A stretch of DNA of 56,320 bases from Luminiphilus sp. GTDB taxonomy: Bacteria > Pseudomonadota > Gammaproteobacteria > Pseudomonadales > Halieaceae. A program made the translations under genes and the position numbers. Under the pieces are notes generated by a model. The model was given only the letters and a program-made list of their open reading frames with translations, was not told where the DNA came from and made no database searches. Location of the stretch: positions 1 to 56,320 of the forward strand of contig JADHQG010000002.1 in assembly GCA_016778045.1 (NCBI GenBank). The letters run 5' to 3'. Shown one piece after another: positions 1-56,320 of this stretch. Positions within the stretch are counted from its first letter, which is position 1, and each line of letters starts with the position of its first letter.

Positions 1-2341
1 CGCGCAAATAATCCGGCAACGCGTCGTAATCCCCTTTGTTGGCAAAGGGCAGGATGACCTCGTTAATCCGCGCGCGCCGGGCGGCAATGACTTTTTCGCG
101 AATACCACCCACCGCCAGCACAAGACCCGTCAGCGTTAATTCCCCAGTCATGGCCAAAGGTCTTGGCAAACGCTTGCCACGCGCCAACGACACCAGCGCC
201 GTCGCCATGGTGATACCGGCACTCGGGCCATCCTTGGGCGTTGCCCCTTCAGGCACGTGCAGGTGCACCATCGACATATCAAAAAAATCTGTCTCGCAAC
301 CGAATTCGCGAAGATGCGCCAACACGTAGCTATGGGCGATCTCGGCGCTCTCTTTCATCACCTCGCCGAGCTGACCAGTGAGCTTGAAGCCGCGGTTCAA
401 GGTGTGGATCTTGGAAGACTCAATGCTGAGCGTGGCCCCGCCCATCGCGGTCCATGCAAGCCCCGTGACCACGCCTCTGCCGCGCTGGGCACGCTCGGGT
501 TTAAAACGGGCCTGACCGAGGATCTCCTCCACCTCCCGCTTACCAATGCGCACCCGCTTGGTGTCTTCCTCCATCATCTTCAAAATAGATGCCCGCACCA
601 GCGAGCTGAGGCGCTTTTCCAATCCCCGCACACCTGCCTCCCGGCTGTAGGCATCGATGACCAAGCGAATGGCGGCGTCGTTGATGCGGATCTGATTGAA
701 TTTGGCGCCGTGGCGCTCAAGTAACTTTGGCCACAAGTGGTTTTTGGCAATCGCGAGCTTTTCCTCGGCGATGTACCCCGACAGCCGGATCTCTTCCATG
801 CGGTCAAGAAGCGGGCCGGGAATCGTATCGAGTTGATTGGCGGTGCAGACAAACAAGACCTTAGACAAGTCAACACGTAGATCAAGATAATGATCTAGAA
901 ACTCGCTGTTTTGCTCTGGGTCGAGTACTTCCAATAAGGCAGAAGCCGGGTCTCCTTGAAAAGACGCCCCGATCTTGTCGATCTCATCGAGCATGATCAC
1001 GGGGTTTGCGACCTCCACGTCTTTCAGCGCCTGCACGAGCTTACCGGGCATCGCTCCGACGTAGGTGCGCCTGTGGCCCTTGATCTCTGCCTCATCGCGC
1101 ATCCCGCCCAGGCTGAACCGGTAAAACTTGCGACCGAGCGCCGCTGCTATCGATTTGCCGATGCTGGTCTTGCCAACGCCTGGCGGACCCACCAGCAATA
1201 AAATAGACCCATCAATGCTGCCCTTAAAGGCGCCAACAGCCAGAAACTCAGTGATGCGCGCTTTCACGTCATCCAGCCCGTCGTGGTGAGCTTCAAGCGC
1301 GGCCCGCGCCTGCTTGAGATCCAGATTGTCGTCTGAATACACGCCCCAAGGGACCGACGTCGCCCAATCCAGATAATTGCGGGTCACACCGTACTCGGGC
1401 GACCCCGACTCCAGCACCTTCAGTTTGCTGAATTCTTCCTCGATACGGTCGCGCACCTTCTGCGGCGGGTGCAGGTTTTCGAGACGCTGCTCAAAGCGCT
1501 CGAGGTCTGAGGTGTTGTCATCTTTGGAGATACCCAACTCTTTCTCGATCACTTTCATCTGCTCACGCAGAAAGAATTCACGCTGATTCGCAGAAACCTT
1601 TTCGTTCACCTGAGTGCTAATTTGTCCCTGTAGCGTGGCAACCTCCTTCTCACGCTTCAAAAGCTCCAGCACCTTCGTCATGCGCTGGGTCAGCGGCAGC
1701 GTCTCAAGTATCTCCTGCAATCGATCGCCGTTCGCTGTGGTCAGCGCAGCCGCAAAGTCCGCCAATAAGCTGGGCTGACTGGGATTGAATTGACCGATGT
1801 GTTGTTTGAGCTCTTCGCTGTAGAGCGGATTCAGGGGCAGTAATTCCTTGATCGCCGCGATCACCGCCATGGCGTAAGCCTTGATCTCATCGCTCTCCCG
1901 GTCACCCTGACTCCGGGGGTACTCGACCTGAGCGACCAACGGCCCCTGCTCGTTGAGCCACCGTACGATGCGGAAGCGGCGCAACCCTTGCGCGAGAAAT
2001 TGGCCACTGTGCTCTGCCATCGGTGGACGGTGAAGCCTGACAACACACCCCGTGGTCGGGAACTGGTCCGCCGTGGCTTTACCCGGATCCGATTCGTCAA
2101 CAAAAGCAAGGCCCAGCAACCCTGAGCCCTGTTGGGCGATGGCATCCAATGTCGCTTGCCAGTTCTCAGGGTTAAATGAAACAGGCTGCACCTGCCCTGG
2201 GAAAAACGGCCGACCGGGCAGTGGCAGCATTACCAGCGTATCGGGCAGCACATCATCGGCGACAGCAGGCGTTGGCACTACCTGCTCTGCCTCTGGCGGC
2301 AAGATCTCGCCGTCGTACTGGATGTCGTCTTCCCGATCCAC
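1..2341 (-). CDS. lon: ATP-dependent protease Lon (3' part beyond window)
   Basis: Minus-strand frame is open to the window edge, so it is absent from the ORF track. I read GPPGVGKTSIGKSIAAALGRKF (Walker A), MLDEIDKIG (Walker B) and PEGATPKDGPSAGITM (Ser-Lys dyad region). Start taken as GTG at 2341 (VDREDDIQYDGEILP) after GGAG. Confidence 0.93.
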   Translation of the reverse strand, partial: MDREDDIQYDGEILPPEAEQVVPTPAVADDVLPDTLVMLPLPGRPFFPGQVQPVSFNPENWQATLDAIAQQGSGLLGLAFVDESDPGKATADQFPTTGCVVRLHRPPMAEHSGQFLAQGLRRFRIVRWLNEQGPLVAQVEYPRSQGDRESDEIKAYAMAVIAAIKELLPLNPLYSEELKQHIGQFNPSQPSLLADFAAALTTANGDRLQEILETLPLTQRMTKVLELLKREKEVATLQGQISTQVNEKVSANQREFFLREQMKVIEKELGISKDDNTSDLERFEQRLENLHPPQKVRDRIEEEFSKLKVLESGSPEYGVTRNYLDWATSVPWGVYSDDNLDLKQARAALEAHHDGLDDVKARITEFLAVGAFKGSIDGSILLLVGPPGVGKTSIGKSIAAALGRKFYRFSLGGMRDEAEIKGHRRTYVGAMPGKLVQALKDVEVANPVIMLDEIDKIGASFQGDPASALLEVLDPEQNSEFLDHYLDLRVDLSKVLFVCTANQLDTIPGPLLDRMEEIRLSGYIAEEKLAIAKNHLWPKLLERHGAKFNQIRINDAAIRLVIDAYSREAGVRGLEKRLSSLVRASILKMMEEDTKRVRIGKREVEEILGQARFKPERAQRGRGVVTGLAWTAMGGATLSIESSKIHTLNRGFKLTGQLGEVMKESAEIAHSYVLAHLREFGCETDFFDMSMVHLHVPEGATPKDGPSAGITMATALVSLARGKRLPRPLAMTGELTLTGLVLAVGGIREKVIAARRARINEVILPFANKGDYDALPDYLR

Positions 2342-2662
2342 TGGATGCTCTCCGTTCCAAGACAAATACCATTGTCCTCGTTAGGAGATATGGGGATTCA
2401 CGGAGGTGGTTTCAAGTAGCTGAGAACGCGGGTCGATCCATCGGAGAGGGCTAACCATCCCCAAAACCTCTACCCAAAAGTCATTTCCTGAGCGCCTAGG
2501 GTAGGAGCCTCGTTATTCCAAGCCGCGTTGACTCTCGCCCCTTTTCATCTCAGCACCTACTGCGAAAACAAATGTGGCGCGACAAGAAGCGGCGCGGGTG
2601 GCGATGATACTTAAGGCCAATAGCAGTCGGCGACCGGATAGCCAGCCGGGCACGAGCTGCGC

Positions 2663-3001
2663 TCAGTCATCTCCCTGTGAGGGAGCAAGGGGTTGAGGGG
2701 TAACCGGGAACGTCGCGATCTTGGCGGTACCGCCCTCGGAGATGCGCGCGGCGCCCTCCTTGTCGACCTCATCAATGCGCACAATAGATTGCAAGGGGAT
2801 ATAGCTCCGTTTGACGCCGGAAAACTCTTTTTTTAGCTTTTCCTCACCCGGATCAACCAAAATCTGAGAGCGCTCACCAAACACCAGCTCCTCGACCTCA
2901 ACGAATCCCCACATATCGCTCTGGTAAATCTGGCGAGCAAAGACCTCGTAGACCTGACCACCGTTGTGGAAAATGACTTTGTAGATGGGCTGAGACGACA
3001 T
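2663..3001 (-). CDS. DUF1820 family protein
   Basis: ORF 2663..3055; start trimmed to [43 protein letters not shown], which is typical of DUF1820. Confidence 0.8.
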
Positions 3002-3150
3002 GTTGGCTCCTTGGAAACCAAGGTGGTGTAGCGAAAAGGGGCGGAATGGTAACACTTTGCGTACAAAGCTCCACCACTGGAAGAAATTTCCGCCAGACAG
3101 GCGCTATACTCCGCGCCCTCAGGGGCTTTGGAGTCACCCCACGGAGCAAA

Positions 3151-4500
3151 ATGAGCAAATCAGGCGCGAAAAAACTGTTCGTCGAGACCCACGGTTGTCA
3201 GATGAACGAGTACGACTCGGCCAGAATGGCAGACCTTCTGGCGGCGAGCCACGGCCTCGAGCCCACCGATTCTGCCGACGAGGCGGATGTATTGCTCCTG
3301 AACACCTGTTCTATTCGCGAAAAAGCTCAGGAAAAGGTGTTTCACCAACTGGGGCGTTGGAAGCACCTGAAAAAGCAGAATCCTGATCTGATCATAGGTG
3401 TCGGCGGTTGCGTCGCCAGCCAGGAAGGCGCCGAAATCGGCAAGCGGGCGCCCTACGTTGACTTGATATTTGGTCCGCAGACACTTCACCGCCTGCCAGA
3501 GATGCTCGACGATCGTCGCCGGGGTGAGCCGGTCGTGGTCGATGTCAGCTTCCCCGAAATTGAGAAATTCGATCGACTGCCAGAGCCGAGTGTCGACGGG
3601 CCAAGTGCTTTCGTCTCGATCATGGAGGGCTGCAGCAAATACTGTACTTTCTGTGTGGTGCCCTATACCCGGGGCGAGGAGGTGTCGCGTCCGGTCGACG
3701 ATGTCATTGCCGAGATTGCAGGGCTGGCAGATCGGGGTGTTAAAGAGGTCAATCTTTTAGGACAGAACGTGAACGCGTATCGCGGGCGCAACCACCTCGA
3801 CGAGATCATCGATTTTGCCGAACTCTTGCATTTGGTCGATATGGTCCCTGGGATCGAGCGCATCCGCTATACCACCTCTCATCCCGTTGAATTCACCGAC
3901 GCCATCATTGCCTGCTACGCGGAAATTCCCGCGCTGGTGGACCATCTGCACCTGCCTGTGCAAAGCGGCTCTGACCGCATTCTAATGGCCATGAAGCGGG
4001 GCCATACCGCGTTGGAGTACAAAGCGACCATTCGTGCCCTGCGCAAAGTGAGACCCAACATTTCAATGTCATCCGATTTTATTATTGGATTTCCGGGAGA
4101 GACCGAAGCCGATTTTGCGGCGACGATGAAACTGATCGAGGACGTAGGCTTTGATTCGTCGTTCAGCTTCATCTATAGCGCTCGTCCCGGCACACCCGCC
4201 GCCGATCTGCGCGACGAAGTGCCAGAGGACGTCAAGAAACAGCGCCTGCACATTCTACAGGCACGAATCGCCCAGCAAGCGCAGCAAATTGCTCAGGCCA
4301 TGGTAGGCAGCAAACAGCGAATATTGGTCACCGGTTATGCGAAAAAGGATCCCGGACAGCTATCGGGGCGCACAGAGAATAATCGAGTGGTGAACTTCCC
4401 GTGTCAGGACTGTGCCCTCATTGGCGAATTTGCGGACGTTGAAATCACTGCGGCCTACACAAACTCTCTGCTGGGCTGCCTTATTTCAACTTCCGTATAA
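3151..4500 (+). CDS. miaB: tRNA-2-methylthio-N6-dimethylallyladenosine synthase MiaB
   Basis: Radical SAM motif [30 protein letters not shown]-terminus, C-terminal TRAM-like domain. Start at MSKSGAKK. Confidence 0.97.
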
Positions 4501-4577
4501 CGCCATCCGGGAGTTGACTCAGCCCGCAAGGCGAGTATCGTTTGGTTCCCAATGTGAAAGAGGCGGCGTGAAAACCG

Positions 4578-5621
4578 TTGGACACAGAGCAATCGGCGCC
4601 CGAGGCCAACCCCCCGGGTCTGGCCTCACATATCACACTCTCCCTCGAACCTAATGACGCGCGCAATCTGGCAGCCCTGTGCGGGCAGCTGGACAATCAC
4701 CTGCGCCAGATTGAAAAGCGGCTAGAAATCTCCATTCAGAACCGCAGCAATCAGTTCGAGTTACGAGGCACGCACGCCCGCTGCCAGATGGCGGCATCAC
4801 TCCTGTCGTCACTGTACGCCGATGTTGAAAATGGTATTCAACTGAGTCCAGAAAGCATTCATCTGCGTCTGCAAGAAGCCGATCTTGAGCTGCTGAGCGA
4901 GCCGCAAAGCGCAGAAATCAGCGGTGAAACAGCAGGATTGATCCGCACAAAGCGGCAATCCATTCGGCCCCGCGGTCAAAACCAGCGAGCCTATGTCTCC
5001 GCGATTGGTAGCCACGACATCAATTTTGGCATTGGCCCTGCAGGTACCGGTAAAACCTATCTTGCCGTCGCCTGTGCGGTGCGAGCCCTGTTAAACGAGC
5101 AGGTCAAACGGATTCTGCTGGTCCGTCCGGCGGTGGAGGCAGGCGAGCGTCTCGGATTCCTGCCCGGGGATCTCTCACAAAAGGTCGACCCGTACCTCAG
5201 ACCGCTCTACGACGCGCTCTACGAGATGCTGGGGTTTGAAACCGTCAACAAGTACATCGAGCGGCACGTGATCGAGATCGCACCGTTGGCTTTTATGCGC
5301 GGTCGCACGCTCAATCACGCCTTTATCATTCTTGACGAGGCACAGAACACCACTAAGGAACAGATGAAGATGTTCCTGACTCGTATCGGCTTTGGCTCAA
5401 CCGCTGTGGTCACAGGCGATACCACCCAAATTGACCTGCCCAAGGGCACGCAAAGCGGTCTCAAACACGCCATGACCGTATTAGAGGATGTTGAAGGCAT
5501 CACCTTTACTCAGTTCGCGAATAAAGACGTCGTGCGCCACCCGGTGGTGCAAAGGGTCGTGAGTGCCTACGACGAGCACGAACAAAAAACCGCTCAGCGT
5601 GGCGGCGACGGTCCTCCGTGA
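4578..5621 (+). CDS. ybeZ: PhoH-like ATPase YbeZ
   Basis: FGIGPAGTGKTYLAVACAV Walker A and FIILDEAQNTTKEQMKMFLTRIG. Followed by ybeY and corC in conserved order. Confidence 0.95.
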   Translation: MDTEQSAPEANPPGLASHITLSLEPNDARNLAALCGQLDNHLRQIEKRLEISIQNRSNQFELRGTHARCQMAASLLSSLYADVENGIQLSPESIHLRLQEADLELLSEPQSAEISGETAGLIRTKRQSIRPRGQNQRAYVSAIGSHDINFGIGPAGTGKTYLAVACAVRALLNEQVKRILLVRPAVEAGERLGFLPGDLSQKVDPYLRPLYDALYEMLGFETVNKYIERHVIEIAPLAFMRGRTLNHAFIILDEAQNTTKEQMKMFLTRIGFGSTAVVTGDTTQIDLPKGTQSGLKHAMTVLEDVEGITFTQFANKDVVRHPVVQRVVSAYDEHEQKTAQRGGDGPP

Positions 5622-6106
5622 ACATCATCTTGTCCGTGGACCGCAACACCCCTATGGCCTCGCCATCTGACGAGACCATCGAGGACTGGGTCTGCCGCGC
5701 GCTGGCAAGCGCGCAGAGCCGGTCCGGACACACGCCCGAGCTCTCGATCCGGATTACCGATGACGACGAAGCGGCTAATTTCAACCAGACCTTTCGCGCC
5801 AAGCCCGGCGCAACGAACGTCTTATCCTTCCCCGCCGATCTGCCGCCTGACGCCGAATCCGGTCTGCTGGGTGATCTGGTTATTTGTGCGCCCCTCGTCG
5901 AGCGTGAGGCAGCCCAACAAGCAAAACCGGTCGAGGCTCACTGGGCGCACCTGATCATCCATGGCGTGTTGCACTTGCTGGGTCACGACCACCAAACGTC
6001 AGCAGAGGCCGAGTTGATGGAGCGCTTGGAGATCGATTTGCTTCACCATCTGGGCTTTCCCAATCCCTATGATTCTCAATGGCCCCCGGAGGGCGCAGCA
6101 CTGTGA
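5618..6106 (+). CDS. ybeY: Endoribonuclease YbeY
   Basis: HLIIHGVLHLLGHDHQTSAEAELME zinc-binding motif. 4-bp overlap with ybeZ. Confidence 0.95.
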   Translation: MNIILSVDRNTPMASPSDETIEDWVCRALASAQSRSGHTPELSIRITDDDEAANFNQTFRAKPGATNVLSFPADLPPDAESGLLGDLVICAPLVEREAAQQAKPVEAHWAHLIIHGVLHLLGHDHQTSAEAELMERLEIDLLHHLGFPNPYDSQWPPEGAAL

Positions 6107-6954
6107 CTGAAGACCGCAAGTCGGAATCTGAAGAACGATCTTGGCTGGACCGACTCACCCACTTCATCAGCGGAGAGCCGCAGACCAAGTCTGACCTCGA
6201 GGGCGTGCTCGCTCTGGCCGAGGAACATGAGATTATTGACGAGGACGCACGAAAAATCATGGAGGGGGCCTTATTGGTCACCGACATGCAGGTGCGCGAC
6301 ATCATGATCCCTCGCGCACAAATGGTGGTCATCGACGCCGATCAGCCTCTTCTCGAGGCGTTGCCGCAAATCACCCAATCGGGTCACTCGCGCTACCCGG
6401 TCATCGGCGATGGCATCGACGACGTCATCGGCATCTTGTTGGCGAAAGATCTTCTACCGCTGGTTCAAACTGATGCGGCGGTGCCCAGCATTAAGGAACT
6501 GATGCGGCCGGTCATAGCCGTCCCTGAGAGCAAACGGCTGAATGTATTGCTCCGCGAGTTTCGTCAAAACCGCAATCATATGGCGATTGTGATCGACGAG
6601 TACGGCGGGATCGCAGGCTTGATTACGATCGAGGACGTACTTGAGGAGATTGTTGGCGAAATCGAGGACGAAACCGACGTTGAAGAGGGGCAGCTCATTC
6701 GACCGGTTAATGACAGCTCATTCATGGTCGAGGCATTGACGCCCATCGAAGACTTCAATGAATTCTTTGGCACGGCGTTCAGTGATGAAGAGTTCGACAC
6801 CATCGGCGGGTTAGTGATTAACGCCTTTGGGCAATTGCCGACGAGGAATCAGTCTGTCCGCCTCGACCAATTTGAATTCAAAGTGATTCACGCCGACGAG
6901 CGAAGACTCACCCGTTTGCGCGTCACCACCAACGCCTCCGTGCCCGCAGAGTAA
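6103..6954 (+). CDS. corC: CBS/transporter-associated domain protein CorC
   Basis: CBS-domain sequence VRDIMIPRAQMVVIDAD...YGGIAGLITIEDVLEEIVGEIEDE. GTG start at 6103 overlaps the ybeY stop. Confidence 0.92.
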   Translation: MTEDRKSESEERSWLDRLTHFISGEPQTKSDLEGVLALAEEHEIIDEDARKIMEGALLVTDMQVRDIMIPRAQMVVIDADQPLLEALPQITQSGHSRYPVIGDGIDDVIGILLAKDLLPLVQTDAAVPSIKELMRPVIAVPESKRLNVLLREFRQNRNHMAIVIDEYGGIAGLITIEDVLEEIVGEIEDETDVEEGQLIRPVNDSSFMVEALTPIEDFNEFFGTAFSDEEFDTIGGLVINAFGQLPTRNQSVRLDQFEFKVIHADERRLTRLRVTTNASVPAE

Positions 6955-8426
6955 TGCCCAATAACTGGCCGCGCTGGGGTCTTGCCTGTGTCGCTGGCCT
7001 GATCTTTCCGCTGGGCCTTGCGCCATTTGATTGGTGGCCGCTCGTCGGTCTCAGTGCGGGCTTACTGTTCTTTTGTCTGAACCCGGCTCATTGCAGAACA
7101 CCACTGCGTACCGGATTCTTCTTTGGCGCCGGTTTTTTCGGTGCTGGTGTGTCGTGGGTATACGTCAGCATCCACGTCTACGGCAATACACCCGTACCAT
7201 TGGCAACAGTGCTCACCGTCATGTTCTGTGGCGGTCTGGCACTGCTGTTTACACTCCAAGCGCTGCTCTTCAACCGACTGGCGAGCCGCCATTTAGGCTG
7301 GCAGGTCATACAGTTTGCCTCCGTGTGGGTGTTGTTCGAGTGGGTACGGAGCTGGCTGCTGACAGGCTTTCCTTGGTCTTATGCCGGTTACAGCATGCTC
7401 GACTCGCCCTTCGCTGGTTGGATCCCCGTGATCGGGGTGTATGGATCCTCTTGGCTCGTTGTTTTGCTGGGGTGCCTTTGGGTGTCGGCGCTGTCCCGGC
7501 CGCAACGCGCGCCACGCTGGATCATCACCCTATTCTGCTCAACTGCATTATGGCTAAGTGGCTCGCTGTGGTCGGGCGTACAGTGGACTCAGCCCTTAGG
7601 AACACCGCTCCGCGTTGCGGCTGTTCAACCGAATGTGCCTCTCAAAGAAAAATGGAATCCCCGATACCGCGGCGGCATTCTCCGCGATTTCGTTGAGCGC
7701 AGTGCGCGACTGTCTGAAAGCCACGACATTGTGGTTTGGCCTGAGTCAGCAATACCCGGTTATCGGGATCAGCTAGAAGCTGTCATCAGTCAGGCCGATC
7801 AAGACGCAACCAACAGCGCCACGACGCTGATCACAGGCATCCCTACACGCGATACGGGCGGCCGCTACAACAGCGTTGTGGCGCTGGGCAACGGATCGGG
7901 AACCTACAACAAGCAGAAGCTGGTGCCCTTTGGAGAATACGTCCCGCTCGAGGGTTGGTTGCGCGGGCTCATCGCATTTTTTGATTTGCCCATGTCGCAA
8001 TTCAGTGAAGGTTCGTCTGACCAACCACCGCTCATGGCCCATGGCCTGCCGGTCGCATCCCTCATCTGTTATGAGGTCGTCTACCCCGACTTCGTGCAGC
8101 GACTCGGGCGCGATGCGGCGCTATTAATCACCATCAGCAACGATACCTGGTTCGGTGACAGTGTCGGGCCGTGGCAACACTTTCAAATGGCCCGCTATCG
8201 CGCGGTCGAAATGGGGCGGGACCTGATTCGCAGCACCAACGACGGCATCACCGCACTGGTGGATGCCGGGGGCCGAGTGATCGCAACCTCGCCTCAGTTT
8301 ACTGACGCTGTCGTGATGGGAGCAGTTCAGCCCCGCACCGGGCACACGCCTTATGCGCTGACAGGTAGCTTACCGGTTCTGGTATTTGCGCTGATCACAT
8401 TGGTATTAGGTCGAGACCGCCCTTAA
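6954..8426 (+). CDS. lnt: Apolipoprotein N-acyltransferase
   Basis: Multi-TM N-terminus followed by a nitrilase domain (VWPESAIPGY, KQKLVPFGEYVPLE, SLICYEVVYPD). TAATG overlap with corC. Confidence 0.95.
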   Translation: MPNNWPRWGLACVAGLIFPLGLAPFDWWPLVGLSAGLLFFCLNPAHCRTPLRTGFFFGAGFFGAGVSWVYVSIHVYGNTPVPLATVLTVMFCGGLALLFTLQALLFNRLASRHLGWQVIQFASVWVLFEWVRSWLLTGFPWSYAGYSMLDSPFAGWIPVIGVYGSSWLVVLLGCLWVSALSRPQRAPRWIITLFCSTALWLSGSLWSGVQWTQPLGTPLRVAAVQPNVPLKEKWNPRYRGGILRDFVERSARLSESHDIVVWPESAIPGYRDQLEAVISQADQDATNSATTLITGIPTRDTGGRYNSVVALGNGSGTYNKQKLVPFGEYVPLEGWLRGLIAFFDLPMSQFSEGSSDQPPLMAHGLPVASLICYEVVYPDFVQRLGRDAALLITISNDTWFGDSVGPWQHFQMARYRAVEMGRDLIRSTNDGITALVDAGGRVIATSPQFTDAVVMGAVQPRTGHTPYALTGSLPVLVFALITLVLGRDRP

Positions 8427-8570
8427 TGCTGGTAAACTCTTCGCCGGCACTGATCAAGATTTAAGCTGAGCTGAAAATGGCAGACCTCGCTCCCCGAGGG
8501 TCGGCTCGCACAGCAAGCGTTACCTCAGTACGCACTTCAGAATTACGCAATATCGCAATATAGAGTCACT

Positions 8571-11021
8571 ATGAGCCAGGAATACACGCCCCAAACGCTG
8601 GAAGTCGCACTGCAAGCAGACTGGGCCAAGACGGGACGTTTTGCCGTGCAGCCAGACAACGCTAGGGAGAAGTTCTACTGCCTCGCGATGTTTCCCTACC
8701 CCAGTGGCAAGCTTCACATGGGCCATGTCCGCAACTACACCATCGCCGACGTGATCGCGCGCTACCAGCGCATGCAGGGCAAAAACGTGCTGCAGCCCAT
8801 GGGATGGGACGCGTTTGGACTTCCCGCAGAGAATGCGGCGATCGCCAACAAGGTCGCGCCCGCAGCGTGGACCCGGGAAAACATCGACCATATGCGAGCC
8901 CAACTGCAGCGACTGGGCTACGCCTATGACTGGGACCGGGAAATTGCCACCTGCGACCCGCAGTACTATCAGTGGGAACAGTGGTTTTTCACCCAACTGT
9001 TCGAGCGTGGCCTGGTCTACAAGAAAATGGCGACGGTGAACTGGGATCCCGTAGACCAGACGGTACTGGCAAACGAACAGGTCATTGACGGGCGAGGTTG
9101 GCGCTCTGGTGCGCTGATCGAACGGCGAGAAATTCCTCAGTGGTTTATTCGCATCACCGCCTACGCCGAGGAATTACTGGAAGGACTCGATACGCTGGAA
9201 GGCTGGCCAGAGGCCGTGCGCATTATGCAGCGGAACTGGATTGGTAAGAGTCGCGGTGTGGAACTGGCGTTTGGATTGGAGTCGCCGATTGCCGACCTTG
9301 ACCGCATCGAGGTGTACACCACCCGGCCCGATACGCTGTTCGGCGTCACCTACATCAGTCTCGCCGCGGAACATCCGATCACGCTTGCGTTGGCCGAGCA
9401 GAACCCTGAGCTGACCGAATTTGTTGCCGCCTGTAAACAGACATCGGTGGCCGAAGCCGACATGGCGCAGGCTGAGAAGCTCGGAATGGATACCGGCTTG
9501 CGCGCCACGCACCCATTGACCGGAGAAGCAATCCCGGTTTGGGTCGCCAACTACGTGCTCATGGACTACGGATCAGGCGCGGTGATGGCCGTGCCGGCGC
9601 ACGATGAGCGAGATTGGGAGTTTGCGCGCAAGTACTCGCTACCGATGAAAACCGTGATCTGTGACGCCGAAGGCCATCCAGCCGATATCGCGGACAGCGC
9701 CTATACGGAGCACGGTGTGCTCACAGGATCTGCGGAGTTCGATGGTTGCCACTTCGAGGCCGCTTTTGAGGGCATCGCTGCGCAGCTTGGGGCCAAGCAG
9801 ATGGGTCGCACTACGACCCAGTTCCGTTTGAGAGACTGGGGCGTATCGCGACAGCGCTACTGGGGAACACCCATTCCCATGCTCAACCTCGAAGACGGGC
9901 GAGATATCCCCATACCCGCTGACCGCTTGCCCTCGTTGCTACCCGAAGACGTGGCAATGGATGGCGTGACGTCGCCCATCAAAGCAGACCCTGAGTGGCG
10001 CAAGTTTGAGTTGGAGGGGCAGCCCTGCGAGCGCGAAACCGACACCTTCGACACCTTTGTGCAGTCCTCCTGGTACTACGCGCGCTTCACCTGCCCGCAC
10101 TATACCGATGGCATGATCGATAGTGCGCAAGCCAATTACTGGCTGCCGGTCGATCAGTATGTCGGCGGCATCGAGCACGCAATTCTGCATCTGCTCTATT
10201 CCCGCTTCTTCCATAAATTAATGCGCGACGCAGGCCTGGTGGATAGTGATGAGCCGTTTGAGCGACTGCTGACGCAAGGGATGGTGCTGAAGGATGGCGC
10301 CAAGATGTCAAAATCCAAGGGTAATACGGTTGACCCGCAAGCCTTGATCGACCGCTATGGCGCCGATACGGTACGCCTGTTCAGTATGTTTGCCGCGCCA
10401 CCAGAACAGTCTTTGGAATGGTCAGATTCCGGGGTGGAGGGTGCACACCGATTCATCAAGCGCTTGTGGCGCCTGATCCATGATTTCGGATCCGACGAGG
10501 GCGCTTCGGCGGCGGAATCCCTTACCTCCGAACAAAAGACACTGCGCAGAAAGATCCACGAGACCATCGCCAAAGTGAGCGACGACTATGGTCGCAGACA
10601 GACCTTCAATACAGCGGTCGCTGCAATCATGGAGCTGTGCAATGACCTCGGTCGTCATCCGGGTGAGACACCGGAGGACCGCAGCGTGATCAGTGAAGGG
10701 CTGCATGCTGTTTTGCAAATGCTGTGGCCCATTACGCCGCACTTAAGTGAACACCTGTGGCGTCAGCTGACGGGTGAAGCCTTTGTCGAGAGCCATTGGC
10801 CTGCGTTGGATGAATCCGCATTGAGCCGTGATGAGCTGGAGATCGTGGTACAGGTGAACGGTAAGGTGCGCGGTAAAATTCTAGTCCCCGCGTCAGCCGA
10901 TCGCACCGAGATCGAGGCGCTGGCAAAGGATCAGGAAAACGTGCGGCGCTTTCTCGCGGACGCCACGATTCGAAAAGTCATTGTGGTGCCACAGAAACTG
11001 GTCAATATTGTCGCCCAATGA
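8571..11021 (+). CDS. leuS: Leucyl-tRNA synthetase
   Basis: [22 protein letters not shown] (HIGH-type) and [12 protein letters not shown] (KMSKS). Confidence 0.98.
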
Positions 11022-11551
11022 TGAACGCGCGCACTGTCTACACTGTCTTCTGCAACACCTCGCACCTCTGGCGCCTGATCGTGATCGGGGCGTTGCTGGC
11101 GGTCACCGGCTGTGGCTTTCAATTGAAGGGGAGCGGCCTGGAGGGCGCGCAACTAGAAGGCACGCTACTGCGACTGGTCAGCAGCCAACCCCGATCAGAA
11201 CTGACTCGGGAGGTGACACGGGAATTAACCGCCAATGGTCTGATCTTGACTGATGACGGTGACGCCACATTGATACTGACGCTGCAGCCTGAACAGTTCA
11301 CCCAACGCAATGTGTCTCTCACCGCACAAGCTCGAGCGGCAGAATTAGAACTCACCTTGGCGGCTGACTTCACCCTCGAGCAGGCGGAGCGCGATCCCAT
11401 TGATGCGCGGGCAACCGTCAATCGCCAAATGCTCAATGACCCTCGCAACGTTGTCGGCAAGACGGAGGAGCTCCGTCTGTTGCGGGACGAAATGCGTCGT
11501 GATCTCGCCGCTCAAATTGTTCGCAGACTGAGTCACAGCGTCGCCAACTGA
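11018..11551 (+). CDS. lptE: LPS-assembly lipoprotein LptE
   Basis: Lipobox [13 protein letters not shown]; conserved position between leuS and holA. Confidence 0.88.
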
Positions 11552-12585
11552 TGCAACTGAAGCCCGCGCAGCTTGAGCAACACCTCAGCAACACCCTCGC
11601 TTCCTGCTACCTTCTATCCGGCGATGAACCGTTGCTGGTTCAAGAGTGTGTCGACGCCATCCGCGCGGCAGCGCGACAAGCGGGATGCGCCGAACGGCAG
11701 CGGATTCATATTGCGAACAAAGAGGATTGGCAGGAGCTGAGTCACTCTGCGGGGTCCCTGTCTCTCTTTGCCGATCGAAAATTAATCGAAATTCAGCTGC
11801 CCAGTGGCAAGCCCGGTACCGAGGGCAGTAAAGCGCTGCAGGAATACCTGAGTACTCAACCAGAGGATGTGTTGCTGATCGTCAGCGGACGCATCGATAA
11901 ACAGTCGCAAAAAAGTAAGTGGTATACGGGACTGGACGAGGCCGGCGTCATCATTCCCATTTGGCCTGTATCGCCCCCTGAATTGCCCGACTGGATCATG
12001 TCACGCATGCGCAGCGCAGGATTAAGCGCCGACCCCGATGCTGTCGCGTTGCTGGCAGAGCGGCTCGAAGGCAACCTTTTGGCCGCCGCTCAGGAGATCG
12101 AGAAGCTGCGTTTGCTGCATGGTGAGCAAACCATTAGCGCCGAAATGGTCGCAGACACGGTATCGGACAACGCGCGCTACGATGCCTTCCGACTGGTGGA
12201 CGTTGCACTGTCGGGCGATGCCAGAGCGGCGGTGAGAACGCTGAGAGGACTGAGAGCCGAATCCATTCAACCGCCGGTCTTGCTGTGGGCGATCGCCCGC
12301 GAAGTGCGATTATTGGCCGATGTAAAACGGGACGTGGCAGGCGGTGCGGCGATCAATCAGGCACTGAATCAGCGCGGCGTTTGGCGTAATCGTCAGGCAC
12401 TGGTGCGCGCTGCGGTCAATCGGCTCGGTGGCCGGGATCTCGCGGAGATGCAGGCGCTGAGCTTCCAGGCAGACGGAGCCAGCAAGGGGTTTCTCAGCGG
12501 CGAACCCTGGAGCCTACTGGAGCGTCTGGTGGTAGTGATGGCTCAGGGACTGCCGGCGCCCACAACAGCGGAGCGCCTCGCATAG
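11551..12585 (+). CDS. holA: DNA polymerase III subunit delta
   Basis: [32 protein letters not shown]..., YTGLDEAGVIIPIWP; position after lptE. Confidence 0.93.
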   Translation: MQLKPAQLEQHLSNTLASCYLLSGDEPLLVQECVDAIRAAARQAGCAERQRIHIANKEDWQELSHSAGSLSLFADRKLIEIQLPSGKPGTEGSKALQEYLSTQPEDVLLIVSGRIDKQSQKSKWYTGLDEAGVIIPIWPVSPPELPDWIMSRMRSAGLSADPDAVALLAERLEGNLLAAAQEIEKLRLLHGEQTISAEMVADTVSDNARYDAFRLVDVALSGDARAAVRTLRGLRAESIQPPVLLWAIAREVRLLADVKRDVAGGAAINQALNQRGVWRNRQALVRAAVNRLGGRDLAEMQALSFQADGASKGFLSGEPWSLLERLVVVMAQGLPAPTTAERLA

Positions 12586-13811
12586 CACGTCGCCGCCAAA
12601 CCTAAACCGACCCCCCCTACCAACATTGACACGCTGCTGAAGCCGAACCGGTCTGCCCCCGCGCCCAGTAGTGCCGCACCCAAAGCAGGGGCGCCCATAG
12701 CGAACATCGTCCACACGCTCATCACCCGGCCTCGGTAGTCACCCTCAGCACACAGCTGAACCAGCGTCTGTGAACCCGTCCCGGCAATGGTCGCCACAAT
12801 GCTGAGACAAGAGACCCAAACAGACAGGCCGAGGGTCCCCGAGAACCAGCGCAGGCTTGCAAGTCCAAGGCAGGCAAGGCCAATGGCAACACAAACCAGT
12901 CTGAACAGAGCGATTAGGTCCGCTGTTTGGCGACTGACAAACAAGCCGCCCAGTACCGAACCTAGGCCCGCCATGGCGACCAGCGTCGCCAGTTCGGTGG
13001 AGCCGCCCTGCAGTAGCTGCCCTGACAAGGCGGGCAGCAGCTCAATCACCGTGCGCCCGAGCAGACCGTTCAATGCCGTGAGCGCCAGCAGTAACTTCAG
13101 GTCAGTGCGTCCCAGTAAATAGTGAAAACCGGCGATCAGCTGCTGAACATACGGTGCTGACGTTTTGGCGTCCGAGGGTCGTTCGATTCTCAGTCGTGAT
13201 AACCCCAGAAAAGAGATGCAGAACATCAGCATCGCCATCATCCACGCGGCGGTGACAGTCAATTGGGCCACCAGTAGGGCACCCACGGCAGGTCCAACCA
13301 TACGGGCGATATTGAATGACATGGCGGAATAGCCGACGGCGCTGGGCAGGGCTTCACGGGCAACCAGTAGCGGCACGAGCGCGAGCCGCATAGGCGAGTG
13401 GAGAGAAGTCGCCACGCCCAGAGCACTCGCCAACGTGACCAACATGGCGCGGTCGTAGACATCAAAGCCCGATGTCATCGCGCCCAGCAGCGCAATCAGA
13501 CTGTGAATAACCATGGAGAGCCGAAGCCCCTCACGCGGGTTGATGCGGTCTGACAGGATGCCGAACCACGGGGATAGCACCAGAGCCGGTGCCAGCATCA
13601 GAGCCCCGACAATGCCAACCCAAGTGGCTGAATGCGTGAGTTCCCAGGCGCTCCAGCCGAGCAAAAATCGTAGCAGCCAGGCGCCCAAGCTCGAGAACCA
13701 ACTGGCCGGGTAATAGCGCCTAAAACGCGGGTCCGAGAGCGCGGATCGATGCACCTGTCGCGTTTCACGACAGTCCGAAAAATCCTCACTTGCTTTTTGG
13801 GTCACGCTCAA
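12543..13811 (-). CDS. MFS transporter (MFS_3/EntS-like)
   Basis: About 12 hydrophobic segments; FRRYYPASWFSSLGAWLLRFLLGWSAWELTHSATWVGIVGALMLAP. TTG start at 13811 abuts the LexA box; the true start may be downstream. Confidence 0.8.
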   Translation of the reverse strand: MSVTQKASEDFSDCRETRQVHRSALSDPRFRRYYPASWFSSLGAWLLRFLLGWSAWELTHSATWVGIVGALMLAPALVLSPWFGILSDRINPREGLRLSMVIHSLIALLGAMTSGFDVYDRAMLVTLASALGVATSLHSPMRLALVPLLVAREALPSAVGYSAMSFNIARMVGPAVGALLVAQLTVTAAWMMAMLMFCISFLGLSRLRIERPSDAKTSAPYVQQLIAGFHYLLGRTDLKLLLALTALNGLLGRTVIELLPALSGQLLQGGSTELATLVAMAGLGSVLGGLFVSRQTADLIALFRLVCVAIGLACLGLASLRWFSGTLGLSVWVSCLSIVATIAGTGSQTLVQLCAEGDYRGRVMSVWTMFAMGAPALGAALLGAGADRFGFSSVSMLVGGVGLGLAATCYARRSAVVGAGSP

Positions 13812-13812
13812 A

Positions 13813-13832
13813 TACTGTCTATTTATACAGTA
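13813..13832. promoter_or_regulatory. LexA box (SOS operator), imuA/MFS divergent region
   Basis: TACTGTCTATTTATACAGTA: CTGT-N8-ACAG with 9-bp symmetric arms (AAATACTGT/ACAGTATTT). Confidence 0.92.
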
Positions 13833-13915
13833 TTTTTACTGTTGTGGCTGTCTCGTTTGACACTCGCTGACCGGCGACGGCGGTCAGGCATAACTGTATG
13901 GAACCGGAGTACATC

Positions 13916-14692
13916 ATGAATTATCTGCTCGAAGATATTTTCCGCCGTGCCGACACCTGGCGAGGTATGGGCCAACACGGTATGGGGCCATTCCACGCCG
14001 GTCAACATAACCGTATTTTCCTGCATCCAGAAGCCACCGCCGCCAACGGCGATGCCTATACTTTTTCCGGGATCAGAACCGGTTTCGACGCGCTGGATGC
14101 GCAACTCTACAACAGAGGCTGGCCACCCGGAGGGTGTATCGAAGTCATTAGCAACCAATGTGGGCTCGATGCCATGGGTGTGTTCATGCCTATGATGAAA
14201 ACCCTTTCCGGACAAGGTCACTGGCAGGTATTTATTGATCCTCCCTACACGCCTTACGCTCCACTGCTCGCCGGCGAGGGCATCGACCTCCAGGAGATCA
14301 TGCTCGTGCACCCCCGAAATCGTGATGAGGTTCTGTGGTCAACCGAGCAAGCCTTAAGGAGCAACACCTGCAGCGCGGTCTTTGCCTGGTTGGGCGCAAC
14401 GGATTATCGCTATGCAGAACTGCGCAAAATTCAATTGGCCGCTGCCAGCCATGGCACGGTCGCTATTCTGTTTCGCTCATCCGAGGCGCTGGATCAGGCC
14501 TCCCCTGCCAGCCTCAAAATTCAGATAGACGGTTACCGCCAGATCAAAATTCTCAAGCAACGAGGGGGGCATCAAAGCCCGGCAATTCCACTGCCAATGG
14601 ATGAATCCATTCCTCATGTAGCCCCCATCTGGACGGCTATGGAATCGCCAGATTCATTCCCAAATCAGTCAGATTGCCGCCCTTCCGCCTGA
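13916..14692 (+). CDS. imuA: Translesion synthesis-associated protein ImuA
   Basis: GFDALDAQLYNRGWPPGGCIEVIS, FIDPPYTPYAPLLAGEGIDLQEIMLVHP, WSTEQALRSNTCSAVFAWL, as in ImuA. GGAG SD before ATG 13916; LexA box about 85 bp upstream. Confidence 0.9.
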   Translation: MNYLLEDIFRRADTWRGMGQHGMGPFHAGQHNRIFLHPEATAANGDAYTFSGIRTGFDALDAQLYNRGWPPGGCIEVISNQCGLDAMGVFMPMMKTLSGQGHWQVFIDPPYTPYAPLLAGEGIDLQEIMLVHPRNRDEVLWSTEQALRSNTCSAVFAWLGATDYRYAELRKIQLAAASHGTVAILFRSSEALDQASPASLKIQIDGYRQIKILKQRGGHQSPAIPLPMDESIPHVAPIWTAMESPDSFPNQSDCRPSA

Positions 14693-14740
14693 ACGGTCGC
14701 CCCGAGATATCGACCAAAGGCCCACACATAAAACACACAT

Positions 14741-14766
14741 AAAAAAAGCCCCGCGAGGCGGGGCTT
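14741..14766 (-). terminator. Rho-independent terminator of katG
   Basis: AAGCCCCGC-GAG-GCGGGGCTT stem (14746-14766) with an A7 run (U-tract on the minus strand). Confidence 0.88.
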
Positions 14767-14787
14767 AGTCATGCACCGTCAAACCGC

Positions 14788-17052
14788 TTATTGGGCGACG
14801 CTCACCACGACGTTGCCAGAGTCTTCAATATCAAAACGGTCCGCGTCCATGACCTTGGTCCACGCGCTGGCGAAATCTTTGATAAAGCGCTGCCGACTTT
14901 CGTCAAATGCGTAGAACTCCACCACCGCACGCAGTTCCGAGTTGGAGCCGAAGACGAGATCGAATTCCGTCGCGGTCCACTTGAGCTCGCCACTCTGCCG
15001 GTCGCGTCCCTCAAAGACGTACGCTTCAGAGGACGGCCCCCATGCGGTATTCATATCGAGCAGATTCATAAAGAAATCATTGCTCAAGACTCCCGGACGA
15101 TCCGTGAGAACACCGCGGTCACTGCCATCGGCGTTGGCATTCATGGCACGTAATCCACCCAGCAATACCGTCATTTCTGACACGGTCAGATTCAGCATAT
15201 CGGCCTTGTCGATTAACGCCTGCGAAGGCGACATAAAGCCGAGGTCTGCCATGTAATTACGGAAACCGTCATGGCGAGGCTCCATCACAGACCATGACGT
15301 TGCGTCTACAGAACCTTCGATCGCATCGACACGTCCCGGAGTGAACGGAATCGATACCTCGACCCCGAATTCCTCGGCCGCCTGCTCAACCCCGACGTTA
15401 CCCGCAAGCACGATGACATCAGCCAGTGATACCTGCTTGCCACCGGACAAGCCGCTGTTGAACTCATCCTGTACTTCCTCCAGCACAGCCATCACCTCGG
15501 CCAATTCAGTAGGGTTATTAATCGCCCACTGATTCTGGGGCGCGAGGCGGATACGAGCGCCGTTGGCACCGCCGCGCATGTCGGTGGCGCGATACGTAGA
15601 GGCAGAGGCCCAAGCGGTACTCACGAGTTGCGTGTTGGACAGTCCACTGGCCTCAATGGCGGCTTCCAGCTTACGGATATCCCGGTCACTGATCAGCTTG
15701 TAGTCGCGCTCGGGCAGCGGGTCTTGCCAGGCCAGAGTCTCTGCCGGCACATCGTCACCCAGATAACGGATCTTTGGACCCATGTCACGATGCGTCAATT
15801 TGAACCATGCTTTCGCAAAGGCCAGCTCGAACTCGGCGGGATCCTCGAGGAAGCGCTGCGAGATCTCGCGGTAGCTGGGGTCAAATTTCAACGACAGATC
15901 TGTCGTAAACATCACCGGTGCATGGCTCACACCTTCAAGATGGGCATCGGGGACTGTGCCCGCCGCAGCGCCGTCCTTGGGCTGCCACTGCAGTGCGCCC
16001 GCCGGACTGCGCGTTTGCTCCCACTCATAGGCAAACAAGTTCGCCAGATACATCATTGACCACTGGGTCGGCGTGGCTGTCCAAGCGCCCTCCAGACCCG
16101 AAGTCACCGTGTCTTCTGCGTTACCTTTGCCACAGGTATTTTTCCAACCAAAGCCCTGCTCAACGATTGCCTCGCCAGTTGGCTCCGGACCTACGCAGTC
16201 ATCAGGCTTGTGCGCGCCGTGGGCCTTCCCGAATGAGTGTCCGCCCGCAATCAGTGCCACGGTCTCTTCATCATTCATCGCCATTCGGCCGAAGGTCTCA
16301 CGGATATCATGGGCGGCCAGCACGGGGTCGGGATTGCCATTGGGGCCCTCAGGATTGACGTAGATCAGACCCATCTGTACGGCAGCCAGGCCTTTGCGCA
16401 ACTGGCGACCTTCAGCATAGCGCTCGTCAGCGAGCATCTTGGCTTCAGGACCCCAGTACACCCACTCGGGCTCCCAGTCGTCGGTGCGGCCGCCGGCAAA
16501 TCCAAACGTCTTGAACCCCATGTTTTCCATGGCCACGTTACCCGCGAGAACCATCAGGTCAGCCCAGGAAATCTGGTTGCCGTATTTTTGCTTGATGGGC
16601 CACAACAGTCGTCGCGCTTTGTCGAGGTTGCCGTTGTCCGGCCAACTGTTCAGCGGTTCGAAGCGCTGCTGGCCGCCATCGGCACCACCGCGGCCATCTG
16701 ACGTACGATAAGTACCGGCACTGTGCCACGCCATACGCACAAAAAACGGACCGTAGTTACCGTAGTCTGCAGGCCACCAAGGCTGCGAAGTCGTGAGCGT
16801 GTCGTTGATATCCGCTTTAAGCGCTTCCAAATCGAGACGCGCGAATTCTGCGGCGTAATCAAAATCGCCACCAAGTGGGTTGGCGCTGCGCTCGTGCTGT
16901 CGCAGCGGCGTCAGGTCAAGACTGGTCGGCCACCAGGCTTGGGTGCTTTTAGGTGTGCTTCGTGCCACCGATTCAATAGCCGGTAACGCCACCAGCGCCG
17001 CAGCCAAAGCAGTGTGCACGACCGTCGTTTTCATTAACGTCATTTTCATCAT
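14788..17052 (-). CDS. katG: Catalase-peroxidase KatG with N-terminal signal peptide
   Basis: [55 protein letters not shown]. Start [32 protein letters not shown] is signal-like and preceded by GAGGA. Confidence 0.95.
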
Positions 17053-17200
17053 GCTGTCCTCAGTAAAAAGAGATACCCCAGACACACTCTAGCCACTGAC
17101 CGCCGGTATTGAAAAGCTGATTGTTTAGATAAATACCATCGGTTTTTTCGATGACAGGGCCACAACAACCTTACCCGTGGCCGCACCCAAAAGCCGTTCG

Positions 17201-19174
17201 TTAACCATTGGCGAGGGTGGTGTTGATCAAGCGCTTAATGTTCGCTTCAAGCTGATCCAGCGGCACCGCGCCAGTGCGCAATACGACATCGTGAAAGGCA
17301 CGGATATCAAAATCAGCACCCAGCGCCTCGCGCGCCATTTCCCGCAGTTCCACAATGCGGAGTTTCCCAATCATGTAGGCCGTTGCCTGACCAGGCATAG
17401 CGATATACCGCTCAATGGCGCGCTGGCAGTCATATTCAGCGTTGGGGGTGTTGTTGACGAGGTAGGCCACCGCCTCTTCCCTTGTCCATTTCTTGTGGTG
17501 CAGCCCTGTATCGACGACCAGACGGGCTGCGCGCCAGAGCTCCATCGCCAAGCGCCCGAAATTTGAATAGGGATCTTGATAAAAGCCCATTTCATGCGCC
17601 AAATATTCAGAGTAGAGGCCCCATCCCTCCGTGTAAGCGGTGAACCGGGTATGTCGCTGAAAGTCAGGGACATCGCCCAGCTCTGCGGCGATAGCACGCT
17701 GCAAGTGATGACCCGGCAAGCCCTCGTGAAACGCTAAGGCTTCCAGATCAGTAGTGGGCATCGAGTTCATGTCATAGAGATTTGCGTAATAAATGCCGGG
17801 CCGTGAGCCATCTGGCGGCGGACTCTGATAGAAGGCCTTGCCCGCCGACTGTTCGCGGTAAGGCTCGACTCGCTTCACGACCAAGTCCGATTTCGGTAAC
17901 ACCCCAAAGTAATCCGGTAACCGCTGCGCCATGCTCTCGATGGCGCTGCGGGCTGCAGTCAGGTACGCGTCGCGGCCCTCATCGGTATTGGGATAGCGCA
18001 GGGAAGCGTCGTTGCGCACCCGATCAAGAAAGTCGCTGAGGTCTCCCTCTTCCCCCAGTGCCGACATCACAGCACGCATCTCCATATGAAGTCGCGCTAC
18101 ATTGGCGAGACCCGCTTGGTGAATTTCTTCGGCTGTCAGATCGGTCGTGGTGTAAACACGCAGCCTGTTTTCATAAAAAGCCTCCCCCTCGGGAAACCGC
18201 CAGACGCCATCCTCAGAGGGAGCGCCGCTCTGCTGAGCTTGAAGCGCAGCGATGAGCCGTTCATAAGCAGGTTTAACGGCGGTGAGGAGTGCCGTTCTCG
18301 CGGCCTGGCTGAGGTCCTCCGATACCGTGGGCTCCAGATCCAATGCATCCAGCTTGCTGGAAAAATCTTGCCAAAGAATAGATGGCTCGGCGCTATCATC
18401 AAATGGTGATCCCTTTAGCACATTACCTGCTGATCGAACGATCTTGGGAATCATCCAGTCGACCAGATACAAGCCTTTCTCAGCACGAAGCGCCAGTTGC
18501 TCGATGACGCCGTCAAAGTACTGCGGCAAGTTATTCAACCGTGCGATGTAGGCTTGAGCGTCTGCTTCAGAGGTAACGGTGTGCACATTGACCAACAGAC
18601 TGACCACGCCGGTGTGAGGGCCACGATGCTGATGAATAACATAGCGGTGATGCCTGAAAGGCGCGCCCGCCAGTGTCCGCTCCAGATCCAGGCGGTAGAG
18701 TTGATAGGACAGTAACCGCTCTGAGGATAACTGGGCGGTGTCAATGCCCTCGATGAACGCCAGTCGTTGGCGCGTTATCTCGAGAGACTCAAGCTGAAAA
18801 GACTCCGACACATCGTTCCATTGGTCTTGCTGGTCCTTAACACCGAGGTAACTGGCACTAGCGGGAAAACGGGCCAGATCCTCGGCCCAGGTGGCGGCAA
18901 AAAAGGCCTCCAGTTTCTGTTGTTCGGCAGACGGGGGAGCGGCGACCTCGGCAGTTTCGGTGGATGTCTGTGTCGAGTCGCAAGCCACCAATAGCGCGAC
19001 CAGCAGCGCGCCTAATAGCCACCGAGAAACAGTGGCGGTGCGCCGCGATGAGCGAACGCTTACATAAACCAAGCGGGATATCGTCAGGTGATACAGGTTC
19101 AGCATAAATAAAATCCGGTTTACAGCCAGCGGATGGAAGCGCACCAGTATAGTTTTGCAAAATAACGGGGTCAT
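17201..19174 (-). CDS. DUF885 family putative metallopeptidase, lipoprotein
   Basis: LALLVACDSTQ lipobox; LEALAFHEGLPGHHLQRA (HExGH-type) typical of DUF885. Start codon uncertain. Confidence 0.85.
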   Translation of the reverse strand: MTPLFCKTILVRFHPLAVNRILFMLNLYHLTISRLVYVSVRSSRRTATVSRWLLGALLVALLVACDSTQTSTETAEVAAPPSAEQQKLEAFFAATWAEDLARFPASASYLGVKDQQDQWNDVSESFQLESLEITRQRLAFIEGIDTAQLSSERLLSYQLYRLDLERTLAGAPFRHHRYVIHQHRGPHTGVVSLLVNVHTVTSEADAQAYIARLNNLPQYFDGVIEQLALRAEKGLYLVDWMIPKIVRSAGNVLKGSPFDDSAEPSILWQDFSSKLDALDLEPTVSEDLSQAARTALLTAVKPAYERLIAALQAQQSGAPSEDGVWRFPEGEAFYENRLRVYTTTDLTAEEIHQAGLANVARLHMEMRAVMSALGEEGDLSDFLDRVRNDASLRYPNTDEGRDAYLTAARSAIESMAQRLPDYFGVLPKSDLVVKRVEPYREQSAGKAFYQSPPPDGSRPGIYYANLYDMNSMPTTDLEALAFHEGLPGHHLQRAIAAELGDVPDFQRHTRFTAYTEGWGLYSEYLAHEMGFYQDPYSNFGRLAMELWRAARLVVDTGLHHKKWTREEAVAYLVNNTPNAEYDCQRAIERYIAMPGQATAYMIGKLRIVELREMAREALGADFDIRAFHDVVLRTGAVPLDQLEANIKRLINTTLANG

Positions 19175-19204
19175 CAGGGCAAGTCATCGGGATTATCCCC
19201 ATAA

Positions 19205-19224
19205 TACTGTATAAAAATACAGTA
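19205..19224. promoter_or_regulatory. LexA box upstream of imuB
   Basis: TACTGTATAAAAATACAGTA, embedded in a 36-bp perfect inverted repeat 19197-19232. Confidence 0.94.
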
Positions 19225-19231
19225 TTATGGG

Positions 19232-20740
19232 GTGATGTCTCTGTGGCTTTGCCTCCGTTTTGAGTTACTTCCGCTGGAAGCCCTGTTGCAACAACGGGGC
19301 TGTCGCCACGATATCGCGACTGTTATCGCCTCCCAGCGCAAGGTGCTGGTTTGTGACGATCAGACCAGCCTGGCCGGTGTACTGCCCGGGCAAAGCGTCA
19401 ACACAGCGCAGGCATTACTTTCTCATTGTGAACACCGCGTACTCGAACGCTCGCTGGAAACCGAGGACAGGTTACTGGAACAGCTCACCAGCTGGGCCTA
19501 CGGAATCTCACCGCACCTACAACGCTGGCGCGATAACGCTCTGATGATTGAAATTGGCAGCTGCCTGCAAGTGCATCACGGCCTTGAGGCATTACTCAAT
19601 CATGTCGACAACGAGATGCAGCTGCGTGGACTCACCGCCGCGCTCGGCGTTGCTGAAACCCGCAACGCTGCCTGGCTGCTGAGCTATACCGACCGCGATG
19701 ACGCCCGCCGACCCGAACAACCTCTTGTCATCCGGTTGGCACCACTCCCTCTGAATCTCATCGACGATGCATTTCCCAAAGCTGTCAAACGCCTCGAGAA
19801 AACGGGCATACGGCAATTTCGGCAATTGCTTGATATTCCTTTACCCGCGCTGGGTAAACGCTGCGGCGAGGCTTTTCTAGAGTGGCTCAATCAACTACAA
19901 GGCAATCGACAGGAGCCAGCTGTCACCTACCAACCGCCGGAGCGTTTTGAAGATACGCTGTGGTTCGGTTTTGATATTCAAAATCAACAGGAACTGCATC
20001 CCGCCATGCGGCGCTTGCTGGCACACTTCTGCCACTTTTTAACGAATACGCAGCTCACGAGTGGCGCCATCGAATGGCGCTACCTGATACCTCGACATTC
20101 ACCTCAAGCACCCCGTTCACAACCTCACTCCATATTGCAACGGCATGCGGCAGAAGCACCTCCGGGTATCTCCTTTAAAGTTTTTTCCGATACGGCACGG
20201 CACAATGCTGAGCTCTGGTTCGAGCTGTCGTGCCTGCAACTCGACAATCAATCTTTCCCTGAGGGCATTGAAGGACTCTCGCTGGTAGTAGAGCAGTTTC
20301 AGGAAGCCAGTAGCGCATCTGAAGACTTGTTTCATAGCGGGATTGATATAGCATCCCGCCACGAATTGGTCGATCGACTGCGAAGCAGGCTCGGCCTGCA
20401 GGCTGTCGGCTATCTGGACTGCCGCTACGAACACCTGCCGGAAGACGCGGTGGTCGAAACACACATCATGAGTGCTGAGCGCAACAGCGATGACAACCCG
20501 TTAGGACAAAGACCTTTTTGGTTATTACCCGCCCCCCAGCCTATCCATCAGGACGCAGAGCAGCTGTACTGGAATGGCCCGCTGCATGTGCAGTATGGCC
20601 CGGAGCGTATCGAAGATCAGTGGTGGAGTACGCCCGTTAGCCGGGACTACTACATTGCCTATACACCCCAAAAACAACCGGTTTGGATTTATCAGGATCG
20701 GCACAACCGTCGCTGGTATTTACACGGTCTCTTCGCCTAA
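19232..20740 (+). CDS. imuB: Y-family polymerase-like protein ImuB
   Basis: LWLCLRFELLPLEAL N-terminus; C-terminal GPERIEDQWWSTPVSRDYYIAYTPQKQPVWIYQDRHNRRWYLHGLFA, typical of ImuB. Confidence 0.93.
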   Translation: MMSLWLCLRFELLPLEALLQQRGCRHDIATVIASQRKVLVCDDQTSLAGVLPGQSVNTAQALLSHCEHRVLERSLETEDRLLEQLTSWAYGISPHLQRWRDNALMIEIGSCLQVHHGLEALLNHVDNEMQLRGLTAALGVAETRNAAWLLSYTDRDDARRPEQPLVIRLAPLPLNLIDDAFPKAVKRLEKTGIRQFRQLLDIPLPALGKRCGEAFLEWLNQLQGNRQEPAVTYQPPERFEDTLWFGFDIQNQQELHPAMRRLLAHFCHFLTNTQLTSGAIEWRYLIPRHSPQAPRSQPHSILQRHAAEAPPGISFKVFSDTARHNAELWFELSCLQLDNQSFPEGIEGLSLVVEQFQEASSASEDLFHSGIDIASRHELVDRLRSRLGLQAVGYLDCRYEHLPEDAVVETHIMSAERNSDDNPLGQRPFWLLPAPQPIHQDAEQLYWNGPLHVQYGPERIEDQWWSTPVSRDYYIAYTPQKQPVWIYQDRHNRRWYLHGLFA

Positions 20741-20830
20741 TCGTGTAATGCCCGAGCTGCGTCTCTTATCCTACTGTGGCCTGCGAAGTGGATCACGGGA
20801 TCGGGACCGGGTTAGCCACAGCATGCAGAC

Positions 20831-21394
20831 TCAGTGCGACTGCTTCGCGAGGGCCTCAGCCGGAGTATCCAACCAAATAAGATCGGTCATATCGAACCCC
20901 AGTTCGGCACCAGTCTCCAGAAATCGTGCCCTGAGCGTATCGCTGATCTGAGGGCTTCGCGCCAGGAACCATAAGTAGTCGCGGTTAAAGCCAGAGACAA
21001 AGGCGTAGTCGTAATCTTCCCCCAGCTCAAACACCACATAACTGCCATAAAACGGCCCAAAGAAAGACACTTTGAGGTGGGCGACATCCGGCGACTTTAC
21101 AAAGCGCGCAACGCCTTCTGCCTCGCGCCACTCCCCCTCTTCAGCATCAAAACCACGGTTCAATACCGAAATACTGCCGTCAGGATTGACGTCGTAAGTA
21201 GCCGTTACGTCAGTCAGACCCCGCTCAAAACTGTGGTCCAGCCGAGCAATCTCGTGCCAGGTTCCCAGATACCGACCTTGATCAAATGCCGTAACGGGCT
21301 CAATACCATCAGGCACACCGGTACAAGCCACCAGGCCGAAACAGAGGATACCCACCAGCGCATATCGGCTGCGGCTTACTCTACTCATCATCAT
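20831..21394 (-). CDS. blc: Outer-membrane lipoprotein lipocalin (Blc-like)
   Basis: Lipobox CFGLVACTG; FDQGRYLGTWHEIARLDHSFERGLTDVTATY; DYLWFLARSPQIS. Confidence 0.9.
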   Translation of the reverse strand: MMMSRVSRSRYALVGILCFGLVACTGVPDGIEPVTAFDQGRYLGTWHEIARLDHSFERGLTDVTATYDVNPDGSISVLNRGFDAEEGEWREAEGVARFVKSPDVAHLKVSFFGPFYGSYVVFELGEDYDYAFVSGFNRDYLWFLARSPQISDTLRARFLETGAELGFDMTDLIWLDTPAEALAKQSH

Positions 21395-21520
21395 CGCCTC
21401 TCCTTTTCAGATCGCACCTGCTGATCAACGACCGGTCCGTGGCTTTGGCCCGGCATCTTTAAAAACAGTCTACGCTATTTCATATCAAGGCTTTTCAGCA
21501 GGGTACGCATGTCGCTAGAA

Positions 21521-21540
21521 TACTGTTTATTTATACAGTA
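21521..21540. promoter_or_regulatory. LexA box upstream of dnaE2
   Basis: TACTGTTTATTTATACAGTA; one mismatch to the imuA box. GTG start lies 6 nt downstream. Confidence 0.94.
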
Positions 21541-21546
21541 TTTGTT

Positions 21547-24500
21547 GTGTACGCAGAACTTCATTGCCTGAGCCATTACAGCTTTTTACGTGGCGCCTCA
21601 GCACCTGATGAATTGGTTGATCGGGCGACGCGCTGCGGCTATTGCGCTCTGGCTATTACCGATGAATGCTCTCTGGCAGGTGTGGTTAAAGCGCATGTCG
21701 CCGCCAAAGAGCGAGGCCTCAAGCTGATTGTTGGCAGTGAGTTTACGCTGACAGAAGGTATTCGACTGGTCGCATTGGCACCCAATCGAGAAGCCTATGG
21801 AGAACTATCGGGACTGATCAGTCGCGCGCGCCGCCGCCGCGGCAAAGGGGAATACATTGTTCATCTACGCGATGTCATCTTTCATCTCAAACGCTGCCTT
21901 GTCATCCTCTTACCGGATGACACCGACAACCAGATCGTTCATCTCCAGCAATTAGCACGGCGCTGCAAAGACCGTGTCTGGGTGGGTATCAGCAGGCTAC
22001 TGGGCAATGACGAATGGCGGCGCTTTAAACACCGTTACCACATAGCGCAAACACTCCAGATCCCCATGGTTGCCTGCGGCGAAGTACAAATGCACAGCGC
22101 CAAGCGTAAGGCACTACACGATGTGCTAACCGCCATTCGACTCCAGACTCCAGTGCAACAACTGGGTCACCGGCGACTGATCAACAGCCAGCAACACTTG
22201 CGTGCGCTGGACACGCTGCAGTCGCTGTACCCCGAGACACTCATTGCAGAAACACGGCTCATCGCAGATCGCTGCCAATTCAGCCTGGATGAGTTGCGCT
22301 ATGAATATCCGGAAGAAGTTGTTCCGGCCAACCACTCTGCTAACAGCTACCTCCGCCAGGAAGTGGCTGCCGGCGCCAAACTACGTTGGCCAACAGGCAT
22401 ACCGGGAGCCGTGCAGACGCGGATCCATCAGGAACTGGATCTGATCACAGAGCTTGCCTACGAATACTATTTTCTCACCGTTTACGACATCGTCCGGTTC
22501 GCTAAATCACGTCATATCCTGTGTCAGGGCCGAGGCTCTGCCGCTAACTCTGTCGTCTGCTATTGCCTACATATCACTGAAGTCTCTCCCGAGCAGGTCT
22601 CGCTCTTATTCGAGCGATTCATCTCCCGCGAAAGGGGCGAACCGCCCGATATTGATGTGGATTTTGAGCACGAGCGGCGCGAAGAGGTCATCCAATATAT
22701 CTACAAAAAATACACCCGCCGCCGGGCCGCACTGGCTGCGACTGTCATCACTTATCGATCACGTAGCGCTGTGCGCGACGTTGGTAAAGCCATGGGGTTT
22801 GATGCCAGCTTCATAGACGAGCTGGCCAGCTCTCTGGCGTGGTGGAACCGGGAGCGGGAATTGACCAGTCGCTTCCAACAACAGGGCGTCGCGCGTTCGG
22901 AGCAAATTGCTGAGCACTTCATGGCCAGAGTGCAGGAAATATTGGGTTTCCCACGCCATCTCTCGCAGCATGTCGGCGGGTTCGTGATCAGCCGGGGGCC
23001 GATTTCAAATCTGGTGCCAGTTGAAAACGCCAGCATGCCAGACCGCACCGTTATTCAATGGGATAAGGAAGATATCGAGGCTCTAGGCTTGCTCAAGGTC
23101 GATATTCTGGCTCTCGGTATGTTGTCAGCCATTCGCAAAACACTGCAAATGATTCACCGGCAACACCCTGACATCCAGTGGATACAGGATATTCCACGGG
23201 AAGATGCGGCGACCTACCGGATGCTGCAAAAAGCCGACTCTTTAGGCGTCTTTCAAATCGAATCCCGGGCGCAGATGTCCATGCTGCCAAGGCTGAAACC
23301 GGCCTGCTTTTATGACCTGGTCATCGAAATCGCCATTGTGCGACCCGGACCGATTCAGGGCGACATGGTTCACCCTTACTTACGGCGCAAAGCGGGACTG
23401 GAGGCAATCAGCTACCCCAACAAGGACATTGAGTCAGTACTGTCGCGAACGCTGGGGGTCCCTATTTTTCAAGAGCAGGTCATCCGTCTGGCCATGGTCG
23501 CGGCAGGATTCACCGGCGGAGAAGCCGATGCCCTGAGGCGTGCCATTAGCAATTGGGGCAAAAACAGCAAGCTGCTCACCTTCGAGCACAAGCTCAAGCA
23601 AGGCATGATTCACAAGGGTTACACCGCTGATTTTGCAGACCGGCTGTTCAATCAGATCAAGGGATTCGGTGGTTACGGTTTCCCAGAATCACACTCGGCG
23701 AGCTTTGCGCTACTTGCCTACGTTTCTGCCTGGCTAAAGTGCCATCACCCCGCCGCTTTCTATGTCGGACTGCTCAACAGTCAGCCCATGGGCTTTTATT
23801 CGCCGTCGCAGCTGATACAGGACGCACGGCGACACAATATTATGGTCTTCCCCGTCGATGTGAATCACAGCAGCTGGGATCATCAACTGATGCCGTCAGC
23901 AAATAATCAGCAGCCCCCCATCAGGCTGGGGTTGCGGTTGATAAAAGGTCTTAGTGAGGCAGCGGGCAAACGCATTCATGCGGCTCGCGTAGCACGCGCA
24001 TTCAGCGACGTTGCGGATTTGCGCCAACGCGCCTCTTTGGATCGTGGCGACATGGAAGCACTCGCCGCCGCGGATGCACTCTTGAGTCTCAGTGGCAACC
24101 GATACCAATCCCACTGGCAGACCATGGCGCTGGAAGAGCACCGGCCTCTGCTACCGGCTGATGACGCATTGCGCCACTCTGATCGCGACGGCGTCACCAT
24201 AACTGCCCCAGCCTTGGGTGAGGAAGTCGTTGCCGATTACCAGAGTACCGGTCTCACTCTTCGGGCGCATCCATTGGCACTTTTGCGCCATCAATACCCA
24301 TTCAATCGGTGTAAACGACAGATCGAACTCGAATCACTGGGTCATCGTCGCTTTGTACGCGTGGCGGGGTTGGTTACCTGCCGGCAACGCCCGGGCACGG
24401 CTTCAGGCGTAGTTTTTCTGACGCTCGAAGATGAAACCGGCAACATCAATGTCATCGTGTGGCCTGCCGTACAGGAGCGTTGCCGACAGAGCTTAATGAC

Positions 24501-24630
24501 AGCTCAAATGCTGCTCGTTAAGGGCACAGTGGAATGCCGAGAAGGCGTGGTGCATGTCATCGCCGGCACGCTTGAAGATTGCAGTGCTCACTTGCAGATG
24601 CTGACCGTCAAATCCCGCGACTTTCATTAA
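21547..24630 (+). CDS. dnaE2: Error-prone DNA polymerase DnaE2 (ImuC)
   Basis: PHP domain MYAELHCLSHYSFLRGASAPDELV; catalytic PPDIDVDFEHERREEVIQYIY; about 1030 aa, the DnaE2 size. Confidence 0.96.
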   Translation: MYAELHCLSHYSFLRGASAPDELVDRATRCGYCALAITDECSLAGVVKAHVAAKERGLKLIVGSEFTLTEGIRLVALAPNREAYGELSGLISRARRRRGKGEYIVHLRDVIFHLKRCLVILLPDDTDNQIVHLQQLARRCKDRVWVGISRLLGNDEWRRFKHRYHIAQTLQIPMVACGEVQMHSAKRKALHDVLTAIRLQTPVQQLGHRRLINSQQHLRALDTLQSLYPETLIAETRLIADRCQFSLDELRYEYPEEVVPANHSANSYLRQEVAAGAKLRWPTGIPGAVQTRIHQELDLITELAYEYYFLTVYDIVRFAKSRHILCQGRGSAANSVVCYCLHITEVSPEQVSLLFERFISRERGEPPDIDVDFEHERREEVIQYIYKKYTRRRAALAATVITYRSRSAVRDVGKAMGFDASFIDELASSLAWWNRERELTSRFQQQGVARSEQIAEHFMARVQEILGFPRHLSQHVGGFVISRGPISNLVPVENASMPDRTVIQWDKEDIEALGLLKVDILALGMLSAIRKTLQMIHRQHPDIQWIQDIPREDAATYRMLQKADSLGVFQIESRAQMSMLPRLKPACFYDLVIEIAIVRPGPIQGDMVHPYLRRKAGLEAISYPNKDIESVLSRTLGVPIFQEQVIRLAMVAAGFTGGEADALRRAISNWGKNSKLLTFEHKLKQGMIHKGYTADFADRLFNQIKGFGGYGFPESHSASFALLAYVSAWLKCHHPAAFYVGLLNSQPMGFYSPSQLIQDARRHNIMVFPVDVNHSSWDHQLMPSANNQQPPIRLGLRLIKGLSEAAGKRIHAARVARAFSDVADLRQRASLDRGDMEALAAADALLSLSGNRYQSHWQTMALEEHRPLLPADDALRHSDRDGVTITAPALGEEVVADYQSTGLTLRAHPLALLRHQYPFNRCKRQIELESLGHRRFVRVAGLVTCRQRPGTASGVVFLTLEDETGNINVIVWPAVQERCRQSLMTAQMLLVKGTVECREGVVHVIAGTLEDCSAHLQMLTVKSRDFH

Positions 24631-24749
24631 AAAATGGCCATTAAAAATCGCGGCGGTTACCGAAACTCCGACTGGGTACTGGGCGGTCGTTGACTGAGCT
24701 TTAGGCGCTGTGGGCAGGCTGTTCATGAGCACCCCAAGGGCGGAGTGCA

Positions 24750-24947
24750 TTACTCGACGTCGGATCGCACCTCGGCCTCTAGCCAACCACCCGCATCCTC
24801 GCGCAGTCGAAACTCAATGGGTCGGCAGCACACCTGGCAATCCTCTATGTAGTCTACACCCACATCCTCGGGGTTGAGCAACACCTCTATGGACTCACCG
24901 CAATACGGGCAGTAGATGCTGCTCTGCTGCAAACCGGGCCCGCTCAT
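24750..24947 (-). CDS. CPXCG motif-containing cysteine-rich protein
   Basis: YCPYCGESIEVLLNPEDVGVDYIEDCQVCCRPIEF. Confidence 0.88.
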   Translation of the reverse strand: MSGPGLQQSSIYCPYCGESIEVLLNPEDVGVDYIEDCQVCCRPIEFRLREDAGGWLEAEVRSDVE

Positions 24948-24956
24948 CTTCGGGGG

Positions 24957-26495
24957 CTAGCTCGCCTCCTGGAGCACGGCCGCTTCCGCCACCACACCGG
25001 CACGCTCAAAGACCAATTCGGCGTCCTGAATCGGATCGTCGCGGAACATCTTGCGATCTTTGCGGTAGTTCTGGGGATTCATCCACGGCATCTGGTCACC
25101 CTGCTTTGGAAACCGGTGCATGACACGTTGCATATAACCGGCCGAAAAATCGTCGATCCAGAAGCGCTGGGTCATTGAAGCGGCTAGCTCATCGGCGATA
25201 CGGGGCGTTGCCGTGGTCACGCCCGCAGTGCGCATGTGATTGAGCAAGCGACACACCCAGGTGGCAATGAGATCGGCCCGCAGTGTCCAAGACGCATTGA
25301 TATAGCCAAAGGTATGCACCATGTTGGGGATGTTTGAGCACATCATGCCCTTATAGGTCCACTCATTGGCAAAATCGATGGCTTGACCGTCGAGCGTGAA
25401 GTCAGCCCCGCCCAAGACCAGCAACTCAAGCCCCGTCGCACAGACAATAACATCGGCGTCGAGATGATCGCCCGAGGCCAGTTGCACGCCATCCTCCGTG
25501 ATTTTCTCGATCTGGTCCGTCACGACCGAGGCCTTGCCTGATTGAATTGCACGAAACAGGTCATCGTCCGGCACCAGGCATAGGCGCTGATCCCAGGGGT
25601 TATAGCGGGGGGTAAAGTGCTTCTCGACATCAACCATCTCGCCGATCTCTTCGCGCACCTTTTTGAGCAGTGATCGTTTCACCACGCCGGGCGCAACTCT
25701 CGTGAGCTTGTACATCCACTGTTGCCAAACGGTATTGCGCCATCGCACCAGGTCGTACGCCAGCTTGGGAGGCAGTATGCGACGCAGCCAGTTGGCCAGA
25801 GCATCGATCGATGGCCGCGAAATGACATAGGTTGGAGAGCGCTGCAACATCGTGACGTGTGACGCCTGCCGCGACATATTCGGTACCAGCGTCATGGCGG
25901 TCGCACCCGAACCAATGACCACAACTTTTTTGCCTGCATGGTCTAGGTTATCCGGCCAGAACTGGGGGTGAATCCACTCACCCTTAAAGGAGCGCTTGCC
26001 GGCAAAATCGGGCTCGTAACCTTGGTCGTAGCTGTAATAGCCCGCGCACATCATGAGCAGGCCGCAGCGATAACGCCTGACACCCTCTGGCGTTTCCACC
26101 GTTAGCTGCCACTGACCTCGTTCGCTGATCCAGTCCGCTGCGATGAGTTTTTGACTAAAACGAATACGTTCGCGAATACGGTGCTCGTCCGCAGTTTCGT
26201 TAACGTAGCTCAGAATTGATGGGCCGTCGGCGATGCTTTTCTCGGCTTCCCAGGGCTTGAAGTCATAGCCAAGCGTTTGCATATCACTGTCGGAACGGAT
26301 ACCGGGGTAGCGAAACAGATCCCAAGTGCCTCCGATCGCCTCGCGCCGCTCCAGCAATATAAAGTCGCGGTCAGGGCAATCACGCTGCAGCCTCACCGCT
26401 GTACCGATCCCGGACAAACCGGCGCCGATAATGATGACGTCGAACGCCTCGGCGTCGATCTCTTGCACTGGAGGTATATCAACCGTTGAATTCAT
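24957..26495 (-). CDS. Flavin-containing monooxygenase (Baeyer-Villiger/EthA-like)
   Basis: FDVIIIGAGLSGIGTAVRL (FAD GxGxxG), FKGEWIHPQFWPDNLDHAGKKVVVIGSGATAMTLVP (FxGxxxHxxxW-type). Start MNSTVDI after GGAAGG. Confidence 0.9.
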   Translation of the reverse strand: MNSTVDIPPVQEIDAEAFDVIIIGAGLSGIGTAVRLQRDCPDRDFILLERREAIGGTWDLFRYPGIRSDSDMQTLGYDFKPWEAEKSIADGPSILSYVNETADEHRIRERIRFSQKLIAADWISERGQWQLTVETPEGVRRYRCGLLMMCAGYYSYDQGYEPDFAGKRSFKGEWIHPQFWPDNLDHAGKKVVVIGSGATAMTLVPNMSRQASHVTMLQRSPTYVISRPSIDALANWLRRILPPKLAYDLVRWRNTVWQQWMYKLTRVAPGVVKRSLLKKVREEIGEMVDVEKHFTPRYNPWDQRLCLVPDDDLFRAIQSGKASVVTDQIEKITEDGVQLASGDHLDADVIVCATGLELLVLGGADFTLDGQAIDFANEWTYKGMMCSNIPNMVHTFGYINASWTLRADLIATWVCRLLNHMRTAGVTTATPRIADELAASMTQRFWIDDFSAGYMQRVMHRFPKQGDQMPWMNPQNYRKDRKMFRDDPIQDAELVFERAGVVAEAAVLQEAS

Positions 26496-26703
26496 AGATC
26501 CTTCCTTGCCGGGCTTCGCCGGGCACTGCATAGGCCGGGCACTGCATAGGCTGCACCCGTGTCGCCGTGGGCAGGTCCGCTCATCAACGCATTATTGAAC
26601 GCCCACTCGAGTACCGCTTCACTTTACACCGTTTTTGCCCGCCCAGTAGGGCAGCCCTTAAAACGCCAGTCAGCAACGCTTGAAGGGTGGCGCCGCGCGC
26701 TCG

Positions 26704-27924
26704 CTATTGGTGCTGACGCCCCTTCGTCGCAGCAATGCGCAGACGAAGCGCGTTCAGCTTAATGAATCCCTCAGCATCCGCTTGGTCGTAGGCGCCACCA
26801 TCGGCCTCAAACGTCGCAATGTTCTCATCAAACAGAGAATCTTGTGAGCGCCGACCAGTGACCGTCACATTGCCCTTATAGAGAGACACCCGCACTTCTC
26901 CGTTTACGACAGATTGCGTTTGATCGATGGCTGCCTGTAGCGCATGACGTTCGGGGGACCACCAGTAGCCGTTATAGATGAGCTTTGCGTAACGAGGCAT
27001 CAGCTCGTCTTTGAGGTGGGCCACCTCCCTGTCGAGCGTGATGGATTCAATCGCGCGGTGGGCACGCAGCAGGATGCTACCCCCCGGGGTTTCATAGCAC
27101 CCGCGAGACTTCATCCCCACATAGCGGTTCTCAACAATATCGGCACGACCTATACCATTGGCCCCACCCCGCTCATTCAGCTTTGCCAACACTTGCGCGG
27201 CAGAGAGCGTTTCACCGTCTATCGCCACGACATCACCACGCTCGAAAGTCAGTGTCAGCTCTTCTGGCTCATCAGGTGCCGCTTCAGGGCTCACTGTCCA
27301 GCGCCACATATCTTCCTCGGGTGGAATCCAAGGGTCCTCCAGCACATCACCTTCATAGGAAATGTGCAGCAAATTGGCGTCCATGGAGTAGGGAGACTTT
27401 TTCTGCGCCTTGGCAAAATCGACCGGGATATTGTGCTGCTCGCAATAGGCCATCAGCGCCTCACGGGAATTCAGATCCCACTCACGCCACGGTGCAATCA
27501 CCTGAATGCCCGGTTTCAGCGCGTAGGCGCCTAGCTCAAACCGCACCTGATCATTGCCCTTCCCCGTTGCGCCATGCGCAATGGCATCTGCGCCAGTCTC
27601 GTTGGCAATTTCAACGAGGCGCTGCGCAATCAGCGGACGGGCAATCGAGGTGCCCAGAAGGTATTCACCCTCGTAGACCGTGTTGGCGCGAAACATCGGG
27701 AATACAAAGTCTCGTACGAAGGGCTCGCGAAGGTCCTCGATATAGATCTCCTCCACGCCCAAAGCCTGTGCTTTGGCCCGCGCGGGTTCCACCTCTTCAC
27801 CCTGACCAATATCAGCAGTAAAGGTCACTACTTCGCACTGATAGGACTCTTGTAACCAGCGCACGATGACCGAGGTATCCAGACCTCCCGAGTACGCCAG
27901 CACGACCTTATTTGCCGTCGCCAT
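26704..27924 (-). CDS. argG: Argininosuccinate synthase
   Basis: [52 protein letters not shown]. Start MATANK. Confidence 0.97.
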
Positions 27925-28052
27925 AACATTGCCTAGAAAAAAGGGTTGCGTAGTGTACGTCTGCGCGTGGCTCTGCGCCACATAGCCACCCTCCGGGGCC
28001 GCCAACAACTCACCTCTGCTACACTGCGCATACCTGCAAGGTGACCACGACC

Positions 28053-29090
28053 ATGACCTCGTTTGAGCTGACATTGCCGGATGACTGGCACATCCATCTG
28101 CGGGACGAGGCGGCGCTGGCCACTACCGTGCCCGACATCGCCCGTTGGGCTGGGCGCGCCATCGTGATGCCGAACCTGACGCCACCCGTTGCCACGACCA
28201 GCGACGCCTTGAGCTATCGCGACCGTATTCTGCAGCACGTTCCCACCGATACTGGTTTCGAACCGTTGATGACGCTCTATCTGACGGACAATACAACCGA
28301 GGCGATGGTGGCTGAAGCGGCGGACTGCCCACATGTCCACGGTATCAAGCTGTATCCAGCGGGTGCCACCACCAATTCGGACGCAGGTGTCACAGCCCTG
28401 CAGTCGCTATACCCCGTTTTCGACGCCATGCAGCGCCATGATTTACCGCTACTTATCCATGGCGAAGTCACCGATGACCACGTGGACATTTTCGACCGCG
28501 AGAAAGCGTTCATTGACTCGGCTCTCGAGCCAATTGTCGAGGCATTTCCGGCGTTGCGGGTCGTGTTTGAACACATTACCACCGCTGATGCGGTTGAGTT
28601 TGTGCGGGCGGCCGGCGATCAGGTCGCGGCGACCGTCACCGCTCACCACCTGCTGTACAACCGCAATGACTTATTAGTGGGCGGGATTAAACCTCACCTT
28701 TTCTGCTTACCCGTACTGAAACGGGACCGGCACCAATTGGCGCTGAGGCAGGCGGTCACTTCGGGCCACCCACGGTTTTTTCTGGGCACAGATTCGGCAC
28801 CTCACGCCCGAGGCGACAAGGAATCGAGCTGTGGTTGCGCCGGCTGTTACACGGCCCATGCCGCGCTGGCACTTTATGCCGAAGTCTTTGATGAAGAAAA
28901 TGCGCTTGACCAACTGGAGCGCTTTGCGAGTGTTAATGGCCCGGACTTTTACCGGCTTCCGCGCAACACGCGCTCAGTCAGACTGACCAAGCGCGCGGTA
29001 TCCGTGCCCGACACGCTGCCGCTTGGCGATGGCACCCTGGTGCCGATCCGCGCCGGCGAACAAGTCGCCTGGACAGTCGAGCCCCTGTGA
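28053..29090 (+). CDS. pyrC: Dihydroorotase
   Basis: [44 protein letters not shown]. Confidence 0.96.
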
Positions 29091-29785
29091 TGGATGAGTC
29101 CCTCACCCCTGCTGACGGCAACGGGCCGGCTAACATCGAGTCGGCGGCGGCGGGCGGTATGCGCGATCGGTTCCGCGGTTTTCTGCCGGTCGTCGTTGAT
29201 ATCGAGACCGGCGGCTTCAACTGTCAGACCGACGCTATTTTGGAAATTGCGGTGACGCTGCTGTCAATGACCCCAGAGGGCGAACTGGTCATCAGCGAGA
29301 CCCACAGCCGCAACGTCGAACCGTTTGAGGGTGCCAATCTGGACCCCTCAGCACTCGAATTCACCGGTATAGACCCTGAAAACCCGCTTCGCGGAGCGGT
29401 ACCCGAGGACATTGCCTTGGGCGAGCTATTCGCCCATGTGCGGCAGGCAGTGAAAGCACAGCAATGTAACCGCGCTATTTTGGTGGGCCACAACGCCCAT
29501 TTCGACGCGGGCTTTCTCAACGTGGCCACCGAGCGCTTGGGGCTCAAGCGCAACCCGTTCCATCCCTTTTCCTACTTTGATACGGCGACTCTGGCGGGCC
29601 TCGCGTTTGGACATACTGTATTGGCGCGCGCCTGCGCTCTGGCAGAGATTCCTTTCGACAACAGCGAGGCCCACTCGGCGCACTACGACGCCACCAAGAC
29701 AGCAGAACTATTCTGTCTTATCGTGAATCGCTGGCAGTCGCTGGGAGGCTGGACGTCTCCGATGCCGGTTGAGGGCCACGAATAA
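29087..29785 (+). CDS. rnt: Ribonuclease T
   Basis: [28 protein letters not shown] (DEDD exonuclease), [30 protein letters not shown]. Confidence 0.95.
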
Positions 29786-31478
29786 CCCGGCCCGGGAAGA
29801 CACCAGTGGCGGTACCATCGCGGAAGGTCACCTGCCCGGACTTGATCGTGTACTCGTAGCCGGAGGCAGTCTGCAGCAGTCGGCGGCCCCCCGCAGGCAA
29901 ATCGAATGCCACGGTCGGCAGATGAAGCGCTAACGCGTCTAGATCAATCACGTTCAGATCGGCCAAAAACCCCGGCGCCAGCACACCTCGATCGTCAAAG
30001 CCGTAAAGCCTCGCCGTATCGTGACACTGGCGCTTGACGGCTCGCTCGAGCGGTAGGCGATGTCCAGCTCTGTCCCGCACCCAGTGCTGCAACATAAAGG
30101 TTGTCGCGGCTGCGTCGCAGATCGTGCCGCAATGCGCGCCGCCATCCGAGAGCGAGTTGACGCAGTCATCGGAGTCCAGCGCGTCTTCCAGAAAATCGAG
30201 ATTGCCGTTTGCATAATTAAGTAGCGGGAAATAAATCATGCCCGTGCCCTCATCACGCATCATAAAGTCGTATGCGTACTCAGCCGCAGTCACACCCGAT
30301 GCGATTGCCCGCTGCTCGATCGACTGCTCGGCAGAAGGCTCATAGTTGAACCCTGGCAACATCTCATACTGCATGGAGAAGGCGCTTTCCATCAGATCAG
30401 CAATCAATTGCAGGTCGCTGCCCGTCGGTTCACCCTGTTCGGATAACAGCTGAGTTCGGAATGCCGGGTCCTGAAGGTGCTGCCATTGCTCAGTCCATGT
30501 CTTTTCCGCGATGGCTTTCCAACTGGGGCGCTGCGAAAACGGATGGAAAGTCGCGCGCCAACCTAAAATCAAGCCCGTACCGCGCATCGAAATCTGCGCG
30601 ACGATTTGCCCGCCCTGCGCGTTTTGAGCGCGCATCTGCTGCAACTGCTCCTTGAAAGGCAAGCTCTTGATGGGCGATTCCAACGCCGTAAAAGTGACAG
30701 GCGCGCCGGTCTCTCGACTCAAATCGCCCATCCATTGGAATTCATTCCACTCGGGCAACAAATCGCTGGCCATCTCAAAAACGCCATGTCCGGCTCGTTT
30801 GAGGGCGCGCCCAATACCCAGCAGTTCCTCCTTGGTCGCTGTCGTGCCCGGTACGAGCTCACCATCGATTGATTTGTGGAGGATGGTCCGCGACGTCGAG
30901 AAACCGACCGCTCCTGCACGCAGGCCCTCCTCGACGATGGCAGACATTCGCGCAATCTCTGTCTCAGTAGGCTCCTCATTGGCTGCGCCGCGATCACCCA
31001 TGACATACGCGCGCACTGCACCATGGGGAACCTGTGCAGCCACATCGACGGTGCGGTCCAGCTGCTCCAGTGCGTCCAGATATTCGGGAAAAGATTCCCA
31101 GTTCCAGGTCATACCCTCAGTCAGCGCACTGCCGGGAATATCTTCGACACCCTCCATCAGTCCAACCAGCCAGTCCTGCCGATCGGGCGCGGCAGGCGCG
31201 AAGCCCACACCGCAATTACCCATTACGACTGTGGTGACCCCATGCCACGACGAGGGCGCCATCTCCTGATCCCAGGTCGCTTGGCCGTCATAGTGGGTAT
31301 GGATATCGACAAAACCGGGAATCACGACTTTCCCTGACGCGTCGATCTCCCGATCAGCAGGCTCGGACAACTGGCCCACCGCGACAATGCGATCTCCGAC
31401 AATGCCGATATCGCCTATCTGCGGCGCTACGCCAGTGCCATCGACGACCAAACCACCGGTAATTTTCAGATCAAACAT
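29718..31478 (-). CDS. Amidohydrolase family, N-acyl-D-amino-acid deacylase-like
   Basis: MFDLKITGGLVVDGTGVAPQIGDIGIVGDRI...VIPGFVDIHTHYDGQATWD; LSDGGAHCGTICDAAA. Confidence 0.85.
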   Translation of the reverse strand: MFDLKITGGLVVDGTGVAPQIGDIGIVGDRIVAVGQLSEPADREIDASGKVVIPGFVDIHTHYDGQATWDQEMAPSSWHGVTTVVMGNCGVGFAPAAPDRQDWLVGLMEGVEDIPGSALTEGMTWNWESFPEYLDALEQLDRTVDVAAQVPHGAVRAYVMGDRGAANEEPTETEIARMSAIVEEGLRAGAVGFSTSRTILHKSIDGELVPGTTATKEELLGIGRALKRAGHGVFEMASDLLPEWNEFQWMGDLSRETGAPVTFTALESPIKSLPFKEQLQQMRAQNAQGGQIVAQISMRGTGLILGWRATFHPFSQRPSWKAIAEKTWTEQWQHLQDPAFRTQLLSEQGEPTGSDLQLIADLMESAFSMQYEMLPGFNYEPSAEQSIEQRAIASGVTAAEYAYDFMMRDEGTGMIYFPLLNYANGNLDFLEDALDSDDCVNSLSDGGAHCGTICDAAATTFMLQHWVRDRAGHRLPLERAVKRQCHDTARLYGFDDRGVLAPGFLADLNVIDLDALALHLPTVAFDLPAGGRRLLQTASGYEYTIKSGQVTFRDGTATGVFPGRVIRGPQPASETSSLPATASDSR

Positions 31479-31572
31479 TTCTGCATCCTTTTATGTCAGG
31501 GAGCTGGCCCCTCCTCATACGGGTATTAGTGCACCATGAAGTGGCGCGTTGAGGAGGGCTCTGCGGCATTTT

Positions 31573-32175
31573 TCAAGCGCGCTCTTCTCCGCTCAGCTCG
31601 ACCAATATGTTATCCATTTCAGCCAACAGGTGCTCCACCGACGTAATGCCCTGCAACTCATACTTGATCGCCTCGTCAATCGGCAGCAGCTGCGCCAGCA
31701 GAGAGCCCACAGACCAAGCCTCGGTCAGATCGGACTGTAGCTTAAGACGCTGAATCTGGGGGTGCCTGAGCAACCCCTCGAGTACCTCAGCCAATGCTGC
31801 ATAGCTCTCGGGCAGCGGCTCGGTCGCAGGGGTTGGAGTAAATGCCACCTCAGCCTTCACCAGACCACCGGATTCACGCCATACCGATTGCACGTCAAAA
31901 CGTTGCTGGCCCTCGATCAAAATACCCAGCAAGCCATTGGGTAACTGGTCCCAGTCGACAATGCGGGCATAAACACCATAGTCACCGACGTTGGGGGTAT
32001 CAACCGACCCACCAGAGACCTCGGATCCCTGTTGGAGCCAAACAACACCAAACCCCTCGTCCTCGCGCATACAGCGAGCCACCAAATCCAGATATCGCTG
32101 CTCGAAAATCTGTAGCGACATGCGGCCCGTGGGTAACAGCACCGATGACAAGGGAAACAGCGCAATCTCAGACAT
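31573..32175 (-). CDS. LON N-terminal (substrate-binding) domain protein
   Basis: MSEIALFPLSSVLLPTGRMSLQIFEQRYLDLVARCMREDEGFGVVWL; no ATPase or protease domain. Confidence 0.9.
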   Translation of the reverse strand: MSEIALFPLSSVLLPTGRMSLQIFEQRYLDLVARCMREDEGFGVVWLQQGSEVSGGSVDTPNVGDYGVYARIVDWDQLPNGLLGILIEGQQRFDVQSVWRESGGLVKAEVAFTPTPATEPLPESYAALAEVLEGLLRHPQIQRLKLQSDLTEAWSVGSLLAQLLPIDEAIKYELQGITSVEHLLAEMDNILVELSGEERA

Positions 32176-32179
32176 AAGG

Positions 32180-32434
32180 TCAGGGAGCCGTCTGGTGCTC
32201 AAGCGCCCCCAGCAGTGCCATCGCCTCATGACGATGAGCACCACAGGTCGCCGGCTCCGGTTGAAAGCGCTCACAGACATCGGGACGGCGAGGGTCGCCA
32301 AACAAACCACAACTCAAATCAGTTTGTAAATGAGTACAGGCTACGCCAGCTGGCTTGCCGGCGGGCATACCCCAGAAGGGCTGTCTGATGGACGGTGCGA
32401 TACAACAGGCACCGCAGTGCGAGCGACAGTTCAC
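32180..32434 (-). CDS. YkgJ family cysteine cluster protein
   Basis: MNCRSHCGACCIAPSIRQPFWGMPAGKPAGVACTHL...CGLFGDPRRPDVCERF. Confidence 0.9.
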   Translation of the reverse strand: MNCRSHCGACCIAPSIRQPFWGMPAGKPAGVACTHLQTDLSCGLFGDPRRPDVCERFQPEPATCGAHRHEAMALLGALEHQTAP

Positions 32435-34959
32435 GAGCGACCCTCAGGTCCAAATGGTTTGAACATCATAATCAACTGGGGCAATAACAAGAGTGCGCCC
32501 GCCACAGCGGCAATCATGGCCACCACCGTCAACACCCCAAAATAGAGGCTGGGCGTGAAGTTCGAGAGCGTCAGCATCGCAAACCCGACCACTACGGTGA
32601 GCGTGGTGTAGTACATCGCACGGCCGATGCTAATGTGGCTGCGAAGCATCGCCGCCCGATAATCTCTATCCAACGCGATCTCCGCCCGAAAACGATGCAG
32701 GTAATGGATACAGTCGTCCACGCCAATGCCTACTACGATCGCCGCAATGGTGATCGTCATGATATCCAGCGGAATACCCGCCAACCCCATCAACCCAAGC
32801 ACCAGTCCAGCGGCGAGCACATTCGGGGCCAACGCCAACAGCGCAATCGAAAGCGATCTGAACAACACCCAAAACATGAGACCAATAGCCACAAATACGG
32901 CGCCCAAGGTCATAATTTGTGACTGGAACAGGCTTTGCAACACGTTGTTGTATAGCACCATCAAAGAGGTGAATTGAAGTCGCTCTGGCGCGATGCCAGT
33001 CTCACTCAAAATTTGCTCCCGGAGCTCGCGGAGATACGCATCGCGCCGCAATGATTCGCTGGTTTCCATCACTCGCACGCTCAGCCGGGCTTCTTGCTCA
33101 TCGGCAAAATAGAAGGGGGCCACCAGCGCCTCATTCACCTCTCTCGGCAAGCTGTTCTCAATCAGCGCCAATTCAACGCCGCCAAGTCTCCCTCCATAGA
33201 GCCCATCCATGACCTCGAAAGCCGTGGACAACGACAGCACCTTTCCGGATTCGGCCCTGCCCTCGATGATCGCATGCACCTGATCAATGAGCAGACGACC
33301 CGGTACGGAAAACCAATATCCCGCGGTCTGACTGTCCTCAGCGCCGAAACCAAAATCGATGCCAAAACCGTCATCAAAAAATCCGTCGTCTTCCCAGCCA
33401 TCTCCCTCATCGGCGACTGTCGTCTCGGATGAGGGTTCAGCGATCTCTGGCGGCGCCATCAGAATCACGTCGAGAGGAATAGTGCCTCCAAGGCGGGCGT
33501 CAAGCAGCTCCATACCTTGATAGATCTCGGTGTGCTCTTTGAAGTAATCAATGAACCGGTTTTCAACCTCGAGGCTACGGATACCTGCGACACACAGCAC
33601 CACTAAAGCGGCGGTAACCGCCATGACGCCTCGTCCATACCGCTGCACAAGGCTCGCGAAACGCGCGGTAAACGGCGTATCAGACCGGCCGTCGTCGGCC
33701 AGCGGCTTGTCAGGTATCACCACCATCAGGGCGGGCACCACCAAGAATGCCGAGCAGAACCCGAGGACTATCCCGGTGGTCATCATCCAGCCAAAATCAA
33801 TCACGGGTTGCAGCCCCGCGACCACGAGAGACGTAAACGCCACGATCGTGGTCATGGCGGTATAAAGACAGGGCACTAACATCAGCCTTGCCGCAGCCGC
33901 AGAGAGGGCCTGTCGCGATGCGTGAGGCTGTGCCCGCTGGAGTTCCCGATAACGCACCACCAAATGAATAGACAGGGACAGCGTGACGATGAGCAAAACA
34001 GCCACTGAATTGGACGAAATCACGGTCATCCGCCAATCAGTGCCCGCCAAAACGCCGAGCAACAAAGTGGCTGTTGCGCTGCAGGTCACTAGTGGAATCA
34101 AAACCCACTTGAGGGCGCGGAAAATCAGCCACAGCACGAGTGCCATAACCCCGAGGATCGCGGTCCCAAATGTCACTAGATCCGAGCGCACAAAAGCCAT
34201 CATGTCCGCCGCGATCATGGGCACGCCACCGACAAAAATGTTGGCATAGGGCCGAAACCGCTCTGCCACATCCCGCACAGCGGAAACCATGCGGTCGCGC
34301 TTGCTACCGATTCTCGCGAGCGCCACGTCGTAGTCCGCTTCTACCTCGAGTAGCCGTGCCTGACCAGCGTCATCCAATTGACCCGAACGCTCCTGCTCAC
34401 GCAACAACTCCCGCTCATCAAGCAACGCCTCGGCTCGCTCGTCGCGCGCCAACGAGACCTGAACAGCCGTTAGGTCTCCAGACTCGCTGACCAGTAAATT
34501 GCGGTAAATCGGACTGGTGGTCAGTTCCACCAGCGCCATCTCCCTATCCACCTCGGGATCCCGCAGCGTCGCAATGCTGTCAGCCCGCGCCAAATCGGTC
34601 AGCGAAAGTGGTGGGCTCTCCAATAAAGGTACGTCGAGTAAAGTGGTGACTCCCGCCACGCCCGGTAACCGCGACAACTCGTCCGCCATCGCCGCAAGCG
34701 GCTCAAGAGAGTCGGGCGATAGCAGGGGCGCATCAGGCTCCCAGGTCAGTATGAGAAATTCATCACCCGAATACTTTTCTGCAGATTCCCGAAAATAGGC
34801 CAGATCAGGATCACCCTGCAGCAGCAGAGAGTCAGAAGAGGCGTCCAGGCGTAATTTGGGGAGTTGGCTGACTGCCACACCGATCACCAGCGCGTAGCAC
34901 AACAAAATCCACCAGGGTCCACGCAGAATCAGACCATAAAAACGCGCCACTTCGGTCAC
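32431..34959 (-). CDS. MMPL/RND family transporter permease
   Basis: 842 aa with repeated TM blocks and large loops; VVGIGVDDCIHYLHRFRAEIA. Confidence 0.87.
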   Translation of the reverse strand: MTEVARFYGLILRGPWWILLCYALVIGVAVSQLPKLRLDASSDSLLLQGDPDLAYFRESAEKYSGDEFLILTWEPDAPLLSPDSLEPLAAMADELSRLPGVAGVTTLLDVPLLESPPLSLTDLARADSIATLRDPEVDREMALVELTTSPIYRNLLVSESGDLTAVQVSLARDERAEALLDERELLREQERSGQLDDAGQARLLEVEADYDVALARIGSKRDRMVSAVRDVAERFRPYANIFVGGVPMIAADMMAFVRSDLVTFGTAILGVMALVLWLIFRALKWVLIPLVTCSATATLLLGVLAGTDWRMTVISSNSVAVLLIVTLSLSIHLVVRYRELQRAQPHASRQALSAAAARLMLVPCLYTAMTTIVAFTSLVVAGLQPVIDFGWMMTTGIVLGFCSAFLVVPALMVVIPDKPLADDGRSDTPFTARFASLVQRYGRGVMAVTAALVVLCVAGIRSLEVENRFIDYFKEHTEIYQGMELLDARLGGTIPLDVILMAPPEIAEPSSETTVADEGDGWEDDGFFDDGFGIDFGFGAEDSQTAGYWFSVPGRLLIDQVHAIIEGRAESGKVLSLSTAFEVMDGLYGGRLGGVELALIENSLPREVNEALVAPFYFADEQEARLSVRVMETSESLRRDAYLRELREQILSETGIAPERLQFTSLMVLYNNVLQSLFQSQIMTLGAVFVAIGLMFWVLFRSLSIALLALAPNVLAAGLVLGLMGLAGIPLDIMTITIAAIVVGIGVDDCIHYLHRFRAEIALDRDYRAAMLRSHISIGRAMYYTTLTVVVGFAMLTLSNFTPSLYFGVLTVVAMIAAVAGALLLLPQLIMMFKPFGPEGRS

Positions 34960-36356
34960 AGCTGGCTCCGTTCCGATAACTTGCTCAACAAGCGGCCGTG
35001 TAAGCCACCAAAGCTTCCATTGGTCATCACGACAATGGTGTCCCCCGCTCCAGCCAGTGCGACTGCCCTGTCGATGGTGCTGTCAACATCGGGGAGCACT
35101 TCCTGCTGCGATGAGTGTGACACTGCGGCTTCCAAATCCCAGTTCAGCGCTGTCGTGGCGCACCACAGCGCATGGTCCGCCGATTCCGCACACTTGGCCA
35201 ACTGGTCGGCATGCTCGCCTAAGCGCATCGTATTGGATCGCAGTTCTATAATGGCAATGAGCTTTCCTTGCGAAACAGACTCCCGCATCGCAGAAAGCGT
35301 GCTCTCTATCGCCGTAGGGTGATGTGCGAAATCATCGTATACCGCAGTGCCGCCAGGCTCACCCAGTAGCTCCAGCCTCCTGCGCACGCCCTTGAAACGC
35401 TGCAGGCCCGCCACCGCTTCAACCATTGGTACGCCCGCATGAGCGGCGGCGGCAATCGCCGCCGTTGCGTTCGCGGCATTATGTTCACCAATCAAAGACC
35501 ACTCCAGAAGCGCCATCTCTCCCTCTGGCGAGGAAATCTCCAGCTTACTCGCATTCGGAGACAGCGCGCGCCAGCACCAGCTTTGACCAACGACTCCATT
35601 AGCAGCTTGCACCGGCTCAACGGGTGTCCAGCACCCTCTGGCCAGCACTCGATCAATCGCATTACCCTGACCACGGACGATGCAACCTTCTCCCGGCACG
35701 CAGCGCACAAGATGATGAAATTGGGTTTCGATGGCTTGCAAGTCCGGAAAAATGTCCGCGTGGTCATATTCAAGATTATTAATGATGACCGTTTTCGGCC
35801 GGTAATGAACAAACTTGGAGCGCTTGTCGAAGAACGCCGAGTCGTATTCGTCTGCCTCAACGACAAAATACTGACCGCCACCCAACCTGGCCGACAGACC
35901 AAAGTTGGCAGGCACCCCACCAATCAAGAAACCCGGCTGGAGACCCGCATGTTCAAGAATCCATGCCAGCATGCTGGCAGTGCTCGTCTTCCCATGAGTC
36001 CCCGCCACCGCCAGCACCCAGCGATCTTGTAACACGTGTCGACCCAACCATTCGGGGCCCGAGGTATAGGGCAACCTGCCATTCAGCATCGCTTCTATCA
36101 CGGGCTGGCCTCTGGAGAGCGCGTTACCAACGATGATCTGGCCCGTGACCGAGGCCAGCTGCGCCGCCTCGTAGCCATCAGTTAGCGGTATGCCGCTGTC
36201 CTGTAGCTGGGTGCTCATGGGCGGGTAGATATTGCGATCTGAGCCCGTCACCGTGTAGCCGCTCTCCCTAGCAAGCAGGGCCAGCCCGCCCATAAAGGTG
36301 CCGCAAATACCAAGTATGTGAATGTGATCTGACAACAGGCCTCTCCTGGCTGGCAT
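34956..36356 (-). CDS. mpl: UDP-N-acetylmuramate:L-Ala-gamma-D-Glu-meso-DAP ligase
   Basis: HIHILGICGTFMGGLALLARESGYTVTGSDRNIYPPMSTQL; VAGTHGKTSTASMLAWIL. Confidence 0.96.
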   Translation of the reverse strand: MPARRGLLSDHIHILGICGTFMGGLALLARESGYTVTGSDRNIYPPMSTQLQDSGIPLTDGYEAAQLASVTGQIIVGNALSRGQPVIEAMLNGRLPYTSGPEWLGRHVLQDRWVLAVAGTHGKTSTASMLAWILEHAGLQPGFLIGGVPANFGLSARLGGGQYFVVEADEYDSAFFDKRSKFVHYRPKTVIINNLEYDHADIFPDLQAIETQFHHLVRCVPGEGCIVRGQGNAIDRVLARGCWTPVEPVQAANGVVGQSWCWRALSPNASKLEISSPEGEMALLEWSLIGEHNAANATAAIAAAAHAGVPMVEAVAGLQRFKGVRRRLELLGEPGGTAVYDDFAHHPTAIESTLSAMRESVSQGKLIAIIELRSNTMRLGEHADQLAKCAESADHALWCATTALNWDLEAAVSHSSQQEVLPDVDSTIDRAVALAGAGDTIVVMTNGSFGGLHGRLLSKLSERSQL

Positions 36357-36438
36357 GAGATTATCACGGCGGGTTTGCCATTGGCGCTCATGGGGTCTAC
36401 GGTACGCCCTCTCAGCGACCCCATCCGATAATGACACC

Positions 36439-37698
36439 ATGAAGCGACTCAATCTTTTTTACGCGCAATCCGGGGGCGTCACTCCGGTGATCAATGCCTC
36501 CGCTGCCGGCGTCATTCAGACCGCGAGGGCACACCCGAAGATCATCGGCAAAGTGTTGGCGGGCCAAAACGGCATTCTTGGCGCCCTGCGAGAGGAGCTG
36601 ATTGATACCTCAAGAGAGAGCCGCCGCGCTATTGAGGGCTTAATGAGCACGCCGGGAGGTGCCTTCGGCTCCTGTCGCTACAAGTTAAAAAGCCTCAAGG
36701 ACAATCGCGCCGAATACGAACGCCTGATCGAGGTATTCAAAGCCCATGACATCGGCTACTTCCTCTATAACGGCGGCGGTGACTCAGCGGACACCTGCCT
36801 GAAGGTCTCCCAAATCAGTGAGCAAATGGGCTACCCCATTCAGGCGATTCACGTCCCCAAAACGATCGATAACGATTTACCGCTTACTGATAATTGCCCC
36901 GGCTTTGGCTCGGTCGCCAAGTACGTGGCTATTTCTACTCGCGAAGCGGCGCTGGACATCGAGTCGATGTGCGCGACCTCAACCAAGGTGTTTATCCTCG
37001 AGGTCATGGGTCGCCATGCTGGCTGGATTGCCGGTGCCAGCGCACTCGCAGGTCATGAACGTGGTGATGCCCCTCACATTATTTTGTTCCCGGAGATCGC
37101 GTTCGACCGGGCACGCTTTCTAGCCAAAGTCCAACAATGCGTTGAACAGTTTGGTTTTTGCGTGGTGGTGGCCTCCGAGGGCACCAGCACTGCCGATGGA
37201 CGGCTACTCTCCGATCAGGGGGAGCGCGATGCTTTTGGTCACGCACAGCTGGGCGGGTTAGCGCCGCTGTTGGCCGGCATGGTGAAAGACGAACTGGGGT
37301 ACAAACATCATTGGGCGGTCGCCGATTATTTACAGCGTGCTGCGCGGCACATCGCGAGTCAAACCGACGTCGACCAAGCCTTTGCGATGGGGAAGGCAGC
37401 GGTAGAGTTGGCGATCTCGGGGGCCAATGCGGTGATGCCAACGGTGGAGCGAAAATCGAGCCAACCTTACCGGTGGCGAGTCGGGACAGCTCCGCTGCGT
37501 CGGGTCGCCAACCGGGAAAAGAAAATGCCTCGCCGCTACATCACAAAAGACGGCTTTGGCGTCACTGCCGCGGGCAGAGCCTATTTTCAGCCGCTGATCG
37601 CCGGGGAGGCCTACCCGGACTACTATAAAGGGATGCCACGCTACACAACGTTGAAGCGCGTCTTAGCGCGCAAACGCTGCGAATCCTGGTCAGAGTAA
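36439..37698 (+). CDS. 6-phosphofructokinase, probable diphosphate-dependent type
   Basis: LFYAQSGGVTPVINASAAGVI; FLYNGGGDSADTC; PKTIDNDLPLTDNCPGFGS (PKTIDND, Lys in place of the Gly of PGTIDND in ATP-PFK). Confidence 0.88.
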   Translation: MKRLNLFYAQSGGVTPVINASAAGVIQTARAHPKIIGKVLAGQNGILGALREELIDTSRESRRAIEGLMSTPGGAFGSCRYKLKSLKDNRAEYERLIEVFKAHDIGYFLYNGGGDSADTCLKVSQISEQMGYPIQAIHVPKTIDNDLPLTDNCPGFGSVAKYVAISTREAALDIESMCATSTKVFILEVMGRHAGWIAGASALAGHERGDAPHIILFPEIAFDRARFLAKVQQCVEQFGFCVVVASEGTSTADGRLLSDQGERDAFGHAQLGGLAPLLAGMVKDELGYKHHWAVADYLQRAARHIASQTDVDQAFAMGKAAVELAISGANAVMPTVERKSSQPYRWRVGTAPLRRVANREKKMPRRYITKDGFGVTAAGRAYFQPLIAGEAYPDYYKGMPRYTTLKRVLARKRCESWSE

Positions 37699-37731
37699 TG
37701 GATCCACGCTCCGGCAAACCTCTAAGCAGCT

Positions 37732-38436
37732 TCACTGTGTGCTGACATATTGGTTGAGTAGCGCCTCGATGCGAGGCTCGACCACATGCAACATCGTTAG
37801 CGGCTCGTGCATGTTGCCCAATGGATCGGGCTCTCCGCGCCACAAGGGTAACAGGCGCTCTGCGGCTATCTCAGACAGATAGCTGTCGGCACCCGGCCGA
37901 TAGCTGATATGCCATGCTTCAGGCGCCACACCGCCCCGATCGGCCGCATAAGGCTTGTGAAAGCCCTCGGCGTTATCTGCAGCAATCTGCTCATCCAGCC
38001 ACAGCGTCATGTCAGAGAACACACCTCCGGGGCTGTATTCCCCGGGATCAAGTCGCAACGTGTAGTCGGCATCGACAGCCGCTGCATCCCAGATGTCGAG
38101 GTCGGTGCCCCAGTGGTGTCGGGAGGTACCTGGTAACGCCGAGTATCTAAGAATCGAGTGGAGCCAATCCTCATCAGGTTGCGATGGCCGACAGAGCGCT
38201 ACTCCTTGAGCATCTGAGACAGGACGACGACCATCCCACTTGCCATTGATGATCTGCATCTGGCGGTCATAGTCGCGGAAACCCGAGGCAATCCGCAGAC
38301 TGAATCCGGCGTTGGCAGCCCTGTGGGTCAAAGCGGAGAAGGCGTCGCGAGCGGCTGGGTCCAGCCGGACATCAGGAGCCCAGTCCACCAAATGGCTTGT
38401 TGACAACCCGAGAGCAATGAGCGCTTTCTGGCTCAA
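37732..38436 (-). CDS. M15 family (D-alanyl-D-alanine carboxypeptidase/VanY-like) metallopeptidase
   Basis: RIASGFRDYDRQMQIINGKWDGRR; LPGTSRHHWGTDLDIWD (SxHxxGxAxD-like); EAWHISYRP. Confidence 0.85.
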   Translation of the reverse strand: MSQKALIALGLSTSHLVDWAPDVRLDPAARDAFSALTHRAANAGFSLRIASGFRDYDRQMQIINGKWDGRRPVSDAQGVALCRPSQPDEDWLHSILRYSALPGTSRHHWGTDLDIWDAAAVDADYTLRLDPGEYSPGGVFSDMTLWLDEQIAADNAEGFHKPYAADRGGVAPEAWHISYRPGADSYLSEIAAERLLPLWRGEPDPLGNMHEPLTMLHVVEPRIEALLNQYVSTQ

Positions 38437-39134
38437 TTAGGCATCTCCCACTGATACGCCTCTCGAGGATAAATTCCATCCGTCGAGATGTCATTGAAAA
38501 GCGAATACACCTCCAGCCCTGCCCGCATTGCCTGACTCAGCTCAGCGGCATAAACCGGGTCAATGTTTGCCGCCGGGCTGACATCGGTAATACCTCCGTG
38601 CAGGACACAAAATACCAGCGCTGCGCGGTAGCCCTGAACGATGGCGTGCTGCAACTCAACGAGATGCTTGGTCGCTCGTTGACTGACAGCGTCAGGAAAA
38701 GCGCCGTGCCCCCGACCCAGGTGAAGCGTGACAGCCTTGACCTCGAGATAGAGGCCTCGGCCCTCCTCGATGAAAAAGTCAGCTCTTGAGGCATCTCCCA
38801 ACGCCACCTCGCGACGGACATTGGCGCGATCTCGCGCGAGCGTTGAGAGCAGACCCGAAGCCAGCGCTTCCTCAACCACCTGATTAGCTCGTGCCGAATG
38901 AATACAGACGAAGTCGCCCTCGATCTGCACCAACTCCCATGTCCAAGGTAGCTTTCGTTGAGGATTATCGTGGTAGGAGAGCCAGACGGTCACACCGGGT
39001 GCCTGACAACCCGTCATGGCCCCCGTATTGGGGCAATGAACGCAAGCCTGCTCGCCCGATTGCAGTGTGACATCAGCGAGAAAACGCTTGTAACGCCTCG
39101 AAAAGCGGGCTTCTGTTAGCGGCGTGAATTGCAT
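38433..39134 (-). CDS. sfsA: DNA/RNA nuclease SfsA
   Basis: RYKRFLADVTLQSGEQACVHCPNTGAMTGC; RADFFIEEGRGLYLEVKAVTL. Confidence 0.95.
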   Translation of the reverse strand: MQFTPLTEARFSRRYKRFLADVTLQSGEQACVHCPNTGAMTGCQAPGVTVWLSYHDNPQRKLPWTWELVQIEGDFVCIHSARANQVVEEALASGLLSTLARDRANVRREVALGDASRADFFIEEGRGLYLEVKAVTLHLGRGHGAFPDAVSQRATKHLVELQHAIVQGYRAALVFCVLHGGITDVSPAANIDPVYAAELSQAMRAGLEVYSLFNDISTDGIYPREAYQWEMPN

Positions 39135-39290
39135 AATGATTTCGCTCTACAGTCGAGTTTCCGTTGAGCACACAAAGCAGGCCAAAAACCCTAATCAGCG
39201 GTAGCACGGATCGCTGAAGTCTGATAGCTTCCCGTGCCCAATTGATTACCGCAAAACCTGCGGCGTCACTTTACGAGGATCCGCATCATC

Positions 39291-40208
39291 ATGGCTAGTC
39301 GAAAACCTGCGCCCAAAAAGTCCGCACCCAAGAAAAAAGTAGCCGCCAAGAAGGCACCTGCTAAGAAGGCGGCGGTTAAGAAAGCCACTGCGAAGAAGGC
39401 GTCCGTGAAGAAAGCGGTAGCCAAGAAGGCACCTGCAAAGAAAGCGGCCAGTAAAAAAGCGCCGGCTAAGAAAACCGCTGCCAAAAAAGCGCCCGTGAAA
39501 AAAGCGGCAGCCAAGAAAGCACCCGTGAAAAAAGCGGCAGCCAAGAAACCACCCACGAAGAAAGCTACTGCGAAGAAGGCGCCCGTGAAAAAAACGGCAG
39601 TCAAGAAGGCGCCTGCGAAGAAAGCACCTGCCAAAAAAGCGCCCGTGAAAAAAGCCGCGGTCAAGAAGGCACCTGCGAAGAAAGCACCTGCCAAAAAAGC
39701 GCCCGTAAAGAAAGCGGTAACGAAGACAGCACCTGCCAAAAAATCAGCCACCAAAAAGTCGCCTGCAAAACTCGCCCGAGCCGTTGGACAAATTCAGAAG
39801 TTTGATGACTTCAAGCCTTACAAACCGGGGCGCGGCGAGAGCTACATGAACGACGAGCAACTCGAGCACTTCCGCGGCATCTTGTTGAATTGGCGTGGCG
39901 AGTTGGTCGATGAAGTGACACGCACCGTCTCGCATATGAAGGACGAGGCCGCTAACTTCCCTGACCCCGCGGACCGTGCCACACAAGAAGAGGAGTTCAG
40001 CCTTGAGCTCCGCACGCGCGATCGCGAACGCAAGCTGATCAAAAAAATCGACTCCACGCTTGATCGCCTAAAGAACGACGACTATGGATACTGCGACGCC
40101 TGCGGGATCGAAATCGGCATCCAGCGTCTTGAAGCGCGGCCCACCGCGACGCTCTGTATCGACTGTAAAACGCTCGCCGAGATTAAGGAGCGCCAGGAGC
40201 TGGGTTGA
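39291..40208 (+). CDS. dksA: RNA polymerase-binding transcription factor DksA with long Lys/Ala/Pro-rich N-terminal tail
   Basis: C-terminus [37 protein letters not shown]...[39 protein letters not shown] is canonical DksA. About 160 N-terminal residues are KKAPAKKA-type repeats. Confidence 0.95.
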
Positions 40209-41074
40209 GCACCTCCCTGACCGCCTCTGACATCACACCTTATCGAGGGCGTTTCGCGCCCTCGCCCACCGGCCCGCTTCATGCAGGCTCATTAGTTGCC
40301 GCCCTTGCAAGCTTTTTGGATGCCCGGCATGCCGGCGGTGCCTGGGTGCTGCGCATTGACGATATTGACCCCCCAAGAGCGGTGGCAGGAAGCGTTGGCC
40401 TGATTACCGAGGCATTGTCAGCGCATGACCTGCATTGGGATGGCGCTGTGCGGTATCAGTCACAGTCAAGTGATGCTTATCACCGAGCGCTTCAGCAGTT
40501 GGCAGAAACGGGGGCGCTGTTTCGCTGTCGGTGCACGCGATCGACCCTCAGCGACCAGGGCACCTGCGGCCAGCGCTGCGAACAACGCGCTATTTCTGAT
40601 GACGAGCCGCACAGCTTACGGGTGAGGTTTGATGCTGCCCAGCTGGCAGGGTTTGCGGACCGATTTCAGGGCATGCAGCCCGTCACCCCCGAAACAGCCG
40701 TCGCCGATTTCATTGTCAGACGCCGCGACGGATTATTTGCTTATCAGCTGGCTGCAGCAGTAGATGATGCTCAGCCGCACTTCACCCATATCGTGCGAGG
40801 CGCCGACCTTCTGGACTCAACCCACCGGCAACGCTGGTTGATGCAGCTGCTAGGTCAGACATCACCCTGTTACGGTCATATCGCGGTGATGCATGACGGC
40901 GACGGCAACAAGCTCAGTAAGCAAAACGGAGCGCCTGAATTGGATCTCGCGCGCACCCCAGACAATCTGCGCGACTGTTTAACGCATCTTCATCAGCCCG
41001 CTCCGCCCAGTTCGGCGCGCGAGAACGGCGAGATACTGGACTACGCGATAGAGCACTGGACCCTGCACATTTAA
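40205..41074 (+). CDS. gluQ: Glutamyl-Q tRNA(Asp) synthetase
   Basis: [47 protein letters not shown]; directly after dksA. Confidence 0.95.
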
Positions 41075-41173
41075 CTCGCTCGTTGACACAATGTGTTACT
41101 TTTTCACTCGCACAGTGACATGAGTGCGGTAACGTTTCACTCTGTTTAAAGACGAGGCCATCGCCGAGGTTTT

Positions 41174-42532
41174 ATGCGAGTACATTTCATAGAGAACGAG
41201 TCCGATTTTCGCGATGCGCTCTGCCAGCACTTAATCGGGCTGGGCGTTCAGTTGGACAGCGCCGACCCGCCGGGAATTGCGGACATCAGTAGTTGGCGTC
41301 CCGATGCCGATGTCGTGGTGTTGGGCCAGCACCCTCTGGCAAGCCATTTGGCCCAGCTCAGCAGGTGTGTTTGGCCTGCACCCGTGGCGGTTTTACTCCC
41401 CATTTACGATACCCGGCAAATCATGCAGGCCGCTAAGGCGGGAGCCATAGACGTCTTCGATCGCACAGCACCCCCGGCCGACATTGCAGCTTGGCTGCAT
41501 GATCTCTGTCAGCAGCAATCGCAGCTAGCGTCGGGCGATCGCGCACAATCGCATTACGTTAGCGAATCCTGTTCAGCGATGCAGGCGCTGCAAGATCAGA
41601 TTGAGCGCGTCGCCCGAACCGACTCCACCGTTCTGATTGTCGGCGAGACGGGAACCGGTAAAGAACTGGCAGCGAGAGAGGTTCATCGCATTGGCGCCAG
41701 AGCCGACCGTCCTGTAATCACTGTTAACTGCGCCGCTATTCCGGATACGCTCATCGAATCAGAGTTGTTCGGTTATGAGAAAGGTGCCTTTACGGGCGCC
41801 ACCAGTAATCGCGTGGGCCTTATCGAAGCCGCGGACGGCGGCACATTGTTCCTGGACGAAATTGGCGAACTGCCGCTGGCGGCCCAGGCGCGGCTTCTCC
41901 GCTTTATGCAGGAAGGTGAGATTCGTCGCATCGGCTCGGTAACCAGCAAAAAAGTGGATGTGCGCCTGATTTGTGCCACCCACCGCGACCTTGGCGCACT
42001 CGCCAGCAGAAACGAGTTTCGACAGGATCTCTTTTACCGCATCGATGTACTGAGACTGGATATTCCGCCGCTGCGCGAGCGTGGCGACGACGTGCTCGCC
42101 ATGGCCAACTGGTTCATCCAGCAACAGGCACACAAACTTGGCACCCCGGCAAAACCTTTATCAAAGACCAGTCAGACACTGGTGACACAGCACCATTGGC
42201 CGGGCAACGTTCGGGAACTGCAAAATGTGATCGAGCGAGCGCTGGTCATGTCGACTGGGCCAGCCCTGCAGTTGAGCCTGTCGGCCGCTGCTGCACCTCC
42301 TGCCATCAGAAAAGGGCATCCCACAGAGGCGACTCAGCCCAGCGCATCCGCTGGCGCCCCCGACTCCGAAGAGGAACTGTCGCTGGAAGACTACTTTCAG
42401 CGATTTGTGCTGGAGCATCAGGACGCGATGAACGAGACTGAATTGGCACAAAAACTCGGTATCAGTAGGAAATGCCTGTGGGAACGGAGACAGCGATTTG
42501 GCCTCCCGCGGCAAAAGCAGAAGCGCGCCTGA
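41174..42532 (+). CDS. Sigma-54-dependent NtrC-family regulator, CbrB-like, degenerate receiver domain
   Basis: VGETGTGKELAAREVH, ESELFGYEKGAFTGATSN (GAFTGA), GGTLFLDEIGELPL, HHWPGNVRELQNVIERAL, C-terminal Fis HTH. Syntenic position of cbrB, between gluQ and pcnB. Confidence 0.9.
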   Translation: MRVHFIENESDFRDALCQHLIGLGVQLDSADPPGIADISSWRPDADVVVLGQHPLASHLAQLSRCVWPAPVAVLLPIYDTRQIMQAAKAGAIDVFDRTAPPADIAAWLHDLCQQQSQLASGDRAQSHYVSESCSAMQALQDQIERVARTDSTVLIVGETGTGKELAAREVHRIGARADRPVITVNCAAIPDTLIESELFGYEKGAFTGATSNRVGLIEAADGGTLFLDEIGELPLAAQARLLRFMQEGEIRRIGSVTSKKVDVRLICATHRDLGALASRNEFRQDLFYRIDVLRLDIPPLRERGDDVLAMANWFIQQQAHKLGTPAKPLSKTSQTLVTQHHWPGNVRELQNVIERALVMSTGPALQLSLSAAAAPPAIRKGHPTEATQPSASAGAPDSEEELSLEDYFQRFVLEHQDAMNETELAQKLGISRKCLWERRQRFGLPRQKQKRA

Positions 42533-42550
42533 GAGCTGATAAAGAAGTGA

Positions 42551-42585
42551 AAATCTGTAACACTGCAGTGCAAATCTGTAACACT
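42551..42585. repeat. Two direct copies of AAATCTGTAACACT, candidate activator binding sites
   Basis: 42551-42564 and 42572-42585 are identical 14-mers spaced 21 bp start to start, with palindrome CACTGCAGTG (42561-42570) overlapping the first copy. Confidence 0.75.
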
Positions 42586-42657
42586 ATGCTGGGCGAAAAA
42601 TCTATAATGCCGGTCAAAAATTGGACAACTAAATGTTTTTAAAGGTTTTTTACGAAG

Positions 42658-42673
42658 TGGCATGTGCCCTGCT
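42658..42673 (+). promoter_or_regulatory. Sigma-54 promoter (-24/-12)
   Basis: TGGCATGTGCCCTGCT: GG-N10-GC spacing, close to TGGCAYG-N4-TTGCW. Confidence 0.8.
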
Positions 42674-42683
42674 GTCTTTAATG

Positions 42684-42789
42684 CAGAGCCGAAATAACAA
42701 TAACTGGCCCAATAAGAAAAACGATGTCATAACGGACCTGGGTGGGGAAGGCGACTTCCCCATGTTTCGTTATGGGGTGCCTTTTTTTT
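42684..42789 (+). ncRNA. Candidate CrcZ-like Hfq/Crc-sequestering sRNA
   Basis: Sigma-54 promoter just upstream, AANAANAA motifs at 42693-42703 and 42711-42718, terminator with T8 at 42782-42789, in the Pseudomonas crcZ position (cbrB-crcZ-pcnB). Confidence 0.6.
42744..42789 (+). terminator. Hairpins plus U-tract between regulator and pcnB
   Basis: GGGGAAG-GCGA-CTTCCCC (42744-42761) and overlapping CCCCAT-N8-ATGGGG (42758-42777), then TGCC and T8. Confidence 0.82.
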
Positions 42790-42862
42790 CGGCCCCTCAA
42801 CTACTCTCCGTATTTGCCCGGCTTAGCGCCACTTTACTGCTGACGCAGCCGGTGCCTCGATT

Positions 42863-44134
42863 TTGACTGAGGCGCTGCAAAAAACACGTTTTGCCAGCGA
42901 GGACTTTTCGCCCGGCGCACTGCAAGTCGTCGAGCGACTGCAAGCACACGGCCACGAGGCCTATGTGGTGGGCGGAGCCATTCGCGATCTACTGCTCGGC
43001 AATCGGCCCAAAGATTTTGACGTCGCCACGGATGCCACACCAGAGCAGATAAAACAGTGCTTCCGCAACGCCAGAATTATTGGCAAGCGCTTTCAAATTG
43101 TCCACGTCCGCGCGGGTCGAGAAATTATCGAGGTCACTACGTTTCGACGCGGGCACGAAGCCAATCCTGCTGGCCAAGCCGCTCAGGCAAGTCAATCCGG
43201 GCGACTGCTCCGAGACAACGTTTATGGAACGCTTAAAGAAGACGCGCAACGGCGCGACCTCACCATCAATGCGCTGTATTACGACACTTCAACGCATCAA
43301 CTGATCGACCATCTTGGTGGCTGCGCCGATGTTGCCGACCGCAGCATCCGAATCATCGGCGATCCAGCAGACCGCTATCGAGAAGACCCGGTACGTATGC
43401 TGCGTGTACTCAGGTTTGGCGCTCGATTGCAGTTTGAGCTGGCGTCGGACACTGCCGCGGCCATCGCTGAGCATGGACATTTATTGCGCGACATCCCGCC
43501 AGCAAGACTATTCGATGAATGGTTAAAGCTCTTCATGAATGGATGCTCCGCACCGACTTTTTCGCTGCTGCATCAATTTGGGCTGATCACCCAACTGATG
43601 GGAGAAGAGGTTACGGACGCATTGGATATTCAACGTGCTAGCTCCCTAAGAATGCTCGCCCTCAGTAATACCGACCAACGTGTTGCCGACGAGCGCCCTG
43701 TGACCCCCGCCTTTCTGCTGGCAGCGCTTTATTGGCCGGCAACTGAACGGTCCGCCCGCCAGCTTTCTGATCGGGGTGAGTCGCCCATTCCCGCGATGCA
43801 CAGCGCCGGCCAGCAAATCGTTGCGGCGGCTTGCCAGTACCTCGCTATTCCCAAGCGGTTCTCGCTAGCCATGAGGGATATCTGGGATCTGCAGCCCAGA
43901 CTTGAGCGAATGCAACCCAAAAAAGTGAAGGATTTGCTCGCGCATCGGTGGTTCCGTGCGGCTTTCGACCTCCGTTTGCTTCGCGAGGAAACCCATGACT
44001 TGGATAACCAATGCAGTCACTTTTGGGCCGCGGCGCAAAAACAACACCCGGAGCTGGTGGGTAGTGCGCGCCAGCGACGGGACGATGCACCAAGGCGTGG
44101 GCCACGGCCCCGTCGCAGGCCTCGCAACGCATGA
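42863..44134 (+). CDS. pcnB: Poly(A) polymerase I
   Basis: AYVVGGAIRDLLLGNRPKDFDVATDATPEQIKQCFRNARIIGKRFQIVHV; TTG start. Confidence 0.95.
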   Translation: MTEALQKTRFASEDFSPGALQVVERLQAHGHEAYVVGGAIRDLLLGNRPKDFDVATDATPEQIKQCFRNARIIGKRFQIVHVRAGREIIEVTTFRRGHEANPAGQAAQASQSGRLLRDNVYGTLKEDAQRRDLTINALYYDTSTHQLIDHLGGCADVADRSIRIIGDPADRYREDPVRMLRVLRFGARLQFELASDTAAAIAEHGHLLRDIPPARLFDEWLKLFMNGCSAPTFSLLHQFGLITQLMGEEVTDALDIQRASSLRMLALSNTDQRVADERPVTPAFLLAALYWPATERSARQLSDRGESPIPAMHSAGQQIVAAACQYLAIPKRFSLAMRDIWDLQPRLERMQPKKVKDLLAHRWFRAAFDLRLLREETHDLDNQCSHFWAAAQKQHPELVGSARQRRDDAPRRGPRPRRRPRNA

Positions 44135-44628
44135 ATCGGGTCATGGTCGGGCTGGGTGCCAACATCAGTGACCCTTTGGAACAGCTCACGACCGCTCACT
44201 GTAACCTCGCACAGCATTCTGACCTCGCCATCACTGCCACCTCCAGCGTCTACGTTTCACCCCCTAATGGCCCTCAAGACCAACCGGATTTTTTCAACGC
44301 GGTGGTGACGCTCGCCACCTCATTAGCGCCTGATGCGCTACTGGGGTTATTGCTTGCAACCGAGGACGCAATGGGGCGTCAACGCAAAAGAAAATGGGGG
44401 GAACGCTGTATTGATCTGGATCTGCTGATCTATGACGATCTGAACATACAGACCGAGTCACTGGTCATACCGCACCCTCGGGCTCATGAGCGGCGCTTCG
44501 TGCTCGACCCCCTCATCGAGCTTTTGGGAGCGCAGTTTGAGCTACCCGGAAAAGGCGCGCTGGGGCAGCTACAGGCACAATGCGCAGACCAAAAGATTCG
44601 CGTATTGTGCGAGTTTCCCGGATGTTGA
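44131..44628 (+). CDS. folK: 2-amino-4-hydroxy-6-hydroxymethyldihydropteridine diphosphokinase
   Basis: VMVGLGANISDPLEQL; GRQRKRKWGERCIDLDLLIYDDL; IPHPRAHERRFVLDPL. Confidence 0.95.
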   Translation: MNRVMVGLGANISDPLEQLTTAHCNLAQHSDLAITATSSVYVSPPNGPQDQPDFFNAVVTLATSLAPDALLGLLLATEDAMGRQRKRKWGERCIDLDLLIYDDLNIQTESLVIPHPRAHERRFVLDPLIELLGAQFELPGKGALGQLQAQCADQKIRVLCEFPGC

Positions 44629-45332
44629 CTGACGCAGGAGAGATCAGCTTGCCGGAGCAGACAGCCTCATCTGGTATTTCTCTTCGCGGCAGGGCAATAC
44701 CGGGCTATATCGCTGTCGAGGGTCCCATTGGGGTGGGCAAAACCACCCTAGCCCGCCGTATCGCAGATACCTTCGACCATGATCTGCTGCTCGAAGAAGC
44801 CGAGCTCAATCCTTTTCTGGGACGCTTCTACCAAAATCGACAGCAAACTGCCCTGGCGACTCAGCTATTTTTTCTCTTTCAGCGGGTACAGAAAATCACC
44901 GAATTAAAGCAACGCGAATTGTTTGGTCAGGCGCGGGTTGCAGACTTTGTGCTGGAGAAAGATCCTCTGTTTGCCCGGGTCAACCTCGAGCCCGATGAGT
45001 ACGTGCTGTACCAGAAGGTCTTCGAAAAAATGCGCGTTGACGCACCGGCACCCGACCTGGTCATTTACCTTCAAGCCAGTCCTGATCGACTTTTGGAGCG
45101 CATTGAGCGCCGAGGTATCGATGCCGAGCGTCTCATTGACAGGCAGTACCTAGAGCAACTCAACGAGGTATACAGCGAGTTCTTTCTTTACTACGATGCC
45201 GCGCCCCTGCTGATCGTAAACGCCAACGAAATGGATTTGGCCCAAGGCGATAGGGACTATGAGCAGCTGGTGGATTACATGTTGAACATCAAGAAAGGCC
45301 GCCATTATTTCAATCCCACTTTCTTTGGCTGA
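44622..45332 (+). CDS. Deoxynucleoside kinase family protein
   Basis: YIAVEGPIGVGKTTLARRIADTF; LEEAELNPFLGRFYQN; LVIYLQASPDRLLERIERRGIDAER. Confidence 0.88.
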   Translation: MLTDAGEISLPEQTASSGISLRGRAIPGYIAVEGPIGVGKTTLARRIADTFDHDLLLEEAELNPFLGRFYQNRQQTALATQLFFLFQRVQKITELKQRELFGQARVADFVLEKDPLFARVNLEPDEYVLYQKVFEKMRVDAPAPDLVIYLQASPDRLLERIERRGIDAERLIDRQYLEQLNEVYSEFFLYYDAAPLLIVNANEMDLAQGDRDYEQLVDYMLNIKKGRHYFNPTFFG

Positions 45333-45368
45333 TCATCTCGCAGCCGCTACCCGTCGGGAGTCGATACA

Positions 45369-46163
45369 ATGAACAAGCGCATCACCATTAGCACTCTGGA
45401 CGCCATGAAAGCGTCGGGTGACAAATTCGTGATGATCACGGCTTATGACGCGACTTTTGCCCGCCTTGCCAGCGAGGCGGGCGCAGAGACCATACTGGTG
45501 GGTGACTCATTGGGTATGGTGTTGCAGGGGCATGAGACCACCATCCCCGTATCGCTCGACGCCATGACGTACCACACGGAGTGTGTGGCGCGAGCCAGAC
45601 CCCATTCACTGATTGTGGCCGATTTGCCGTTCATGAGCTTCTCGAACTCTGACGACACGTTGCATGCCAGTACCCGGCTGATGCAGGCCGGGGCGCAGAT
45701 GGTGAAGCTCGAGGGCGGCACATGGCTGAGCGATAGCATTCACCGTCTGGTTGAGCGGGGTGTTCCCGTCTGCGCACACCTTGGCCTGACGCCGCAGTCG
45801 GTGAACGTTTTTGGCGGCTACCGCGTGCAAGGCCGCACGCCAAAAGAGGCCAAATCGATTCTGGCCGACGCGGTGGAGATCCAAGATGCCGGGGCAAGCC
45901 TGCTGGTGCTCGAGTGCATACCCGCCGAGTTGGCAGCGGATATCTCTTCAAAACTCGATATTCCAGTGATTGGCATTGGCGCTGGCAGCGGCACCGACGC
46001 GCAAGTTCTGGTCCTGCACGACATGCTGGGCATAACCGAATCGGCACCCAAGTTCGTGCAGAACTTCATGGATGGTGCTCCGTCAATTCAGGCGGCACTC
46101 AAGGCTTTTGTCGACGCGGTCAAATCCGGTGAATATCCGAAGGACGAGCACACCTACTCATAG
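45369..46163 (+). CDS. panB: 3-methyl-2-oxobutanoate hydroxymethyltransferase
   Basis: MITAYDATFARLASEAGAETILVGDSLGMVLQGHETT; GIGAGSGTDAQVLVLHDMLG. Confidence 0.97.
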   Translation: MNKRITISTLDAMKASGDKFVMITAYDATFARLASEAGAETILVGDSLGMVLQGHETTIPVSLDAMTYHTECVARARPHSLIVADLPFMSFSNSDDTLHASTRLMQAGAQMVKLEGGTWLSDSIHRLVERGVPVCAHLGLTPQSVNVFGGYRVQGRTPKEAKSILADAVEIQDAGASLLVLECIPAELAADISSKLDIPVIGIGAGSGTDAQVLVLHDMLGITESAPKFVQNFMDGAPSIQAALKAFVDAVKSGEYPKDEHTYS

Positions 46164-46172
46164 CCATCCGCC

Positions 46173-47027
46173 ATGATCGTTGCCCAGGATCCCACCGCAC
46201 TCAGACACCACCTCGACCCGCTTCGGGCACATGCTGAGCGAGTCGCATTTGTACCGACGATGGGCAATCTGCATGCGGGCCACCTAGCACTGGTAACTCA
46301 AGCGCTCGAAACCGGCGCCAAGGTCGTGGTCTCAATCTTTGTGAACCCCATGCAATTTGCTGCGGGTGAGGATCTCGATACCTATCCAAGGACCCTCGAT
46401 GCCGACTTGTCAGCGCTGGATAAGATTGGCACCGACGTGGTATTCACCCCCCGCGAGACGGACATCTATCCCTATGGCAGCAAGGCGCACACCGCGATCC
46501 ATGTCCCGGGGCTTGGAGACGGGCTCTGCGGCAAAAACCGACCCGGCCATTTCGACGGCGTCTGTACCGTGGTCTATAAGTTGCTCGAACTGGTCCGCCC
46601 CGACATCGCCATCTTCGGCGAGAAAGATCTTCAGCAGCTGTTGATCATCAAAAAAATGGTTCGAGACCTTGGACTGCCGATCGATATTCAGAGCGGGGCG
46701 ACCCAGCGCGCAGAGGATGGATTAGCGCTCAGCTCACGCAATCAATATCTATCCGAAGAAGAGCGCGCGACCGCCCCCTTGCTTTGGCAAACGTTGCGCG
46801 ATTGCGCCAGCCAGCTGCAAGCCGATCGCTCGGCTGACGTGGTGTCAGTGCTGACTCCCGCGACGACCGCACTCGAGCAGGCTGGCTTCGACGTGGATTA
46901 CCTCGAGCTGCGTGCGACGGCTGATTTGCGTCCAATTGACCGCATCACTGAGGACTGCGCCCTGTTCGTCGCGGCGCGGCTGGGGAAAACGCGTCTCATC
47001 GATAACATCCAGATCGCGGCCGCTTAG
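46173..47027 (+). CDS. panC: Pantothenate synthetase
   Basis: VAFVPTMGNLHAGHLALV; VSIFVNPMQF; IFGEKDLQQLLIIKKMV. Confidence 0.97.
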   Translation: MIVAQDPTALRHHLDPLRAHAERVAFVPTMGNLHAGHLALVTQALETGAKVVVSIFVNPMQFAAGEDLDTYPRTLDADLSALDKIGTDVVFTPRETDIYPYGSKAHTAIHVPGLGDGLCGKNRPGHFDGVCTVVYKLLELVRPDIAIFGEKDLQQLLIIKKMVRDLGLPIDIQSGATQRAEDGLALSSRNQYLSEEERATAPLLWQTLRDCASQLQADRSADVVSVLTPATTALEQAGFDVDYLELRATADLRPIDRITEDCALFVAARLGKTRLIDNIQIAAA

Positions 47028-47029
47028 CC

Positions 47030-48748
47030 CTAACGCGACACCGCCGGCACTCGAATATCGTCAACCAATTGCTGCACTGACTCGGGCGGAGACGGTGTCA
47101 AACGTGTGACAGTCAGCGTGACTGCAAAATTCACCGCCGCACCCACAACGCCAAATGCGTTGGGCTCAATACCAAAGAACCAGTTAGGCGGTAGATCACC
47201 CAGAAAGCTGGTGCCCGGCATGAACATCAGCCCCTTGTGCTGAAAAACGTAGGCCAGCGTGACGCCAATACCCGCAAGCATTCCGGCAATGGCACCCTCC
47301 CGGCTCACCCTCTTTGAGAAAATACCCAGAAACAGCGCAGGAAAAAGAGAAGCAGCGGCGAGGCCAAAGGCAAGTGCGACGGTCCCGGCTGCGAACCCCG
47401 GAGGGTTCAATCCAAGGTAGCCCGCCCCCAAAACAGCTGCGGCCATGGCCAATCGGGACGCCATCAACTCCTGTCGCTCAGAAATATCGGGCATCAGCGT
47501 GCGCTTGAGCAGATCATGTGAGACAGCCGAAGAGATCGCGAGCAACAGCCCCGCGGCCGTCGACAGCGCCGCGGCCAGCCCGCCGGCGGCCACCAACGCG
47601 ATGACCCAGTTCGGTAAATTGGCAATCTCCGGATTAGCCAGTACCAAGATGTCATTGTCTAAAGTCACTAACTCGTTTTGTTCAGGATCTGCGGAGTACT
47701 GGATACGACCATCGGCATTTTTATCCTCAATGCCCAATAACCCCGTCTGCTCCCAGTTCTTGAACCAGGTCGGGCGTTCCTCGATAGCAAGATGCTGTCC
47801 GGGCTGCGGCTCGAGCGTCTGAATAATATTGAGTCTTGCCATCGCTGCCACCGCCGGCGCCGTGGTGTAGAGAATAGCGATGAAGACCAGCGCCCAACCC
47901 GCAGACGTTCGGGCAGCACGCACCGTGGGCACAGTGAAGAAACGGATGATAACGTGGGGCAATCCGGCGGTACCAATCATGAGAGAAGCTGTGAAGGCCG
48001 CCATATTCAGCGTGCTCCCACGCACAGAAGTTGTGTACTCCTGAAAGCCAAGATCGAGCAGCGTGCGGTCTAGCTTCTCAAGTAGATAGCTGCCATCAGC
48101 GAGCGTGGACCCGAGACCTAACTGCGGTATCGGCTGGCCCGTTAACTGCAGACTGATAAAAATAGCTGGCACGGTGTAGGCAAAAATGAGCACGCAGAAC
48201 TGGGCAATCTGCGTGTAGGTAATGCCCTTCATACCGCCCAATACGGCGTAGAAAAAAACAATCACCATGCCCGAGAACAACCCGGTCTCGTAATCGGTTT
48301 CCAGAAAGCGCGAAAAGGCAACGCCAATGCCTTTCATCTGACCAATCACATAGGTCACCGAGCAGATAATCAGGCAGATCACTGCGACGACGCGCGCAGC
48401 ATCAGAGTAATAACGGTCACCGATGAATTCCGGCACGGTGAACTTGCCATACTTTCTCAGATAAGGTGCGATGAGCATGGCCAAAATGACGTAGCCACCC
48501 GTCCAACCCATCAGAAACACCGAACCACCGTACCCGTTGTAGGACAGACCAATCAGTCCCGCCATGGAAATGAAGGACGCCGCTGACATCCAGTCGGCGG
48601 CCGTGGCCATCCCATTGGCGACCGGGTGGATGCCCTTGCCGGCGACATAAAATTCCTGTGTCGTGTCTGCTCGCGATCGGATTGCTATCAGGATGTAGAG
48701 CAGGAACGAGGCGCCTACAATCCAGTAGGTGGTCTCGGTGAGAGTCAT
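47030..48748 (-). CDS. Sodium:solute symporter family protein, VC_2705 subfamily
   Basis: FYVAGKGIHPVANGMATAADWMSAASFISMAGLIGLSYNGYGGSVFLMGWTGGYV; SSS fold length; paired with DUF4212. Confidence 0.92.
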   Translation of the reverse strand: MTLTETTYWIVGASFLLYILIAIRSRADTTQEFYVAGKGIHPVANGMATAADWMSAASFISMAGLIGLSYNGYGGSVFLMGWTGGYVILAMLIAPYLRKYGKFTVPEFIGDRYYSDAARVVAVICLIICSVTYVIGQMKGIGVAFSRFLETDYETGLFSGMVIVFFYAVLGGMKGITYTQIAQFCVLIFAYTVPAIFISLQLTGQPIPQLGLGSTLADGSYLLEKLDRTLLDLGFQEYTTSVRGSTLNMAAFTASLMIGTAGLPHVIIRFFTVPTVRAARTSAGWALVFIAILYTTAPAVAAMARLNIIQTLEPQPGQHLAIEERPTWFKNWEQTGLLGIEDKNADGRIQYSADPEQNELVTLDNDILVLANPEIANLPNWVIALVAAGGLAAALSTAAGLLLAISSAVSHDLLKRTLMPDISERQELMASRLAMAAAVLGAGYLGLNPPGFAAGTVALAFGLAAASLFPALFLGIFSKRVSREGAIAGMLAGIGVTLAYVFQHKGLMFMPGTSFLGDLPPNWFFGIEPNAFGVVGAAVNFAVTLTVTRLTPSPPESVQQLVDDIRVPAVSR

Positions 48749-49020
48749 ACCTCAGTCTCCTCAAGACCCAAGCGCTTCTCCAAACGCGCCATCACCCCCG
48801 CATAAACAAAGATCAGCACGATAAACGTGTAAATCGCGCCCTGCTGGGCAAACCAGAATCCCAGCTTGAAGCCGCCTATTTGAATCTGGTTGAGGGGCTC
48901 TACCCAGAGCACGCCGCAACCGAGACTCACTGTGAACCAGATTACCCCCAAGATGAGCATCCAGCGGCGGTTCTCCCGCCAATAGATTTCTCGGACGGCG
49001 CTGGTATCCGGCTGTTCCAT
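48745..49020 (-). CDS. DUF4212 domain protein (symporter small subunit)
   Basis: YWRENRRWMLILGVIWFTVSLGCGVLWVEPLNQIQIGGFKLGFWFAQQGAIYTFIVLIFVYA. Confidence 0.92.
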   Translation of the reverse strand: MEQPDTSAVREIYWRENRRWMLILGVIWFTVSLGCGVLWVEPLNQIQIGGFKLGFWFAQQGAIYTFIVLIFVYAGVMARLEKRLGLEETEV

Positions 49021-49237
49021 CGTGTGCTCCCGAGGTCAGATGGCAGTGCGTTGCTGACCATCATAGCCCGCGGCTCTCTCGGCCGACACTGTCACAGCGC
49101 AGCGTCGTCTATGATCAAGAAGACAGCAACAACAACATTCAGGGGCTTGGGAGCGCAGAGCAGACAAGCCAGCAACACGGTTGTTGCCGTTCAGCCCGTC
49201 ACTTAACATCGCGTACCTGCGAGATTGGAATCATCCC

Positions 49238-51169
49238 ATGACTGAGACCACCAGTTATCCCGTGCCGGCCGGCTTCGCCGATGCTCACATTACTCCGGAG
49301 CGTTACCAAACCCTCTACCAGCAGTCGCTGGAAGACTCCGACGCGTTCTGGTCGGAGCAAGCTGAAATGCTCGACTGGCGCGAACCCTGGACTACGGTGA
49401 CTGAGTCTGACCTCAGTACCGGTACCGCACGTTGGTTTGTCGACGCCAAACTCAATGTCTCGGTCAACTGTATCGATCGCCATTTGCCCCAACGTGCCAA
49501 TGACACAGCCATTATCTGGGAGGGGGACGATCCTTCAGACAGTCAATCCTTTACTTATCAGGAATTGAAATCGCAGGTTTGCCGCTTCGCGAATGTGCTC
49601 CGCAGCCGCGGTGTCCGCAAGGGCGACCGGGTGTGCATTTATATGCCAATGATTCCTGAGGCGGCCTTTGCCATGCTCGCCTGCGCCCGGATTGGTGCCA
49701 TCCACTCCGTTGTTTTTGGGGGATTCTCACCAGAAGCCCTTAAAGATCGCATCAACGATGCGACGTGCCAATTGGTTATTACAGCAGATGAGGGCGTGCG
49801 CGGCGGTAAGACGGTCCCCCTCAAGAGTAATGTGGACGCAGCGCTACAGCAGGTGGAGTGCGTTGACAGCGTCGTCGTGATCCGACGGACCGGTAGCGAC
49901 ATCGAATGGGTGGACGGTCGCGACCTGTGGTACCACGAAGCCGCTGCGTCTGTCAGTGACGACTGTGAGCCTGAGTGGATGGACAGCGAGGACCCGCTTT
50001 TCATTCTCTATACCTCTGGCTCAACCGGCAAGCCAAAGGGAGTACTCCACACAACAGGCGGCTATTTGTTACAGGCCGCAATGTCAATGAAATACGTATT
50101 CGACTATCGCGAAGATGAAACCTACTGGTGTACCGCCGACGTAGGCTGGGTAACGGGACACACCTACATTGTCTACGGCCCGCTGGCCATCGGCGCTCGG
50201 ACACTCATGTTCGAGGGCGTACCGACCTACCCTGCCGGCGATCGCTTTTGGCAGGTCATTGCCAAACACCGAGTCAATCTGTTCTTTACCGCACCCACCG
50301 CCATCAGAGCGCTCTTGGGCCTTGGAGACGAGTTGGTCACCGCCCACGATCGCAGCTCACTGCGCATCATTGGTTCGGTTGGAGAGCCCATCAACCCTGA
50401 GGCGTGGGAGTGGTATCACCGGGTCGTCGGGGACGGCCGCTGCCCCATTGTCGATACCTGGTGGCAAACTGAAACGGGCGGCGTCATGATCACGCCGCTG
50501 CCCGGTGCTCATGCGTTGAAACCGGGTTTTGCCAGCTTCCCGTTTTTCGGCGTGGAACCCGCTCTGCTCGACGAGCAGGGGAAAGAAGTTGAGGGGGCCG
50601 GGTCAGGCTACCTTGTCATTAAACGATCTTGGCCGGCGCAGATCCGCACCGTGTTTGGCGACCACCAGCGGATGATCGACACCTATTTCACCACCTATCC
50701 GGGCTACTACTTCACGGGTGATGGCGCTTTGCGAGATGAGGACGGCTATCTGCGCATCACGGGCCGCGTGGACGATGTGCTCAACGTGTCGGGTCATCGC
50801 ATGGGCACGGCAGAGGTGGAAAGCGCATTGGTACTCCATGAAGATATTGCCGAAGCAGCAGTGGTGGGCTTTCCGCATGACATCAAGGGCCAGGGTATTT
50901 ATGCGTACGTCACACCTATGGCCGGTGTCGAAGACAGCGATGCGCTCCGTCGGGAATTGATCGCGTTGTGCGTGAGAGAAATTGGCCCGATCGCCAAACC
51001 CGATATCATCCAGTGGGCGCCCGGGCTGCCCAAGACGCGATCTGGCAAGATCATGCGGCGAATTTTGCGTAAAATCGCCGAAAACGAGCTAAATAGCCTG
51101 GGAGATACATCGACGCTGGCTGACCCTTCAGTCGTCGAGGATCTGGTGGCGAGACGCGTGGACGGCTAA
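49238..51169 (+). CDS. acs: Acetyl-CoA synthetase
   Basis: [80 protein letters not shown]. Confidence 0.96.
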
Positions 51170-51507
51170 AACCCAGAGCCAGTTGATCGCGGCTCCCACG
51201 TGCAGACCCTGACCGGTTGAGAGTCAGTGCGAGCTCGGTTAACGCGCTCGGACTGACGTTTTTGTCGACGCGGCACTTACCGTCCCAATTCAGCACGGGC
51301 CTATTCAGTAGGCCTCAATTCCTACCCTACTCAATCGTCGCGGCATAGGTGGACCACAAACTTTTGGCCACCGCTTTTGAAGGTTCGACCTGCATCAATG
51401 GCGAGATATGCCATAGTGAGATTATCGGCGTTTGCAGCCTCCAAATTCCACATTTTCACACTTCGAAAATGCCATTTTGGGTTCACCTAACATATAATCT
51501 ACGGAGA

Positions 51508-51521
51508 TCAGCGATCGCTGA
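51508..51521. promoter_or_regulatory. Perfect 14-bp palindrome upstream of TonB receptor
   Basis: TCAGCGATCGCTGA, just downstream of a TATAAT hexamer (51493-51498). Confidence 0.45.
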
Positions 51522-51654
51522 CTCCGAACCGAACTAAACCAATTCCAATATGACGGTTTCGGACATCTTCTGGGGGTTCATTACCCACGGTAATGTCTGA
51601 GCTGACTTGTGTTGTTTTGATAAATTTGATGTTTTAGAAGCCACGGAGAACCCT

Positions 51655-54189
51655 ATGAAATTTCCTGTTCGCACGCTTGCTGTCGCGGTTGCTGCAGCAC
51701 TTGTTGTGCCGACCCAAGCCACCTACGCGCAAGACGAGAGTCTGACTGAAGAAGTGGTCGTGATCGGTACCCGAACCGAAGGTCGTTCCGCTCTGGACTC
51801 ACCCGCACCGGTCGATGTGATCGGCGGAGAAACCATGAGCAATCAGGGCGACAGCGACATGAGCAACCTGCTGCGAAATGTCGTGCCCTCCTACAACGTG
51901 AATGATCAGCCGATCAGTGACGCCGCAACGCTGGTTCGACCAGCTAACCTACGCGGCTTGGCGCCAGACCACACGCTGATGCTGGTCAACGGTAAGCGAC
52001 GCCATCGTGCCTCGGTCATCACCTGGCTGGGTAACGGTATCTCGAATGGCTCCCAAGGCCCAGACGCGGCCGCTATTCCTGCGATGGCGCTGAAGCGCAT
52101 CGAAGTGCTGCGCGACGGCGCTTCTGCTCAGTACGGCTCTGATGCCATTGCCGGCGTGATGAACTTTGTGCTGAACGATGCTTCTGAGGGCGGCTCACTG
52201 GAAGTGCGCTACGGCGAATATAAAGAAGGCGACGGCGAGCAAGTCACCATCGCAGGCAACATTGGTCTGCCTCTGGGTGACTCAGGCTTCCTGAACCTGA
52301 CCGCCGAGTGGGGCGAGTCTGATCCCACCAGCCGCTCGGAGCAGCGCGCTGACGCACAGGGCTTGATCGACGATGGCTACCAGAACGTACCGGCGCCTGC
52401 CATGATCTGGGGCCGTCCGATCGTCAATGACGATATGAAGCTCTGGGCCAACTTTGGCGTTGATCTGAGCGACACTCTCGAGCTCTATGGCCACGCCAAC
52501 TACAACAGCAAAGAGGTCGACGGCGGCTTCTTCTTCCGTAACCCCACCAACCGCGGTGCGGTTTACAGTGGAGATGGCGGTGCGACCCTGCTGATCGGTG
52601 ACCTCACGCCTAATGATGGTATTGACTGCCCAGTTGTCACAATGAATGGCAACATCCCCGACGCTGATGCGTTTGCGCAGGTACAAGCTGATCCCAACTG
52701 CTTCAGCTTCCAGGAAACCATTACCGGTGGCTTTACGCCCCGATTTGGCGGTGACATCTCCGACATGTCCTTCCTGATCGGTCTGCGTGGCGAAATCAAC
52801 GACAACCTGCGTTGGGACGTCAGCGCTTACCGCGGTGAGCACGAGGCAGACTTCTTCATCAACAACACGGTGAACGCCAGCCTCGGCCCCGATACGCCGC
52901 GTGACTTCGACCCCGGTCTCTACAAGCAGACCGACACCAACTTCAACGCCGACCTCAGCTGGACTGTGTCCGATAATCTGAACATCGGCTTTGGTGGTGA
53001 GTTCCGTAATGAGGAATTCGAAATCGGTCCGGGTCAGGTAGAGTCGTACACTGCTGGCATCCTGGCAGACCAGGGCTTCAGCACCTCATCTAACGGCTTC
53101 CCGGGCTTCCCGGCGGCGACCTCTGGCACCTTCGAGCGTGAAAACTACGCGGTCTACGTAGACGCTGAGTGGACACCGACGGACCGCCTGGTCACACAGG
53201 GTGCCATCCGCTTTGAGGACTTCGATGGCTTTGGTAGCACGACCAACTTCAAGGTCGGTGCCAACTGGGCGATTACCGACAACTTTGGCGTGCGCTCTAC
53301 CTACAGCACGGGCTTCAAGGCACCAACGCCGGGTCAGTCCAACGCGTCCAACACCTCGACCGAGCTGACCAACGTCAACGGCGTGCCCACACTGATCAAC
53401 AACGGCACGATTCCGGCGACAAACCCTGTCGCACTGGCATTTGGTGGGCGAGAGCTGGACCCTGAAGAGTCCACTAACTTCACCGCTGGTATCTACGCCA
53501 CGTTGGGCAACTTCGAGATCACTGTCGACTACTACGACATTGATGTAGAAGATCGCATCAATCTGTCGTCCGAGGTCAAGCTGACTCAGGAACAGATTGA
53601 CCAGCTGATCGCGGACAATGTCCCGGGCGCTGGCGACCTCACTCAGTTCCGGTTCTTCACCAATGACTTTGACACCAACACTCATGGTATCGATGTCGTG
53701 GTATCAACCTACACCGAGTGGCTGGGCGGCACTACCGACTGGAACCTCGCCTACAACAACAACAAAACGGAAGTCGAGAAGTTCAACCCTGACACGATTG
53801 GGGCCGGCCGCATCCGCCAGATTGAGCAGACGACTCCCGAGACTCGTTGGAATCTGTCCGCGAATCACACGGTGGGCAACTTCCGTGTCCTGGCTCGCTT
53901 GAGCTTCTACGACGAGTGGTACGATAGCTTTGAGAACGACGTCTTCGGTACCGACGCTGTCTTTGACAGCGAGTATCTGGTCGACCTCGAGTTCGAGTAC
54001 ATGATCGGTGACCATTCGAGCATTCTGATCGGCGGTAACAACATTACCGACAACAGCGGTCAGAAGGCGACTGACGTCAACAATCTTGGCTTCAACACTG
54101 CGACCATTCTCGGTAACACCTACAGCCAGTACTCGCCCTTCGGTATCAGTGGGGCATTCTGGTACGCACGCTACCGCTACAACTTCTAA
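51655..54189 (+). CDS. TonB-dependent receptor
   Basis: Signal peptide MKFPVRTLAVAVAAALVVPTQATYAQ; plug domain (EEVVVIGTRTEGRSALDSPAPVDVI, RIEVLRDGASAQYGSDAIAGVMNFVL); C-terminal YARYRYNF. Confidence 0.95.
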   Translation: MKFPVRTLAVAVAAALVVPTQATYAQDESLTEEVVVIGTRTEGRSALDSPAPVDVIGGETMSNQGDSDMSNLLRNVVPSYNVNDQPISDAATLVRPANLRGLAPDHTLMLVNGKRRHRASVITWLGNGISNGSQGPDAAAIPAMALKRIEVLRDGASAQYGSDAIAGVMNFVLNDASEGGSLEVRYGEYKEGDGEQVTIAGNIGLPLGDSGFLNLTAEWGESDPTSRSEQRADAQGLIDDGYQNVPAPAMIWGRPIVNDDMKLWANFGVDLSDTLELYGHANYNSKEVDGGFFFRNPTNRGAVYSGDGGATLLIGDLTPNDGIDCPVVTMNGNIPDADAFAQVQADPNCFSFQETITGGFTPRFGGDISDMSFLIGLRGEINDNLRWDVSAYRGEHEADFFINNTVNASLGPDTPRDFDPGLYKQTDTNFNADLSWTVSDNLNIGFGGEFRNEEFEIGPGQVESYTAGILADQGFSTSSNGFPGFPAATSGTFERENYAVYVDAEWTPTDRLVTQGAIRFEDFDGFGSTTNFKVGANWAITDNFGVRSTYSTGFKAPTPGQSNASNTSTELTNVNGVPTLINNGTIPATNPVALAFGGRELDPEESTNFTAGIYATLGNFEITVDYYDIDVEDRINLSSEVKLTQEQIDQLIADNVPGAGDLTQFRFFTNDFDTNTHGIDVVVSTYTEWLGGTTDWNLAYNNNKTEVEKFNPDTIGAGRIRQIEQTTPETRWNLSANHTVGNFRVLARLSFYDEWYDSFENDVFGTDAVFDSEYLVDLEFEYMIGDHSSILIGGNNITDNSGQKATDVNNLGFNTATILGNTYSQYSPFGISGAFWYARYRYNF

Positions 54190-54211
54190 GTTGTAGGCAG
54201 CATGTGGCATC

Positions 54212-54234
54212 AAGGGGGCTTCGGCCCCCTTTTT
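54212..54234 (+). terminator. Rho-independent terminator after TonB receptor
   Basis: AAGGGGGC-TTCG-GCCCCCTT followed by T-tract. Confidence 0.92.
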
Positions 54235-54297
54235 ATTGCCCGGTATTCGGCATAGGCTCCCCTAGTTATCAACAAGAGTCATCAACGAGGCCCTCTG

Positions 54298-55992
54298 ATG
54301 CTCATCGCACGCTGTTACTCAGCCGCATGCTTCTCAGCCTTACTGCTTGCGGGCTGCAGTAAAGCTGCACCCCCCGATGCCATCGTCACGGGAACGCTGT
54401 ACACCATGGATCCCGCTCAGCCGCGGGTCGAGGCTGTGGCCATCGATAACGGCCGATTCAGCTATGTCGGCGATCGGGCCGCCGCGATGGCGCTGAAGGG
54501 TCCCGAGACTCGCGTCATCGACTTGGGTGAAGGAGTCGCCTATCCGGGCCTAATCGACGCGCACCTGCATGTCGCGGGTATTGGCGCCGCGATGCGGGCT
54601 GTCAACCTGTCGGGCGCCGACAGCTTTGCGGACATCATCGAGCTCATCGCGGCTCGTGCCGCGAACCTGCGCAAGGGTGTCATGGTCACCGGCCACGGCT
54701 GGCACCAAAGCAAATGGCGGGAGTCACCACCCGGCAGCGTGGATGGCTTTCCCACCCACCACGCACTGTCTGAGGCCGTACCTTTAAACCCGGTCATTCT
54801 GGAACACGCCAACGGCCATTCGGTGTTGCTGAATCAGGCCGCAATGGATCAACTCGGTATTGATGCGCGCACTCTCGCCCCCGAAGGCGGTGTCATTGTG
54901 ATGCAGGACGGTGAACCCACCGGACTGTTGCACGAGACAGCAATCGCCCTCGCGGCACCCTTGCAGACCTACGACCAGCAAACCGCTGAAGAGCTGCTGG
55001 AGCTGGCCCAGCGCCACCTGTTGAGCGAGGGCATCACCACCGCCCACGACGCCGGCGCGCTCCAAGTTGACCTGGCGGCCCAGACGTCCATGGCCACCCG
55101 CGGGGATTTAGTCGTTCGTCTTTACTCCATGGTGTTGGCCAGCGATCAAGCCGCATTGGACGAATGGTTGGCGCGCGGTCCGCTTCTGGGAGAGGGTGAT
55201 CACCGACTCACCGTCCGCTCGATCAAGGTCCAAGCGGATGGCGCGCTGGGCTCGCGCACGGCGTGGCTGCATGCGCCCTACAGCGACGCGCCCGATACGA
55301 CGGGTGTACTGACTTATGATTTGGATGCGCTCAGAGAGCTCATTCGAGCGTCTCGAGGGGACCAGTGGCAAATCAATGTCCATGCGATTGGTGATCGCGC
55401 CAATTCTGCAGTGCTGGAGGTATTTGCACCGTTCACCAGCACAGCTGAAGATCATCGCTTTCGCATCGAGCATGCGCAGCACCTCAGGCTCGGAGATGGG
55501 CCGCTTTTTGCCTCGCAAGGCGTGATCGCCTCTATGCAGCCCATTCATCTCAGCTCTGATCGGCCCTGGGCCATTGATCGGCTGGGACAACAGCGGATTG
55601 ATGAGGGCGCTTATATTTGGCGAGATCTGCTCAGTTCGGGAGTGGTGGTCGCCTCGGGCACCGACGCGCCTGTAGAACCAGTAAACCCGATGGCCAACTT
55701 TTACGCGGCCGTCACACGCAAAACACTCGCCGGGCACCCCAAGGAAGGCTTCGAGCCAGAGCAGAAGCTCAGCCGCGCAGAAGCGCTTTACGCCATGACG
55801 TTGGCCGGTGCCTACGCGGCGTTTGAGGAAGAAGACAAAGGTTCGATCGAAGTCGGAAAGCTGGCGGACATCACCGTACTCTCACAGGACATTCTCACAG
55901 TCGCTGAATCGGTCATACTACAGACCGAGGTGATGCTGACCCTAGTCGGTGGCGAGGTGGCGTATCAGCGACCAACACCGAGTGCGCAATAG
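54298..55992 (+). CDS. Amidohydrolase family lipoprotein (YtcJ-like)
   Basis: Lipobox LLLAGCSKA; AYPGLIDAHLHVAGIGAAMRAVNLSG; INVHAIGDRANSAVLE; ASGTDAPVEPVNP. Confidence 0.88.
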   Translation: MLIARCYSAACFSALLLAGCSKAAPPDAIVTGTLYTMDPAQPRVEAVAIDNGRFSYVGDRAAAMALKGPETRVIDLGEGVAYPGLIDAHLHVAGIGAAMRAVNLSGADSFADIIELIAARAANLRKGVMVTGHGWHQSKWRESPPGSVDGFPTHHALSEAVPLNPVILEHANGHSVLLNQAAMDQLGIDARTLAPEGGVIVMQDGEPTGLLHETAIALAAPLQTYDQQTAEELLELAQRHLLSEGITTAHDAGALQVDLAAQTSMATRGDLVVRLYSMVLASDQAALDEWLARGPLLGEGDHRLTVRSIKVQADGALGSRTAWLHAPYSDAPDTTGVLTYDLDALRELIRASRGDQWQINVHAIGDRANSAVLEVFAPFTSTAEDHRFRIEHAQHLRLGDGPLFASQGVIASMQPIHLSSDRPWAIDRLGQQRIDEGAYIWRDLLSSGVVVASGTDAPVEPVNPMANFYAAVTRKTLAGHPKEGFEPEQKLSRAEALYAMTLAGAYAAFEEEDKGSIEVGKLADITVLSQDILTVAESVILQTEVMLTLVGGEVAYQRPTPSAQ

Positions 55993-56091
55993 CCTCATCC
56001 GCTCAGCCTCCGGCAGCCGTTGCGTGGCGAGCTCAGTGGCGATTTATTCGCCGCTCATACCATTGTGACTCGGTAACCACCGATCAGGCAA

Positions 56092-56121
56092 AAAAAACCG
56101 CGGCAATTACCGCGGTTTTTT
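56092..56121. terminator. Bidirectional Rho-independent terminator between amidohydrolase and pnp
   Basis: AAAAAACCGCGG-CAATTA-CCGCGGTTTTTT; perfect 12-bp arms, convergent genes on both sides. Confidence 0.9.
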
Positions 56122-56164
56122 GCATTGCCGCGCCACTGAGCGCGTCGATCCGTGAGTAGCGGGA

Positions 56165-56320
56165 TTACTCCTCTGCCAATGATTCCTCATCTGGTGCGTC
56201 GTCGGCATCGCCAGAATCAGTGCCAGCGTCGGCATCCACCTCGCGCATGGACAGCTTAATTCGCCCGCGCTGGTCAACGTCTAGCACTTTGACCTGAACC
56301 TCCTGTCCTTCGGAGAGGTA
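56165..56320 (-). CDS. pnp: Polynucleotide phosphorylase, C-terminal fragment (5' part beyond window)
   Basis: Minus-strand translation [51 protein letters not shown], matching the C-terminal S1 domain of PNPase. Confidence 0.85.

Follow-up and report, generated by a model that had tools for sequence, protein, structure and literature searches.

CrcZ of Pseudomonas is a sigma-54-dependent decoy sRNA that is encoded between cbrB and pcnB and activated by CbrB. CrcY and CrcX are further CbrB-driven RNAs of Pseudomonas. The long CrcZ engages Hfq, with or without Crc, and thereby relieves repression in Pseudomonas (PMC4063720, PMC6422490). CbrB of P. putida has GTAACA as its reverse half-site; its sites lack palindromic symmetry and occupy a single face of the helix, with 20-25 bp from centre to centre (PMC6296734). 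The CbrAB system has been called exclusive to Pseudomonadaceae and described only in Pseudomonas and Azotobacter, as has the cbrA-cbrB-crcZ arrangement (PMC8871633, PMC6296734). A survey of openly accessible journal papers found no CrcZ for other genera.

The cbrB-pcnB locus and its promoter

The DNA analysed here (the window) is a stretch of 56,320 nucleotides from a Luminiphilus (Halieaceae) genome of 1.87 Mb that is 68% complete. Its forward strand carries gluQ (40205-41074), directly followed by a gene for a CbrB-type sigma-54 activator of 452 amino acid residues (41174-42532; Pfam Sigma54_activat, E=2.5e-68), and pcnB for poly(A) polymerase (42863-44134; TIGR01942, 449.8 bits, over the cut-off), the conserved 3' neighbour. 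Between cbrB and pcnB, which is the position of CrcZ, we found two half-sites, a -24/-12 promoter and a predicted RNA that carries two ARN tracts and a hairpin, all on the same strand. The gene order dksA-gluQ-cbrB-RNA-pcnB is common to 22 Luminiphilus genomes. The DksA reading frame of the window (39291-40208) has an N-terminal extension of about 170 residues with histone-H1-like Lys/Ala/Pro repeats (NCBIfam histone H1-like match); long DksA reading frames are found at the same place in HTCC2080, Luminiphilus MAGs and Halioglobus.

The sigma-54 promoter TGGCATGTGCCCTGCT spans 42658-42673, exactly where an earlier note, made from the sequence alone, had placed it, and this -24/-12 element is conserved in 22 of 22 Luminiphilus genomes. 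A consensus of this type is weak when taken alone, with 0.46 matches expected in the window and at least one match in 36 of 100 shuffles. The strongest local signal, which that note had missed, is a pair of predicted CbrB half-sites with the published sequence GTAACA (PMC6296734), R1 at 42557-42562 (conserved in all 22 genomes) and R2 at 42578-42583, which follows R1 at 21 nt and precedes the first base of the -24/-12 element by 80 nt. The window contains a single pair with such spacing, and 100 shuffles gave none. Throughout the 22 genomes R1 and R2 are 21-23 nt apart. In 21 of them R2 is 79-81 nt from the promoter, and in the remaining one the distance is longer by about a helical turn (90 nt). 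In the Luminiphilus alignment the sequence between the conserved elements drifts while the elements themselves are kept at near-constant distances, and we therefore consider the observation confirmed.

Both the sigma-54 promoter and the properly spaced R1 and R2 are features of CrcZ. A scan for its F1 half-site (TGTTAC), as GTTAC[CT], gave no match in the promoter regions listed for the 22 Luminiphilus genomes; other families have it. GTTACT and GTAACG sites are also present upstream of cbrB (window positions of about 41085-41140), where they may constitute an autoregulatory CbrB site.

The compact RNA and its relation to CrcZ

The predicted RNA (42683-42772) would start at about 42683-42685 and most likely has its 3' end at about 42761-42772. 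Motif scanning and alignment identified two ARN tracts, AAUAACAAUAA at 42693-42703 and AAUAAGAAAAA at 42711-42721, each comprising two overlapping AANAANAA matches and, as we read it, four triplets. The tracts are conserved in the genus, and the presence of several such CA motifs is another property of CrcZ. Three of the four matches (starting at 42693, 42696 and 42711) had been recognized previously, and the one at 42714 had been overlooked. With only two ARN tracts, one RNA would accommodate at most about two Hfq hexamers. A weak GCC/GGC stem near the 5' end (42688-42708), predicted by the consensus fold without covariation support, would expose tract 1 in its loop.

When relatives are aligned, as the earlier note had advised, the -24/-12 element, the ARN tracts and the GGGGAAG/CTTCCCC hairpin are conserved. 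The run of eight T residues at 42782-42789, which the note had taken for the terminator, is indeed there, but unlike the hairpin it is not conserved in relatives; the 3' end is thus most likely immediately behind the hairpin. In all 22 Luminiphilus genomes 79-81 nt separate the predicted +1 from the end of the hairpin, and the overall length of the RNA is probably about 80-90 nt rather than the 106 nt initially proposed.

We consider it likely that the locus specifies a compact CrcZ-type decoy RNA that is controlled by CbrB and sigma-54 and relieves Hfq/Crc repression. Binding of CbrB to the two GTAACA half-sites, about 80 bp upstream, would drive the sigma-54 promoter, and a shortage of good carbon would lead to production of the RNA of about 80-90 nt. 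Its two ARN tracts would hold the distal face of Hfq (together with Crc where present), and catabolic mRNAs would be freed from Hfq/Crc repression. Since each RNA molecule would offer about two Hfq sites, either many copies would be required or the free Hfq/Crc pool on which it acts would have to be smaller. It may represent a natural minimal decoy that bears on the lowest number of Hfq/Crc sites that is still sufficient. Synteny, promoter anatomy and conservation all support the original proposal of a compact CrcZ-type RNA outside Pseudomonas that is governed by sigma-54 and a CbrB-like activator.

The RNA shares with CrcZ of Pseudomonas and Azotobacter (RF01675) the position between cbrB and pcnB, a sigma-54 promoter with GTAACA half-sites at matching distances, several ARN/CA tracts and a terminal two-part hairpin. 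It differs in length (about 80-90 nt versus about 400 nt) and in the number of overlapping AANAANAA matches (3-5 in the compact RNA versus 11-16 in CrcZ); furthermore, the central core is missing, the 3' element and its loop are different, F1 was not found and the genome is without CbrA. The Rfam CrcZ search suggested in the earlier note does match the window RNA, but at 14.9 bits (E=0.22) it falls far below the 95-bit cut-off; this match is chance-level by itself and we did not accept it as evidence on its own. Being far below the Rfam threshold and devoid of the Pseudomonas central core, the window RNA is a compact positional and presumably functional counterpart of CrcZ and not a formal member of the family.

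Across the order the RNAs form a homologous series that leads to Pseudomonas. The Rfam cut-off is passed in 14 of 298 genomes, 11 of them in one family (305-368 bits), presumably Pseudomonadaceae, and three in a second family (101-111 bits). In genomes with high scores CrcZ has cbrB and pcnB as neighbours and is preceded by F1, R1 and R2, with R1 and R2 about 22 nt apart and about 82 nt between R2 and -24. Scores then fall stepwise through intermediate families, from 368 down to 15 bits, and the loci fetched from below the cut-off are likewise flanked by cbrB and pcnB. A covariance model built from 21 Luminiphilus sequences scores 106.9 bits at the window RNA and detects one copy in 53 of 58 genomes of the genus; all 18 genomes with a completeness of 90% or more have it. 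Across the order, this model finds the RNA in 45 of 298 genomes, representing 22 of 120 sampled genera; cbrB is upstream and pcnB downstream in 29 of 30 fetched loci. Among the matches listed for a pattern scan are Haliea, Halioglobus, Pseudohaliea, Chromatocurvus and Kineobactrum, as well as Spongiibacter, Zhongshania, Dasania, Oceanicoccus, Litorivivens, HTCC2143 and others. A few matches of the same scan in distant phyla (Streptomyces, Amycolatopsis, Bifidobacterium and others) were taken as chance.

Related RNAs are found at the cbrB-pcnB position in many families of Pseudomonadales, up to CrcZ of Pseudomonas; with this series the range of the CbrB-sRNA-pcnB circuit grows to include many of the order's families, among them marine heterotrophs. 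This suggests that a circuit for the control of food choice is much more widespread than the Pseudomonas family, and that it operates here with an RNA of about 80-90 bases and after loss of the sensor kinase. Three loci (L029, L050 and L056) have two units in tandem between cbrB and pcnB, both equipped with half-sites and a sigma-54 promoter. Such promoter-plus-RNA units parallel CrcY and CrcX, whereas a single copy is present in the window and in every other Luminiphilus genome with a match. Two promoter-plus-module units were also seen in L101, on a contig labelled Verrucomicrobiaceae; this contig is probably misbinned, or the units were acquired by transfer.

Partner proteins and the absence of CbrA

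The window CbrB is about 50% identical to the CbrB encoded beside Pseudomonas-type CrcZ, and its sequence reveals an AAA+ domain with GAFTGA and a C-terminal helix-turn-helix. It has no match to a Pfam receiver domain, and alignment shows that its receiver is degenerate, with the phospho-acceptor Asp changed to Gly and the active-site Lys replaced. Among 22 Luminiphilus CbrBs, Gly together with loss of the active-site Lys is found in eight (including the window), Glu in six and the original Asp in eight; thus, the phospho-acceptor is Gly or Glu in 14 of 22 genomes. A change of Asp to Glu can mimic phosphorylation. In the HTCC2080 group (L010-L015) the residue is Glu in six out of six.

No full-length CbrA was found in 25 Luminiphilus genomes, seven of which are 93-100% complete. 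In contrast, a full CbrA of about 1000 amino acid residues is kept in the wider order (11 of 14 other families): in other Halieaceae and related families it is encoded between gluQ and cbrB, or beside cbrB, and comprises PAS, HisKA and HATPase domains and an N-terminal transporter-like part that falls short of E<0.001 in Pfam. Luminiphilus has the CbrB orthologue beside pcnB, as in the described CbrA/CbrB system, but CbrA is gone and the CbrB receiver is degenerate or carries the Asp to Glu change in most species. The absence of CbrA and the decay of the receiver, both missed by the earlier note, are new here. Pseudomonas CbrB was reported to be barely dependent on phosphorylation (PMC6296734), which makes it plausible that the loss of CbrA is tolerated without loss of activity. 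Because CbrA is lost and the CbrB receiver is decaying, the level of the RNA in Luminiphilus is probably set by the amount of CbrB or by another input, or is largely constitutive. The genus offers a natural experiment: the activator and the RNA were retained although the sensor kinase disappeared.

A more elaborate scheme can be built on these observations, and we offer it only tentatively. It posits a kinase-free circuit, in which CbrB acts as a one-component regulator (or, with Asp changed to Glu, as a permanently active-like one), the RNA serves as a sponge with about two Hfq sites, and its ACCUGGRY loop has a second activity, either base-pairing or protein binding, that CrcZ of Pseudomonas lacks.

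The window genome contains both hfq and rpoN, which, like the Crc-type protein of the genus, speaks for the decoy reading. The miaA-hfq-hflX genes are present in it in two diverged copies (L233 = G000 C15; L234 = G000 C99), which points to a bin composed of two related strains. Luminiphilus has two ExoIII-family proteins, one with the catalytic residues kept and another of Crc type; the yardstick for comparing these residues was what we take to be the E. coli XthA sequence. PDB entry 4jg3 served to verify the P. aeruginosa Crc query. Of 25 genomes of the genus, 22 yielded the Crc-type protein, and among 19 sequences checked GDxN is lost in all 19 and the Asp of SDH in all but one (L217). It resembles Crc in being a full-length ExoIII-like relative (36-44% identical) without GDxN and, as a rule, without the SDH residues. 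It differs in that its partnership with Hfq is putative and in that the search of the window's own 68%-complete genome returned the catalytic paralogue only.

The surroundings of start codons were scanned for CA motifs over 400 kb of one complete relative (G006; 324 crude gene calls). Eighteen genes had such motifs, compared with about five expected from column shuffles. Approximately ten of the 18 look catabolic or uptake-related, versus about 4-5 of 20 random genes, the labels having been assigned non-blind; the genes from the 18 that look so include SSF, MFS_2, MTTB, BKACE, TauD, GH3, a cyclase, a TPP enzyme and an FMN oxidoreductase. Near start codons of G006, AANAANAA is no commoner than some other A-rich spacings. 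For this reason, and since the labels were not blind, the enrichment at catabolic genes is no more than suggestive.

The 3' module and possible alternative roles for the RNA

In the 3' part of the RNA, according to the fold of 42683-42775, an outer helix is formed by a 5' arm at 42728-42736 and a 3' arm, with a U-rich tail, at 42765-42774. Within it are the near-invariant GACCTGG[A/G][C/T] (GACCTGGGT in the window, 42735-42743; alignment A1), mostly a one-sided internal loop, and an inner hairpin GGGGAAG-GCGA-CTTCCCC (42744-42761), the probable terminator stem according to both fold and alignment. GACCTGG is invariant in the 21 sequences of alignment A1, and no part of the RNA is better conserved than GACCTGG[A/G][C/T]GGGG with the CCCC after it. 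Across genera we collected 148 distinct segments that have the 3' module, with GACCTGG near-invariant, and a sigma-54-like element upstream. RNAalifold detected no compensatory pairs in the genus alone, because the stems are invariant there. In a flank-swap test across families, native flanks had a mean of -4.45 kcal/mol versus -3.57 kcal/mol for swapped ones, and none of 500 swaps was as good. Native flanks thus pair better than swapped ones, which supports an outer helix around the near-invariant one-sided loop.

That the most conserved part of the RNA is its 3' module counts against the decoy reading, which leaves it unexplained, and draws attention to this nearly invariant element. Other points against the decoy are the low Rfam score, the small number of ARN tracts, the missing Crc-type match in the window's incomplete genome and the equal frequency of some other A-rich spacings at start codons. 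A role of the loop in termination, Hfq binding or pairing is possible. If the RNA were mainly a trans-acting, base-pairing, Hfq-dependent sRNA, the ACCUGGRY loop would be its seed and the ARN tracts would serve for Hfq loading only. Such a role would agree with the strong conservation of GACCTGG[A/G][C/T]GGGG and its recurrence in many genera, with a one-sided loop between two helices, the outer of which is kept by compensating changes, and with a second copy of the module downstream in some Halieaceae. However, the element has many G residues and lies right next to the terminator stem, and CrcZ of Pseudomonas has a similar two-part terminal hairpin but a different loop; we therefore regard base-pairing as an unlikely main function.

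It is highly improbable that the Luminiphilus RNA is a decaying relic whose regulation disappeared after the loss of CbrA: CbrA is missing from 25 of 25 genomes, the CbrB receiver has decayed, F1 is missing and the RNA is shortened, but the RNA, its promoter, the half-sites and the ATPase and helix-turn-helix of CbrB remain under strong constraint across species whose CbrBs share only 52-66% identity with that of the window. A cis-acting leader or attenuator of pcnB instead of a free sRNA, as might be imagined for an element that is always upstream of pcnB on the same strand, was rejected as scarcely credible, since the spacer of unconserved or repeated DNA between hairpin and pcnB differs in length by more than 250 nt among members of the genus, and promoter-plus-RNA units occur in tandem in some genomes.

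The second 3' module was observed in several Halieaceae (L036, L096, L104, L132, L139 and others), about 200 nt downstream of the first and with no apparent sigma-54 element nearby; in those Halieaceae both 3' modules may therefore be part of a single transcript.
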